The notes below the pieces were generated by a model. The model was not told the origin of the DNA. It did no database searches and saw only the letters and a list, made by a program, of their open reading frames with translations. 41,636 nucleotides of DNA from a virus: positions 1 to 41,636 of the IMG/VR virus record IMGVR_UViG_3300025810_001415, one strand, 5' to 3'. Below, piece by piece: positions 1 through 41,636 of this stretch; position 1 is the stretch's first letter, and the number at the start of each line of letters is the position of its first letter. Made by a program: the position numbers and the translations under genes.

Positions 1-153
1 CAAGCAATCAGCATCAACATCCAAATGCTTGGTAATCTCTACATCAACAGCAAGTTTACGATGCCGTGGCAACCAATATTTTTTAGCAAACCAAAGTGCT
101 TCAGTAACTACCGCACGTTCTTTTTTAGTACCGCCAATTACGCTGTACAACAT
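1..153 (-). CDS. Hypothetical protein, N-terminal part, runs off window
   Basis: The first 51 codons are open to the window edge and start MLYSVIGGTKKERA. The ATG overlaps the upstream gene's stop as TAATG, so it is probably translated by coupling. The fragment is basic and I see no recognisable motif. The C-terminus lies outside the window and no function can be assigned. Confidence 0.6.
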   Translation of the reverse strand, partial: MLYSVIGGTKKERAVVTEALWFAKKYWLPRHRKLAVDVEITKHLDVDADCL

Positions 154-356
154 TACCAAATTACCTCTTCAGTTACAATCATACGGCGACCTAAGTTCTG
201 TTCAACACAGTTTTCAGTGTAGGTTTTTACAGCACCGTCGTCATACATCACAGTGACGAGAGTTTCGCCTTCTGCATCATCATGTATAGAAGTGATTTCA
301 CCTTTTGCAGTGTAATCGCTGTACTGTCGAATAATTCCCATTCCAACTTCAAACAT
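153..356 (-). CDS. Hypothetical 67-aa protein
   Basis: Starts MFEVGMGIIRQYSDY. I chose this ATG over an in-frame one 13 codons upstream because AAGAGG lies just before it and because it overlaps the upstream stop as TAATG. The short beta-rich pattern (GEITSIHDDAEG, VTVMYDDGAVKTY) suggests a small SH3-like or KOW-like barrel, but that is a weak impression. It is the second gene of a three-gene early operon that begins at the promoter near 524-552. No function is recognised. Confidence 0.65.
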   Translation of the reverse strand: MFEVGMGIIRQYSDYTAKGEITSIHDDAEGETLVTVMYDDGAVKTYTENCVEQNLGRRMIVTEEVIW

Positions 357-499
357 TATTGAACCTCTTTTGCAAGTTTTGCGATATCGGACCAAGTAGT
401 AGCGGATTGTTTAGCAACACTTTGCTTAACTGCTTTTAACTGGTCTGCTTTGGACATTGCGTCGAACATTTGATTTAGATAAACTTGATATGCTGTCAT
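356..499 (-). CDS. Hypothetical 47-aa protein, first gene of an early operon
   Basis: Reads MTAYQVYLNQMFDAMSKADQ and ends KLAKEVQ; it looks like a single alpha-helical module. GGAG precedes the ATG by a few bases, and a consensus-like promoter sits about 25 bp further upstream. Its stop overlaps the next start as TAATG. The small size and strong promoter fit an early host-takeover gene, which is inference only. Confidence 0.6.
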   Translation of the reverse strand: MTAYQVYLNQMFDAMSKADQLKAVKQSVAKQSATTWSDIAKLAKEVQ

Positions 500-523
500 G
501 TTGTTTTCTCCGTCTACATATAT

Positions 524-552
524 AATGTAGCACCAAGACGTCTTATTGTCAA
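524..552 (-). promoter_or_regulatory. Host-like sigma70 promoter (TTGACA-17-TACATT)
   Basis: On the minus strand TTGACA (547-552) and TACATT (524-529) are separated by exactly 17 bp. It directs transcription toward the 47-aa gene at 499. The same GGTTGACA context recurs at other early promoters in the window. Confidence 0.7.
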
Positions 553-558
553 CCTTTT

Positions 559-669
559 TTAAAAAATAATTTTAATTGCAACAATAAAAGCGATGATAGG
601 AGCAATTAGTATTCCAACTTGTATTGCTCTCCACATCACTACAGCTTGTTCACCTTGCATCTTCTTCAT
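559..669 (-). CDS. Small membrane protein (36 aa)
   Basis: Reads MKKMQGEQAVVMWRAIQVGI and continues as one long hydrophobic helix ending AIKIIF. I chose this ATG because AAGGAT precedes it and because longer in-frame starts lie inside the upstream gene. It is a short cytoplasmic segment plus one predicted transmembrane helix. No family is recognised. The gene is shorter than usual, so the call is moderate. Confidence 0.45.
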   Translation of the reverse strand: MKKMQGEQAVVMWRAIQVGILIAPIIAFIVAIKIIF

Positions 670-673
670 ATCC

Positions 674-1009
674 TTATTTAAGATAATGTGGTCCAGTCCA
701 GGCAACACTGTAGTTTTCAAAAATGTTACCACGAGCAGCGTTACGAGCAGGAGCATTCCAGCCAGCGGCTTTTAGAATGTCGCCTTTACGAAACTTTTTG
801 TCTGTGTCCGTGTTAACAATGAACCCCCAAACGCTGTTTTCTTTGATGATCTTGATATACTTGTTACCATACTTGACTTCTATGATATCATCAAAGTTAT
901 CAACTTTTTCTTTGAAATATCCACTAAGTGGTTCACGACCGTTGCGAGTAGCAAAACGAATAAAGTCTGTTTTAATAGTCTGAACCAGTGTTTCGATTTC
1001 TTTTTGCAT
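674..1009 (-). CDS. Hypothetical 111-aa phage protein
   Basis: Starts MQKEIETLVQTIKTDFIRFA; GGAG lies 8 nt before the ATG. An in-frame GTG three codons earlier is less likely. The sequence has helix-strand alternation with a possible small beta domain (VKYGNKYIKIIKENSVWGFI). A strong early promoter sits just upstream (1044-1072). No enzyme motif or known domain is recognised. It is transcribed divergently from the oxygenase gene at 1094. Confidence 0.7.
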   Translation of the reverse strand: MQKEIETLVQTIKTDFIRFATRNGREPLSGYFKEKVDNFDDIIEVKYGNKYIKIIKENSVWGFIVNTDTDKKFRKGDILKAAGWNAPARNAARGNIFENYSVAWTGPHYLK

Positions 1010-1043
1010 CAGTATCACTCCGTTTTTCTCAACTTACACTTAT

Positions 1044-1072
1044 AATATAAAGTAAGATGTCTCGAATGTCAA
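1044..1072 (-). promoter_or_regulatory. Host-like sigma70 promoter (TTGACA-17-TATATT)
   Basis: TTGACA (1067-1072) and TATATT (1044-1049) on the minus strand are 17 bp apart. It drives the 111-aa gene at 1009 and lies back to back with a T4-type late box for the plus-strand gene at 1094. Confidence 0.8.
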
Positions 1073-1080
1073 GAGTTTTT

Positions 1081-1088
1081 TATAAATA
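1081..1088 (+). promoter_or_regulatory. T4-type late promoter box, leaderless arrangement
   Basis: A perfect TATAAATA lies exactly 5 nt before the ATG at 1094. In T4 the box occupies about -13 to -6, which puts the predicted +1 on the A of the ATG. Confidence 0.75.
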
Positions 1089-1093
1089 TTTTT

Positions 1094-1618
1094 ATGAAAT
1101 ATAGAATAAAAGATGCATATGAACCATTAAATCAACATTCTACTATTCGGTCTACCATACAAGAGTACATAGAATCTGCAGGTAGTGATTTTTTTGACTT
1201 TAACGCCTTAAGAGGCTTTGGCAAAGGTATAATTCCTACAGAAATATTAAACCAAGATCCAGTTATTAAACAGATTCTAGATAACACTCCATGTAATATG
1301 GGAGGTATGGTCTTTCACATGAATCCCTGGACTTGTTATGAATGGCACTGTGATGGTATACGAGGTTGTGCAATTAATATGCTAATCAAAGGTCAAGGAC
1401 ATACTTATTTTGGAAATAAGATAAACAAATATCTTCATCAGATTGATGAGCTGGTGTATGAACCTAATCAACTGTATTTGTTTAACACCACTGTTGAGCA
1501 TACAATAATCAATGAACACCAAGAACGATGGATGTTATCTATCGGATTCGATAAAAGTGAAGAATCATTGGACTATCACGAATTACACGCTATGTGTCAA
1601 TCTTTAGGATTAGTTTAA
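1094..1618 (+). CDS. 2-oxoglutarate/Fe(II)-dependent oxygenase-like protein
   Basis: A 174-aa protein with the facial-triad pattern of a 2OG-Fe(II) dioxygenase fold. It has HxD in YEWHCDGIRGCAIN (about residues 82-95), a distal His in NTTVEHTII (about 137), and a following Arg in ERWMLSIGF that would bind the 2OG carboxylate. The spacing fits the double-stranded beta-helix family, near the aspartyl/prolyl hydroxylase group. The substrate is unknown. Similar enzymes are common in marine T4-like phages, where they may hydroxylate protein or nucleic acid. It has a leaderless late-promoter arrangement and no neighbour in the same transcript. Confidence 0.65.
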   Translation: MKYRIKDAYEPLNQHSTIRSTIQEYIESAGSDFFDFNALRGFGKGIIPTEILNQDPVIKQILDNTPCNMGGMVFHMNPWTCYEWHCDGIRGCAINMLIKGQGHTYFGNKINKYLHQIDELVYEPNQLYLFNTTVEHTIINEHQERWMLSIGFDKSEESLDYHELHAMCQSLGLV

Positions 1619-1722
1619 TACTATTCAAAAAGTCTTACCGGTTTTTTATAGATTTTGTGTTTTTTATGCTACAAAATAACGCACCATGAACTCTTACCAT
1701 AAGCGGATTTCAGCTGACTTTT

Positions 1723-1730
1723 TGTAAATA
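1723..1730 (+). promoter_or_regulatory. Probable T4-type late box
   Basis: TGTAAATA lies about 45 bp upstream of the membrane-protein ATG at 1776. The leader carries a small GTGT/ACAC hairpin and an AAGGAG ribosome site. The first base pair differs from TATAAATA, so the call is moderate. Confidence 0.5.
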
Positions 1731-1775
1731 TACTTGCGGGTGTAGTACACACGCATAATACAAGGAGTTGATACA

Positions 1776-2006
1776 ATGGAAATTATCAACAAAGTAAAAG
1801 GTTGGGCAGGTGCTCTTGCTGAAGTTGGCATTAGTATTGCGGCACTTATGATCGTAGTAGAAGTACTAGGTCTTGGTGCAATCCCATTCTTCCCTGAAGT
1901 TAGTGTAGTCGCAAATGTTAGCGGTATGCTAGCAACACTGGGTGCTGAAGGCCTAATGGGCTTGATTGCGATCTGGGTACTTTGGGGTATTTGGAACCGC
2001 AAGTAA
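1776..2006 (+). CDS. Small two-helix membrane protein
   Basis: A 76-aa protein with two hydrophobic segments (about residues 18-40 and 50-70) separated by a proline-rich turn (IPFFPEV), ending with a basic tail (WNRK). AAGGAG precedes the ATG. A late-type box lies upstream and a strong terminator follows, so it is a single-gene transcript. Size and topology would suit a class II holin, but no sequence feature proves this and it is not beside a lysin gene. Confidence 0.65.
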   Translation: MEIINKVKGWAGALAEVGISIAALMIVVEVLGLGAIPFFPEVSVVANVSGMLATLGAEGLMGLIAIWVLWGIWNRK

Positions 2007-2018
2007 TGTAAGTTCAGC

Positions 2019-2054
2019 AGGCTGAAAACCTCCAGGAAATCAGCCTCCTTTTTT
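2019..2054 (+). terminator. Rho-independent terminator
   Basis: AGGCTGA (2019-2025) pairs with TCAGCCT (2040-2046) and is followed by CC and six T. It ends the plus-strand membrane-protein transcript just before the convergent nuclease gene's stop at 2057. Confidence 0.75.
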
Positions 2055-2056
2055 AT

Positions 2057-2707
2057 TCAACTCCATTCCAAAAATGCATGTTGTACACTATTGCTAAGTT
2101 TTTCCAACTTTGGCAAATGACTCTGTGTTATTCTCATACTAAAGGTTTCAATATCTTCTGCACCTTTGCGTTCAAACACAATGCCATATCCTATTCTGTC
2201 ATACCCTCCAGGCTTAAACAGTTTTTCTAATGCAATACCTGTTTGTAGACTTTGCTGTACAGTTGATAACATGTGTTGTTGTGCAAAATTATAGGCATGT
2301 TCTAATTTTTGTTGTACACTAGAATGCCTAAAATCTACAATATTTTTGGATTTAACTGTGTTCAGATAATGTTTGTCATAAACCACAGTCAACCAAACTT
2401 TCATTTTTTTAGACAAGTGTGTTTGTGACCAACTTTGATTCAGCAAGTCTGATAGTGTTATAGTTCCAACAGTCCAATCTGTATTGTTTTTTACAATTTT
2501 GTTTCTGGACAACTTGTATTGGCTTTTGGTTTTCAATTCAAGTTCTAGTAGAGGAAAGTCAGACCCTTTGCCTGTGTTATAACCTCCTTGAAATTGACCA
2601 AGTTTGTCATGAAAGTAATTTCCGATAACAGTTGGTGATGTATCAGAATTTATCCAACTTGGCAAACTATCACCAACTTCGATTCCTTTTACTCGTGTTA
2701 TTTTCAT
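2057..2707 (-). CDS. MutH/Sau3AI-like restriction-fold endonuclease
   Basis: A 216-aa protein with the PD-(D/E)xK core of the MutH/Sau3AI group. The segment GSDFPLLELELKTKS (about residues 48-62) has the Asp followed by ExK at MutH-like spacing. MutH cuts hemimethylated GATC; Sau3AI-type enzymes restrict GATC. Its target here is unknown. The ATG overlaps the HNH gene's stop as ATGA, and that gene is coupled to a DGQH/ParB-like gene, giving a three-gene nuclease cassette. There is no cognate methylase in the window, so it may act on host DNA or on modified DNA. Confidence 0.6.
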   Translation of the reverse strand: MKITRVKGIEVGDSLPSWINSDTSPTVIGNYFHDKLGQFQGGYNTGKGSDFPLLELELKTKSQYKLSRNKIVKNNTDWTVGTITLSDLLNQSWSQTHLSKKMKVWLTVVYDKHYLNTVKSKNIVDFRHSSVQQKLEHAYNFAQQHMLSTVQQSLQTGIALEKLFKPGGYDRIGYGIVFERKGAEDIETFSMRITQSHLPKLEKLSNSVQHAFLEWS

Positions 2708-3153
2708 TGTCTTGTTCCTAGATAATCTTTTTCTTTGTAGCTTTTGATCATGTGACAACGACAGCACAGTGTATTGATGTTTTCTGCTGTGTCTGCTCCA
2801 CCCTGACTTTTCAAGTGAATATGGTCTCCATGCATTACACCACGTGCTACACGCAGTTGATGATATGGATCCTCAATTGAAATGATCTCAGGATCTTCAC
2901 GTGGATCATAACCACAAGTGTTACATTCCCAACCTCTGTAGAAAGTGTGTGGACGTTCTGGTTTACCCATGCCACCGTATTCTACACATTCCAGTTGATG
3001 CTCTTCACATAAAATGTTTCCGCCGGGTCCATCGAATATACTCAAATCATTATCACAATCTTCAAGCATACACTTAGCACCACGTCGATATTGCTCACGT
3101 AGTATTCCCGGACTTTTCATCTTACGGTTGTTTTTGTCTAACAATTTAGCCAT
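2704..3153 (-). CDS. HNH endonuclease with zinc-binding cysteines
   Basis: A 149-aa protein. The C-terminal HNH motif is HGDHIHLKSQGGADTAENIN followed by TLCCRCHMIKSY (about residues 108-141), with the expected catalytic His, the Asn and paired CxxC knuckles. Additional Cys pairs (CMLEDC, CNTCG) suggest a structural zinc site. The ATG overlaps the upstream stop as TAATG, which decides the start. It could be a homing-type nuclease or the partner of the MutH-like enzyme downstream; coupling to both neighbours favours a shared role. Confidence 0.75.
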   Translation of the reverse strand: MAKLLDKNNRKMKSPGILREQYRRGAKCMLEDCDNDLSIFDGPGGNILCEEHQLECVEYGGMGKPERPHTFYRGWECNTCGYDPREDPEIISIEDPYHQLRVARGVMHGDHIHLKSQGGADTAENINTLCCRCHMIKSYKEKDYLGTRQ

Positions 3154-4292
3154 TAGTCCCACAAGTCCTCTTTAGAAACTGTGAAGCCATTGTTTGGTGT
3201 GTAATTAGGAGTTTTAAGATTTGTACTTTTGCGTAATTGTGCAATCAAGAACGGAAGCCCTGTACGCATCTCTGTAGTAAACCCCCGTACACCCCAATCG
3301 TTGTAGCTTTCTGGGTTAGCTTTTGCATACCAGCTTTCGTATGCCATTTTAACTTTATCCCAAAACATTCCGTTAGGCGAAAAGTCTGCTTCAAAGAAGT
3401 CTTTGGTAAACTCTACAAACTCTTTTACATAATCGTCGTCTACTGTAATTCCTTGTTCATAGCACAAGTTAAAGTACTCAAACAACTGCCTTGCTTCTTT
3501 AGCATCAACTGGACGTTTTGCATTTAAGCGAGTCCAGTAGTCTGCAAACATACGAGTTACTTCTGGATTTTTACGTGTTTTCAGGCTCTTGCTCATTGTA
3601 GTATCTGCAAGCAATGTAAATGCACCTGTTTCGTCGTCGTCACCAAACTTGCTGTTAGTAGCAAACAAGTCTGCGTCACGGAAGTAGTCATTTTTCTTTG
3701 CAGTGTCTACCCATTCTTGGTCTGTTGCACCATCAACTTTAACACCATAAACCATTTGCTTGTATGTGTCGATAAAGTCTAGTGGTTGTTTTGCATCGCC
3801 ATTCAACAAAATAAAGTTACGACGAATTTCAAGTTTTTGACTTGTGCAGTACACAACAATTGGTATTTCACATGCCTTTAAGCGATCACCAAATACTTTA
3901 GTGGCTAAAATATAAAGTGCTAGCGCAGTGTGCTGGCCATCCCAAGCCACATAATTTCCATCCTCATTTACATAAACTTGGATAGCCATGACCATTGTTT
4001 CTCGGAAATTTTGTAAAATTTCTAGTATGTGACGCATATTAGGCTGTCGTTGCATACTAGCATCAATAATGATTTTGTCCAGCGCAGTCATCTGTGCTTT
4101 ACACAGTTGTAAATCGCTAAACTTTTTCCATTTTGAATTTTTGCGTTTAAATTCGGATACCATTTGATCTAGCTGTGCAGCGAAAAATGGTGCCTTTTCT
4201 AGTGCTTCGTTTAATCGTTCTTGTAGTGTGACAAAGTTAGATGCACTAGTTTCATATTCTTTGTTCACACGGGTTGCGTATGATAGTTCCAT
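3153..4292 (-). CDS. ParB/DGQHR-like nuclease-domain protein
   Basis: A 379-aa protein. Residues about 80-165 resemble the ParB N-terminal/sulfiredoxin-like fold, with a central WDGQHTALALYI motif after a predicted strand (YVAWDGQH). This resembles the DGQHR motif of DndB-like proteins, which sense or regulate DNA phosphorothioation, and the box of ParB-type nucleases. The rest is helical and has no recognised domain. It is the first gene of the HNH and MutH-like cassette, with AAGGAAAA before the ATG and an early promoter at 4375-4403. Its function is not established; the motif assignment is moderate. Confidence 0.55.
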   Translation of the reverse strand: MELSYATRVNKEYETSASNFVTLQERLNEALEKAPFFAAQLDQMVSEFKRKNSKWKKFSDLQLCKAQMTALDKIIIDASMQRQPNMRHILEILQNFRETMVMAIQVYVNEDGNYVAWDGQHTALALYILATKVFGDRLKACEIPIVVYCTSQKLEIRRNFILLNGDAKQPLDFIDTYKQMVYGVKVDGATDQEWVDTAKKNDYFRDADLFATNSKFGDDDETGAFTLLADTTMSKSLKTRKNPEVTRMFADYWTRLNAKRPVDAKEARQLFEYFNLCYEQGITVDDDYVKEFVEFTKDFFEADFSPNGMFWDKVKMAYESWYAKANPESYNDWGVRGFTTEMRTGLPFLIAQLRKSTNLKTPNYTPNNGFTVSKEDLWD

Positions 4293-4374
4293 TTACTTTT
4301 CCTTGTGTTGCGGCTTCCAGCCTATATCGGACCTACTCGTCCTAGTTTTCGTAAACGTTATTGCTTACATTAAT

Positions 4375-4403
4375 TACATAGCATATTTTTTATTAGATGT
4401 CAA
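4375..4403 (-). promoter_or_regulatory. Host-like promoter overlapping an upstream stop codon
   Basis: TTGACA (4398-4403), a 17-bp spacer, and TATGTA (4375-4380). The TGA inside TTGACA is the stop codon of the 95-aa gene at 4400. It would drive the ParB-like, HNH and MutH-like cassette with a leader of about 75 nt. Confidence 0.65.
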
Positions 4404-4687
4404 CCTTTTTTGTGTTTATCAACAAGGTCTTTAAGGGCACCTTCGACACGACTGGGATAGTCGCCAAGATAGGTTCCGGCTTGTAAGTCATCAACAGTAA
4501 TAAAGTGCTTGTGAAAATGATCAATGTCATCCCATCTCTCCAACATAGTTTTGCCCATAGCGTCAAAGAACGCATCGCTGAGTATAGGTTCATCTTTTTT
4601 GTAGTACGCATACGATGCCATGAGATACCATGGCACCATCATGTTTATGTTTTCAGCAAATATTTTAGCTGCATTATCGTCTAACAT
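4400..4687 (-). CDS. Hypothetical 95-aa protein resembling NAD-ligase N-terminal region
   Basis: The segment YLMASYAYYKKDEPILSDAFFDAM (about residues 20-44) resembles the Ia/adenylation entry of NAD-dependent DNA ligases (YxYYxxDxPxxSDxxYD), but no KxDG active site follows. It is therefore not a ligase by itself. It overlaps its upstream neighbour by 7 nt and its stop lies inside the next promoter. The role is unknown; similar short proteins are common in T4-like phages. Confidence 0.6.
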   Translation of the reverse strand: MLDDNAAKIFAENINMMVPWYLMASYAYYKKDEPILSDAFFDAMGKTMLERWDDIDHFHKHFITVDDLQAGTYLGDYPSRVEGALKDLVDKHKKG

Positions 4688-4932
4688 GAGTATCCAAGAT
4701 CACGCAACATCTCTTGAGCCATGCTTACATCTTCTTCAGCCTTGACTCCTTCCATTTCCATTATTATCATTATAACAAGTGTATCAAGTTCCTGTTGACG
4801 GAATCGAGGCAGGCTGTCTCTAAATGCTTGTAAATCTTCAGCCCTGTCATAACTCCAAATCTTATTCAGCATTTGTACCTGTTGTGGAGTTAGATCATCT
4901 AATGTAACATGAACGCCTTCTTCTTGTGACAT
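4681..4932 (-). CDS. Hypothetical 83-aa acidic helical protein
   Basis: Starts MSQEEGVHVTLDDLTPQQVQ; AGGAG precedes the ATG. It is acidic and predicted largely helical, with no known motif. It lies in an early-type operon and overlaps the next gene by 7 nt. Confidence 0.65.
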   Translation of the reverse strand: MSQEEGVHVTLDDLTPQQVQMLNKIWSYDRAEDLQAFRDSLPRFRQQELDTLVIMIIMEMEGVKAEEDVSMAQEMLRDLGYSC

Positions 4933-4940
4933 GCGGTCTC

Positions 4941-5177
4941 CTATTGATTGCGTGATGTACGAAATACAGGCTTGCTTAACGTAACACCATAGTATTCTTC
5001 AAATGCTGCCAACCGCTTCTTGCCAACCATTGGTATGCGCTGGATTTCGTCTACTGTGATGGGATTATCTTTAAAGTGTTCAGCAATGCGTCTGCCAGTC
5101 ATGTAAATTAATCCACCTGGATAATCGCCCTCGTCAAAGCGTTTTTCCATCATATCTAAAAGTTCATTACCTGTCAT
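4941..5177 (-). CDS. Hypothetical 78-aa protein with helix-hairpin-helix-like segment
   Basis: The C-terminal part ITVDEIQRIPMVGKKRLAAF (about residues 40-59) resembles a helix-hairpin-helix DNA-binding motif (hxxhxGhGxxxA). GAGGAAAT precedes the ATG. Neighbours are small early genes. DNA binding is a plausible inference but not certain. Confidence 0.6.
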   Translation of the reverse strand: MTGNELLDMMEKRFDEGDYPGGLIYMTGRRIAEHFKDNPITVDEIQRIPMVGKKRLAAFEEYYGVTLSKPVFRTSRNQ

Positions 5178-5203
5178 TGATATTTCCTCTGTTATAGTTT
5201 TAT

Positions 5204-5413
5204 TTACACACTCAGAGGCCCTTTAAAGTTGCGAATACGTTCGTTGGCTTGTTCTTGTTCCCATTCAGCAACCTTATCCCAACTACGACACATAGCCCAT
5301 TTGCCGCTGTTTGACATTTCAGCGTGACGCTTACGAGCTTGTTTTTCTGTTAATCCTGACATGTAAAAGTAGTCTGGATTCTCTCCGTAATTACGTGCTT
5401 CAACTGCCCACAT
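5204..5413 (-). CDS. Hypothetical 69-aa protein, first gene of an early operon
   Basis: Starts MWAVEARNYGENPDYFYMSG. The start is set by AAGGAG just upstream; an in-frame ATG 14 codons earlier overlaps the -10 region and is rejected. It is rich in charged and aromatic residues (HAEMSNSGKWAMCRSWDKVAEW). It directly follows a TTGACA-17-TATATT promoter. No family is recognised. Confidence 0.65.
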   Translation of the reverse strand: MWAVEARNYGENPDYFYMSGLTEKQARKRHAEMSNSGKWAMCRSWDKVAEWEQEQANERIRNFKGPLSV

Positions 5414-5442
5414 AGCGAACTCCTTTTCTAACTTACATATAC

Positions 5443-5471
5443 AATATAGCATCAAGATGTCTTACTGTCAA
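5443..5471 (-). promoter_or_regulatory. Host-like sigma70 promoter (TTGACA-17-TATATT)
   Basis: TTGACA (5466-5471) and TATATT (5443-5448) with a 17-bp spacer, serving the 69-aa gene at 5413 and probably the genes down to 4400. The spacer (AAGACATCTTGATGC) closely resembles that of the promoter at 524-552 (AAGACGTCTTGGTGC), suggesting a duplicated promoter. Confidence 0.8.
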
Positions 5472-5511
5472 CCTTTTCTTTAAGTTACACTTTAATATTT
5501 TACGATTTTAC

Positions 5512-5519
5512 GTTAAATA
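5512..5519 (+). promoter_or_regulatory. Probable T4-type late box
   Basis: GTTAAATA lies 40 bp upstream of the ATG at 5560 on the plus strand. It is close to the late-box variants found elsewhere in the window. Confidence 0.5.
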
Positions 5520-5559
5520 CGTATAGTACTTCTTGTACTAGTGAGTGAGAGTGAAAAAT

Positions 5560-6036
5560 ATGATTGATCCGATTACAGCAATCGGTGCTGCCACAGCGGC
5601 TTTTAACGGAATTAAAAGTGCTATCAGTACTGGTAAAGATATTCAGTCTATGACCAGCCAACTTGGTTCATGGGCCAAAGCTATCAGTGATTTGGATTTT
5701 GCCCACAAGAAGGCAGAAAATCCACCTTGGTACAAGTCTCTAGGAACAGACGTTCAAAAAAATGCTATGGAAGTCTGGATACAAAAGAAAAAAGCGCAAG
5801 ACATGCGTGAAGAACTAAGAAGTTATATCAGTTTATACTACGGACCAAGTAGCTGGGACGAAATTGTAGCTATCGAAGCACAGATGCGCAAAGAACAAAA
5901 AGAAGCAGTTTATGCCGCACAAGAACGCAAAGAAGCAATCATAGCTTGGGTAGTAGGTTTATTTGCTGCTATGATAGCTATAGCTATATTAGGAGCAGGT
6001 ATTTGGCTTATTGGTAAAGGCCAAGGACGCTGGTAA
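5560..6036 (+). CDS. Hypothetical membrane-anchored phage protein
   Basis: A 158-aa protein. The small-residue-rich N-terminus (MIDPITAIGAATAAFNGIKS) is followed by a charged helical middle and one C-terminal transmembrane helix (about residues 128-152, AAMIAIAILGAGIWLIG). I preferred the ATG at 5560 to a GTG at 5545 because GAGAG precedes it. A late-type box lies upstream, suggesting a virion or late membrane role. I recognise no enzyme motif. It is an isolated plus-strand gene between minus-strand blocks. Confidence 0.65.
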   Translation: MIDPITAIGAATAAFNGIKSAISTGKDIQSMTSQLGSWAKAISDLDFAHKKAENPPWYKSLGTDVQKNAMEVWIQKKKAQDMREELRSYISLYYGPSSWDEIVAIEAQMRKEQKEAVYAAQERKEAIIAWVVGLFAAMIAIAILGAGIWLIGKGQGRW

Positions 6037-6038
6037 TT

Positions 6039-6953
6039 TTATAAGTTATTAAGTTCTATTAGAGTAGCACTCAAGTTGATTTCTGGATCTGCAACCTGTG
6101 TGTGCTTGACCATACTGTTTCTAATAACAATAACAGCTTCGTCTTGCTTGTCCTCTGTGTCGCCAAAGAACTCTACATTGCGATACAACCAACGATACAT
6201 TTCTTCATATTCATCAGTTCTACAGTTTGCAATAATAAGTTTTCGAGCTTCACGCACTTGACCTGCTTTGAACAGCTCTACCATTTTGATACGCCAGCCT
6301 GTGTCTTGATCACTTTGCTCTGCTTGCTTTAGTTCACCATCAACAACTGCCATTTGCACATTGTTGATAGTTTTACGCAAGTCTGGATATGTTGCACGAA
6401 CGAAACTGTCCAGTGTGTCTAGTTCAAACTGTGTGTTGTTTTCAATTAGTATCTCTGCAATACGTGCAGTAAACTCATTGGTGTCCAAACTTGTAATATG
6501 AAAACCTTGACATCTTGAATGCAGTGCTGGAATAATCTTGTTGGGATAATTACAAGTGAGAATAAAACGCACACTTTGATGATACTGTTCCATAACACCA
6601 CGCAGTGCCGCTTGACCTTCTGCTGAGATATAATCAGCCTCATCAAGCAAGATAACTTTATAATCACCCCAAGGCATAGTTTCACTGAAGTTTGTAATCT
6701 TACGTCTGATCAAATCAACACCGTTGTCACGACTTGCGTTGATTAACAGTACATCAGCATCTTGTACACCCAAGTCATTGATAAGAACTTTTGCCAGTGT
6801 AGTTTTGCCTGTACCAGCACTACCACTAAACAGCAAGTGCGGAATACCGCCATCAGCAATCCAAGTTTTTACTTGATGCTTTTGTGCTTCATCTTTGAAA
6901 ACGTATTCATCTACAGTTTTAGGACGATACTTTTCTACCCAAATATCTTTCAT
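6039..6953 (-). CDS. 44: Sliding-clamp loader ATPase, T4 gp44 type
   Basis: A 304-aa AAA+ protein that loads the sliding clamp on DNA for the replisome. In T4 the clamp is also a transcription activator at late promoters. Visible motifs: an N-terminal WVEKYRPKTVDEYVF signature, Walker A GSAGTGKTTLAK (about residues 44-55), Walker B VILLDEADYIS, sensor 1 RFILTCNYPNKI, and the SRC box HSRCQGF. Length matches T4 gp44. The ATG overlaps the subtilase stop as TAATG; GAGG precedes it, and its own TTGACA/TATAAT promoter lies inside the subtilase gene. The partner gp62 and clamp gp45 are not in the window. Confidence 0.93.
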   Translation of the reverse strand: MKDIWVEKYRPKTVDEYVFKDEAQKHQVKTWIADGGIPHLLFSGSAGTGKTTLAKVLINDLGVQDADVLLINASRDNGVDLIRRKITNFSETMPWGDYKVILLDEADYISAEGQAALRGVMEQYHQSVRFILTCNYPNKIIPALHSRCQGFHITSLDTNEFTARIAEILIENNTQFELDTLDSFVRATYPDLRKTINNVQMAVVDGELKQAEQSDQDTGWRIKMVELFKAGQVREARKLIIANCRTDEYEEMYRWLYRNVEFFGDTEDKQDEAVIVIRNSMVKHTQVADPEINLSATLIELNNL

Positions 6954-8116
6954 TATGCTATTACCTCAGTTGCTAGTACATCGTAGTTATTATACACAAA
7001 ACTATAGCTAGTGTCAACATGTTCAAGTTCTAAAAAGTTATCAAACGTTTGATTCCAATTTTGTGTTTGTACAAGATCATTGAACATTCGTATTATCTCA
7101 CTGTCCTGGCTTTCTCTACCTAACCAATAATGATAAAACGCCTGCATTCTTTCAATGGGCGGAACATCTTGTGTTTGGATACCATTCATAGCAAACCAAC
7201 GTGCCATAGTTCCCAATGTTTCATCTCCACTGTCTACTAGATTGATCCAGTTGTCCAGTTCTGTTTGACTGGGATTTCTACCTTCAAATATTTCAAACAC
7301 TGCTTCGACTTTTACACGAGTATCAATACTAGGATCTGTGTTTGTGATTTCATCTATTTTTTGCACATAGTCTCCACTGTCAAAATCATACACACTGTTC
7401 TTTTCCAGTATAGTTCTAACACTGCTTTCACTGATAGTATTGTGTTCGCTTTTGATCAATGCAACCTGCGCCGCCACTCTAGGAGCACTAAAGCTGGTTC
7501 CTTCTATACCCCAACCATCTCCATTTTCATAATAGTGTACTACAGCAGATCCTTTGTTGCTCCAATCATAAATATCACCGTCATATTGACTGTAAGCACC
7601 AACTACAATAGGAAAAATACTACTAGCCCAAGTAGCTACTGCCGCATCATGTAGCCCGTCATTGCCAGCGGCAGCGGTAACGGTCACCCCATTCTCCCAC
7701 AGTGTTTGATTTGATTGCAAATATGCATCATCATGTGTGTAGGTGTTGTAATTGTCCATGTGCGGATAATCTGTATTACGTTTACTGCCCCAACTTACAT
7801 TGATAACATCAGGATCAAAATCTTGATATGCTCTTAGCATTGGATCTGGTGTTTTGTCGACATCTACATCTTCTGCAATTACAGTTACTTCTTTGTGATC
7901 GTTTAAGAATTCACCATAAAAATTTTGCAGCACCAAAGGACCGTGTGTAGTAGGTCCTTGAAAGGTGTCCAGGATCACTGCTACAGGTTCACTGTTGCCG
8001 GATATCTTAGGTACATCAGCTGTAGCAGTTTCTTGTTTACTACTACCACAAGCTGATAACAATCCAGTTAAACTGATCCATTGAAACTCTTTATTAGATT
8101 TAGATTTTTTATTCAT
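6953..8116 (-). CDS. Subtilisin-family (S8) protease, predicted lipoprotein, DUF4214-like tail
   Basis: A 387-aa protein. The N-terminus has a basic start, a short hydrophobic stretch and the lipobox LSAC (about Cys 22), so it is probably exported and lipid-anchored. Catalytic residues fit S8: Asp and His in VILDTFQGPTTHG, the oxyanion Asn in AAAGNDG, and the nucleophile in GTSFSAP. Asp and His are unusually close, as in some marine subtilase subgroups. The C-terminal third has two DUF4214-like segments (VFEIFEGRNPSQTELDNWIN and YHYWLGRESQDSEI). The start overlaps the GAPDH stop as ATGA. A secreted protease inside a metabolic/replication operon is odd; targets are unknown. Confidence 0.85.
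   Translation of the reverse strand: MNKKSKSNKEFQWISLTGLLSACGSSKQETATADVPKISGNSEPVAVILDTFQGPTTHGPLVLQNFYGEFLNDHKEVTVIAEDVDVDKTPDPMLRAYQDFDPDVINVSWGSKRNTDYPHMDNYNTYTHDDAYLQSNQTLWENGVTVTAAAGNDGLHDAAVATWASSIFPIVVGAYSQYDGDIYDWSNKGSAVVHYYENGDGWGIEGTSFSAPRVAAQVALIKSEHNTISESSVRTILEKNSVYDFDSGDYVQKIDEITNTDPSIDTRVKVEAVFEIFEGRNPSQTELDNWINLVDSGDETLGTMARWFAMNGIQTQDVPPIERMQAFYHYWLGRESQDSEIIRMFNDLVQTQNWNQTFDNFLELEHVDTSYSFVYNNYDVLATEVIA
6989..7017 (-). promoter_or_regulatory. Consensus promoter inside the subtilase gene
   Basis: TTGACA (7012-7017), a 17-bp spacer, and TATAAT (6989-6994). This is the best sigma70 match in the window. It lies in the last 70 bp of the subtilase coding region and would drive the clamp loader with a leader of about 30 nt. 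Confidence 0.7.
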
Positions 8117-9078
8117 TGTAAAGTCATCATGTGTGCTGCTACATCTGCCATGCGGCAACTAAATGCCCATTCATTATCATACCATGCTAGTACACGAACC
8201 AAATGATTGTCAACTACTCTTGTTTGTTCTGGTGCAAAAATACAACTTTCTTTTGTGGTGTTAAAGTCACTGCTTACCAGTGGCAATGGTTGATAGGCTA
8301 TAATGCCACGCATGTCATTTTTACTAGCACTTGCTACTGCTTCATTGACCAATTTTTCATTGACTTCTTGCTCAAGTTGCACAGTCAAATCCACACAACT
8401 CACATTTTGTGTTGGTACTCTAATAGCACTGCCCATGATTTTGTTTTTGAGTTTTGGATACACATGTTGCAGTGCCTTTGCTGCACCTGTACTGGTAGGT
8501 ATAATATTCGATCCTGCTGCTCTAGCTCTATACAAGTCTCTGTGTCGTTTGTCAATAGTACCTTGGTCACCTGTGTAACTGTGTACAGTTGTCATTTGTC
8601 CATTTATAATACCAAACTGTTCATCTAATACTTTTACTAGTGGAGCAAGACAGTTTGTTGTACAACTGGCATTACTAACAATGTTTTCTGAACTGGTTAT
8701 GTCTTGATGATTAACACCATAAACAACTGTGCGTTTTACGTCTGCAGCCGGAGCACTGATTACTACTTTTTTAGCACCGTTAAGAGTATGGTTAAGACAT
8801 TTTAACCCGTTGTTGTATGCTCCTGTGCATTCTAGTACAACATCAACACCGTGCCATTTTAACTGTTCTATATCTCGTTCTTCTGTCCACAGTATCGGCT
8901 CGTGTATGGGACCTTTATATGTTCCGTGAACTGTGTCATATTTTAGCAAATGCATATTTGTTTCTTCGCCACCGCTGGCATTGATTTGTACAATCTGCAT
9001 ATCATTGCGTTCACTCATGATGTGTCTGGCAACACAACGTCCTATTCTTCCAAATCCATTTATACCTATACTGATCAT
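8113..9078 (-). CDS. gap: Glyceraldehyde-3-phosphate dehydrogenase, GapB-like cofactor site
   Basis: A 321-aa enzyme, near full length. It interconverts glyceraldehyde-3-phosphate and 1,3-bisphosphoglycerate. Motifs: the Rossmann start INGFGRIGR, catalytic Cys in NASCTTNC, catalytic His in TTVHSYTGDQ, RARAAGSNIIPTSTGAAKA, and the terminal WYDNEW. After the second strand the sequence is QINASGGEE: the Asp that selects NAD in glycolytic enzymes is Ala, as in Bacillus GapB, which prefers NADP(H) and runs gluconeogenically. That cofactor preference is inference. It is coupled to its neighbours by ATGA overlaps. Confidence 0.95.
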   Translation of the reverse strand: MISIGINGFGRIGRCVARHIMSERNDMQIVQINASGGEETNMHLLKYDTVHGTYKGPIHEPILWTEERDIEQLKWHGVDVVLECTGAYNNGLKCLNHTLNGAKKVVISAPAADVKRTVVYGVNHQDITSSENIVSNASCTTNCLAPLVKVLDEQFGIINGQMTTVHSYTGDQGTIDKRHRDLYRARAAGSNIIPTSTGAAKALQHVYPKLKNKIMGSAIRVPTQNVSCVDLTVQLEQEVNEKLVNEAVASASKNDMRGIIAYQPLPLVSSDFNTTKESCIFAPEQTRVVDNHLVRVLAWYDNEWAFSCRMADVAAHMMTLQ

Positions 9079-9203
9079 TTATATATTCCGTGTATTGTAT
9101 AATGTTTACTGTTATAAACTGCCCAGCTTAAACAGTCTAACCGACTATATCCTTGACTGCGTAGTTTTCGATACCATGCTACGTAATTTTCTAAACGTTT
9201 CAT
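9075..9203 (-). CDS. Small basic protein (42 aa)
   Basis: Reads MKRLENYVAWYRKLRSQGYS and ends HYTIHGIYK. Its ATG overlaps the methyltransferase stop as ATGA, and its stop overlaps the GAPDH start as ATGA. It therefore fills the gap between the two genes exactly, which is strong evidence that it is translated. It is basic and aromatic-rich. No family is recognised. Confidence 0.65.
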   Translation of the reverse strand: MKRLENYVAWYRKLRSQGYSRLDCLSWAVYNSKHYTIHGIYK

Positions 9204-9793
9204 TTAATACCCGCAAGTGTAAATCTGTTATATACGTTAAGTTCTAGTGTATCTGCAAATGTAGTTTCTGTCAAGTTAAATTTATTTTGCATATCTTGTA
9301 AACTTGCACAACAATTAATATGGTCACCTATAACATCGAAATTATTACTTTGCATTACAACACGAGTTCCTGGCTTAATTTTATTATACCAATCATTTGA
9401 CATGTGTTCGGTACTTAAATTAATAACAGTATCGTAATTGTTTATTCTATCAAACACGTTTATGTCGGCTGTATAATGATTAGAGTTGTAATCTATATTA
9501 AGCCTTTTGCTTATTAAACTACATCTGATATCCATATCGATTTCGTCGATACTAATATTTGGAAAGTTTTTTAGTAAACAATTTGTTAATATACCAAACC
9601 ATGAACCTATATATAGTACACGATTATGTTCTGTGTAAATGCTTTCGAATGCATGTATTGCACAATTTTTACTCAATAATTGATTTGTATGTAGTGCATC
9701 TCTTACTTCTTCCAGTGTCACCAGTTGTAAAATTTCTTTCTTATACATGATATCGAAAAATTCAGCAACCGATTTATCGTAGTTAAACTTCAT
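9200..9793 (-). CDS. Class I SAM-dependent methyltransferase-like protein
   Basis: A 197-aa protein. The SAM-binding motif I appears as RVLYIGSWFGILTNCLL (about residues 58-74), followed by an acidic residue at the end of strand 2 (ISIDEIDMD) and a motif IV-like DTVINLSTEHM. The substrate is unknown. The fold call is reasonable but there is no DPPY/NPPY signature, so DNA-adenine activity is not supported. First large gene of the operon leading to GAPDH, protease and clamp loader. Confidence 0.6.
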   Translation of the reverse strand: MKFNYDKSVAEFFDIMYKKEILQLVTLEEVRDALHTNQLLSKNCAIHAFESIYTEHNRVLYIGSWFGILTNCLLKNFPNISIDEIDMDIRCSLISKRLNIDYNSNHYTADINVFDRINNYDTVINLSTEHMSNDWYNKIKPGTRVVMQSNNFDVIGDHINCCASLQDMQNKFNLTETTFADTLELNVYNRFTLAGIK

Positions 9794-9950
9794 CTTGTAA
9801 TTCTATTTTACCACTTTGTCCACACTTGGGACACCAATATTTTCCTCTATCAATTTTAAAATTTTTTTGCATCACTGCATATGTAAAATACCCTTTACAC
9901 TGATTGCATGTTATATGATAGATATATTCTAAATGAGCTTTAAAACTCAT
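9783..9950 (-). CDS. Zinc-ribbon protein (55 aa)
   Basis: Two CxxC knuckles (CNQCKGYF and CPKCGQSGK) about 25 residues apart form a typical zinc ribbon. The start overlaps the upstream stop as ATGA and the 3' end overlaps the methyltransferase start by 11 nt. Such ribbons often bind nucleic acid or proteins; the role is unknown. Confidence 0.65.
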   Translation of the reverse strand: MSFKAHLEYIYHITCNQCKGYFTYAVMQKNFKIDRGKYWCPKCGQSGKIELQDEV

Positions 9951-10174
9951 AGCACTGTAGTTTCTATAATTTCTGCACTGGGAAAAACTCGTTGCAGTCT
10001 GCTTTCAGCTATAAGTTTTCCATTGGCACTTATATAAGCAACTCCATTTCCTCCGCTGATTTCGATATCGAAATCATCTTCAGCTGTTTTGTTTAGTTGT
10101 AAAACTTTGCCAGTTGGCAGTGTAAACAACACTTTAAAATCTATTTTTCTGTCAAATTCAATTACATTTGTCAT
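9947..10174 (-). CDS. Hypothetical 75-aa beta-rich protein
   Basis: Starts MTNVIEFDRKIDFKVLFTLP. The alternating strand pattern (KVLQLNKTAEDDFDIEISGG) suggests a small beta domain. The start overlaps the GroES-like gene's stop as ATGA and the stop overlaps the next gene in the same way. No family is recognised. Confidence 0.6.
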   Translation of the reverse strand: MTNVIEFDRKIDFKVLFTLPTGKVLQLNKTAEDDFDIEISGGNGVAYISANGKLIAESRLQRVFPSAEIIETTVL

Positions 10175-10506
10175 CTTGTTGTATACTCCAATACGCTTTT
10201 ATCGCCTTCCCATACTCCTAAGATTTCCTCAGGATCTAAACTATACATTTTTTTCCCTTCCGGGTGATCAATATCAAATCCACGACTCCAACGCCCATGT
10301 GCTACTAGTACAATATCGCCTGGTTTAACATCATGTGTTACAGCATTGTCGTTGCCTACATCGTGTACTTCGAAGAATCTACTTTTAATTCCTTCAGTTT
10401 TACCATCATCGTCTAGTGTAATTATACCACCTTTTGTGCGGCCTTCTCCTGGAGGATTTACAAAAAAACCTAGTACACTGTGTCTGATTGCTCTAATTTT
10501 TCTCAT
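10171..10506 (-). CDS. GroES-like co-chaperonin (gp31 analogue)
   Basis: A 111-aa protein with GroES features: an early strand (SVLGFFVNPP), a mobile loop with GEGRTKGGIITLDD, the DVKPGDIVLVAHGRW strand, and a C-terminal EEILGVWEG resembling GroES ILGV. T4 gp31 and cyanophage GroES-like proteins replace host GroES so that GroEL can fold the major capsid protein. That role fits but is inferred. Insertions between strands make it longer than bacterial GroES (about 95 aa). It is followed directly by the 75-aa gene in the same operon. Confidence 0.75.
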   Translation of the reverse strand: MRKIRAIRHSVLGFFVNPPGEGRTKGGIITLDDDGKTEGIKSRFFEVHDVGNDNAVTHDVKPGDIVLVAHGRWSRGFDIDHPEGKKMYSLDPEEILGVWEGDKSVLEYTTR

Positions 10507-10509
10507 TAA

Positions 10510-11700
10510 TTACTCCGTTATTAATTGTTCTAATGTCTTCAAGACATCTCGGCTATTATCTTCTACTTCTAAGTCTATAGCAGTTTTAACACAGTTTCTT
10601 GTAAAGTCAAGTGAATATCTAACACCACTTGAATCCATACCTGTGTTGATCAAATACACATTACAGTTGTGTTGTTCAATTTTTTTCATCAATAGATCAC
10701 TGTACACACTAACTGCTCTTGGCATAAAAGGTGAACCGTAACAAGGACTAAACAGTGGTTTGATTTCATCAGTGCCAGCTTCTGTTCCTGGCATTTGACT
10801 GGTGTATCCTGTTTCAAAGAAACGTCTGACTGTGTCGCCTGATATTTTGCTAACAGGTGGAAACACTCCTTTGGCATCCATTGTTAAAAAGAATATGTTA
10901 TCAGGGTGATCAAACTGTTGTGGTTCATGATAGGCATTCTCCACACAATCAATTGGATAGCTCAGTCGTGCATTTGCTGCACCTGGATTTTCAACTACTA
11001 ATGTATCACGAGATCTTGCAAGTTCAACAGCATCAAATATTGTTTTGTGTGTTTCTGGTGTTAAGCCTTCGCTTTTAGCATAACAACCTGTTTCGATCAT
11101 TTCAATACCTTGATCGTTCCAAGCAATTTCGTCGTCACCTATCAGTTTGTAATCGGGATCACTGCTCAGTGTTGTTTTACCAGTACCACTCAATCCAAAC
11201 ATCAAGTTGGTTGTGTCGTTGTAGGTAAATGCACTGCAATGCATCGGCAGTATATCTTGTTCAGGTAATATAAAACTAATAATACCAAATGCACCTTTTT
11301 TGATTTCGCCTAAAAATGTAGTGCCAGCAATCAACATCTCATTGCGATCCAAATGCACATAAATTTTAGGTTCGTCAATTTTTAAATCAGTGTTGTGCAG
11401 TATGATAAAATCTGCAGGTTTGCTTTTTGGTAGTACTGTAAACATGTTGCGCACGAATTGTGCATGTCTGTCGTCGTTGGTACAAACACGAAAACGTATG
11501 CCAGCACTAACAAATTCTAAATCATGTGCGTAGTTTTCCAAACTCCACATTTGATTGTAAAAAGCATCGTAATCAGACTGATTGCCAATTTTGTTGTACT
11601 TGGGTCTAGTTAAATCTAAATGTTGTGTTTTGTCACCAAAAAAGTATTTTTTTTCTGGACTACGTCCCGTAGGAGACGTAGTAATTTCTATGTTAGGCAT
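10510..11700 (-). CDS. pckA: ATP-dependent phosphoenolpyruvate carboxykinase, shortened
   Basis: A 396-aa enzyme converting oxaloacetate and ATP to PEP, CO2 and ADP, the entry step of gluconeogenesis. Key residues can be matched to E. coli PckA: the substrate Arg in TGRSPEKKYF, metal Lys in GEIKKGAF, metal His in MHCSAF, P-loop GLSGTGKTTLSS, metal Asp in IGDDE, Arg in ARLSYP, and DAKGVFPPVSKIS. The usual Tyr in YAGE is Phe. E. coli PckA has about 540 residues; this copy lacks part of the N-terminal domain and the last 60-100 residues, yet keeps the active site. It is coupled to the upstream gene by TAATG. Confidence 0.93.
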   Translation of the reverse strand: MPNIEITTSPTGRSPEKKYFFGDKTQHLDLTRPKYNKIGNQSDYDAFYNQMWSLENYAHDLEFVSAGIRFRVCTNDDRHAQFVRNMFTVLPKSKPADFIILHNTDLKIDEPKIYVHLDRNEMLIAGTTFLGEIKKGAFGIISFILPEQDILPMHCSAFTYNDTTNLMFGLSGTGKTTLSSDPDYKLIGDDEIAWNDQGIEMIETGCYAKSEGLTPETHKTIFDAVELARSRDTLVVENPGAANARLSYPIDCVENAYHEPQQFDHPDNIFFLTMDAKGVFPPVSKISGDTVRRFFETGYTSQMPGTEAGTDEIKPLFSPCYGSPFMPRAVSVYSDLLMKKIEQHNCNVYLINTGMDSSGVRYSLDFTRNCVKTAIDLEVEDNSRDVLKTLEQLITE

Positions 11701-12125
11701 TATTCCTCGAGTTCTACGGTTTCTATACTTCCGTCATCATATTCGATTTCCACGTATTTGGTTCCGTCATCTCTTGTTCTAGTAATTTTACTAATTGGCT
11801 CAGGTTCTTGGCTAAATTGTTCTTCTAAATCTGGAACAATAGGTTCTTCAACCACAGGAGGTGGTGGAGGAGATGGTGGAGGGGGAGCAGTTTCTTTAAT
11901 AATAGGCTTGGTGTCACTTAGTGGTTGTTGTTGTGGAGGTACACTAGCATTGTGATGTGCCACAGCGACATCTTCTGCTTTCATTTTAACACTACCATCT
12001 GTGTTCAGACGATCACCGCGAGCATTCATTGGAACATTACCAACTGCTTTTACTTTTTCATTTTTTGCTGCAAGGGCAGCCATGTCTATTGTCATGCCTC
12101 GAGCAGTTCTAACTTTTCTACTCAT
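11700..12125 (-). CDS. Conserved-looking phage protein with polyproline linker
   Basis: A 141-aa protein. The N-terminus (MSRKVRTARGMTIDMAALAA) is basic and ordered. The middle (about residues 62-92) is a Pro-rich linker containing PPPPSPPPPPV. The C-terminus is acidic and beta-like (YVEIEYDDGSIETVELEE). The layout suggests a short binding module tethered to an acidic domain, perhaps virion- or scaffold-related, but I cannot assign it. Starts are coupled on both sides (ATGA upstream, TAATG downstream). Confidence 0.65.
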   Translation of the reverse strand: MSRKVRTARGMTIDMAALAAKNEKVKAVGNVPMNARGDRLNTDGSVKMKAEDVAVAHHNASVPPQQQPLSDTKPIIKETAPPPPSPPPPPVVEEPIVPDLEEQFSQEPEPISKITRTRDDGTKYVEIEYDDGSIETVELEE

Positions 12126-12631
12126 CTCAGGAATTCCTTATAATCCAAATTGTATTTAATACTATCAATTTTATGTACACCAATTAGATACAATATGTAG
12201 CTTGAAACACTGCTTCCTCTGCCAACTCCCCACAATATATTGTGCTGTTTTAGTTCGGTTACCATGTATACTAGAAATTGTAACATTGGCAGCATTTCGC
12301 GGTTTTTAAATTCTTCAAGTTCTGCATATACTCTTTCACGTTGTTTCTGTGTGGTTATCAAGTTTAACAAATACTGCTCTATGTCCAGTGTTTTGTATTC
12401 TTCAGGCATCCACCAATTGTTAGCATCTTTATAACTATACTTATCATTTGTTTCGGCTGGTGTTTCATAATCAATAGTATCGTCAAACTTGAACAGTGTA
12501 CAAAAGTGATTGTAACTGTCTATCTTTTCAGTGTCTTTGGTTATTACATATCTAGCACGTTTGCCTTCCAGCATGCCTTCTACTAGATCATTTTCATCTA
12601 CTACTATTTCATTGAGTTGATTCATCTTCAT
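12122..12631 (-). CDS. DnaE-like fragment: DNA polymerase III alpha active-site entry region
   Basis: A 169-aa protein whose last 40 residues (WGVGRGSSVSSYILYLIGVH then DSIKYNLDYKEFLR) match the GxGRGS...YLLGI...DPLxYxLxFERFL segment of DnaE palm domains. Bacterial DnaE continues with PDIDxD, which carries the catalytic Asp residues. Here translation stops just before that point and no continuation follows. It cannot be a polymerase alone. It may be a decoy, a subunit-binding piece or a relic kept for another function. Starts and stops are ATGA-coupled on both sides. Confidence 0.6.
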   Translation of the reverse strand: MKMNQLNEIVVDENDLVEGMLEGKRARYVITKDTEKIDSYNHFCTLFKFDDTIDYETPAETNDKYSYKDANNWWMPEEYKTLDIEQYLLNLITTQKQRERVYAELEEFKNREMLPMLQFLVYMVTELKQHNILWGVGRGSSVSSYILYLIGVHKIDSIKYNLDYKEFLR

Positions 12632-12873
12632 CCTATATTTAACACATCATCGTCTGGGTCTTTGCCATCTTCTATTTTTTTCTCACGTTCTTTTTCCAAT
12701 GATTGTATTTGGCTTTTAGCACTAATTTCAATACCAATTTGATCTAGTGTGTTTTGTAATTGACCTACAGCACCTGACATGCCAAGTTGATGTGCTTGAG
12801 AGATTTTTTGTCGCAACTCGATTTGTTTTTCAATTAGTTGCTCGATTGTAAGGTGTTGTAAATTTAAAAACAT
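12628..12873 (-). CDS. Hypothetical 81-aa coiled-coil protein, leaderless early transcript
   Basis: Starts MFLNLQHLTIEQLIEKQIEL. It is mostly helical with heptad-like repeats (QLIEKQIELRQKI, SLEKEREKKIEDG) and ends in an acidic tail. The ATG lies 5 nt after a TATATT -10 box with no room for a ribosome site, so the mRNA should be leaderless or nearly so. A GTG 15 bases upstream lies inside the promoter and is rejected. It leads the operon containing the DnaE fragment and possibly PckA. Confidence 0.65.
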   Translation of the reverse strand: MFLNLQHLTIEQLIEKQIELRQKISQAHQLGMSGAVGQLQNTLDQIGIEISAKSQIQSLEKEREKKIEDGKDPDDDVLNIG

Positions 12874-12878
12874 ACTAA

Positions 12879-12907
12879 AATATAACACGGGCCGAAGCCC
12901 GTGTCAA
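12879..12907 (-). promoter_or_regulatory. Promoter whose spacer is a GC-rich terminator-like hairpin
   Basis: TTGACA (12902-12907) and TATATT (12879-12884) are 17 bp apart. The spacer and flanks form an 8-bp hairpin, ACACGGGC with GCCCGTGT (12885-12904), closed by a TTCG loop on the minus strand. It follows the PiT stop at 12915, so one element may both end the PiT transcript and start the next. The downstream T-run is weak. Confidence 0.7.
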
Positions 12908-12914
12908 CTGTTTT

Positions 12915-13886
12915 TTATAGTCCGTTAGGTAAGATAATATAGTGGATTGCTAATACAAGTGCCACTGATACACCTAGTCCAACCATCATTTTGCCAAAGT
13001 CTTTGGCAACCAATGGAAAGATTGATTTTGTTTTTTTCTTACCGAAGTAAGTAGCCATAGCAAGTTCTCTACCTGCTAACAAGCCTACGAATACCCAAGT
13101 TGTACTCATTGGAATATCGTTTAGTTCTTTGAAGAAGTACAAGCACAACCAATAGAACAAGTCAATCAGTGTTGCACTTCGTACATATCTTGTGTTGTGT
13201 TTTTCTAGTACAATTTGTTGAATTTTACCGCCTCGTTCTCTAAACATAAAGAACAAGCCAGCAACAAATACAATACTAACCATAAGCATTAAGTCAACAG
13301 GCACTTCACGTGGTAAGAACACAGCAATGTTTGCCATGTCATGACTTAGCCAAGTCCACCAAAGACCAGCAGTTGCAATCCATTGTGCAACTCGCCAGAA
13401 GTTTTTATTGCCTTCGCTTACTGGTTGTGTTTCATCATACCAGCGTCCAAAGAACTTGTGTATTGCAAACCAAATTACATATGCAAATGCGGCTGCAACA
13501 CCATAGCCCATGATAGATTTCATAAGCATTTTTTCTAATACAAATGTACTAGCAAAAACACTCAGTACCAAAAAGCTAGTTGATACAGGCACACCAAGCC
13601 TAGTAAGTGCTACTAGGATAGCAGGTGCTGCCGCATGATACCATTGCACTTCTTGCCAAGGTATTCTGTTTAGTCGTCCGTAACTGATGTCGCCACCATT
13701 TACACTCCAGCCATACCACAAGGTCGCAAGCAATACTGCACTTGCTGCCGCCCATAATACTTTGTAATTGAATCTCTCATTGTTTGATGCCATCCATGTA
13801 CCGAGAGTTTGTACTGAATCGTTTGCTATAACTGCATACGCAGCCAGCAAGAAGCCTACTAGGCTCCATAGCGTGAGTAGTTCCAT
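12915..13886 (-). CDS. pit: Inorganic phosphate transporter, PiT family
   Basis: A 323-aa integral membrane protein with about 9-10 hydrophobic segments. PiT signatures occur twice, as expected of its inverted repeat: AVIANDSVQTLGTWMA and LGVPVSTSFLVLS in the first half, SHDMANIAVFL and IPMSTTWVFVGLLAGRELA in the second. PiT proteins import phosphate with protons or sodium. The start is set by GGAGAAAG before the ATG at 13886. It is shorter than E. coli PitA (about 500 aa) because the central loop is small. Extra uptake would supply DNA synthesis, which is inference. Confidence 0.88.
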   Translation of the reverse strand: MELLTLWSLVGFLLAAYAVIANDSVQTLGTWMASNNERFNYKVLWAAASAVLLATLWYGWSVNGGDISYGRLNRIPWQEVQWYHAAAPAILVALTRLGVPVSTSFLVLSVFASTFVLEKMLMKSIMGYGVAAAFAYVIWFAIHKFFGRWYDETQPVSEGNKNFWRVAQWIATAGLWWTWLSHDMANIAVFLPREVPVDLMLMVSIVFVAGLFFMFRERGGKIQQIVLEKHNTRYVRSATLIDLFYWLCLYFFKELNDIPMSTTWVFVGLLAGRELAMATYFGKKKTKSIFPLVAKDFGKMMVGLGVSVALVLAIHYIILPNGL

Positions 13887-13925
13887 TTCTTTCTCCTTGC
13901 TTGACGGCTTTACCCCGTCGCTCAC

Positions 13926-13960
13926 AATAAAACGCCAGGCGGACTAGACCTGACGCTTTT
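13926..13960 (-). terminator. Rho-independent terminator after the Bax-inhibitor gene
   Basis: On the minus strand GCGTCAGG (13949-13956) pairs with CCTGGCGT (13932-13939) around a 9-nt loop, followed by TTTATT. It lies 20-50 bp past the end of the minus-strand Bax-inhibitor gene and upstream of PiT, so it separates the two transcripts. Confidence 0.65.
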
Positions 13961-13979
13961 ACTTATATTAGAAATCACT

Positions 13980-14657
13980 TTACTCTCTATTTCCTAATAA
14001 ATGCAGCAACATTTGGAATAAGTTGATAAAGTTTAGATATAAGCTAATAGCAAACTGAATGCCGTAGCGTGGATCACCACCATGATTTACATAAATGTTT
14101 TTTGCATTTTGTGTGTCCCAAGCAGTTAAACCTGTAAACACAATTACACCAATGATACTGATTGCAAACTGCAATCCACTGCTTGCTAAAAAGATGTTTA
14201 CTATCATTGCAATGATGATACCAATCAATCCCATGAGCAAGAAGTGTCCAAAACCTGTCAGGTCTCGTTTGGTTGTATAGCCCCAAAGACTAGCACTGAG
14301 AAATGTTGCGGCTGTAATAAAAAACACTTGTGCAATGCTAGCACCTGTGTATACAGCAAAAATAGGAGCAAGTCCTACACCCATGACTATAACAAATGTA
14401 TAGTAGAAGTTTCTCAGTGTTGGATAACTCCAATTGCGTCCTGCAAAACTATACCACAAAATCATACCCAATGGAGCAAGTGCAAACAACCACAATGAGC
14501 CTGCCATTTGATAAAGCAGTCCGCTACTGTAAACAAACCATGCAACTGCTCCACTTACAGCCAATCCTGCCGCTGTGTGGTTGTACATATTAAGCATGAA
14601 TTCACGCAAGCCTTCATCGTATAATTTTTGTTGTCTAAGAGCTTCAATACTCATCAT
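13980..14657 (-). CDS. Bax inhibitor-1/YccA family membrane protein
   Basis: A 225-aa protein with seven hydrophobic helices. BI-1 signatures: LREFMLNMYNHTAAGLAVSG near the N-terminus, SLWGYTTKRDLTGFGHFLLMGLIG in the middle, and TGLTAWDTQNAKN near the C-terminus. Bacterial members (YbhL, YccA) leak calcium/protons or inhibit FtsH-dependent proteolysis of membrane proteins. A YccA-like role against host FtsH is a tempting inference. The ATG overlaps the MazG stop. Confidence 0.9.
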   Translation of the reverse strand: MMSIEALRQQKLYDEGLREFMLNMYNHTAAGLAVSGAVAWFVYSSGLLYQMAGSLWLFALAPLGMILWYSFAGRNWSYPTLRNFYYTFVIVMGVGLAPIFAVYTGASIAQVFFITAATFLSASLWGYTTKRDLTGFGHFLLMGLIGIIIAMIVNIFLASSGLQFAISIIGVIVFTGLTAWDTQNAKNIYVNHGGDPRYGIQFAISLYLNFINLFQMLLHLLGNRE

Positions 14658-15061
14658 AAATCACCTTCTTTTCTATTTTCACTGTAATAAACGTCAAAAC
14701 TGCCGCCTGGATAACGACTTTCTAGTTTGCGTACATTTTCCGCAACTACTTCATTGGGATCCAGTTTCAATGCACGACATGCATTTACCCAATACCACAT
14801 AATGTCTCCAAGCTCACGCTTCATGTGAAACACAGTGTCTTCATTCATAGGCTTGCCTTGGAATGTACATTTCTTTACAATCTCACTGAACTCTCCGCCT
14901 TCACTTGCCATACCGATACTAGCTGTGAGTAGCAGTGCAGGATTTACTCCTTCGTCGCTGAGTGCAATCATTCTTGAATGCAATGCACCAAATGCATTAC
15001 TTTCACTGCTGGTGACTTTTTCTACAAAGTCTTTGTACTTGTTTAAATCTACTTGTGACAT
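14654..15061 (-). CDS. mazG: MazG-like nucleotide pyrophosphohydrolase
   Basis: A 135-aa single-domain protein. The metal-binding ExxE...ExxD pattern is visible in SEGGEFSEIVKK (about residues 52-63) and KRELGDIMWYWVNA (about 81-94). The family hydrolyses (d)NTPs to NMPs and pyrophosphate. In cyanophages MazG has been linked to lowering ppGpp or recycling nucleotides. It neighbours aldolase and PRPP synthetase in the same minus-strand block, suiting nucleotide supply. Confidence 0.88.
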   Translation of the reverse strand: MSQVDLNKYKDFVEKVTSSESNAFGALHSRMIALSDEGVNPALLLTASIGMASEGGEFSEIVKKCTFQGKPMNEDTVFHMKRELGDIMWYWVNACRALKLDPNEVVAENVRKLESRYPGGSFDVYYSENRKEGDL

Positions 15062-15376
15062 TTATACCTCTATATCTATTACAGCACCTTGCTGTATCTG
15101 TTGTTTTTTAAAAAATGCTTGTAATCTTAAATCTTCAAGAATATCTTTTATTTGATCTGATTTTTCATGCCATTTTTTTAACATGTCTATAGCAACTTCT
15201 GTTCTAGTTGCTTGGTCCACTACTCTAATTTTTTCTTTGTTAACTGGAGGAGCAATATTTTCACTATTAGCAAAAGGAAGTATACCGTTACTGGAAACAC
15301 TTTTATCAGTATCAGAAAATGGCATCCTACTAGTAGGATCTAACATTTGCTGTTGCTTTACTATGTGTGTGTCCAT
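15062..15376 (-). CDS. Hypothetical 104-aa protein
   Basis: Starts MDTHIVKQQQMLDPTSRMPF; the ATG overlaps the aldolase stop as TAATG. The N-terminal half is disordered and polar, the C-terminal half a charged helix (MLKKWHEKSDQIKDILEDLR). No known domain. It lies between MazG and aldolase in a continuous operon. Confidence 0.6.
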   Translation of the reverse strand: MDTHIVKQQQMLDPTSRMPFSDTDKSVSSNGILPFANSENIAPPVNKEKIRVVDQATRTEVAIDMLKKWHEKSDQIKDILEDLRLQAFFKKQQIQQGAVIDIEV

Positions 15377-16179
15377 TATGGTGTGTTTCCTGCTGCAACA
15401 ATATCAGCTATATTTTGACTGAGTTGTGCGTTAAATTCGTCATCACTTTGTGTAACCAGTAGTCCTTCGCTTAATCCTCTGCTAAAACTAGCAGTCATGT
15501 CTTGGTTTTGGCTCAGCCGCCTGCATGCTTCTTCAGTTGTGTACCCGCCGCTGAGACCAACAATTTTGTTTACTGTGTTATACATCAGCAGATCTTGATA
15601 TAAATTTGCTTGTTCAGGTAGTGTTAATTTAAGTATAACACTACCGTTGAAATTATTCAAGTATTTTCCTAGTTTTCTTTTTAAACTCTTTTCTAGCGTC
15701 GATTTCTGTTCATGCTCTATCGGAACTTCTGGTTCGACAATTGGAATTAATCCACTATTGCTGATGTCTTGTGCAATAGCAAACTGTTGATGCAGAACAT
15801 CATCTAGATATTTTTCACTTTTAACAATACTGCGCATTTTAGTACCAACGCACTTGTTTAGGTGTGCAAAATGTATCATATCAACCACATCAAAGTCTTT
15901 GAGTGTGCCGTCTTCTTCACAACCACTGTCAACTTTTAGTATTGCACGAATACCTTTTTTCTCTAGTACAGGAACTATTCCTCTGTCTACTGTATCTTTA
16001 TAAAGTATAGCATGACTGATGTTATTGCTGTTGAAATCTGAATTAGCAACCATTCTCAATCGCATTGCATGCACAAGATCCATTTTATTTTCTTCTGTGT
16101 ATTCTTGACCATATCTTTCTAGTACGCCCCCTGTACTACCACCACTGTGATCCATTGCTGCAATAAATGTATTACTCAT
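15376..16179 (-). CDS. fda: Class I fructose-1,6-bisphosphate aldolase
   Basis: A 267-aa Schiff-base aldolase of the bacterial class I family (usual length about 295). It condenses dihydroxyacetone phosphate and glyceraldehyde-3-phosphate or cleaves the product. Motifs in order: FIAAMDHSGGSTGGVL, AILKVDSG, VGTKMRSI, IPIVEPEV, the Schiff-base Lys in VILKLTLPEQ, and VGLSGGYTTEEA with SFSRGL. The start at 16179 has AGGAG 6 nt upstream; the long in-frame N-terminal extension is rejected because it lies over the HAD gene. It is somewhat short at the N-terminus. With PckA and GAPDH it supports a gluconeogenic set. Confidence 0.93.
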   Translation of the reverse strand: MSNTFIAAMDHSGGSTGGVLERYGQEYTEENKMDLVHAMRLRMVANSDFNSNNISHAILYKDTVDRGIVPVLEKKGIRAILKVDSGCEEDGTLKDFDVVDMIHFAHLNKCVGTKMRSIVKSEKYLDDVLHQQFAIAQDISNSGLIPIVEPEVPIEHEQKSTLEKSLKRKLGKYLNNFNGSVILKLTLPEQANLYQDLLMYNTVNKIVGLSGGYTTEEACRRLSQNQDMTASFSRGLSEGLLVTQSDDEFNAQLSQNIADIVAAGNTP

Positions 16180-16510
16180 AAGTTTCTCCTGTTTCACGAA
16201 AAAAGTTTTCACTCCAAAATGCTTTGTCGTCAATCCAAACATCATAATGTTCTTTTTTACCAACACTGAGCTCGTGATATTTTGCACCCCATTTATCCAA
16301 TTGATTTTTAGTTAAATCAAGATAATCTACGCCGCTACTGATTCCTCGTGCTGTCATGTACTTGATCGTGTGTCCTTGATCATACAGTCTATTAACTTTA
16401 GCAATTCTATCCATGTAAGGAATATGATTTGCATAATCTTTTTTACCACCGCTGTCGGGTATAATTACTTCTTGGCAAATTGTACCATCTATATCTATAA
16501 CATATTTCAT
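16172..16510 (-). CDS. HAD-superfamily phosphatase
   Basis: A 112-aa minimal HAD protein. Motif I is DIDGTI (residues 6-11), motif II a Thr in KYMTARGIS, and motif III/IV a Lys in SVGKKEHYDVWIDDKAF with paired Asp. There is no cap domain, so large substrates or nucleotides are possible. It overlaps the aldolase start by 8 nt and its ATG overlaps the Prs stop as ATGA. Its position suggests a sugar-phosphate or nucleotide phosphatase, but the substrate cannot be inferred. Confidence 0.75.
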   Translation of the reverse strand: MKYVIDIDGTICQEVIIPDSGGKKDYANHIPYMDRIAKVNRLYDQGHTIKYMTARGISSGVDYLDLTKNQLDKWGAKYHELSVGKKEHYDVWIDDKAFWSENFFRETGETYE

Positions 16511-17430
16511 TGGAATAAACTACTTACACTTTCTTCATTTGTGATTCTACGCATTGCTTCACCAAACAGTGGAGCAACACTTACTTGACGTATTTTTTTA
16601 CTTGTTCCTGTATAAGGAATACTATCACTGACAACAAGTTCTTGTAAATTACTTGCATCAATTTTCTTTTGAGCGCCATTGCTAAGAACACCATGTGTGA
16701 TATATGCTCTAACACTGAGCGCACCTGCTTCTAGAATTGCATCTGCTGCTTTGCACAGTGTACCTCCACTGTCAACAATGTCATCTACTAGGATAGCATG
16801 TTTGCCTTTTACATCTCCAATCAGTGCCATAACTTCAGCAACACCTGCTCGAGGTCTGCGTTTGTCAACAATAGCAATATCTCCGTGAAACATGTCAGCA
16901 AACTTACGGGCTCTTACTGCACCGCCAGCATCTGGACTTACAAATACACAGCCTTCTTCTTTGTTAATTTTAGATTCAATATCTTTAGCAAATACTACTC
17001 TACTAGTAAGATCATCTACTGGAATATCAAAAAATCCTTGTATCTGTCCTGCATGTAAATCCATTGTGAGAATTCTATCAGCGCCTGCTTTAGTAAGCAA
17101 GTCTGCTACTAGTTTTGCTGTAATTGGTGTACGACTTGCACTTTTACGATCTTGTCTTGCATAACCATAATATGGAATTACCGTTGTGATTCTTCTTGCA
17201 CTGCTACGCTTTGCAGTGTCTATCATAATCAACAATTCCATTAAACTTTCATTTACAGGAGAACAAGTGCTATTCACTAAAAAAACATCCTTGCCCCGGA
17301 TGTTTTCTTTTACTTCTACACATATTTCTCCATCATTGAACCTGTTTAGATCTGCTGGTACGAGATCCACAAAACAGTGTTCTGCAACCTTTTGGGCAAA
17401 AGGCTGATTACTGCTACCAGTAACGATTTT
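16507..17430 (-). CDS. prs: Ribose-phosphate pyrophosphokinase (PRPP synthetase)
   Basis: A 307-aa enzyme, near the usual length of about 312. It makes PRPP from ribose-5-phosphate and ATP for purine, pyrimidine and NAD synthesis. Motifs: DGEICVEVKENIRG, IPYYGYARQDRK, the metal/ATP loop TMDLHAGQIQGFF, PDAGGAVRARKFA, KRRPRAG, and the PRPP loop ILVDDIVDSGGTL. The start at 17430 is set by GGAGG before the ATG. It lies upstream of HAD phosphatase, aldolase and MazG in one operon. Confidence 0.95.
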   Translation of the reverse strand, partial: KIVTGSSNQPFAQKVAEHCFVDLVPADLNRFNDGEICVEVKENIRGKDVFLVNSTCSPVNESLMELLIMIDTAKRSSARRITTVIPYYGYARQDRKSASRTPITAKLVADLLTKAGADRILTMDLHAGQIQGFFDIPVDDLTSRVVFAKDIESKINKEEGCVFVSPDAGGAVRARKFADMFHGDIAIVDKRRPRAGVAEVMALIGDVKGKHAILVDDIVDSGGTLCKAADAILEAGALSVRAYITHGVLSNGAQKKIDASNLQELVVSDSIPYTGTSKKIRQVSVAPLFGEAMRRITNEESVSSLFQ

Positions 17431-17444
17431 CATTCGCGCCTCCG

Positions 17445-17750
17445 TTAAACTGCGAAACTTTCCCCACAACCACATGATGCAGTTGCATTAGGATTCTTTA
17501 CGGTCAAATAACTACCGCCTAATTCATTGATGTAATCCACTGTACAACCAAACACAAACATTTCAGCCATGGGGTCTAGAACTAGTATGTCCTCAAACAC
17601 CGTGCCGTCTGGTTCATCAGTAAATGTCCATTCATACTGAAAGCCACTGCACCCGCCGCCTTTGACTGCCAAGTTTACAAACTTTTTATCGTGTTGCTTG
17701 GTCATGTTTATCAAATAGTCTTTAGCTGATTCAGTAACTGTTAGTATCAT
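17445..17750 (-). CDS. A-type iron-sulfur carrier (IscA/ErpA/SufA family)
   Basis: A 101-aa protein with the three conserved cysteines: KGGGCSGFQYEW (about residue 34) and SCGCGESF near the C-terminus. A-type carriers hold a [2Fe-2S] or [4Fe-4S] cluster and pass it to apoproteins. A ferredoxin and a SufT-like protein are encoded within 2 kb, suggesting a small Fe-S maturation group. The start overlaps the thermonuclease stop as ATGA. Confidence 0.92.
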   Translation of the reverse strand: MILTVTESAKDYLINMTKQHDKKFVNLAVKGGGCSGFQYEWTFTDEPDGTVFEDILVLDPMAEMFVFGCTVDYINELGGSYLTVKNPNATASCGCGESFAV

Positions 17751-18169
17751 ATTTTGCCTTGTTCTGTTAGTATTTGTCGATTCTGCAAATGTTCCGCTTC
17801 AACATCGCTTTTAGCTTGACCATGATATCTTACTGCCATATGCTCCTCGATCATTTTTTCGTTGATGTTAGTACCTTCTGCCCATACTGTTCCTAATACT
17901 CTACCAAATTTACCTTTTTCATTGTCCAGTTGAGTTGATATAATTATATTATCATTCAAATGTGCAATTAGCCATTCTTTGGCAAGTAATCCGAACTTCT
18001 TTTCTTCTAGGTCTCTAGTTCTACTCTCCGGTGTATCTATGCCCGCCATGCGGACTCTTGCTTCAAGCAACACATCAAATCCTAAATCCATTATACAATC
18101 AAATGTGTCACCGTCAATGATTTTTACAATGCTTTTAACCCTATAGCTATAGGGACTTGGTTGCGTCAT
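17747..18169 (-). CDS. Thermonuclease (SNase family), catalytic residues intact
   Basis: A 140-aa protein with the staphylococcal-nuclease fold. IIDGDTFDC holds the calcium Asp pair, RVRMAGIDTPESR the Arg, Asp and Glu of the active site, and KFGRVLGTV the second Arg. No signal peptide is seen, so it should act in the cytoplasm or in the virion. GAGGAG precedes the ATG and a late box lies 22-29 bp upstream. A second, degenerate SNase copy is at 39689-40036. Possible roles include host DNA breakdown. Confidence 0.88.
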   Translation of the reverse strand: MTQPSPYSYRVKSIVKIIDGDTFDCIMDLGFDVLLEARVRMAGIDTPESRTRDLEEKKFGLLAKEWLIAHLNDNIIISTQLDNEKGKFGRVLGTVWAEGTNINEKMIEEHMAVRYHGQAKSDVEAEHLQNRQILTEQGKI

Positions 18170-18190
18170 AATTTTCTCCTCTTACAGGAG

Positions 18191-18198
18191 TATTTATG
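18191..18198 (-). promoter_or_regulatory. T4-type late box before the thermonuclease
   Basis: CATAAATA on the minus strand, between the ferredoxin stop (18202) and the thermonuclease ATG (18169). The predicted leader is about 16 nt and includes GAGGAG. Confidence 0.6.
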
Positions 18199-18201
18199 GC
18201 G

Positions 18202-18558
18202 CTAGTCTCCTTTGCCGGATCTGCCACTGAAAAAATTACCCTTAACTTCGCCTTTGTATCCTAATTCAGGGTTGTATTCATCAGCCTCTGGTAGTGCATC
18301 TTTTTTGGTTGTAATGTTAGGCCACTTTTCTGCGTATTCAGTATTCATCTTTAACCAAAATTTATCTGCTTCCGTCATGTTAGTGTCTGGCTTGATAGCA
18401 TCCGCAGGACATTCTGGTTCGCATACACCACAGTCAATGCATTCATTGGGTTTAATAACCAACATGTTTTCGCCTTCGTAAAAACAGTCCACTGGACAAA
18501 CTTCTACGCAGTCTGTATACTTGCACTTGATACAAGCATCATTCACAATGTATGTCAT
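18202..18558 (-). CDS. fdxA: 7Fe ferredoxin (FdxA type)
   Basis: A 118-aa protein. [18 protein letters not shown] would bind a [3Fe-4S] cluster together with the later CP, and [12 protein letters not shown] a [4Fe-4S] cluster. The C-terminal extension (residues 60-118) is typical of alphaproteobacterial FdxA (about 112 aa), with [15 protein letters not shown]. It carries electrons at low potential; the partner is unknown. The start overlaps the upstream stop as ATGA. Confidence 0.93.
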
Positions 18559-18830
18559 TCACTCTCCTCTAGTATTCTATTAATCATGTTTTGTTTGGTC
18601 AGTCGTCTGTCTAACTCGATTCCAAAATTTTCTTGTGCAAAGTCCACAAGTTCATTTTTAGTACGCTTTTGTAGTTTATCTTCCATTACACTATCAAGAC
18701 TTTTATTTTGTAATGTATTACCGTTAATAACTAATGGATTTGTAGCTACTGCATCTTTGAATTTGCCATCTAAGGATATATTTTCTTCCACAGCTTTTTT
18801 ATCTCTTACTAGTTTATTCCACCAACCCAT
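18555..18830 (-). CDS. Hypothetical 91-aa protein with HeH/SAP-like C-terminal module
   Basis: The start [13 protein letters not shown] is decided by TAATG overlap with the DUF59 stop. The C-terminal part ([20 protein letters not shown] then [15 protein letters not shown]) resembles LEM/HeH/SAP-type two-helix nucleic-acid-binding modules, in which TK.ELV and RLTK..MI are conserved. The N-terminal half is unassigned. It sits between Fe-S genes but shows no cysteines, so it is probably unrelated to cluster assembly. Confidence 0.6.
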
Positions 18831-19135
18831 TACCAAACTCCTAATATCATTTTTGTGTCTTCGCTCATCATGTCAGGCCCAAACGGAGGATCAAATGTGC
18901 ATTCTACATCACACTCTTCAACCCCATCTACTGTACATGCAGCATAGTATATATCATTTCTAATAATATCTGCTGCTGGACAAAAAGCACTGGTCAGTGT
19001 GTGTACAATTTTTACCTTAGGAAGATTGCTTACATCAACTTCATATATCAATCCGAGATCGTATACATTGATACTGATCTCAGGATCATACACCTGCTTT
19101 AGATTTTCAATAATTTTATCTTTGACTTCATCCAT
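18830..19135 (-). CDS. DUF59/MIP18 (SufT/PaaD-like) Fe-S maturation protein
   Basis: A 101-aa protein with the family signature YDPEISINVYDLGLIYEVDV (about residues 16-35) and the reactive Cys in LTSAFCPAADII. The family helps mature Fe-S proteins (SufT, MIP18). It overlaps the upstream gene by 8 nt. Together with the A-type carrier and ferredoxin it forms an Fe-S group in this operon. Confidence 0.88.
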   Translation of the reverse strand: MDEVKDKIIENLKQVYDPEISINVYDLGLIYEVDVSNLPKVKIVHTLTSAFCPAADIIRNDIYYAACTVDGVEECDVECTFDPPFGPDMMSEDTKMILGVW

Positions 19136-19376
19136 GTTTTGCCAGCATCTTAAAAGTTAACATATCTTCTTTGTTTTTAAACCAACATTCGTATCCGTTA
19201 CGATGTTGATCATATCTAAAGCCACCAAATTCGTTTCCAAAAAGGTTTTCAAGTAACTTGTGAAAACCTTTTGGCTTTGAATATCTGTTGCTTCTAATAA
19301 ACAGTGTGCAATAGAAGCGATCTTCTTGCTCCCAATTTGCACACCATTCTAAATCATCTGTAGTAATATTTGCCAC
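19128..19376 (-). CDS. Hypothetical 82-aa protein
   Basis: Starts MANITTDDLEWCANWEQEDR and is rich in aromatic residues (FGGFRYDQHRNGYECWF). A compact alpha/beta pattern is likely. It overlaps the DUF59 start by 8 nt and follows the QueD-like gene by 2 bp. No family is recognised. Confidence 0.6.
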   Translation of the reverse strand: MANITTDDLEWCANWEQEDRFYCTLFIRSNRYSKPKGFHKLLENLFGNEFGGFRYDQHRNGYECWFKNKEDMLTFKMLAKHG

Positions 19377-19378
19377 AT

Positions 19379-19879
19379 TTACTCCGCAAATAAATCTTCA
19401 TTCCATTCTCTATGGCCTTCACGATATGCCATGTTAGCGATTGTTTCACGCACTTCTACTTTAAAACACCACAAACGATCAGCTTCTGCCGGACCCCACA
19501 TATCTGGAATATAAACACCATTTACATATTTGTAAATTTGATCTGCCAATCCTTCACAACCCAAACGTGGAAGAATTGTTAGTTTTGCAATGCCACGTTC
19601 TTGCATTGTTTTATACAGTTCTAGTTCAGGATCATCTTCTGCTACCAACAATGTGTGATCAAATTGATCTTCCATCTGAGCTTTTAGTTCTCTTAGTCCA
19701 CCATAATCAGCTACCCAGTTACGAGCATCTAGTGTGTCAGTTCCAAAATAAAACTTCATACTAAATGAGTAACCATGTATTTGATTACAATGACTGTCAG
19801 CTTTCCACTGTCTATACGCACATGGGAAAGCATTGTGATATTCTTTTGTACTTACATATTTGTATGTTACTGGTTGCAT
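19379..19879 (-). CDS. 6-pyruvoyl-tetrahydropterin synthase/QueD-like protein, phage-type branch
   Basis: A 166-aa protein of the T-fold family. Visible: SHCNQIHGYSF (conserved Cys and His), DYGGLRELK, the catalytic FDHTLLVAEDDP, and the substrate-anchoring KVEVRET near the C-terminus. QueD makes 6-carboxytetrahydropterin for queuosine and 7-deazaguanine bases. Compared with E. coli QueD, the AAH and HGH zinc ligands read AYR and HGY here, as I recall for related marine phage proteins. No other deazaguanine gene is in the window. GAGG precedes the ATG at 19879. Confidence 0.8.
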   Translation of the reverse strand: MQPVTYKYVSTKEYHNAFPCAYRQWKADSHCNQIHGYSFSMKFYFGTDTLDARNWVADYGGLRELKAQMEDQFDHTLLVAEDDPELELYKTMQERGIAKLTILPRLGCEGLADQIYKYVNGVYIPDMWGPAEADRLWCFKVEVRETIANMAYREGHREWNEDLFAE

Positions 19880-19880
19880 T

Positions 19881-20486
19881 TTATACCTCTTGTATTGAGG
19901 GGGCGGAATGTTTATAGTGGGTCGATCCCTGTTTAGTCCACTCGTCATATTTAGCGTAGGCTATTTGTATTGCTTTGGCTTGATAGTAACTGTCAGCCAG
20001 TGCATTGTGCAAATCCTGTTGCATGGTTTTCCTTGGATCACTTGGCAGCAAACTCAAAAATGTTCTACCGTCTTTTACCTGCCAAAAGTTCCAAGGTATT
20101 GGTGTGGACAATTGACGATACATATCTTCTACAATAGTAACATCAAAACCATATCCATGTCCCCATAATACATCGACACCCACCATCCATTTGGTCAAAT
20201 GGTCTAGAAAGTGTTTCAGCCCGACTCTGTCGTCTTCTCTAAAGGCTTCTTCTTTTACTCGGGGATCCTGTTTTGCCCACCACTCAATTGTGTCGTCAGT
20301 GACTGTGCGTCCTAAACGATCTTGTTCATCTAAGTCTAAACGAAAATAAAATTCACTGTGAGGTTCATTTGTGCTGTATGGATCAAACTTTACACCGCCC
20401 ACTGTGAGGACGGTGCATCTTGGACTGGTATCCAATGTTTCCAAATCAATCATTCCATGTATCGCCACGTGACCTCCAACGTTCAT
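19881..20486 (-). CDS. dexA: DexA-like DEDD 3'-5' exonuclease
   Basis: A 201-aa protein. Exo I is MIDLETLDTSP (Asp and Glu, residues 14-16), exo II GHGYGFDVTIVEDM, and exo III HNALADSYYQA. T4 DexA is of this type and degrades DNA. The start at 20486 gives the first beta strand (HVAIHGMIDLET); an in-frame ATG at 20453 would leave out most of that strand. A TATAAT promoter lies only about 12 bp before the ATG, so the leader would be very short. It is followed by the QueD-like gene after 1 bp. Confidence 0.82.
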   Translation of the reverse strand: MNVGGHVAIHGMIDLETLDTSPRCTVLTVGGVKFDPYSTNEPHSEFYFRLDLDEQDRLGRTVTDDTIEWWAKQDPRVKEEAFREDDRVGLKHFLDHLTKWMVGVDVLWGHGYGFDVTIVEDMYRQLSTPIPWNFWQVKDGRTFLSLLPSDPRKTMQQDLHNALADSYYQAKAIQIAYAKYDEWTKQGSTHYKHSAPSIQEV

Positions 20487-20598
20487 ATTGTAACCACATT
20501 ATACACATAATTACTAAAGAAATCAAGTTTAAAGTTAATAATCCTATCCATATATTGAATGCAAAAAATACTACAACTAGATAATCAAACCACTGCAT
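20446..20598 (-). CDS. Possible small membrane protein (50 aa)
   Basis: Reads MQWFDYLVVVFFAFNIWIGL with a long hydrophobic segment to about residue 36 and a basic, charged tail ending SRGDTWND. The ATG follows the upstream stop by 0-1 nt. The 3' end overlaps the exonuclease start by 41 nt in another frame, which is longer than usual here, and the exonuclease promoter lies inside it. It is plausible but not certain. Confidence 0.45.
   Translation of the reverse strand: MQWFDYLVVVFFAFNIWIGLLTLNLISLVIMCIMWLQYERWRSRGDTWND
20498..20526 (-). promoter_or_regulatory. Promoter for the exonuclease (TTGATT-17-TATAAT)
   Basis: TTGATT (20521-20526) and TATAAT (20498-20503) with a 17-bp spacer. The expected +1 is near 20491, leaving a leader of about 5 nt before the ATG at 20486. 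Confidence 0.6.
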
Positions 20599-20991
20599 TT
20601 AACCACGTCTCATGTTGGCAATATCTTTTGCATCTTCTTTTTTATCAGCAAAAACAGGTACCATATTACTTTTGTGCATGGTTGCTACTCCGAGCAGTTG
20701 ACGCTCTCCACTGTACACATTGCGTTCTTTAGGGGCTGTGCTTCCGCTAGGAACGCAGTCGCTAGTATTAACACGATTTGTACTATCACTAGTGTAATCA
20801 GGAAAAGCCACTGTCGTAACATTGCCTCGTTTTTCCTTTTTCTCTGCTAGCTGATCTGAATTTACACCCATCTTTGTCAACCATTTTTCATGTTCAGCTT
20901 GTGCTGCCAACTGACGTTTGTTCTTTGTAGGTTTTTTTCGACGATTGTACTTTGTAGTGGTCATGTATGGACCAACCAAGTGCATGCTCAT
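20599..20991 (-). CDS. Basic hypothetical phage protein (130 aa)
   Basis: Starts MSMHLVGPYMTTTKYNRRKK; GAGG precedes the ATG. It is strongly basic in the first third (RRKKPTKNKRQLAAQAEHEK) and largely polar and disordered afterwards (SDSTNRVNTSDCVPSGSTAP). Similar proteins occur in marine T4-like phages from memory, but their role is not known to me. It is followed by a small membrane reading frame and the exonuclease. Confidence 0.65.
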   Translation of the reverse strand: MSMHLVGPYMTTTKYNRRKKPTKNKRQLAAQAEHEKWLTKMGVNSDQLAEKKEKRGNVTTVAFPDYTSDSTNRVNTSDCVPSGSTAPKERNVYSGERQLLGVATMHKSNMVPVFADKKEDAKDIANMRRG

Positions 20992-21005
20992 AATTACCTC
21001 TTAGA

Positions 21006-21539
21006 TTAATTTAACATTTGATAACGCACACGAAAACGTTTAGTACTTCCCATCCAAGCATTTTCACCTTGCGCACGATTTACAACATAAACAACATCTT
21101 GTCCATTAACACGATATGTTAGTCTGTATTGATTAACAACACTTGTTGTTGTGTTTACATATTCAGTTGTACACTGTCTTTCTGTCCGATAACCTGTGAC
21201 AACTCGACGATTGCCGTTTGCTGCTTTATCGCCGCCTACAATCGCACCAAAAATAGCACCAGCGTTGCGCTCGTTTTTGCCACCAAGTGCTTCGCCTAGA
21301 ATACCGCCAATAATAGCACCTGTTAGCGCACCTTCTACAGCATTGCCGCCACCTTGTACTGTTCCATATACAGGAACTTCAACATTTCTACAAACTTGTT
21401 GCGGTTGTCTTTGATTTACATTTGTGTAAATTGGTTCTTTGTGTACTAGTTTTCCAGTAGTTACATAACTGTCTGCAAAAGCACTGCTAGCAACCAGACC
21501 AACAACAAAAGCAATAAAAATTATTTTAAAGATTCGCAT
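21006..21539 (-). CDS. Secreted glycine-zipper protein (Rick_17kDa/2TM type)
   Basis: A 177-aa protein with a Sec signal peptide (about residues 1-22, ending SSAFA-D), then a soluble segment, then a glycine zipper (about 70-108, GALTGAIIGGILGEALGG with a following GAIFGAIVGG). The C-terminus is beta-rich with YRLTYRVNGQDVVYVV. Host homologues (17-kDa surface antigen group) insert in or decorate the outer membrane. In a phage it could be a membrane-active or superinfection protein; this is inference. AGGAG precedes the ATG. Confidence 0.75.
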   Translation of the reverse strand: MRIFKIIFIAFVVGLVASSAFADSYVTTGKLVHKEPIYTNVNQRQPQQVCRNVEVPVYGTVQGGGNAVEGALTGAIIGGILGEALGGKNERNAGAIFGAIVGGDKAANGNRRVVTGYRTERQCTTEYVNTTTSVVNQYRLTYRVNGQDVVYVVNRAQGENAWMGSTKRFRVRYQMLN

Positions 21540-21676
21540 GGTTCATTTCTCCTATCCCATATTTCAAAATATTCTTCTCGAGTTAACACCGGATCTCCCC
21601 AGGCTTCACGTTCATCACAATTGTCTTGGTAGTCCAATCTAAATTGCGAATTTTCTAATGCTTGTTCATATGTCAT
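21521..21676 (-). CDS. Hypothetical 51-aa acidic protein, leaderless early transcript
   Basis: Starts MTYEQALENSQFRLDYQDNC and ends RRNEPCESLK. The ATG lies 6 nt after the TATATT -10 box, so the predicted +1 is the ATG itself. The 3' end overlaps the glycine-zipper start by 19 nt and carries its AGGAG site, which supports coupling. No family is recognised. Confidence 0.55.
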   Translation of the reverse strand: MTYEQALENSQFRLDYQDNCDEREAWGDPVLTREEYFEIWDRRNEPCESLK

Positions 21677-21682
21677 ATTACT

Positions 21683-21710
21683 AATATAGCATATTTTAAC
21701 AACATGTCAA
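21683..21710 (-). promoter_or_regulatory. Host-like promoter, leaderless arrangement (TTGACA-16-TATATT)
   Basis: TTGACA (21705-21710) and TATATT (21683-21688) with a 16-bp spacer. The TGA in TTGACA is the stop codon of the upstream 67-aa gene. The +1 should fall at the ATG of the 51-aa gene. Confidence 0.7.
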
Positions 21711-21910
21711 CCTCTTTTAGTATCAGGCATACAATCAACTTCGATTGTTAAATCTGTCATTCCTTCTTGTTCTGATAAAAAATCAATAACAGTACGTGCG
21801 TGTTCTTCGCTTGGAAGACCGCCTTCTATCACCTGGCCTTTTGAATTTACAACAAAGAATTTGTATATCTTTTTAGGCCATGGTTTATGCTCTTTGATTG
21901 GTATTCTCAT
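21707..21910 (-). CDS. Hypothetical 67-aa protein
   Basis: Starts MRIPIKEHKPWPKKIYKFFV; AGGAG precedes the ATG and the start overlaps the upstream stop as ATGA. A beta-alpha-beta pattern (FFVVNSKGQVIEGG, ARTVIDFLSEQEG, LTIEVDCMP) suggests a small ferredoxin-like fold. Its stop lies in the next promoter. No known family. Confidence 0.6.
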   Translation of the reverse strand: MRIPIKEHKPWPKKIYKFFVVNSKGQVIEGGLPSEEHARTVIDFLSEQEGMTDLTIEVDCMPDTKRG

Positions 21911-21987
21911 ATTACTCCTATCCAATGTGTTACATCATCGCATGGGTCATCACATGAGTTCGTCCAATCTTCTTCGGGATCTTCCAT
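21907..21987 (-). CDS. Very small acidic protein (26 aa)
   Basis: Reads MEDPEEDWTNSCDDPCDDVT and ends HWIGVI. It is highly acidic with two Cys. A late-type AATAAATA lies 7 nt before the ATG, and the stop overlaps the next start as ATGA. Its size makes translation uncertain, but the coupling supports it. Confidence 0.45.
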   Translation of the reverse strand: MEDPEEDWTNSCDDPCDDVTHWIGVI

Positions 21988-21994
21988 GGTTGAG

Positions 21995-22010
21995 TATTTA
22001 TTGCTAAATA
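21995..22010. promoter_or_regulatory. Back-to-back divergent T4-type late boxes
   Basis: AATAAATA on the minus strand (21995-22002) abuts GCTAAATA on the plus strand (22003-22010). They would drive the 26-aa gene leftward and the plus-strand membrane-protein operon rightward. Confidence 0.55.
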
Positions 22011-22046
22011 CCGTTAGTATAATAAACGTAGTTAATGGAGATATCA

Positions 22047-22247
22047 ATGTCAGAAGCCGACGATAAAGGTAAATTAGAAGTAAGTGTACGTATACTGGGT
22101 AATGAGCTAGTAGCATTACGCATGGATGTAGATGATTTTAAAATGAAATGGCTTGTAATGGGCGTAATTGCTATTGTAGCACTAGGTTGGGCTGCGGGTA
22201 ACTTTGGTCCAGAGCTAATTGGAATGTTTGGAGATAATAATGGGTAA
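22047..22247 (+). CDS. Small membrane-anchored coiled-coil protein (66 aa)
   Basis: Starts MSEADDKGKLEVSVRILGNE; GGAG lies 6 nt before this ATG, which is preferred to one 12 nt upstream. A short helix (about residues 10-32) is followed by one transmembrane helix (KWLVMGVIAIVALGWAAG) and a polar tail. It overlaps the next gene by 8 nt. The layout resembles small spanin-like or accessory lysis proteins, but there is no proof. Confidence 0.6.
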   Translation: MSEADDKGKLEVSVRILGNELVALRMDVDDFKMKWLVMGVIAIVALGWAAGNFGPELIGMFGDNNG

Positions 22248-22476
22248 GAAAAAACAAAGAGCAACACAAGTATCAAAAGGTGAAGTCGGCAGACCTATGA
22301 AAAGCCGCAGTAAAAATGATCCAGATTATCCAATGCGTAGAATGATCAATCAACTAAACGCTCATCGTAAAGGAAAACGTGTAATGGTTACTATAGCCAA
22401 TCCTAATCCCAACGAAACCAATAGACCTTTTATTCGTGTTCCTGCGTCTGAAATTTGGAAGAGTGTAAGACGTTGA
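22240..22476 (+). CDS. Basic hypothetical protein (78 aa)
   Basis: Starts MGKKKQRATQVSKGEVGRPM; GGAG precedes the ATG within the upstream gene. It is strongly basic (RRMINQLNAHRKGKRVMVTI) and ends in a short beta-rich part, IRVPASEIWKSVRR. Nucleic-acid or virion binding is possible. No family is recognised. Confidence 0.6.
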   Translation: MGKKKQRATQVSKGEVGRPMKSRSKNDPDYPMRRMINQLNAHRKGKRVMVTIANPNPNETNRPFIRVPASEIWKSVRR

Positions 22477-22841
22477 GCTATGTATTATTTTTTTATTTGC
22501 TACTTGTAAAACATGCCGTAGCAGATTTGTGGCTGCAAAGCAGACTCAACAATCCAAAATATGGTGATAAGAAAAACCTAACAGATCGTAAACTATGGAT
22601 ACACAGTTTGGATCACGCCGCACTAACTGCGGTGATTACACTGTTATTTGCCGGATTGTGGTGGGCAATAATTGCTGCACTGCTGGACTTTGTGCTACAC
22701 AGTGTGATTGACTGGACCAAACGTGTGTACACATTAGATAGAAAAATAACAACCAAACAAAATTTATTTTGGAAAATACAAGCTGTAGATCAAATACTAC
22801 ACTATACAACTTACTTAATTATTGTGTTACTAACAGTTTAA
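22473..22841 (+). CDS. DUF3307 family membrane protein
   Basis: A 122-aa protein with four hydrophobic segments. The family signature is the N-terminal LVKHAVADLWLQS with His and Asp in the first helix, then HSLDHAALTAVITLLF and DFVLHSVIDWTK. It probably starts at TTG (22473), overlapping the previous stop as TTGA; a longer TTG start is possible. DUF3307 proteins are common in phages and bacteria with no known function. The 3' end overlaps the convergent gene's stop. Confidence 0.7.
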   Translation: MSYVLFFYLLLVKHAVADLWLQSRLNNPKYGDKKNLTDRKLWIHSLDHAALTAVITLLFAGLWWAIIAALLDFVLHSVIDWTKRVYTLDRKITTKQNLFWKIQAVDQILHYTTYLIIVLLTV

Positions 22842-24421
22842 GTTTCACTCCAGGTCAAACTTGCATTAATACTTTGTATTGTCTGACTGCTTTGTACTGC
22901 AACACTTACAACATTGTTAGGCGGTAGTGTGACATTATATTGACTTAGATCAAAAGTACTAGTACCATTAATACCATTAATCAATATAACCAATGGTTGT
23001 TCATCTGTTGAAACATAAGTACCTGTTGTAGTAGCTTTGATAATACTACTAAAATCGCCAATTTTAGTCCATTCATTGGTTGCGTTTAGTGTACCATTTA
23101 ATATTAGGTATATTTCAATTGGATCATTGTTTTGACTAGACACACTTAATGTCTTTAGTTTTAGTTCACGTAGGTTAATTTTGCTTTGATAAATCAAGCT
23201 GTTTTTAATGCTGATCAGATTGTGTAGATTGTTTTGGTTTAAACTGGTCTTTGTACCGCTAGTAGCACTGGTTGTATAACTGTTGTCTACAATTTGTCCT
23301 TCAATTGCTGCCATCATACTTGCACCAAACACATGTGCGTCTGTTATAGTGTTAGCTGATAGATTTGCAGCAATATATCCAATTTTAAAACTAGGATTGT
23401 CCAAGTGAACGTCTGTGTTGCGATTGCTGTAATGTTCGTGATGTATAAACATCATATCACCTGTGTCAGGGTTTTCAACTGCCCAACGTATTTCACCTGC
23501 ACCTAACCAACGAAAGTTAACTTGGAAAATGTTTAATTTACTCCAATCCATGTTGATACCACTCGGACCATTGCCGTCCATGCTGTCAATATTCCAGTCT
23601 GTTTGATAAGTCCAATTTAGTGTGTGAGCAGCACCTGCTTGTGTTTCTGCAATTGTACCAGTACTACCGCCTGTGGCACTGTATGTGAATGCGCCAGCTT
23701 TTTCTCCAACACTTGTGCTTAAAAATCTAACAGTATCGTCGCATTGCTCAACAGTCCATCCTGCAAATGCATTACTTGCAATTTGTGCGGCTGTGCCAAT
23801 GGCATCATCTGCTGTAAGGCTAACAGGATAAGCAGTATCATTTAGTGTTATAGTTGCTGTACCAGAACCAGTTTGTGCAGTTACAGTGAGTGTAGCAATG
23901 TGTGCTTTACCACCATTTTGTCTCAGTATACCAAATTGATTGGTCGCTTCGTCGTATCCGATATTGAGTGCTTGTTCTTGTGCAAATAGACCAGCTCTAA
24001 GAGTAACACCTAATTGTGGATTATCATATGCGGCTGTAAATCTTGCCATTGCACCTTGACCTGGACGATAGCGAAGTATTCTGTTGCTGCGTAGTACACC
24101 ATATCCATATGGATCAGTACCTGTGTGTACTTTAAACAGTGTTCCTGTTGATTCAGAAGCGCCGCCAAATTGACTAAACTGCTGGAATTCTCTTGGATCA
24201 AATCCGTATAAGCTGTCTAATTGTATTACAGGAGTTAGAGGAACAGTAAGATTTTCTCCAAACGCACTGGTACCCGAAGGCGAACCGCCGTCGCCTGTGC
24301 TGGCTACTGTTCTTAGTACTGGTTGTCCTTGACCGTTGTATCCAAGAGCCTTGTGTATATTCAGCAGATTGGGTTCGTCGTTATGAACATAACCTGTACT
24401 ATTATCCTGCCTTACGCCCAT
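22838..24421 (-). CDS. Virion-associated beta-rich protein (tail or adhesin candidate)
   Basis: A 527-aa protein, Thr/Ser/Asn/Gly-rich with few charged residues, typical of tail-fibre or capsid-surface proteins. It starts MGVRQDNSTGYVHNDEPNLL. Residues about 170-255 look like an Ig-like or beta-sandwich insertion (ATLTVTAQTGSGTATITLND). A jelly-roll-like C-terminal part follows. It has no signal peptide. It begins 5 bp after the stop of the LamG-domain gene and is probably on the same late transcript. Exact virion position is unknown. Confidence 0.6.
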   Translation of the reverse strand: MGVRQDNSTGYVHNDEPNLLNIHKALGYNGQGQPVLRTVASTGDGGSPSGTSAFGENLTVPLTPVIQLDSLYGFDPREFQQFSQFGGASESTGTLFKVHTGTDPYGYGVLRSNRILRYRPGQGAMARFTAAYDNPQLGVTLRAGLFAQEQALNIGYDEATNQFGILRQNGGKAHIATLTVTAQTGSGTATITLNDTAYPVSLTADDAIGTAAQIASNAFAGWTVEQCDDTVRFLSTSVGEKAGAFTYSATGGSTGTIAETQAGAAHTLNWTYQTDWNIDSMDGNGPSGINMDWSKLNIFQVNFRWLGAGEIRWAVENPDTGDMMFIHHEHYSNRNTDVHLDNPSFKIGYIAANLSANTITDAHVFGASMMAAIEGQIVDNSYTTSATSGTKTSLNQNNLHNLISIKNSLIYQSKINLRELKLKTLSVSSQNNDPIEIYLILNGTLNATNEWTKIGDFSSIIKATTTGTYVSTDEQPLVILINGINGTSTFDLSQYNVTLPPNNVVSVAVQSSQTIQSINASLTWSET

Positions 24422-24425
24422 TCAA

Positions 24426-25718
24426 TTATAATCCTAGTGCCCAGTGTGTGTTGAGATACTGTTCAACATCGTCTAGTTCTGTTGAGTTTAATGCTCTGTT
24501 AAACATCAGTACTTCTGCCATACTACCTTGTAAATGTCCAACGCCGCCGCCAGCACAACCAAAATAGTAAGTTGTGTTACTACCAACTGTGGTGCTGTTA
24601 ACAGTTCCCGTAAAGTTCAAGGTTTGTGCAACTTTGTCATGTCTGAATTGAACTTTTCCACTATTACCTACACCGTTACCGTTATACACCAGTGTTAAAA
24701 TATGATAATTTGTGTCTGCTGCTACCGTGCTTACACCAGTGCCGCCATTTACTCTTGTGCAGTAATAATGAGTTCCGCCGCTGTTAACAAGTTCGATTTT
24801 CAAGTCTAGATTGTTGGTTGCTCCAAATACCTGAGCGTTTGCGATATCAGTTGTTTTGGCTACCATAAAGATAGTAAATGCACCAGCACCTGCAATTTGT
24901 GTAAATGGATTCACACTCAAGCAATCATCAACACCATCAAATTGTACAACACTCAAACTGTTGAGTTCGTTAGTTTCATATGTCGGTCTGTATGTAGCAC
25001 CACCAATTGGGTTAGCATTGTGTGCAAAGTCTGATTTGTCATTCCACTGTGTGATAGTTTGACCATCACTTGGATTGGTTGGCTGGAATTGTGTAATGTC
25101 ACTACCATCATACCAAATCTGCAAGCTGGTACTAGCATCAGCGATAATTGTAGCAATTTCACTGCCTGTTGCAATCTCATTTGTGGTTGTGTCTACTATA
25201 CCATCTGTGTTAACCACAACATCAAATGTTGATTCAAATGCCAGTGTTTGTGCTGACCCATCCAAGTCCAGTGTCCAGTTGCCGCCGCCGTCTACTGTGA
25301 GTTCACTATCAACGCCCAATGTGTATGTGGTTCCGTCGATAGTTACAGTGAGTGCGGCTGCTAGCACATCATATGTACCTGTAATTGTTGGTTGGCTAGG
25401 TGCATCAGTTTGACTGTTCACTGTGGGAACGGCAAGCACAACACCACCGGCATTGCTTACCCACGGTCTGTGTGGCTGACTGTTAAAAGTTAAATTTTCT
25501 GCAATGTTGTAAGGACCTTGGAGGTACAAACGGTCATAGGTATTCCAGTATCTAAAATAAGGTTTGGTACTGTCATTTGTGCCAGTGATAGTTCCGTCAA
25601 CTGCAACTACTTGTCCTCTGCGTTTTGCTTGGGCAATGTTGAGTTTTGCTATCTGTCTAGTTTCTTTATTTTCAATGTCTGTTCCACCTGTTAAAGTAGA
25701 TATTCCGTTTGCAGCCAT
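24426..25718 (-). CDS. Virion adhesin-like protein with LamG/concanavalin-like domain
   Basis: A 430-aa protein. The N-terminus (about residues 1-90) reads MAANGISTLTGGTDIENKET and resembles a virion attachment segment. A beta domain follows (about 100-180), then a LamG-like jelly roll (about 190-430) with SLQIWYDGSDIT, VVQFDGVDDCLSV, FTIFMVAKT, HILTLVYNG and GSMAEVLMFNRALNSTELDD. LamG domains bind glycans, so host or surface polysaccharide binding is plausible. A late box 13-20 bp upstream of the GGAG leader supports late expression. Confidence 0.7.
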   Translation of the reverse strand: MAANGISTLTGGTDIENKETRQIAKLNIAQAKRRGQVVAVDGTITGTNDSTKPYFRYWNTYDRLYLQGPYNIAENLTFNSQPHRPWVSNAGGVVLAVPTVNSQTDAPSQPTITGTYDVLAAALTVTIDGTTYTLGVDSELTVDGGGNWTLDLDGSAQTLAFESTFDVVVNTDGIVDTTTNEIATGSEIATIIADASTSLQIWYDGSDITQFQPTNPSDGQTITQWNDKSDFAHNANPIGGATYRPTYETNELNSLSVVQFDGVDDCLSVNPFTQIAGAGAFTIFMVAKTTDIANAQVFGATNNLDLKIELVNSGGTHYYCTRVNGGTGVSTVAADTNYHILTLVYNGNGVGNSGKVQFRHDKVAQTLNFTGTVNSTTVGSNTTYYFGCAGGGVGHLQGSMAEVLMFNRALNSTELDDVEQYLNTHWALGL

Positions 25719-25737
25719 GGTTATACTCCTATACTAC

Positions 25738-25745
25738 TATTTAGT
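25738..25745 (-). promoter_or_regulatory. T4-type late box before the LamG adhesin
   Basis: ACTAAATA on the minus strand, 19 bp before the ATG at 25718, with AGGAG in the short leader. The CTAAATA variant recurs in this window. Confidence 0.65.
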
Positions 25746-25760
25746 TTTTAAAAGGGGATC

Positions 25761-26102
25761 TTAGTTTTTTCTCTTGAGGAGTTTTGTTTTGAGGTCTTCA
25801 CAGGTTGCTCCGGCTGCGGTTCTTTTTTGCGTTTCTGTTTCTTTTCTTTTTCTTTGAAAGTTTTGTTGGTCTTGGCTAGGGCTTGGAAGTATCTCTTTTC
25901 CTTCTCTAAGACTTGTTCTAAGGTTAGCACTTTTGTTGCGTAAGGATTCGATTGTTTTTTGTGTGTCCATCCTCGGTGGGGGAAGAAATTGCTTCTGTGT
26001 ACCTTTCGCTTGCCTGATGCGCCTTCGAATATCACGTATTCGCTGTTCCAATCGTTCAATGTCGCTCCAATCAATGGGTTCTGTCTTAAACCATGTTAAC
26101 AT
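25761..26102 (-). CDS. Basic coiled-coil protein (113 aa), leaderless late transcript
   Basis: Starts MLTWFKTEPIDWSDIERLEQ, then a basic helix (RIRDIRRRIRQAKG), a short Pro-rich turn and a Lys/Arg/Gln-rich tail. The ATG lies 5 nt after an AATAAATA late box, which fixes the start and implies no leader. A second frame over the same DNA is open for about as long but begins only with TTG. No domain is recognised. The position between endolysin and adhesin genes suggests a virion or packaging role. Confidence 0.6.
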   Translation of the reverse strand: MLTWFKTEPIDWSDIERLEQRIRDIRRRIRQAKGTQKQFLPPPRMDTQKTIESLRNKSANLRTSLREGKEILPSPSQDQQNFQRKRKETETQKRTAAGATCEDLKTKLLKRKN

Positions 26103-26106
26103 ACAA

Positions 26107-26616
26107 CTATTTATTTTGTCTGCGTATTCCAAGTGCTCGATTGGCAGGATAAAGTTCAATGTTTACCATATTACTTTGATTTCCGCCTAGTATGCGATAG
26201 TATTTTCGATCATTTTTAAATTCAGTGCCAACATAAAAACCCACATGTCCTTTCCAGCCTTGTTCTCCTCTAGGAAATACAACAATATCTCCTGCCTCCG
26301 GATCACCTATTACAGGTTCGCCCCATTTTAAAAAACTACGGGCCATCAGTGGATATTCGCTCACACTTTCGCTGCCTGGTATATCGCTTTCACGCAATAC
26401 TGCATTCACAAATGCAGCACACCATTCGTAATGTTTAGGATCTATGCCAGTATATTCTTTGATTTCAGTTCTATTTTGGTATTCGTTTAAACCGTATTTG
26501 TCTATAGCAGTTACTACATGACCAGGTGCATTGGGTATCGATTTACCATCAACAGTTATAGTAGGGCCGCAAGCAGACACCGCAAGAACAACTGCTAGTA
26601 CACTTTTAAGTTGCAT
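26107..26616 (-). CDS. Endolysin-like lipoprotein, NlpC/P60-CHAP type
   Basis: A 169-aa protein. A signal peptide ends in the lipobox VSAC (about Cys 16), so it is probably lipid-anchored. The catalytic Cys lies in YEWCAAFVNAVL and the His in GWKGHVGFYVG, the order and spacing of cell-wall cysteine amidases (TIGR02594-like). It would cut peptide crosslinks of peptidoglycan at lysis. I chose the start MQLKSVLAVVLAV because it places the hydrophobic core at the very N-terminus. A 12-bp perfect hairpin lies just upstream. Confidence 0.72.
   Translation of the reverse strand: MQLKSVLAVVLAVSACGPTITVDGKSIPNAPGHVVTAIDKYGLNEYQNRTEIKEYTGIDPKHYEWCAAFVNAVLRESDIPGSESVSEYPLMARSFLKWGEPVIGDPEAGDIVVFPRGEQGWKGHVGFYVGTEFKNDRKYYRILGGNQSNMVNIELYPANRALGIRRQNK
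26108..26115 (-). promoter_or_regulatory. T4-type late box, leaderless arrangement
   Basis: AATAAATA on the minus strand, exactly 5 nt before the ATG at 26102. The box contains the endolysin stop codon TAG. Confidence 0.7.
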
Positions 26617-26633
26617 CACTTCTCTCACTCATG

Positions 26634-26662
26634 ACAACACCTGCAACTGGTGCAGGTGTTGT
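26634..26662 (-). promoter_or_regulatory. Perfect 12-bp hairpin upstream of the endolysin
   Basis: ACAACACCTGCA (26634-26645) and TGCAGGTGTTGT (26651-26662) form a 12-bp perfect inverted repeat with a 5-nt loop. It ends 17 nt before the endolysin ATG. There is no T-run on the minus strand, so it looks more like an mRNA-stability or translation element, or an operator, than a terminator. Confidence 0.6.
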
Positions 26663-26712
26663 ACTGTAATTACTTATGTCTTGTCTCGAATCCGCTAGTG
26701 GTTCTTTTCAAA

Positions 26713-26895
26713 CTACTTTTGTTTTAAATCAGAACCAGCAACAATTTCCCCATTATCAAGTACTTTCAGTAGTTTTAATCTAATCATACCGTCTAGTGTA
26801 CTTTCGATTCCGTTACGTTTACCTTGTGTGTAACCTAGCCAAGTGCAAAATAAACAAATTGCTACAGCTATATAAGGTTCGTATCCTACAAACAT
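26713..26895 (-). CDS. Small membrane protein (60 aa), possible holin or accessory lysis protein
   Basis: One N-terminal transmembrane helix (YIAVAICLFCTWLGYTQG, about residues 7-24), then a polar helix with KLLKVLDNGEIVAG. GGAG precedes the ATG and a good promoter lies upstream. It is immediately upstream of the endolysin on the same strand, which suits an accessory lysis role but does not prove it. Confidence 0.6.
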   Translation of the reverse strand: MFVGYEPYIAVAICLFCTWLGYTQGKRNGIESTLDGMIRLKLLKVLDNGEIVAGSDLKQK

Positions 26896-26926
26896 TGCTG
26901 GCTCCTTTCGCTTGTTGTTATACTAT

Positions 26927-26955
26927 AATATAGTATACTTATGACTGAAAGTCAA
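26927..26955 (-). promoter_or_regulatory. Host-like promoter (TTGACT-17-TATATT)
   Basis: TTGACT (26950-26955) and TATATT (26927-26932) with a 17-bp spacer, about 30 bp before the membrane-protein ATG at 26895. The -10 lies in an imperfect palindrome (TATACTATATTATAGTATA). Confidence 0.7.
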
Positions 26956-26959
26956 GAGC

Positions 26960-27706
26960 TTAGAAGCTGAAACTTAGACCAACTGTTGGTGTTAGTTCTT
27001 CTGAATCAAAGTTGTATGCTGCACCAGCTGTTACATCTGCTGCACCTAATGTCCAAGCATATTCACCACCAATGTTTTGTAGTGCGTCATCTTGATCACC
27101 GTTTAGGTAAGCTGTGATTCCACCTGTTTTAGCAACACCTTCAAATGCAAATTTTTCTGCATCTAGGTCATATGTCATTGCACCACCTATGTTGGCAGCA
27201 CCTAATGCAATACCTGCATGCTCAGCACCCAGTACCATAGCTTCACTGTCCAAGTTGTAGTCGCCTGCAACAGTTACATTACCCATTGCATAGCTACCTT
27301 GAATGTTGCTGATGTCTGTGATGTCACTGTTCCAATCAGTGAAACCCATTGCTACGGCTGCATCACCTACAGTTACTTTTACTGACTCAGTCATTGCTGG
27401 TGCTGCTAGTGTTTGCTCACCTTCTGCTCCAACAAATACACCATTGTCGTTGCCCATTGCAACACCAAGACCACTTAGCTCTGTGTCAACAGTCCATGTA
27501 TCTAATGTTAGGTCACCGCCTTCAGCAGCTTCAAAACCTAGTGCAACACCACCAGCTGCGGCTGTTACATCAACATCTACACCCAGTGTTCCGCCCCAGT
27601 CGCCTGAAGCTGTTTCAGCAAAGTCTAAACTTACTTCGCCTGCAACATCACCAAATGCTGTAGTAGCAAATGCTGTTGCAAATATGATTGCTAGTAAACT
27701 TCTCAT
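26960..27706 (-). CDS. Outer-membrane beta-barrel (porin-like) protein
   Basis: A 248-aa protein with a clear Sec signal peptide (MRSLLAIIFATAFATTAFG-D) and repeated short amphipathic strands rich in Gly, Ala and Asp. It ends EELTPTVGLSFSF, with the terminal Phe and alternating pattern used by the BAM complex to recognise outer-membrane proteins. The size suits a 10-14 strand barrel. AAGGA precedes the ATG. A late-type box at 27759-27766 lies upstream. A phage-coded porin might alter host surface permeability or block superinfection; the function is inferred. Confidence 0.75.
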   Translation of the reverse strand: MRSLLAIIFATAFATTAFGDVAGEVSLDFAETASGDWGGTLGVDVDVTAAAGGVALGFEAAEGGDLTLDTWTVDTELSGLGVAMGNDNGVFVGAEGEQTLAAPAMTESVKVTVGDAAVAMGFTDWNSDITDISNIQGSYAMGNVTVAGDYNLDSEAMVLGAEHAGIALGAANIGGAMTYDLDAEKFAFEGVAKTGGITAYLNGDQDDALQNIGGEYAWTLGAADVTAGAAYNFDSEELTPTVGLSFSF

Positions 27707-27758
27707 ATCTTTTTCCTTGTTATTATAAAAAAACAACCCATAGTGGGCTGCTCCTACA

Positions 27759-27766
27759 TATTTAAT
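27759..27766 (-). promoter_or_regulatory. Probable late box before the porin
   Basis: ATTAAATA on the minus strand. The predicted leader is about 47 nt and has a small CCCA/TGGG hairpin. An overlapping TATATT could also act as a -10, so the class is uncertain. Confidence 0.5.
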
Positions 27767-27789
27767 ATATTTGGTATGAAAAATCAATG

Positions 27790-27822
27790 GTAAAAAATAA
27801 AAAAACCACTGGTGTGGTTTTT
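27790..27822 (-). terminator. Rho-independent terminator of the tmRNA transcript
   Basis: AAAAACCAC and GTGGTTTTT (27801-27822) form a stem with a 4-nt loop, followed on the minus strand by a long T-rich run. It sits directly past the tmRNA. Confidence 0.8.
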
Positions 27823-28085
27823 GTACAACGATTCTGTTGCCAGGTTCGTTGCCAACCCCTACTTACCTAAATTAGGCAGCTAGTGCCATTTCTGGCGCAC
27901 GATTGTCATTTGCAATTGTGATTTTTGACTAATAACGCAGTCATCCGGTTAACTCCACTTCACTTTCACACCTGTCGATCCTAATTTCTCGCCCATAAAA
28001 AACACACTTATCTAAATGTGCTTATGGTGGACGAGTGCGGTACCGCCCCGCAGTCCAGTATGTGTCCACGTTGCTTCAACGCTAA
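27823..28085 (-). ncRNA. ssrA: Circularly permuted two-piece tmRNA
   Basis: Transcribed leftward. The acceptor piece comes first and ends CTCGTCC-A-CCA (28025-28035, CCA encoded). After a 30-nt spacer the coding piece begins GGGCGAG (27988-27994), which pairs with CTCGTCC as a 7-bp acceptor stem containing G3-U70, the alanine identity pair. Then come GGATCGACAGG (conserved core) and the tag frame at 27872-27913, GCA...TAA, encoding ANDNRAPEMALAA. Permuted tmRNAs are typical of alphaproteobacteria. The T-arm can be drawn TGCGG-GGCGGTA-CCGCA, whose loop lacks the usual TTC. A perfect TATAAATA late box precedes the gene, and a terminator follows. Ends are approximate. Confidence 0.93.
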
Positions 28086-28089
28086 CAGT

Positions 28090-28665
28090 TTATTTATACA
28101 GCCTTTGTTTGATAATGTCAACCGCTCTTTGACTAAGAACAATTTCATAATGATTGCGGTCCACTTGTTCGTATTCTACATCTGTTCTGCATGTCATACT
28201 TTTATAGGTAACTATACCGTCATTGCGACCACTGAGCCAAGGCACATCTCCTACAGTGGTTAGTACTTGTGTCCAAGGTATTGTGATTGGTGTGCGTCTA
28301 CTGTCTCGTATAAAACTGCTAGTAGGAGCAATGTCTCTGAACAGTTGATATCCAGGATTTAACATGCTGCCCCAACTGGCTATTTCACTACCACCAAAAG
28401 GAGTAGCAAGACTAACACACCCAACGCTGCGACCTTCAAAATGTTTTTGCAAATATGTTGCGTATATGCCACCCAAACTGTGTACAATGTAAAAGAATGA
28501 TCCTTTTTCATTTTCTAGTGTGTCATACATGACCTGCAAGTTGTCTTTTGCAGTTGTACTTTTATCATAGTTTAGGTATAAGGGTTTTTTAGCACCGATG
28601 CTTTTTTGCACAAATGCAAAACTGCGCTCACTTGCAGTGGCGCCATGTATGTATACAATCTTCAT
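28090..28665 (-). CDS. Alpha/beta-hydrolase (lipase/esterase-like), leaderless late gene
   Basis: A 191-aa protein. The oxyanion HG is in VYIHGATAS, the nucleophile in YIVHSLGGIYA (GxSxG variant HSLGG), and the probable Asp and His in SGRNDGIVTY and QVDRNHYEIV. It has no signal peptide. The ATG lies 5 nt after an ATTAAATA late box. Its last codons form the tmRNA's late box. A second lipase of another family is at 30223. Substrates are unknown; phospholipid or acyl ester attack during lysis or entry is possible. Confidence 0.8.
   Translation of the reverse strand: MKIVYIHGATASERSFAFVQKSIGAKKPLYLNYDKSTTAKDNLQVMYDTLENEKGSFFYIVHSLGGIYATYLQKHFEGRSVGCVSLATPFGGSEIASWGSMLNPGYQLFRDIAPTSSFIRDSRRTPITIPWTQVLTTVGDVPWLSGRNDGIVTYKSMTCRTDVEYEQVDRNHYEIVLSQRAVDIIKQRLYK
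28091..28098 (-). promoter_or_regulatory. Perfect T4-type late box for the tmRNA
   Basis: TATAAATA on the minus strand, made from the last two codons and stop of the hydrolase (TAT AAA TAA). The predicted +1 is 28085, just upstream of the acceptor piece. Confidence 0.75.
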
Positions 28666-28670
28666 ACTAG

Positions 28671-28678
28671 TATTTAAT
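28671..28678 (-). promoter_or_regulatory. T4-type late box, leaderless arrangement
   Basis: ATTAAATA on the minus strand, 5 nt (CTAGT) before the hydrolase ATG at 28665. The same CTAGT spacer occurs before ClpS at 35231. Confidence 0.65.
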
Positions 28679-28680
28679 AC

Positions 28681-28899
28681 TTACCAGCGAACTTCCATTT
28701 TTCTGTTGAGGTCTCGTTGTGCTTGGATTGCACTCAAACATTTAATCAATGCATTGCTTTTTGCAAAAGGTCTTTCGTATTGGTTCTTGTTTTTCCAAGT
28801 TTTGTTTTCATCTGCTTCTTTAAGAAATTCTCGATGTAGGATTTTTTTCATTAGTGTCAACTCTGCATCACTGAGTTGAGCCAGTTTGTTTGCAACCAT
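28681..28899 (-). CDS. Hypothetical 72-aa helical protein
   Basis: The start MVANKLAQLSDAELTLMKKI is set by GGAGG 5 nt upstream. The LSDAEL motif resembles the end of DUF1127-type helices, then a basic helix follows (IKCLSAIQAQRDLNRKM). A late-type TGTAAATA lies about 28 bp upstream. No family is assigned. Confidence 0.6.
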   Translation of the reverse strand: MVANKLAQLSDAELTLMKKILHREFLKEADENKTWKNKNQYERPFAKSNALIKCLSAIQAQRDLNRKMEVRW

Positions 28900-28926
28900 A
28901 GCAGCCTCCATAAATTGCTTTCAATA

Positions 28927-28934
28927 TATTTACA
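28927..28934 (-). promoter_or_regulatory. Probable late box
   Basis: TGTAAATA on the minus strand, with a predicted 22-nt leader containing GGAGG before the ATG at 28899. Confidence 0.45.
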
Positions 28935-28964
28935 AAATTGTTACAATGTTGTGCGCTAACAGAT

Positions 28965-29510
28965 TTAAAAATTGAGATAATCGTTTACTTTTTGGTTGGC
29001 GCTCATTTCTATACCTCGTTCCCATTGATTGTTAGGATTCACATTCCATATCAATTCTTCACGATAAGGAAGATTGGTCCACAAACTTTTGCCCATTGTT
29101 CTACTGCCAAACATTTCGCTTTCTAGCTGCCCAGCTCCCCAACTGCAATGACCTACAACTATTCTCCAATACTGAGGAAATTGATTGTTGTTGAACAAAT
29201 TAATAATTTGTTTGTCTCTGGTTACAATTAAATTGTCTTGTAGTTCAATACTGGTTGGTAATATAATATCACTACTGTGCATCACATAAACTTGGTTTAT
29301 CTCGACAGGCCCGCCGTAATAGATAGGAGCATTTATAGCCAATTGCATGCTTTTGCGCAATTTAACACTCACACGTTGTTCAAGTTCTTTGTTGAGTATC
29401 CATCCGTGTGCGCCGTCGCCGTTGTGTTCGTCAACGTATACAATACTTTTTCTAAAATTGTTATCTCCCAGTGTAGGAAGACTAACCAGTATTTGTTTTT
29501 GCATGTTCAT
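28965..29510 (-). CDS. YqgE/AlgH (UPF0301, DUF179) family protein
   Basis: A 181-aa protein, the family length. Signatures: SLPTLGDNNFRKSIVYVDEHN at the N-terminus, HGWILNKE, YYGGPVEINQVYVMH in the middle, and GHCSWGAGQLESEMF toward the end. AlgH affects alginate and virulence gene expression in Pseudomonas, but its molecular role is unclear. The start overlaps the upstream stop as TAATG. It is an unusual gene for a phage. Confidence 0.9.
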   Translation of the reverse strand: MNMQKQILVSLPTLGDNNFRKSIVYVDEHNGDGAHGWILNKELEQRVSVKLRKSMQLAINAPIYYGGPVEINQVYVMHSSDIILPTSIELQDNLIVTRDKQIINLFNNNQFPQYWRIVVGHCSWGAGQLESEMFGSRTMGKSLWTNLPYREELIWNVNPNNQWERGIEMSANQKVNDYLNF

Positions 29511-29719
29511 TAATTGTTGATGCCTTTTCCAAAATCTATATCAAAATCGATTAGTCCGTGTTGTATGTCATGAGCAAGAGCTCGTATATCGTCTAATATT
29601 GCTTGACATGCAACTTTATCATACGTTCCTTGTACACGATAACGTTCTCTGTGAAGTTCAAGTGCTTTTGAGTGCAGCACTTCTGCTTTTTTATAAAATT
29701 GTTCTACGCTGTGTGACAT
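29510..29719 (-). CDS. Hypothetical 69-aa protein
   Basis: Starts MSHSVEQFYKKAEVLHSKAL. The upstream in-frame extension covers the divergent late promoters and is rejected. It is helical, rich in His, Glu and Lys, and ends IDFDIDFGKGINN. A late-type box precedes it. No family is recognised. Confidence 0.55.
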   Translation of the reverse strand: MSHSVEQFYKKAEVLHSKALELHRERYRVQGTYDKVACQAILDDIRALAHDIQHGLIDFDIDFGKGINN

Positions 29720-29745
29720 GGTATACCTTTTGTCTAATGTACACG

Positions 29746-29770
29746 TATTTAACTCGTTTGTCAATAAATA
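29746..29770. promoter_or_regulatory. Divergent T4-type late boxes
   Basis: GTTAAATA on the minus strand (29746-29753) for the 69-aa gene and AATAAATA on the plus strand (29763-29770) for the gene at 29787, which also has GGAG in its leader. Confidence 0.6.
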
Positions 29771-29786
29771 CTTACGGAGAGAAAAC

Positions 29787-30251
29787 ATGGACGCAGAAAT
29801 AATGAACGCAGGCGAGGTGGGCCTAGAAGTCACCAATTTATTAATGCCATTTATAAGTGCATTACTTGTTTTAGTCATAACACTATGGTTTAAAGATTTT
29901 GCAACTAAGATTGCAAAAGGTATGATGTTCAAAATGAACAAAGCCTTCAACGAAGGTGATACAGTTATATTAGACGGTAATGACGCACTCATTGTAAGAA
30001 TAGGACTCAGTGAAACTGTGTTTGGCGTATACAGTGACAGAGGATATACATGGCGTTATGTTCCCAATGAACGTATTCCATTTTTAAAACTTGAAAAAGT
30101 AATCAACAAAGATCTCCATTTAGACACTGAAGCTGAGAAAGCTGAAAAACTTCAATCATTGATTGACAGAGTACAAGACAATAAAATTGATCAAAATTCA
30201 CAAGCTATAGAGGAGATTAAAAATGGTAACGGACGTAAACGTAAAAGTTGA
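29787..30251 (+). CDS. MscS-like beta-domain membrane protein
   Basis: A 154-aa protein. One transmembrane helix (about residues 18-38, LMPFISALLVLVITLWF) is followed by KIAKGMMFKMNKAFNEGDTV and a beta domain (VILDGNDALIVRIGLSETVF), which resembles the pore-exit helix and Sm-like domain of mechanosensitive MscS channels. The C-terminus is a charged helix. It lacks the two other MscS helices, so it is unlikely to be a full channel and might act on host MscS. The 3' end overlaps the lipase start and carries its GAGGAG. Confidence 0.55.
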   Translation: MDAEIMNAGEVGLEVTNLLMPFISALLVLVITLWFKDFATKIAKGMMFKMNKAFNEGDTVILDGNDALIVRIGLSETVFGVYSDRGYTWRYVPNERIPFLKLEKVINKDLHLDTEAEKAEKLQSLIDRVQDNKIDQNSQAIEEIKNGNGRKRKS

Positions 30252-30981
30252 ATTTAGTTATAATAATGCACTACACTTTGCAGAGTTAGCCAATCTTGCT
30301 TATCAAGAAGAAAAAGTTTTTAAAAAAACAGCTTCTGCTATGGGTTATAAAAATATCAAATACTTCAATGTTGATGGTGCTCAAGCATATGGTATGAGTA
30401 AAAACGACTATATTGTACTGGCATTCAGAGGTACCGAGCCCACACAGTTTAACGATATCAAAGCGGATCTAAATGCACTACATGTTCGCAACGAGTTAGG
30501 TAAAGGTCGTGTACACAAAGGTTTCAAAGCGGAGGTTGATGATATTTGGGATCAAATTGAAGCCTGGATTATCAAACGCAAGTTCACACAAGCATACACT
30601 TGCGGTCATAGTTTAGGCGGAGCAATGAGTACTATTGCTTGTAGTAGATTGCCCCAAGGATCAATATGTTATAATTATGGTAGTCCTCGTGTTGGCACAC
30701 CCGGTTGGGTCAAAGAGTTTAATAGCAAATTTACACTGTATAGGTTTGTAAACAACAACGATATTGTTCCAAGAGTTCCTTTTGCAGTTATGTGCTATAA
30801 ACATGCAGGTAACTTACACTATATCAACACATATGGTAACATTCGTAATGCAACTGCATGGCAAAGATTCAAAGATAGATTCAGAGGATATCGTGCTGCT
30901 TTTAAAAAGCGTCAATGGTTCGACAGCATTTATGATCACGGCATGTCAAACTATATAAAACGTATCAGAGAGCAGTGTTAG
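30223..30981 (+). CDS. Class 3 lipase (Lipase_3 family)
   Basis: A 252-aa protein of the fungal-type lipase family. The nucleophile is in CGHSLGGAMSTIA, the Asp in VNNNDIVPRVP and the His in YDHGMSNYI. The upstream strand has IVLAFRGTEP, the usual RGT oxyanion motif. No signal peptide is seen. GAGGAG precedes the ATG, which lies inside the upstream gene. The family attacks triacylglycerols or phospholipids. With the hydrolase at 28090 it makes two esterases under late control. Confidence 0.9.
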   Translation: MVTDVNVKVEFSYNNALHFAELANLAYQEEKVFKKTASAMGYKNIKYFNVDGAQAYGMSKNDYIVLAFRGTEPTQFNDIKADLNALHVRNELGKGRVHKGFKAEVDDIWDQIEAWIIKRKFTQAYTCGHSLGGAMSTIACSRLPQGSICYNYGSPRVGTPGWVKEFNSKFTLYRFVNNNDIVPRVPFAVMCYKHAGNLHYINTYGNIRNATAWQRFKDRFRGYRAAFKKRQWFDSIYDHGMSNYIKRIREQC

Positions 30982-31196
30982 CCTCCTACATATACTCCAT
31001 TTTTAGGACGATACCATGCTTTTTGATCATGCAATCTTCCTAACAAGTCTAATATTTCTTTTGCCTCAGTTTGTAACATCTCAGGATCTTCTCCTTCGAT
31101 TATACGTTGGCTTCTACGTCCAACTTTATTACGCAATGCTGTTTCAATAATATTAATGTCTTTTACACTAAGTTCAAACTTCAGATTGGGTTTCAT
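30978..31196 (-). CDS. Hypothetical 72-aa helical protein
   Basis: Starts MKPNLKFELSVKDINIIETA. It is helical with TALRNKVGRRSQRI and ends YRPKNGVYVGG. It overlaps the upstream gene by 23 nt. No family is recognised; the stop overlaps the convergent lipase stop. Confidence 0.6.
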   Translation of the reverse strand: MKPNLKFELSVKDINIIETALRNKVGRRSQRIIEGEDPEMLQTEAKEILDLLGRLHDQKAWYRPKNGVYVGG

Positions 31197-31410
31197 TTAA
31201 CATTTCCTTTGTGATCTTATTGGCAGGCATACAAGCCACATCTAGTATTGTATCGTTGAATCCTGCTACATCTATAACTTCTATAGCAAGCCTGTCACTA
31301 TTAGTAGGATCATTTATATAGGATTTGCATTCGTTCTGTGTTTCAAATGGCAGCATCTTTAATGCAAAAGGTTCTGCTTCCAACATTACGAACACAATTA
31401 ACCATTTCAT
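31174..31410 (-). CDS. Hypothetical 78-aa protein with N-terminal hydrophobic segment
   Basis: Starts MKWLIVFVMLEAEPFALKML, a possible signal peptide or membrane start, then a mixed alpha/beta part with two Cys (NECKS and VACMP) that could form a disulfide if exported. The ATG overlaps the upstream 42-aa gene's stop as ATGA. No family is recognised. Confidence 0.6.
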   Translation of the reverse strand: MKWLIVFVMLEAEPFALKMLPFETQNECKSYINDPTNSDRLAIEVIDVAGFNDTILDVACMPANKITKEMLNETQSEV

Positions 31411-31535
31411 AGTTTAATCCATTCTACTCTAGCATATTGAGCATCTAGATCATCTCTAAAGTCTATAGCATCAAGTACATTATCAAACTTACGTGATACA
31501 ATTCTATCTTTAAAATATCCCACAATTTCTATCAT
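31407..31535 (-). CDS. Small protein (42 aa)
   Basis: Reads MIEIVGYFKDRIVSRKFDNV and ends YARVEWIKL. Both start and stop overlap neighbouring genes as ATGA, so it belongs to the chain of tiny genes from 31713 to 31410. It is a plausible small alpha/beta protein with no known family. Confidence 0.55.
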   Translation of the reverse strand: MIEIVGYFKDRIVSRKFDNVLDAIDFRDDLDAQYARVEWIKL

Positions 31536-31618
31536 TTATTGATTTCCGTTACTGCAATTATATAAAAACCTATGATAATAATTGCCAGTATGCTTATTGC
31601 TGTAAAAATTTCGCTCAT
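31532..31618 (-). CDS. Single-helix membrane peptide (28 aa)
   Basis: Reads MSEIFTAISILAIIIIGFYI then IAVTEINK, one transmembrane helix. ATGA overlaps link it to the genes on both sides. The size is minimal, but the coupling supports translation. Confidence 0.5.
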   Translation of the reverse strand: MSEIFTAISILAIIIIGFYIIAVTEINK

Positions 31619-31713
31619 TGACACAAGTCCTCATACTTTGTTGTATGGGCTCTGTGTAATACACCGTTAGGAAGTGTTTCTGTGGTGAATAGTTTTAAAA
31701 AGTATTTCAACAT
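31615..31713 (-). CDS. Small basic protein (32 aa), first of a tiny-gene operon
   Basis: Reads MLKYFLKLFTTETLPNGVLH and ends YEDLCQ. CGGAG lies 8 nt before the ATG, with a promoter just upstream. The stop overlaps the next gene as ATGA. Confidence 0.5.
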   Translation of the reverse strand: MLKYFLKLFTTETLPNGVLHRAHTTKYEDLCQ

Positions 31714-31737
31714 CTGTGTCTCCGTTGTGTATAATAA

Positions 31738-31765
31738 TATATAGCACGCCAAAACTGAAAATCAA
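31738..31765 (-). promoter_or_regulatory. Host-like promoter (TTGATT-16-TATATA)
   Basis: TTGATT (31760-31765) and TATATA (31738-31743) with a 16-bp spacer, driving the chain of tiny genes at 31713 to 30978. Confidence 0.6.
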
Positions 31766-31798
31766 CAGTCTTGACGTGCGTTAAAACGTAGCAGTCAA

Positions 31799-31975
31799 TT
31801 AGTTTGAACGTAAAGCCTTTACTTGCATCATACAAGCCTTTGCTTCTTTGTGCAATCCCATACGAGCAAGTTCTGAAGCTGCTCTACTATAACCTAGTAC
31901 TTCACAGAAGTTCCAAAAGCCTTTACCAAATCCACGAAACGGATTTACGATTGTGTTCATTACTAGTGTGGTCAT
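31799..31975 (-). CDS. DUF1127-like small protein (58 aa), degenerate paralogue
   Basis: The start MTTLVMNTIVNPFRGFGKGF is set by TAATG overlap with the upstream DUF1127 stop. It shares the MTTLV(A/M)NT opening with that protein and has the SRAASELARMGLHKEAKACM helix, which is DUF1127-like but lacks the LSDxxLxDIGL signature. The pair probably arose by duplication. DUF1127 proteins in alphaproteobacteria bind RNA and influence RNA turnover. Confidence 0.6.
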   Translation of the reverse strand: MTTLVMNTIVNPFRGFGKGFWNFCEVLGYSRAASELARMGLHKEAKACMMQVKALRSN

Positions 31976-32214
31976 TATACCCATCCTCTTAAATTTTCAT
32001 TTACTTGATCTTTGTAGTGCTGTTCAGCTAGATAACGAATATCACCACGTGAAATCCCGATATCATTCAATTCTGCGTCTGAAAGTTTACTTAGTTCTTT
32101 AACTGTTGCATTTGCTGCACTGCGAGCTTCTAATTTAATTACTTGTTTTTTCAACCAGTTAGATATGCTCGTAAGTCCAACCCAGCTGAATGTGTTTGCT
32201 ACTAGTGTAGTCAT
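31975..32214 (-). CDS. DUF1127 (YjiS-like) protein
   Basis: A 79-aa protein with the DUF1127 signature ELSKLSDAELNDIGISRGDI (about residues 39-58) followed by YLAEQHY. An N-terminal amphipathic part (SWVGLTSISNWLKKQVIKLE) precedes it. AAGGA precedes the ATG. In alphaproteobacteria DUF1127 genes are often stress-induced and linked to RNA-based control. It is preceded by a 155-nt leader under a perfect late box. Confidence 0.8.
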   Translation of the reverse strand: MTTLVANTFSWVGLTSISNWLKKQVIKLEARSAANATVKELSKLSDAELNDIGISRGDIRYLAEQHYKDQVNENLRGWV

Positions 32215-32369
32215 TCTCTGTTCCTTTACATTGTTGTTTGATGCTTGAGGAAAGCAATACCCCCCGTCTTTTCAGGGTGTCATTCGCTTGGTAAGGCTGT
32301 CTGCGCCAGCCCTGGTCTTTCCCAGTGCCACTCATTTTTTCTGAGCTGAGGTCGCTCTGTTGTGTTAAC
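32215..32369 (-). other. Long structured leader upstream of DUF1127
   Basis: A 155-nt untranslated stretch between a TATAAATA box and the DUF1127 ATG. It is visibly more G+C-rich than its surroundings and can form small hairpins (GGCTG/CAGCC, ACCC/GGGT). It is open in another frame, but that frame runs into the DUF1127 gene and has no good start. It may be a regulatory leader or a small RNA. Confidence 0.4.
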
Positions 32370-32374
32370 AATTT

Positions 32375-32382
32375 TATTTATA
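32375..32382 (-). promoter_or_regulatory. Perfect T4-type late box
   Basis: TATAAATA on the minus strand, with predicted +1 near 32369, serving the DUF1127 pair. Confidence 0.6.
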
Positions 32383-32424
32383 ATTATAGTACAGCAATTC
32401 TGACCTATTAGCTACAGCAAAGAT

Positions 32425-32452
32425 TAAAAAGACGTTATGCATTTTGTGCATA
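32425..32452 (-). terminator. Possible terminator after the 449-aa gene
   Basis: TATGCA (32436-32441) and TGCATA (32447-32452) form an A+T-rich 6-bp stem. On the minus strand ACGTC and five T follow. It is 3 bp past the stop at 32455. The stem is weak. Confidence 0.45.
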
Positions 32453-32454
32453 GC

Positions 32455-33804
32455 TTATTTTAGTTTGAAACCAATACGGCCTTTTTGTCCTGTTGCAAAA
32501 TAAGTCTTGTTGACCAACTGCGGCGCACCTTTGAACACTGCTGGAAACTTGGTATAGTATTGCATTGTTACTGCATCTCTGCCTTGTGCTTGCTGTGCTT
32601 TGGTAACCAATTGTACATACTCGTTGTTGTTGAGTACTTCCAGCATAGCATTTTTAAATTGTTCGTTTGCATTTACTTGTGGAATGACTGCATTCATAAC
32701 GGCTGTTAGTGCATGCCAAAATACTCTATAGTCTGGTCTTTCTTGTGTACCAGTGGCAACACCTTGTTGTTGTGTCATTTGCTGTAAGCGTTCACTTTGC
32801 AAATCACCAATGTTTTGTGTGCGCTTGTCCAAGTTTGCCATTGCTCTAATATCATCATCGTCGATAATATTAAACATACGTGCTACTTTTAGTGGACCAT
32901 TTACTGCACTCTCAGTTGCAAGCAATTCAATAATTTTTGCACCTTCTGGAAAACGCTGTTCGATTTCTGGTGTCATTTGTTTGTAAACACCACTAAGACT
33001 GCTGGCTGCGCCACCACTTGTGCTGATCTTACTGCTAACTTGAATACTACGTCCGTCTGCTGTTTGAATAATACTGTCGATTAATTCTGCTGCTTTGTCC
33101 TGAGGAAACATAACACTACTACCAGCTAGATTGGTTAAATTAAATGCTTCCATCATTTTTGCTGTATCGCCTGTGACACTACCAGGATTACTCATAAGTG
33201 CAATTGGACCTAGATATTCTCCGCCATACTTTTGTAAAACATTGTAATATTTTCCAGCGCCTGGGATCGGATTTTGTTGACCTTTCAATGCTTGGTCAAC
33301 TGCATCTGCCATAACTTCTCCAAGATCACCTAGTGCTTGTGTGCCTTGTTTGATTTGTTGTGCTAATTGACTTGCTGTGCGATAGTTTTCGTCAGGAATT
33401 AAATCTGCTGGTTTGATTGGCACACTTTCTTTTTCTGCACCTTGACTGAACTTATATCCTCTGAGTGTTTTCCACATGGTGTGTACACCTTGTGGTGGAA
33501 TAGCTCTGATGTAACGTACCCAGTATTGAGGTTGATTGTTACTGTCAGTCACTGACGCAATAATAGCGGCTCTGGTTCCACTGTTGGGTTTGTTGTCATC
33601 AACTCGTGTGTTTGTGTCTGGAATAACACTGTCTACAGCCTGCATCATTTGATCCATATCTTCATATGAATCACCGCCTTCGTTGGGCAACACTGTAATG
33701 TCTTGTATAGTAAGAATGTCGCTAGGATCTGTATCGCTAACGTATGTTTCGCCAGGTGCTCTTGCAGTCACACCTCTGGATTCTAATAGTTCAAATGCTC
33801 TCAT
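32455..33804 (-). CDS. Large putative virion/internal head protein (449 aa)
   Basis: Begins MRAFELLESRGVTARAPGET. The first 8 residues resemble a T4 capsid-targeting sequence, with a gp21-type cleavage site LLE-S (consensus (L/I)xE then A/G/S). The remainder is soluble, Gln/Asn-rich, and predicted mostly helical with a central beta segment (RSIQVSSKISTSGGAASSLS). No enzyme motif is recognised. The ATG is 5 nt after an AATAAATA late box, implying a leaderless late mRNA. The internal-head role is inference. It follows the GMP reductase gene on the same strand. Confidence 0.6.
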   Translation of the reverse strand: MRAFELLESRGVTARAPGETYVSDTDPSDILTIQDITVLPNEGGDSYEDMDQMMQAVDSVIPDTNTRVDDNKPNSGTRAAIIASVTDSNNQPQYWVRYIRAIPPQGVHTMWKTLRGYKFSQGAEKESVPIKPADLIPDENYRTASQLAQQIKQGTQALGDLGEVMADAVDQALKGQQNPIPGAGKYYNVLQKYGGEYLGPIALMSNPGSVTGDTAKMMEAFNLTNLAGSSVMFPQDKAAELIDSIIQTADGRSIQVSSKISTSGGAASSLSGVYKQMTPEIEQRFPEGAKIIELLATESAVNGPLKVARMFNIIDDDDIRAMANLDKRTQNIGDLQSERLQQMTQQQGVATGTQERPDYRVFWHALTAVMNAVIPQVNANEQFKNAMLEVLNNNEYVQLVTKAQQAQGRDAVTMQYYTKFPAVFKGAPQLVNKTYFATGQKGRIGFKLK

Positions 33805-33809
33805 GCAAC

Positions 33810-33817
33810 TATTTATT
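33810..33817 (-). promoter_or_regulatory. T4-type late box, leaderless arrangement
   Basis: AATAAATA on the minus strand, 5 nt (GTTGC) before the ATG at 33804. It overlaps the GMP reductase stop codon. Confidence 0.75.
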
Positions 33818-34928
33818 AATTTCCGGTAGTTGTGCTTTCATATGTTCGATTGAACTGGTTGTGTACTCTAATAAAAGTTGTACACTTTGCTAGTTGCTTG
33901 AGTTTTTGAGCACCTACGTATGTTAGTGTACTGCGAACACCACCTAAAATATCTTGAACTGTTGACATAACAGCGCCGCGATAAGGCACAAGAACTGTGC
34001 GTCCTTCACTGCTACGATAGTCTTTAAGACCTTCGAAATGTTTGTCGTTGGCAGTTTTACTACTCATTCCGTAGAATTGTACAAATAGTTTTTCTTCTAC
34101 TGCATGCTGTTCTGTACCATCTTCGTGTATAATAAATTCATTTGATTTGTAAAGTTTTTGTATAATTTCACCACCGCCTTCATCGTGTCCAGCAAGCATT
34201 CCACCTAGCATCACAAAGTCAGCACCGGCAGCAAAAGCCTTTGCCACATCACCAGGACAAGTACAACCGCCGTCAGCAATAATATGTCCTCCCAGCCCAT
34301 GCGCCGCATCAGCACACTCAATAACCGCACTAAGTTGGGGATAGCCCACCCCAGTTTGTATGCGAGTCGTACAAACCGACCCTGGCCCGATTCCGACTTT
34401 GACGATGTCTGCTCCATTTAGTATTAACTCCTGTGTTTGATCTGCTGTAACAACGTTGCCAGCAATGATCACAATATCAGGATACAGCGTTCTAAATTCT
34501 TTGACATATTCTATAAAACGCTGACTGTATCCATTGGCAACATCAATACAAACGTATTTAAGATGATTACCAACTTGTTCATACACTGTGCGAAACTTGT
34601 CTTGATCTTCTTGTTTAATACCAATACTCATAGCAACATTGTCTGTGCGTGTAGGCATGTCACTGTCAAAGTAATCTATCAATTCTTGCACACTGTATGT
34701 TTTTACAAGACAAGTAAAAATACCATTTTCTGCTAGTTTGTCTGCCATAGCAAAAGTACCAACACCATCCATGTTGCTAGCCATAATTGGAATGCCTTCG
34801 TAATTTTGACCATGTGCAAATGTAAATGTACGCTCCATGCGTACTTCTTTGCGTGAACCCAAAGTACTACGCTTTGGACGGATCAAGACATCACTGTAGT
34901 CCAACTTTGTTTCATCTTCAATTCTCAT
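33816..34928 (-). CDS. guaC: GMP reductase
   Basis: A 370-aa enzyme of the IMPDH/GMPR family. It resembles GuaC from its first residues ([20 protein letters not shown]) and lacks the CBS insertion of IMP dehydrogenases. It converts GMP to IMP with NADPH. The catalytic Cys is in [17 protein letters not shown], phosphate and substrate contacts in [20 protein letters not shown] and [12 protein letters not shown], and the mobile loop has YGMSSKTA. It would recycle host GMP into the purine pool. The start follows the ClpS stop with no gap. Confidence 0.93.
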
Positions 34929-35231
34929 TTAAACCTCTTCAATATCAAGAGAAAGTGGAAATCCTGCTGTGCGACTTATCATAGTGCTTTCGGCTACTTT
35001 TTGCTCAGCTATTTCGTAGTAGTATACACCGGCAGTTCCTTTGCCCTCATTGTGAACTTGCAATGTAATATTTTGTGCTTGTTCGTCATTGTGACCAAAT
35101 ATATTTTTAAGCAATTCAATCACAAACTCGATAGGTGTAGTGTTGTCATTGTGAAGCACGACTCTAAATTTATTAGGTCGTTGATAAACAATATTCATAT
35201 CATTGTTTGTGGTTGTGTGTGTTGCTTCCAT
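34929..35231 (-). CDS. clpS: ClpS protease adaptor, leaderless late gene
   Basis: A 100-aa ClpS. The core RVVLHNDNTTPIEFVIELLK has the Asn-Asp pair that holds the N-degron amino group; LQVHNEGKGTAGVYYYEIAE has the conserved His. The gatekeeper Met of E. coli ClpS is Ile. ClpS delivers N-end-rule substrates to ClpAP and blocks ClpAP from degrading ssrA-tagged proteins. The phage also carries a tmRNA. The ATG is 5 nt after a GATAAATA late box. Confidence 0.93.
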   Translation of the reverse strand: MEATHTTTNNDMNIVYQRPNKFRVVLHNDNTTPIEFVIELLKNIFGHNDEQAQNITLQVHNEGKGTAGVYYYEIAEQKVAESTMISRTAGFPLSLDIEEV

Positions 35232-35236
35232 ACTAG

Positions 35237-35244
35237 TATTTATC
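35237..35244 (-). promoter_or_regulatory. T4-type late box, leaderless arrangement
   Basis: GATAAATA on the minus strand, 5 nt (CTAGT) before the ClpS ATG at 35231. It would also serve GMP reductase downstream. Confidence 0.75.
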
Positions 35245-35279
35245 GTAAATCATGGGGGGATTTCTCCCCCCACTTTATT

Positions 35280-35711
35280 TTATTTTATTTCAATAGTACG
35301 TGGTTTTTTCTCTTCTGGAATAATACGTTCTAGTTCGATAAACAACATACCATTTTCCATACGTGAACCATTAACCACAACATCATCTGCTAGTGTAAAG
35401 TTACGTTTGAACTTACGCTGACTGATGCCTTTGTGGATCCATGTCCAGCCTGGTTGTTCAACTTCGCCTTCTGGATTGTGTTCAATTGTAAGTACACCTT
35501 CTGCTACAGTGATTTCCAAATCTTCTTTGGCAATACCTGCTAGTGCAATTTCAATTTGAAACTTGTCACCATCACGAACAATGTTGTAAGGTGGATAACC
35601 TGTGCTATTGGCATTGTGTTGTACATATTTGAACATATCGTCAAATACTCTATCAAAGCCTACTGCATAAGGGGTGAGTTTGTTAATGTCTAATGTAGTT
35701 AATCTGTTCAT
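35280..35711 (-). CDS. hsp20: Small heat-shock protein Hsp20 (IbpA-like)
   Basis: A 143-aa alpha-crystallin domain protein. YPPYNIVRDGDKFQIEIALA, GVLTIEHN and FKRNFTLADDVVVNGSRMEN with GMLFIEL form the beta sandwich. The C-terminal IEIK carries an IxI-like anchor. It holds unfolded proteins. Hsp20 is common in T4-like cyanophages. The start is set by GGAG before ATG at 35711. It is the second gene of a late operon with the phasin-like gene. Confidence 0.92.
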   Translation of the reverse strand: MNRLTTLDINKLTPYAVGFDRVFDDMFKYVQHNANSTGYPPYNIVRDGDKFQIEIALAGIAKEDLEITVAEGVLTIEHNPEGEVEQPGWTWIHKGISQRKFKRNFTLADDVVVNGSRMENGMLFIELERIIPEEKKPRTIEIK

Positions 35712-35722
35712 AGCTTCTCTCC

Positions 35723-35920
35723 TTACGCTTTCAATGCCGCTGTATATGCGGTTGTCATTGATTCTGTTGCGTTTGCCCAAGTTTTAGCAAATTCAGTATT
35801 TGCTTCAGCCATAGCTTTAACAGGCTTTGTGTACTGTTCACTTGGATCAATTGTGTTTAGGAAAGTTTTTGTTTGTGTGTGGATTTGATCCACAAGGTTA
35901 TTAAAATATTGTGCTTGCAT
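35723..35920 (-). CDS. Phasin-like small protein (65 aa)
   Basis: Reads MQAQYFNNLVDQIHTQTKTF and ends SMTTAYTAALKA, two amphipathic helices typical of short phasins. AAGGAG precedes the ATG. Phasins coat polyhydroxyalkanoate granules and can act as chaperones, which would suit its neighbour Hsp20. The family call is tentative because the protein is short. Confidence 0.5.
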   Translation of the reverse strand: MQAQYFNNLVDQIHTQTKTFLNTIDPSEQYTKPVKAMAEANTEFAKTWANATESMTTAYTAALKA

Positions 35921-35940
35921 GTCAATCTCCTTTTAAGCAA

Positions 35941-35985
35941 GATTTATATACGTAGACCCTATTGGCATCTACAAGTTTATTTATC
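35941..35985 (-). promoter_or_regulatory. Two T4-type late boxes before the phasin-Hsp20 operon
   Basis: TATAAATC (35941-35948) and GATAAATA (35978-35985) on the minus strand. The first gives a 15-nt leader with AAGGAG. The second lies against the 3' hairpin of the structured RNA. Confidence 0.5.
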
Positions 35986-36428
35986 TAGGGACTAACCGTG
36001 GTCCCTAACGTGCGTATTACGGCGCAACCCTTCTCTCTGTTTTTCTAGTCGTCCCACTATAATTCTTGTCTAGTGAGTCTCCTTTCTTGTTACAGTTCGG
36101 ATCAAAGCGTTCAATACATAACGCTTTAATATACACACTCACTTGCGGTTTTTCAACTCTTGTCCTATGCACAGGAAAGCAGGTGCATCTACTCTGGTGT
36201 GTATATTAAAACACTATAATATTTGATAGGTGGGACTAAGGATTACCCACAAGCGCCAGCACAGATCCTGTCCATATCCAGCGAAGCCTAGCATTGGATA
36301 GTTACTTCCAAAATCTGCATCTTCCTGTCTCCAGGCTCATGCAGTGCCACTACAGCTACTAGCCAAGTTACTGCCTCTGTAAGCAGCGTTTCCTTGCACT
36401 ATCTAACTCAGACCGTCGTCTTTGTTAT
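35986..36428 (-). ncRNA. Structured RNA of about 440 nt, unidentified
   Basis: This stretch has no coding frame and lies between bS21 and the phasin-like gene. It follows a consensus-like promoter. A perfect 14-bp stem joins TTTAATATACACAC (36125-36138) to GTGTGTATATTAAA (36197-36210) and holds an inner ATGCAC/GTGCAT hairpin. A 7-bp stem (36051-36057 with 36230-36236, GTCCCAC/GTGGGAC) encloses it. Other hairpins: TATCCA/TGGATA, CCTG-GAGA-CAGG, AAGCGTT/AACGCTT, and a 3' TAGGGAC/GTCCCTA (35986-36007). It does not match RNase P, tmRNA, 6S, SRP or group I introns by eye. Size and style recall the large ornate phage RNAs (ROOL, GOLLD), but no identity is shown. Ends are approximate. Confidence 0.7.
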
Positions 36429-36434
36429 GCTTTT

Positions 36435-36463
36435 AATATAGTATTTGTTGACACAAATGTCAA
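36435..36463 (-). promoter_or_regulatory. Strong promoter for the structured RNA (TTGACA-17-TATATT)
   Basis: TTGACA (36458-36463) and TATATT (36435-36440) with a 17-bp spacer. The -35 is one arm of a short inverted repeat, TTGACA-TTTG-TGTCAA, that could be an operator. Confidence 0.8.
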
Positions 36464-36469
36464 CCTTTT

Positions 36470-36697
36470 TTACCAATTTTCTTTATTTTTTTCAACAGTT
36501 TTTAACCAACGTTTTCTAGCTTGTGCTTTCTCACGTTTTTTCTTAGCACTTGGTTTTTCGTAATATTCTTTAGATCTTAGATCTTTTATAACGCCTTCTT
36601 GATTTACTAATTTTTTAAGTTTGCGTAAAGCACGACCTACATCATTATTACGAACTTCTACATAAAGTCCTTGTTTTTCAGTTCTATCTCTGCTCAT
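36470..36697 (-). CDS. rpsU: Ribosomal protein bS21
   Basis: A 75-aa bS21 homologue: VEVRNNDVGRALRKLKKLVN, then the conserved YYEKPSAKKKREKAQARKRW. In E. coli S21 sits by the anti-Shine-Dalgarno end of 16S rRNA and helps initiation. Phage S21 genes are known in large phages and in pelagiphages and may replace the host copy on ribosomes. The ATG overlaps the IF-3 stop as ATGA, so both are made together. Confidence 0.93.
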   Translation of the reverse strand: MSRDRTEKQGLYVEVRNNDVGRALRKLKKLVNQEGVIKDLRSKEYYEKPSAKKKREKAQARKRWLKTVEKNKENW

Positions 36698-37221
36698 TCT
36701 TTCCTCGTTAGTACACCGATTAATCGGTTTCCATTTAGATTTGGCTTGCTTTCCCAGTCAGTATTTTCTAGACTTTCAGTAATACGATCAATTATCGCAA
36801 ACCCTTGTTGTTTATTGGCATTTTCTCTGCCTTTATATCGTATTACACATTTTACTTTGTTGCCTTTGCTTAAAAACTTTTCAATGTTTTTGAGTTTTAT
36901 GTCAAAATCATGATCACCAATTCCCAATCTAAACTGAACTTCTTTGATTACAATTTGATTTTCACGCTGTTTTTTAGCTGCTTCTTTTTCACGTCTTTTT
37001 TGTTCGTAGAAATATTTATTAGCATCTAATAGTTTAGCTACCGGCGGATCGCTTTTTTCACTTATTACTACTAGGTCTGTTTGGTGTTGTTTAGCTAATT
37101 CCAATGCCTGGTCTAAACTAACAATTCCAAATTGTTGATCTTCTCCGACTACTCTCAGTGTATTGTGCTGTATATTTTCGTTTATAGGTTGCTTAGGTGC
37201 AACTTTTTGAAATCTACGCAT
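36694..37221 (-). CDS. infC: Translation initiation factor IF-3
   Basis: A 175-aa protein with both IF-3 domains. N-terminal: PINENIQHNTLRVVGEDQQF then GIVSLDQALELA and VVISEKSDPPVAKLLD. Linker and C-terminal: KYFYEQKRREKEAAKKQREN, IKEVQFRLGIGDHDFDIKLK, FLSKGNKVKCVIRYKGRE. IF-3 keeps the 30S subunit free, checks the start codon and selects against leaderless mRNA. The start overlaps the upstream gene by 8 nt. The gene order IF-3 then bS21 forms a translation cassette. Length and signature residues suggest a working protein. Confidence 0.95.
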   Translation of the reverse strand: MRRFQKVAPKQPINENIQHNTLRVVGEDQQFGIVSLDQALELAKQHQTDLVVISEKSDPPVAKLLDANKYFYEQKRREKEAAKKQRENQIVIKEVQFRLGIGDHDFDIKLKNIEKFLSKGNKVKCVIRYKGRENANKQQGFAIIDRITESLENTDWESKPNLNGNRLIGVLTRKE

Positions 37222-37648
37222 CAAGTACACTCTCTAGTACCATATCGCTGTATTCGTCGATGCTGTCTACAATAGTAAATTTTTTATTTTGTATTGTCAT
37301 GCTGTTTAACAGTTTTACTAGTCCTTTCTTTTTGTTACGCTGATTTATAAAAATAGTTGTTTTGCTACTCAATAAAATTAGTGCAAGGCTAAGTTCGTTA
37401 ACATCATCCAAATCTACATAAACTGTGTCGCTAAATCTAACCATACTTATTACCCAAGCACTATTAGACTCTGTTACCTTGCCATTTGGATGATACAGTG
37501 TAACACTGACATTTTTAAAAATATTTTCATACAATAATTCAATTTTTTGTACAAAGTCAGCACTACTACTTATTACTGTTATAATAGGCCCGCTTTCTGG
37601 CAACATCATATCAGGCGGAGTTACTGTGTATATTGCGTTTTCCCTCAT
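37214..37648 (-). CDS. Hypothetical 144-aa protein
   Basis: Starts MRENAIYTVTPPDMMLPESG; AAGGAC lies upstream. An alternating alpha/beta pattern (IITVISSSADFVQKIELLYE, TVYVDLDDVNELSLALILLS, TTIFINQRNKKKGLVKLLN) suggests a three-layer fold. No catalytic motif is seen. It is coupled to IF-3 by an 8-nt overlap. Confidence 0.65.
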   Translation of the reverse strand: MRENAIYTVTPPDMMLPESGPIITVISSSADFVQKIELLYENIFKNVSVTLYHPNGKVTESNSAWVISMVRFSDTVYVDLDDVNELSLALILLSSKTTIFINQRNKKKGLVKLLNSMTIQNKKFTIVDSIDEYSDMVLESVLDA

Positions 37649-37653
37649 TGGGT

Positions 37654-39684
37654 TTATTCGTTGTCCTTTGATCTGATTCTTATACTTTTAATTGTTTTAC
37701 CTGTGCCGGCTAATCTACCATCAGGTGAATAAAGTTTCATATTATGACGCTGACTTAATTCTTGTGCATCAAGTTCTTCGTCAGCTCTTGTATCAGTATA
37801 AGGGTCATATGGTGTTTTGTCAACTTCTTTTTCCAGTTCCTTGGCAACTTCCTCAAGCACTTCTGGATCTGCTTTTTCTAGTAGTTGTTCAATATCAGCA
37901 TCTGATGCTTCTACTTCATCAATGCTACCATCATCTGTTACGCCTGTTTGTTCTTCTTCAATTGGTTCAACAACAGGTTCAGGCTTTTTTGCCCGAGGTT
38001 TTCGATTCCATTCAAATGTATACTGTGCTGCTATCAACAACATAACTGCTAGTGGATCAAACACAAATATAATTGTAAGTATAACCCAACGAACTGCTTC
38101 TTCTAGTATGTCTCTGTCAGCTTCTCCATACACAAATTCTGCAATGTATTTTACAGGTCCCACCTCTGCTTCTAGTTTACGTGCTTCAGCTTCTAGTTTG
38201 AACTTTTCTTCGATAATACGATCTATTTCGTTGTTTGCCGCTTTAATACGGGTATTTTGCTCGTCTATTAATGTATCCAAATCAGCATTTTCACCCACTT
38301 GTATTTGAGCTCTAAGTTTTTCAATCACTGCTTGAGCATTAGCAATTTCGTCTTCTGCAACTGCACGTATTCTAGCAATCTCTGCTCTGGCTGTTTCAAT
38401 TCTCGGATCTTCTTGATTGCGCAATTCAGTAATAGTTGTTTGTGCAATTTTTCTTGCTTCTCTGTTAGCAGGAATATCTGTGTTTAGTACACTGTCAATT
38501 TTTGATTGTATACCAGCTCGTTGACTTTCTAATCCACTTGCTGCATCACTACGAATGCGATCAATGGTATCTAATAATGCTTGCTTGCGTTCGTCGATGC
38601 GCTGTGTTTGTGTACCACGCAGGTCTTTTACTAGTTCAGTAAGTCTAGCACGTTCTGTATCTACAGCATCTTGAGCTCTAGTGCGCAATTCAACTTCTTG
38701 TGCTTGCAATTGTTGAATGCGAGCTTGTTGAGCTTCTACCCACGTTGCTAGAGCTCTGCGTGTGTTGCTACCAAACAGTCCGTCACTGGTTACACCAATA
38801 ACTGCTTGACCTTCTTTGATCTTGTCACGCTCTGTACTTTGCAATTTGTTTGTGGTTACAACAATTAATTCTTCAGTTGCACGTATTTGTTCTAGTATAG
38901 GATCAACTGCACTTGTATCTGCTTCTACACCACTGATACGCTGTTCGTATTCGTTTGCTTGTGTGTTAATACGTTCTAAATCTACATCTAACTGTGCAAT
39001 TTGATCTCTATATGGCTGTACTTGTTGTTCAACACTGGCAACACTAGCATTTGCAAGTTCTGCTCTATACTCTTCAACTAAACCATTTAATCTAGTTAAT
39101 TCGGTGTCCAAACTGATAATTTCATCTTCATAAACTGCAACACGATTTGCTAGTGCTGTTTCTTGTGCAGTGATAATAGCTTGTTGTTCATCAATGCTAG
39201 GTTGACGCCTTGTGTATGCACTGTCAATGCGTTCTTGTTCTCTGTCAATTTTATCTTGAATTCCCACATCTTGTTTGTCAGCATCTGTTTCGCCTTTGGC
39301 AATACGCTGTTCTGCCCTAGCAATTATTTCTTGCTGACGAACAATTTCTTCTTCCATGCGTTCAAGTTGTGCCACTTGTTCCTGTGCGGCACTGGTTTGT
39401 TCAATGTGTGCTTTTGATAGGAAACCAAAAATACCCATGCTGGTAATAAACATGAGTACTACCACTGCAACACTGAGATATGTTCTCATCCACCATGCAG
39501 CCTTACTCCAATATCTGTGAAGCCATACAGCGGTAACCAATTTACCAATTTCTAATACACCACCCATGATAATAATTGGTATAGCAGCGGCGGCAAAAAT
39601 TGCAACCAACCCAGCTACACTGTAGTAAATTGCCACGGCACTGATACACAGTGCAATAAACATTGTTAGTATTCCAAAAAGCAT
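37654..39684 (-). CDS. Large membrane coiled-coil protein with peptidoglycan-binding-like insert
   Basis: A 676-aa protein. About three N-terminal transmembrane helices (MLFGILTMFIALCISAVAIY through IFGFLSKAHI, residues about 1-90), a long coiled coil (about 95-515), a further hydrophobic segment (ILTIIFVFDPLAVMLLIAAQ) and an acidic cytoplasmic tail. Inside the coil, VIGVTSDGLFGSNTRRALAT resembles the peptidoglycan_binding_1 motif (DGxFGxxTxxAL). The start at 39684 has GGAG 9 nt upstream and follows the previous stop. Similar proteins occur in marine T4-like phages; a role in envelope spanning or lysis control is only a guess. Confidence 0.6.
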   Translation of the reverse strand: MLFGILTMFIALCISAVAIYYSVAGLVAIFAAAAIPIIIMGGVLEIGKLVTAVWLHRYWSKAAWWMRTYLSVAVVVLMFITSMGIFGFLSKAHIEQTSAAQEQVAQLERMEEEIVRQQEIIARAEQRIAKGETDADKQDVGIQDKIDREQERIDSAYTRRQPSIDEQQAIITAQETALANRVAVYEDEIISLDTELTRLNGLVEEYRAELANASVASVEQQVQPYRDQIAQLDVDLERINTQANEYEQRISGVEADTSAVDPILEQIRATEELIVVTTNKLQSTERDKIKEGQAVIGVTSDGLFGSNTRRALATWVEAQQARIQQLQAQEVELRTRAQDAVDTERARLTELVKDLRGTQTQRIDERKQALLDTIDRIRSDAASGLESQRAGIQSKIDSVLNTDIPANREARKIAQTTITELRNQEDPRIETARAEIARIRAVAEDEIANAQAVIEKLRAQIQVGENADLDTLIDEQNTRIKAANNEIDRIIEEKFKLEAEARKLEAEVGPVKYIAEFVYGEADRDILEEAVRWVILTIIFVFDPLAVMLLIAAQYTFEWNRKPRAKKPEPVVEPIEEEQTGVTDDGSIDEVEASDADIEQLLEKADPEVLEEVAKELEKEVDKTPYDPYTDTRADEELDAQELSQRHNMKLYSPDGRLAGTGKTIKSIRIRSKDNE

Positions 39685-39688
39685 ACGC

Positions 39689-40036
39689 TTAGTCTCCAAA
39701 CCTTTCAGCAAAACCTTCATTTATCATAATACTGGAAACATCTAATAGTTTTCCTGTATTATCTACAATTGAAAGTTTTCCCATAATACGTCCTGCTTTA
39801 CCTCTTTTGTTTAAAATGGTTTCACAAATAAATTCAGACCCTAATAGTTCTGTTAGTCGATTTTTACTTGCTAGAGCCTGAGCTTTTTCAGCGTCGTCCA
39901 AACTTCTAATGTCTCGGACGTTTGCTCCATATAATTTAATTCGTTGTCTGATAGTCACATTGAACCCCAAGTCAATGATTGCATCAACTGTGTTGCCGTC
40001 TATCACTCTTATTGTATTGCATTGATATGTGTACAT
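39689..40036 (-). CDS. SNase-fold protein, probably catalytically inactive
   Basis: A 115-aa paralogue of the thermonuclease at 17747. Aligned: TIRVIDGNTVDAIIDLGFNV against SIVKIIDGDTFDCIMDLGFD, and RIKLYGANVRDIR against RVRMAGIDTPESR. The second metal Asp is Asn, and the Asp and Glu of the IDTPE motif are Ala and Arg, so nuclease activity is unlikely. The basic RGKAGRIMGKL remains. It could bind nucleic acid or block the active paralogue. AAGGA in the leader follows a GATAAATA late box. Confidence 0.7.
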   Translation of the reverse strand: MYTYQCNTIRVIDGNTVDAIIDLGFNVTIRQRIKLYGANVRDIRSLDDAEKAQALASKNRLTELLGSEFICETILNKRGKAGRIMGKLSIVDNTGKLLDVSSIMINEGFAERFGD

Positions 40037-40061
40037 CTTGCAAAATCCTTTGTCTTATATA

Positions 40062-40766
40062 CTATTTATCGGATTTCGCACTATTTTGTTGCTGATCTGC
40101 AAGCCATGCATTGGCTTGTCTATTGCGTGTTGGAGTGTTTACCCATGATCTGATATCTTTGTAAATTTCATCAAAACTTTTTCCACGCTCTGGATCTTCT
40201 AGTCCACCGCTGTTGTCAACTACATAAAAATTCTTATTACCAAAAACTTGTTGGAATCCCATAATGTTGTCTTGTACTTGAGCCCACATTTTGCTCACAA
40301 CACTGTCGGGTAATCTTCTGTCTCTCATTTTATTACGTTGTTGTGCAACCTCTTCACTGGTGTTCACAAACAACATAACAGTTTCGTAACCAATATCTCT
40401 GAGCAAATCACTTTGCTTTTGTACTTTACCAACATCTTTACCAGTACCATCAATAACAAGACCAAGACGACCATCAATGTATCCTGCTTGCCGTGACATG
40501 GTTAATTCTTTGGCACGATTGCGTACTTCTTGACCTTTGTCACTGTAAACTTGATCCGGATCACTTAAATCTAAGTCATCTTTTTTAGCTAGATATTCAT
40601 ATATGTCATCGCTGTTTACAGTTTTTAATCCGTATCCACTCAAAAGTTTACCGGCAACGTAGCTTTTGCCACTGCCGGGTCCTCCTGCTAGGAATACTGC
40701 TTTAAAAATGTGAGGATCGTTAGGACCCTCACTCAAGTTTGTTGATATAATTTCGTTTACTAGCAT
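40062..40766 (-). CDS. P-loop kinase (zeta-toxin/polynucleotide-kinase-like)
   Basis: A 234-aa protein. Walker A AGGPGSGKSYVAG (about residues 27-39), Walker B LVIDGTGKD, and an arginine-rich lid (RNKMRDRRLP). The topology fits AAA_33/zeta-toxin-type kinases, which phosphorylate nucleotides, nucleic acids or UDP-sugars. The first 13 residues (MLVNEIISTNLSE-G) resemble a T4 capsid-targeting peptide with a LSE-G cleavage site, so the enzyme may be packaged and injected. The ATG lies 5 nt after a CATAAATA late box. The substrate is unknown. Confidence 0.78.
   Translation of the reverse strand: MLVNEIISTNLSEGPNDPHIFKAVFLAGGPGSGKSYVAGKLLSGYGLKTVNSDDIYEYLAKKDDLDLSDPDQVYSDKGQEVRNRAKELTMSRQAGYIDGRLGLVIDGTGKDVGKVQKQSDLLRDIGYETVMLFVNTSEEVAQQRNKMRDRRLPDSVVSKMWAQVQDNIMGFQQVFGNKNFYVVDNSGGLEDPERGKSFDEIYKDIRSWVNTPTRNRQANAWLADQQQNSAKSDK
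40063..40070 (-). promoter_or_regulatory. T4-type late box before the SNase-like gene
   Basis: GATAAATA on the minus strand, with a predicted 21-nt leader holding AAGGA. The box includes the kinase gene's stop codon (GAT AAA TAG). Confidence 0.65.
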
Positions 40767-40771
40767 ACAAT

Positions 40772-40779
40772 TATTTATG
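40772..40779 (-). promoter_or_regulatory. T4-type late box, leaderless arrangement
   Basis: CATAAATA on the minus strand, 5 nt (ATTGT) before the ATG at 40766, directly after the SleB-type gene's stop. Confidence 0.75.
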
Positions 40780-41283
40780 CTAATCCCATCGATAAAACTT
40801 GTGTACTCCTATTGTGCCTACAAATGTCATGTCTCGAGCCCAATTGGGTTTTACATAATTGGCATGATAGTGTGTAGCACCTTCTGTAAGTCCTCGAAAC
40901 TCTTCGAACTTCATAATGCGCCAAGCAAGTGTTTGTGCTGCTATCCAAGAATCTTCGTCTTTGGGTACATCAGCTTTACCATCACAATACCAACTAAATT
41001 GACAACGATTTCGAATCATCTTGCCATTGGCATCTTGTTTGCCTTGTTTGACTACTTCACACACTGTATTAGGATAGCGACTGTCACGCACACGATTTAA
41101 TACAACATCACTTACACCAATTTGATCTGCTAAACTACTACCACGTGCTTCGTAGTAGATGTTTAGTGCCATACAGTATGTTTCAGGGAATGTTTCTTCG
41201 CTGTAGCCCGCAAACTCTTGATTAGCTGAGCTAACGCTGGTTGTCATCATAATTGCAATGATGCTCAATAGAAGTCGTTTCAT
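40780..41283 (-). CDS. SleB-type cell-wall hydrolase (Hydrolase_2)
   Basis: A 167-aa protein with a signal peptide (MKRLLLSIIAIMMTTSVSSA-N). Hydrolase_2 features: MALNIYYEARGSSLADQIGV with the catalytic Glu, VVLNRVRDSRYPNTVCEVV, QFSWYCDGK and THYHANYVKPNWA. The family cleaves peptidoglycan glycan strands. GAGG precedes the ATG at 41283; an upstream TTG is rejected. It could be a second endolysin beside the amidase at 26107, or a virion entry enzyme. Confidence 0.9.
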   Translation of the reverse strand: MKRLLLSIIAIMMTTSVSSANQEFAGYSEETFPETYCMALNIYYEARGSSLADQIGVSDVVLNRVRDSRYPNTVCEVVKQGKQDANGKMIRNRCQFSWYCDGKADVPKDEDSWIAAQTLAWRIMKFEEFRGLTEGATHYHANYVKPNWARDMTFVGTIGVHKFYRWD

Positions 41284-41300
41284 TTTCTGCCTCAATTTGT

Positions 41301-41525
41301 TTATAGTTCACCAAGACTGAGCTGTTCTTTAATTTTGCCATTCTCGTCGATTAATTGAACAAGCCCGTCTTTAATTTTACCACGTTGCACCAAATATGTT
41401 TTTTGTTTGATTTGACTGTTCATGTGCTTTACTGCCTGTTGCTTTGTACTGAACAAGTCACAAGTTTTTGTTTGGATACCACCGTGATTGTTATAAAACA
41501 CAGTTTCAACTTCGTAGGTACTCAT
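41301..41525 (-). CDS. Hypothetical 74-aa protein
   Basis: Starts MSTYEVETVFYNNHGGIQTK; AAGGAG is upstream. A beta-alpha-beta pattern (YEVETVFYNN, TKQQAVKHMNSQIK, YLVQRGKI) ends in an acidic tail. An early promoter lies upstream. No known family. Confidence 0.65.
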   Translation of the reverse strand: MSTYEVETVFYNNHGGIQTKTCDLFSTKQQAVKHMNSQIKQKTYLVQRGKIKDGLVQLIDENGKIKEQLSLGEL

Positions 41526-41547
41526 TGTATTACACTCCTTTGTAAAC

Positions 41548-41576
41548 AATATAGTACTGTTGACTGCGTTTGTCAA
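41548..41576 (-). promoter_or_regulatory. Host-like promoter (TTGACA-17-TATATT)
   Basis: TTGACA (41571-41576) and TATATT (41548-41553), 17 bp apart, serving the gene at 41525. TGA in the -35 is the stop codon of the partial gene at the window end. Confidence 0.8.
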
Positions 41577-41636
41577 GAACATTCAACAGGCGCAGTAGCT
41601 TCAAACTCTGCAACCATGTCTTTTTTCTTGAGCAAG
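41573..41636 (-). CDS. Partial gene, C-terminal 20 aa only
   Basis: An open frame enters from the right edge and ends LLKKKDMVAEFEATAPVECS before a TGA that is part of the next promoter's -35. The matching stop/promoter arrangement at 4400 and 21707 supports a real gene end. The product cannot be identified. Confidence 0.5.
   Translation of the reverse strand, partial: LLKKKDMVAEFEATAPVECS

Follow-up and report, generated by a model that had tools for sequence, protein, structure and literature searches.

Why phages carry tmRNA genes is still debated; the roles suggested in the available text of PMC9004378 include maintenance of the translation machinery that the phage has taken over and the early degradation of host proteins. 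The locus analysed here raises the question of when during infection such an RNA would be made, and from what kind of promoter. It lies in the window, i.e. the whole stretch of DNA that was analysed, which is an entire virus record of 41,636 bases. A preliminary description had placed a phage-encoded, circularly permuted tmRNA under a T4-type late promoter at this site, and had proposed that the phage switches ribosome rescue to its own tmRNA late in infection. The reading that we favour, with a probability of roughly 0.7, is that of a functional two-piece tmRNA of a large T4-related aquatic phage, which is transcribed from a fused sigma70/late promoter and would serve ribosome rescue throughout infection.

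A permuted two-piece tmRNA gene

The gene in the window is a real circularly permuted two-piece tmRNA of the alphaproteobacterial type. The covariance-model check that had been recommended for it gave a full-length match on the minus strand (28125-27822) to Rfam alpha_tmRNA (RF01849), with 115.8 bits against a cut-off of 50, and the merged model tmRNA_permuted (RF04321) scored 114.2 bits against a cut-off of 47; the claim of a phage-encoded permuted tmRNA was thus borne out. All of the elements that had been named, i.e. the encoded CCA, the 30-nt spacer and the CTCGTCC/GGGCGAG pairing with G3-U70, were located (Table 1), and they follow the permuted order of acceptor piece, spacer and coding piece. 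The acceptor stem has 7 of 7 pairs including G3-U70, ARAGORN reads a tag frame that ends in LAA and is followed by a stop, as had been predicted, and the terminator reported after the gene corresponds to a terminator-like hairpin.

Table 1. Predicted features of the tmRNA locus, in the direction of transcription
Feature	Position	Strand	Remarks
Upstream ORF, 191 aa	28090..28665	minus	promoter located in its last codons; without a match in Pfam or PHROG
-35 box TTGACA of the tmRNA promoter	28116..28121	minus	in the 3'-terminal part of the upstream ORF
TATAAATA box, putatively shared as sigma70 -10 and T4-type late promoter	28091..28098	minus	17 bp behind the -35 box
Acceptor piece of the tmRNA	28025..28085	minus	predicted 5' end near 28085, from promoter spacing
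tRNA-like domain	starts GGAC 28056	minus	within the acceptor piece
Acceptor strand CTCGTCC-ACCA	28035-28025	minus	encoded CCA at 28027-28025
Intervening segment between the two pieces, 30 nt	27995..28024	minus	removal presumed
GGGCGAG, start of the coding piece	27994-27988	minus	pairs with CTCGTCC
Coding piece of the tmRNA	27822..27994	minus	3' end approximate
Tag reading frame ANDNRAPEMALAA and stop	27872..27913	minus	ARAGORN
Terminator-like hairpin, U-rich tail	27801..27822	minus	consensus scan

The window gene resembles alphaproteobacterial tmRNAs (RF01849/RF04321) in its permuted order, encoded CCA, G3-U70 and tag frame, and differs from them in a tag class that looks virus-only and in its fused promoter. 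Comparison with phage records returned short and weak matches in 8 records.

A two-piece tmRNA in a phage is not new in itself, since such molecules have already been described in marine T4-like phages (Melnitz) in the available text of PMC9004378, where 53 of the 133 unique tmRNA structures from phages are classed as two-piece; the accessible part of PMC11915505 lists 79 unique phage tmRNA sequences. Melnitz, a Methylophilales phage (MZ577097), is the closest parallel, being a T4-like marine phage with a permuted tmRNA of alphaproteobacterial type. It differs from the window in its tag, in the neighbours of the gene and in its genome (a 141-kb kyanovirus, against contigs of up to 264 kb in the window group), as well as in a reported glutamine riboswitch, none of which was found in the window at the Rfam gathering threshold. 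The only phage records matched by the Melnitz tmRNA were the four Melnitz records. The earlier statement that no comparable case had been described therefore does not hold for two-piece tmRNAs in T4-like marine phages. It stands for the promoter: in the accessible portions of the open-licence full-text literature we came across no tmRNA or tRNA gene that is described as having a late or composite promoter.

The promoter of the window tmRNA

A TATAAATA box is indeed present at the spacing typical of T4-type late promoters, as had been claimed. Two features of this region had been missed, i.e. the overlap of the last codons of the upstream ORF (TAT AAA TAA) with TATAAATA, and the presence of a perfect TTGACA exactly 17 bp upstream of it. 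The resulting arrangement, TTGACA-N17-TATAAA, has the -35 box, the spacing and the -10 box of a sigma70 promoter, with A instead of T at position 6 of the -10 box. It shares with T4 late promoters the TATAAATA consensus, the spacing to the predicted start (the 5' end deduced for the tmRNA agrees with it) and a genome in which NATAAATA is enriched upstream of genes. It differs from them in its -35 box, since T4 late promoters, which depend on gp55/gp33/gp45, lack a conserved -35 according to the available text of PMC2988020. Early and late elements overlap in this one box, overlap being the trait of early-late promoters of the RB49/S-PM2 kind. The motif itself is not rare, with 3 sites in the whole window against about 3.24 expected, and the upstream ORF found no match among phage records.

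The late-promoter assignment has therefore survived in part: the motif and its genomic context stand, whereas the perfect, conserved sigma70-type -35 at 17 bp does not belong to a late promoter. The view of a simply late gene, with rescue switched on late, is not supported, given this same TTGACA, which makes early or middle expression of the tmRNA at least as likely, as judged from sequence.

Conservation of the promoter among viral tmRNA genes

The fused promoter is conserved and specific. The viral tmRNA genes used for counting were chosen among the matches listed on their acceptor domain, regardless of promoter; loci with less than 110 nt upstream were dropped, removal of near-duplicates reduced the set from 106 to 101, and a second set of loci, chosen for the promoter, was excluded from the counts. 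ARAGORN identified a tmRNA in 62 of these 101 loci, among the matches listed, and 59 of the 62 tags that it read end in AA.

A NATAAATA motif occurs upstream of 51 of the 101 viral tmRNAs among the matches listed, compared with 121 of 5300 random windows. At 38 of these 51 motifs (again among the matches listed) a TTGACA with at least 5 of 6 identities stands 20-28 nt upstream, 29 times in perfect form, while the corresponding figure for late sites before ORFs on the same contigs is 13 of 189, with one perfect copy (Fisher p 3.9e-22, relatedness ignored). The first base of the box is T in 37 of the 38 tmRNA composites among the matches listed, vs 90 of the 189 ORF late sites, and the distance from composite to acceptor domain is 34-40 nt in 36 of the 38, among the matches listed. 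Overall, the 101 tmRNAs listed divide into about 31 with the exact composite (31 or 32, depending on the choice among several late motifs), 6 with a near match, 14 with the late motif only and 50 with none; a previous tally over almost the same set had 35 composites in 107, among the matches listed. The lack of any late motif within 110 nt upstream of those 50 tmRNAs, among the matches listed, argues against the fused reading. Before genes, NATAAATA is enriched 4- to 7-fold in the contigs of all four promoter classes, so many tmRNA carriers look T4-related.

The details of the promoter are remarkably uniform where it is present. Sixty ARAGORN-read tmRNA genes yielded 37 distinct promoters, of which all have TTGAC[A/T] and 36 have a 17-bp spacer; the -10/late box is TATAAATA in 32 and TATAACTA in 5 (TATAA[A/C]TA in 37/37). 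This uniformity extends over 34 distinct spacers among the 60 promoters, which fall into 14 clusters, one of them with 33 members. In all 12 relatives whose tmRNA directly follows the upstream ORF, the end of that ORF carries TATAAATA, the tmRNA itself being cut off or partial in two of them (L010 and L013). Two further relatives, in which the tmRNA lies farther off, have lost the motif at the ORF end, and their tmRNA has its own complete copy of the promoter.

The host genes sampled present a different picture. The acceptor pattern was found in 303 of 385 alphaproteobacterial genomes, yet the composite precedes the acceptor domain in only one of the 385, i.e. the genome with a misbinned phage contig (see below), and NATAAATA occurs in none of 27 non-redundant bacterial tmRNA upstream regions (from 30 loci listed of the 303 matching genomes). 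The promoter is not universal in phages either: the SAR11 phages Mosig and HTVC008M, as well as DSS3_MAL1, have a tmRNA without the composite. Inspection by eye showed that the tmRNA of the jumbo phage Phosso has a near match only (TTGACT-N16-TGTAAATA), and two further cases, likewise read by eye, argue against the fused reading, i.e. a sigma70-type promoter only before the tmRNA of record G016 and a tmRNA without TTGACA in G019, a 264-kb relative.

A box with features of two promoter types

At most 100 nt upstream of called genes, ATAAATA is the top enriched heptamer in the window (8 observed vs 1.03 expected) and in four relatives, G001 (25 vs 2.76), G016 (21 vs 1.79), G019 (42 vs 4.06) and Phosso (41 vs 4.32), an enrichment that the preliminary description had also missed. 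It is therefore very likely that this group has genuine T4-type late promoters. Enrichment was also seen for TTGACA-N17-TATA, with 9 observed vs 0.28 expected in the window, 22 vs 1.32 in G001 and 9 vs 0.65 in G016. An interim interpretation of TATAAATA as a sigma70 -10 box alone rested on counts over entire sequences, in which the motif is not enriched (12 vs 18.05 expected in G001, 9 vs 11.97 in G016), and was overturned by the counts upstream of genes.

The tmRNA site combines the two signals. Among the 14 NATAAATA sites of the window, the tmRNA site alone has TTGAC[A/T] at 16-18 bp, and the same holds for 1 of 43 such sites in G001, 0 of 29 in G016, 0 of 71 in G019 and 3 of 72 in Phosso. 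Moreover, the box is late-like at position 6, where the two consensuses differ, and sigma70-like at its first base, where late sites vary. The former follows from a comparison with other sigma70-like sites, in which position 6 is mostly T (9/11 in the window and 28/32 in G001, both counts including the tmRNA site itself, 25/27 in G016 and 48/54 in G019), whereas all 37 distinct tmRNA promoters have A or C there. Phosso, with T in 1 of 13 sites, has no such preference, which speaks against the fused reading.

These data bear on two simpler explanations. It is unlikely that the gene has a plain early promoter for host sigma70, whose resemblance to the late motif arose by coincidence or from a host with an uncommon -10 preference. 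Such a promoter would account for the perfect TTGACA, its 17-bp spacing and the strong enrichment of TTGACA-N17-TATA in the window, G001 and G016, and also for the sigma70-type promoter standing alone in G016 and for the five distinct promoters with TATAACTA, which departs from the late motif; an early promoter was likewise assigned to the Melnitz tmRNA by its authors (available text of PMC9004378), although the tmRNA of this isolate also carries TTGACA-N17-TATAAATA. It would not account for the consistent avoidance of T at position 6 in tmRNA promoters, when T dominates elsewhere in the window, G001, G016 and G019, nor for the retention of the 8-letter box across diverged spacers and the lack of NATAAATA at alphaproteobacterial tmRNA genes among the matches listed.

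Less probable still is a T4-type late promoter only, with TTGACA present by chance or for something else. Although TATAAATA fits the T4 consensus in genomes with ATAAATA enriched before genes, and 13 of the 51 tmRNA late motifs among the matches listed have no good -35, this explanation is at odds with the excess of -35 boxes over other late sites (among the matches listed), with the almost invariable spacing, and with the two relatives in which the displaced tmRNA keeps a complete copy of the promoter that the ORF end has lost.

One box read by two forms of polymerase would fit the constant spacing, a first T as in sigma70 promoters, positions 6-8 as in late promoters and the conservation over diverged spacers, and, on this pattern, the tmRNA is most likely expressed in both phases of infection.

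Several observations concern late sites in general. In the window they include 35237-35244, 33810-33817 and 40772-40779 (minus) and 1081-1088 (plus). Of the late sites that precede ORFs, 5 of 10 in the window, 10 of 33 in G001 and 10 of 57 in G019 have an ATG exactly 5 nt after NATAAATA, but none of the 22 in G016 and none of the 44 in Phosso do; where it occurs, late mRNAs would be leaderless. IF-3 acts against leaderless mRNAs, and a phage IF-3 with both domains is encoded at 36694-37230 (minus) in this phage with its likely leaderless late mRNAs.

Other occurrences of the composite

The exact arrangement TTGAC-N18-TATAAATA is present in 32 of 44 records and the backwards pattern in none of the 44. 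A survey of 2.66 Mb of phage DNA, most of it picked for its tmRNAs or for the neighbour of these, though not for the composite, revealed 53 distinct composites, of which 46 precede a tmRNA, one precedes a tRNA (ARAGORN) and 6 precede other sequences. The latter comprise two before genes for gene-32-type ssDNA-binding proteins, one before an Hsp20 gene, one before an annotated tRNA-Met, one before an NAD synthetase gene, and an apparent second promoter before what seems to be a shortened tmRNA start in L114. Gene 32 is a middle gene in T4. The sole composite of Atu_ph07 precedes tRNA-Asp, while Melnitz has two, one before the tmRNA and one before a hypothetical gene.

Four more records have a composite elsewhere. 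In L199 it is found before an ORF. In L196, L197 and L198 (records G039, G048 and G040) it is followed by a conserved stretch which is neither a tRNA nor a tmRNA, and which is possibly a novel phage RNA. Rfam gave nothing at the composite sites of L196, L198 and L199, and a query with L138 had no match.

Conservation of the tmRNA and its tag

The tmRNA is selected as an RNA, as demonstrated by covariation of the acceptor stem. The acceptor stems of 63 genes with this class of tag come in 7 distinct versions, all of them with 7 of 7 pairs; this count missed 8 further genes and took the best of up to 15 registers per stem, which biases it towards pairing. The G-U at 3:70 is invariant across the 63 genes, and pairs 4:69, 5:68 and 6:67 vary on both sides. 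The gap between the two acceptor strands ranges from 29 to 266 nt in relatives.

The tag class ANDNxAPEMALAA looks viral, and virus-only in the collections searched, i.e. viral contigs and a set in which 84,980 species of bacteria and archaea are represented by one genome apiece. The search, performed with a back-translated pattern, detected 71 matching stretches in viral contigs and one match among the one-per-species genomes, on contig PALK01000009.1. This candidate bacterial carrier (L076, a 'Rickettsiales' MAG) was rejected: a 200-nt stretch of it recurs identically in IMGVR_UViG_2823577039_000001, both sequences have 29,883 bases, and it was therefore taken as a misbinned phage contig. 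When ARAGORN was run over the 72 loci, it read the tag with Y in 44 and with R in 11, and found no tmRNA in 17. The peptide is kept through 27 DNA spellings among the 72 loci, although the search pattern itself fixed the peptide. A tag of this kind would be a clean proteome marker of phage-driven tagging.

At the same locus or nearby, L011-L016, relatives whose upstream ORF shows 65-69% identity, contain tmRNAs with other tags (ANENFALAA, ANENFASEDLRLAA). The differing tags suggest exchange or rapid change of the tmRNA beneath a retained promoter.

tmRNA genes are common integration sites. The notion that the window gene has no function and was left behind when a phage once integrated at, or transduced, a host tmRNA gene draws on that fact, on the discussion of such integration in the available text of PMC9004378 and on the apparent second promoter of L114 with its seemingly shortened tmRNA start, but is the least probable of the explanations considered, since the gene is whole, its acceptor stem has undergone compensatory changes, its tag peptide persists in many spellings (within a pattern that fixed it), its tag class is missing from true bacterial contigs of the one-per-species collection and its promoter is conserved.

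Proposed mode of action

According to the fused-promoter reading, host sigma70 polymerase would use TATAAATA early in infection as the -10 box of a promoter with TTGACA 17 bp upstream, and, after the onset of replication, a gp55-type sigma of the phage, together with the sliding clamp, would read the same TATAAATA as a late promoter. Cleavage of the transcript would yield the two-piece RNA, which would be charged with alanine via G3-U70 and, with the help of host SmpB, would rescue stalled ribosomes throughout infection, adding a tag ending in LAA that would direct the rescued proteins to host proteases. Dual polymerase use, processing, charging, tagging and the benefit to the phage are all inferred.

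Overlapping early and late promoters are reported for protein genes: the review PMC2984593, in its available text, describes them in RB49, S-PM2 and Syn9, where they are said to replace the middle mode in RB49 and S-PM2, and mentions that a few S-PM2 genes of this kind showed no middle profile in Q-PCR. By that description, these phages (said to be without MotA/AsiA) resemble the window in having early and late elements together, there at genes that are middle genes in T4. The window promoter differs in serving a tmRNA (and some tRNAs elsewhere) and in using one box for both readings at a fixed 17-bp spacing.

That many diverged phage tmRNAs are preceded by the fused promoter, while no sampled host tmRNA gene is, suggests a demand for the RNA in both phases and speaks against "early only" as well as "late only" roles. 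We put forward tentatively, as a possibility rather than an expectation, a wider reading, in which T4-related aquatic phages would express stable RNAs, i.e. the two-piece tmRNA and some of the tRNAs, from a bifunctional promoter dedicated to them, whose single TATAAATA box would be read by host sigma70 and by gp55. The phage would then control rescue from the first minutes of infection until lysis; such continuous rescue might displace most host tmRNA and mark its products with a virus-specific tag.

The phage and its gene content

The longest contig with a relative of the upstream ORF has 264,637 bases. The clamp-loader AAA protein of the window is closest to those of jumbo phages, with 55% identity to PA5oct-like phages and 45-46% identity to Atu_ph07 and Phosso, and one structural protein is shared by the window mainly with T4-like cyanophages. 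A gp55-type late sigma was found in G019, in Phosso and in T4, which served as positive control; the same search gave no match in the window, G001 and G016, which are linear and probably fragmentary records. Likewise, none of the 20 viral records searched (most of them probably fragments) yielded an SmpB gene.

The window also contains a set of central-metabolism genes on the minus strand (GAPDH, ATP-type PEP carboxykinase, PRPP synthetase and a member of the IMPDH/GMP-reductase family, with loci at 8113-9078, 10510-11700, 16507-17475 and 33816-34928) and a weak match to class-I aldolase at 15376-16287. Further minus-strand genes encode a Bax1-inhibitor-like membrane protein, an AlgH-like protein, Hsp20 and an Rv2179c-like exoribonuclease (13980-14657, 28965-29510, 35280-35780 and 19881-20486), and a class-3 lipase is encoded on the plus strand at 30223-30981.
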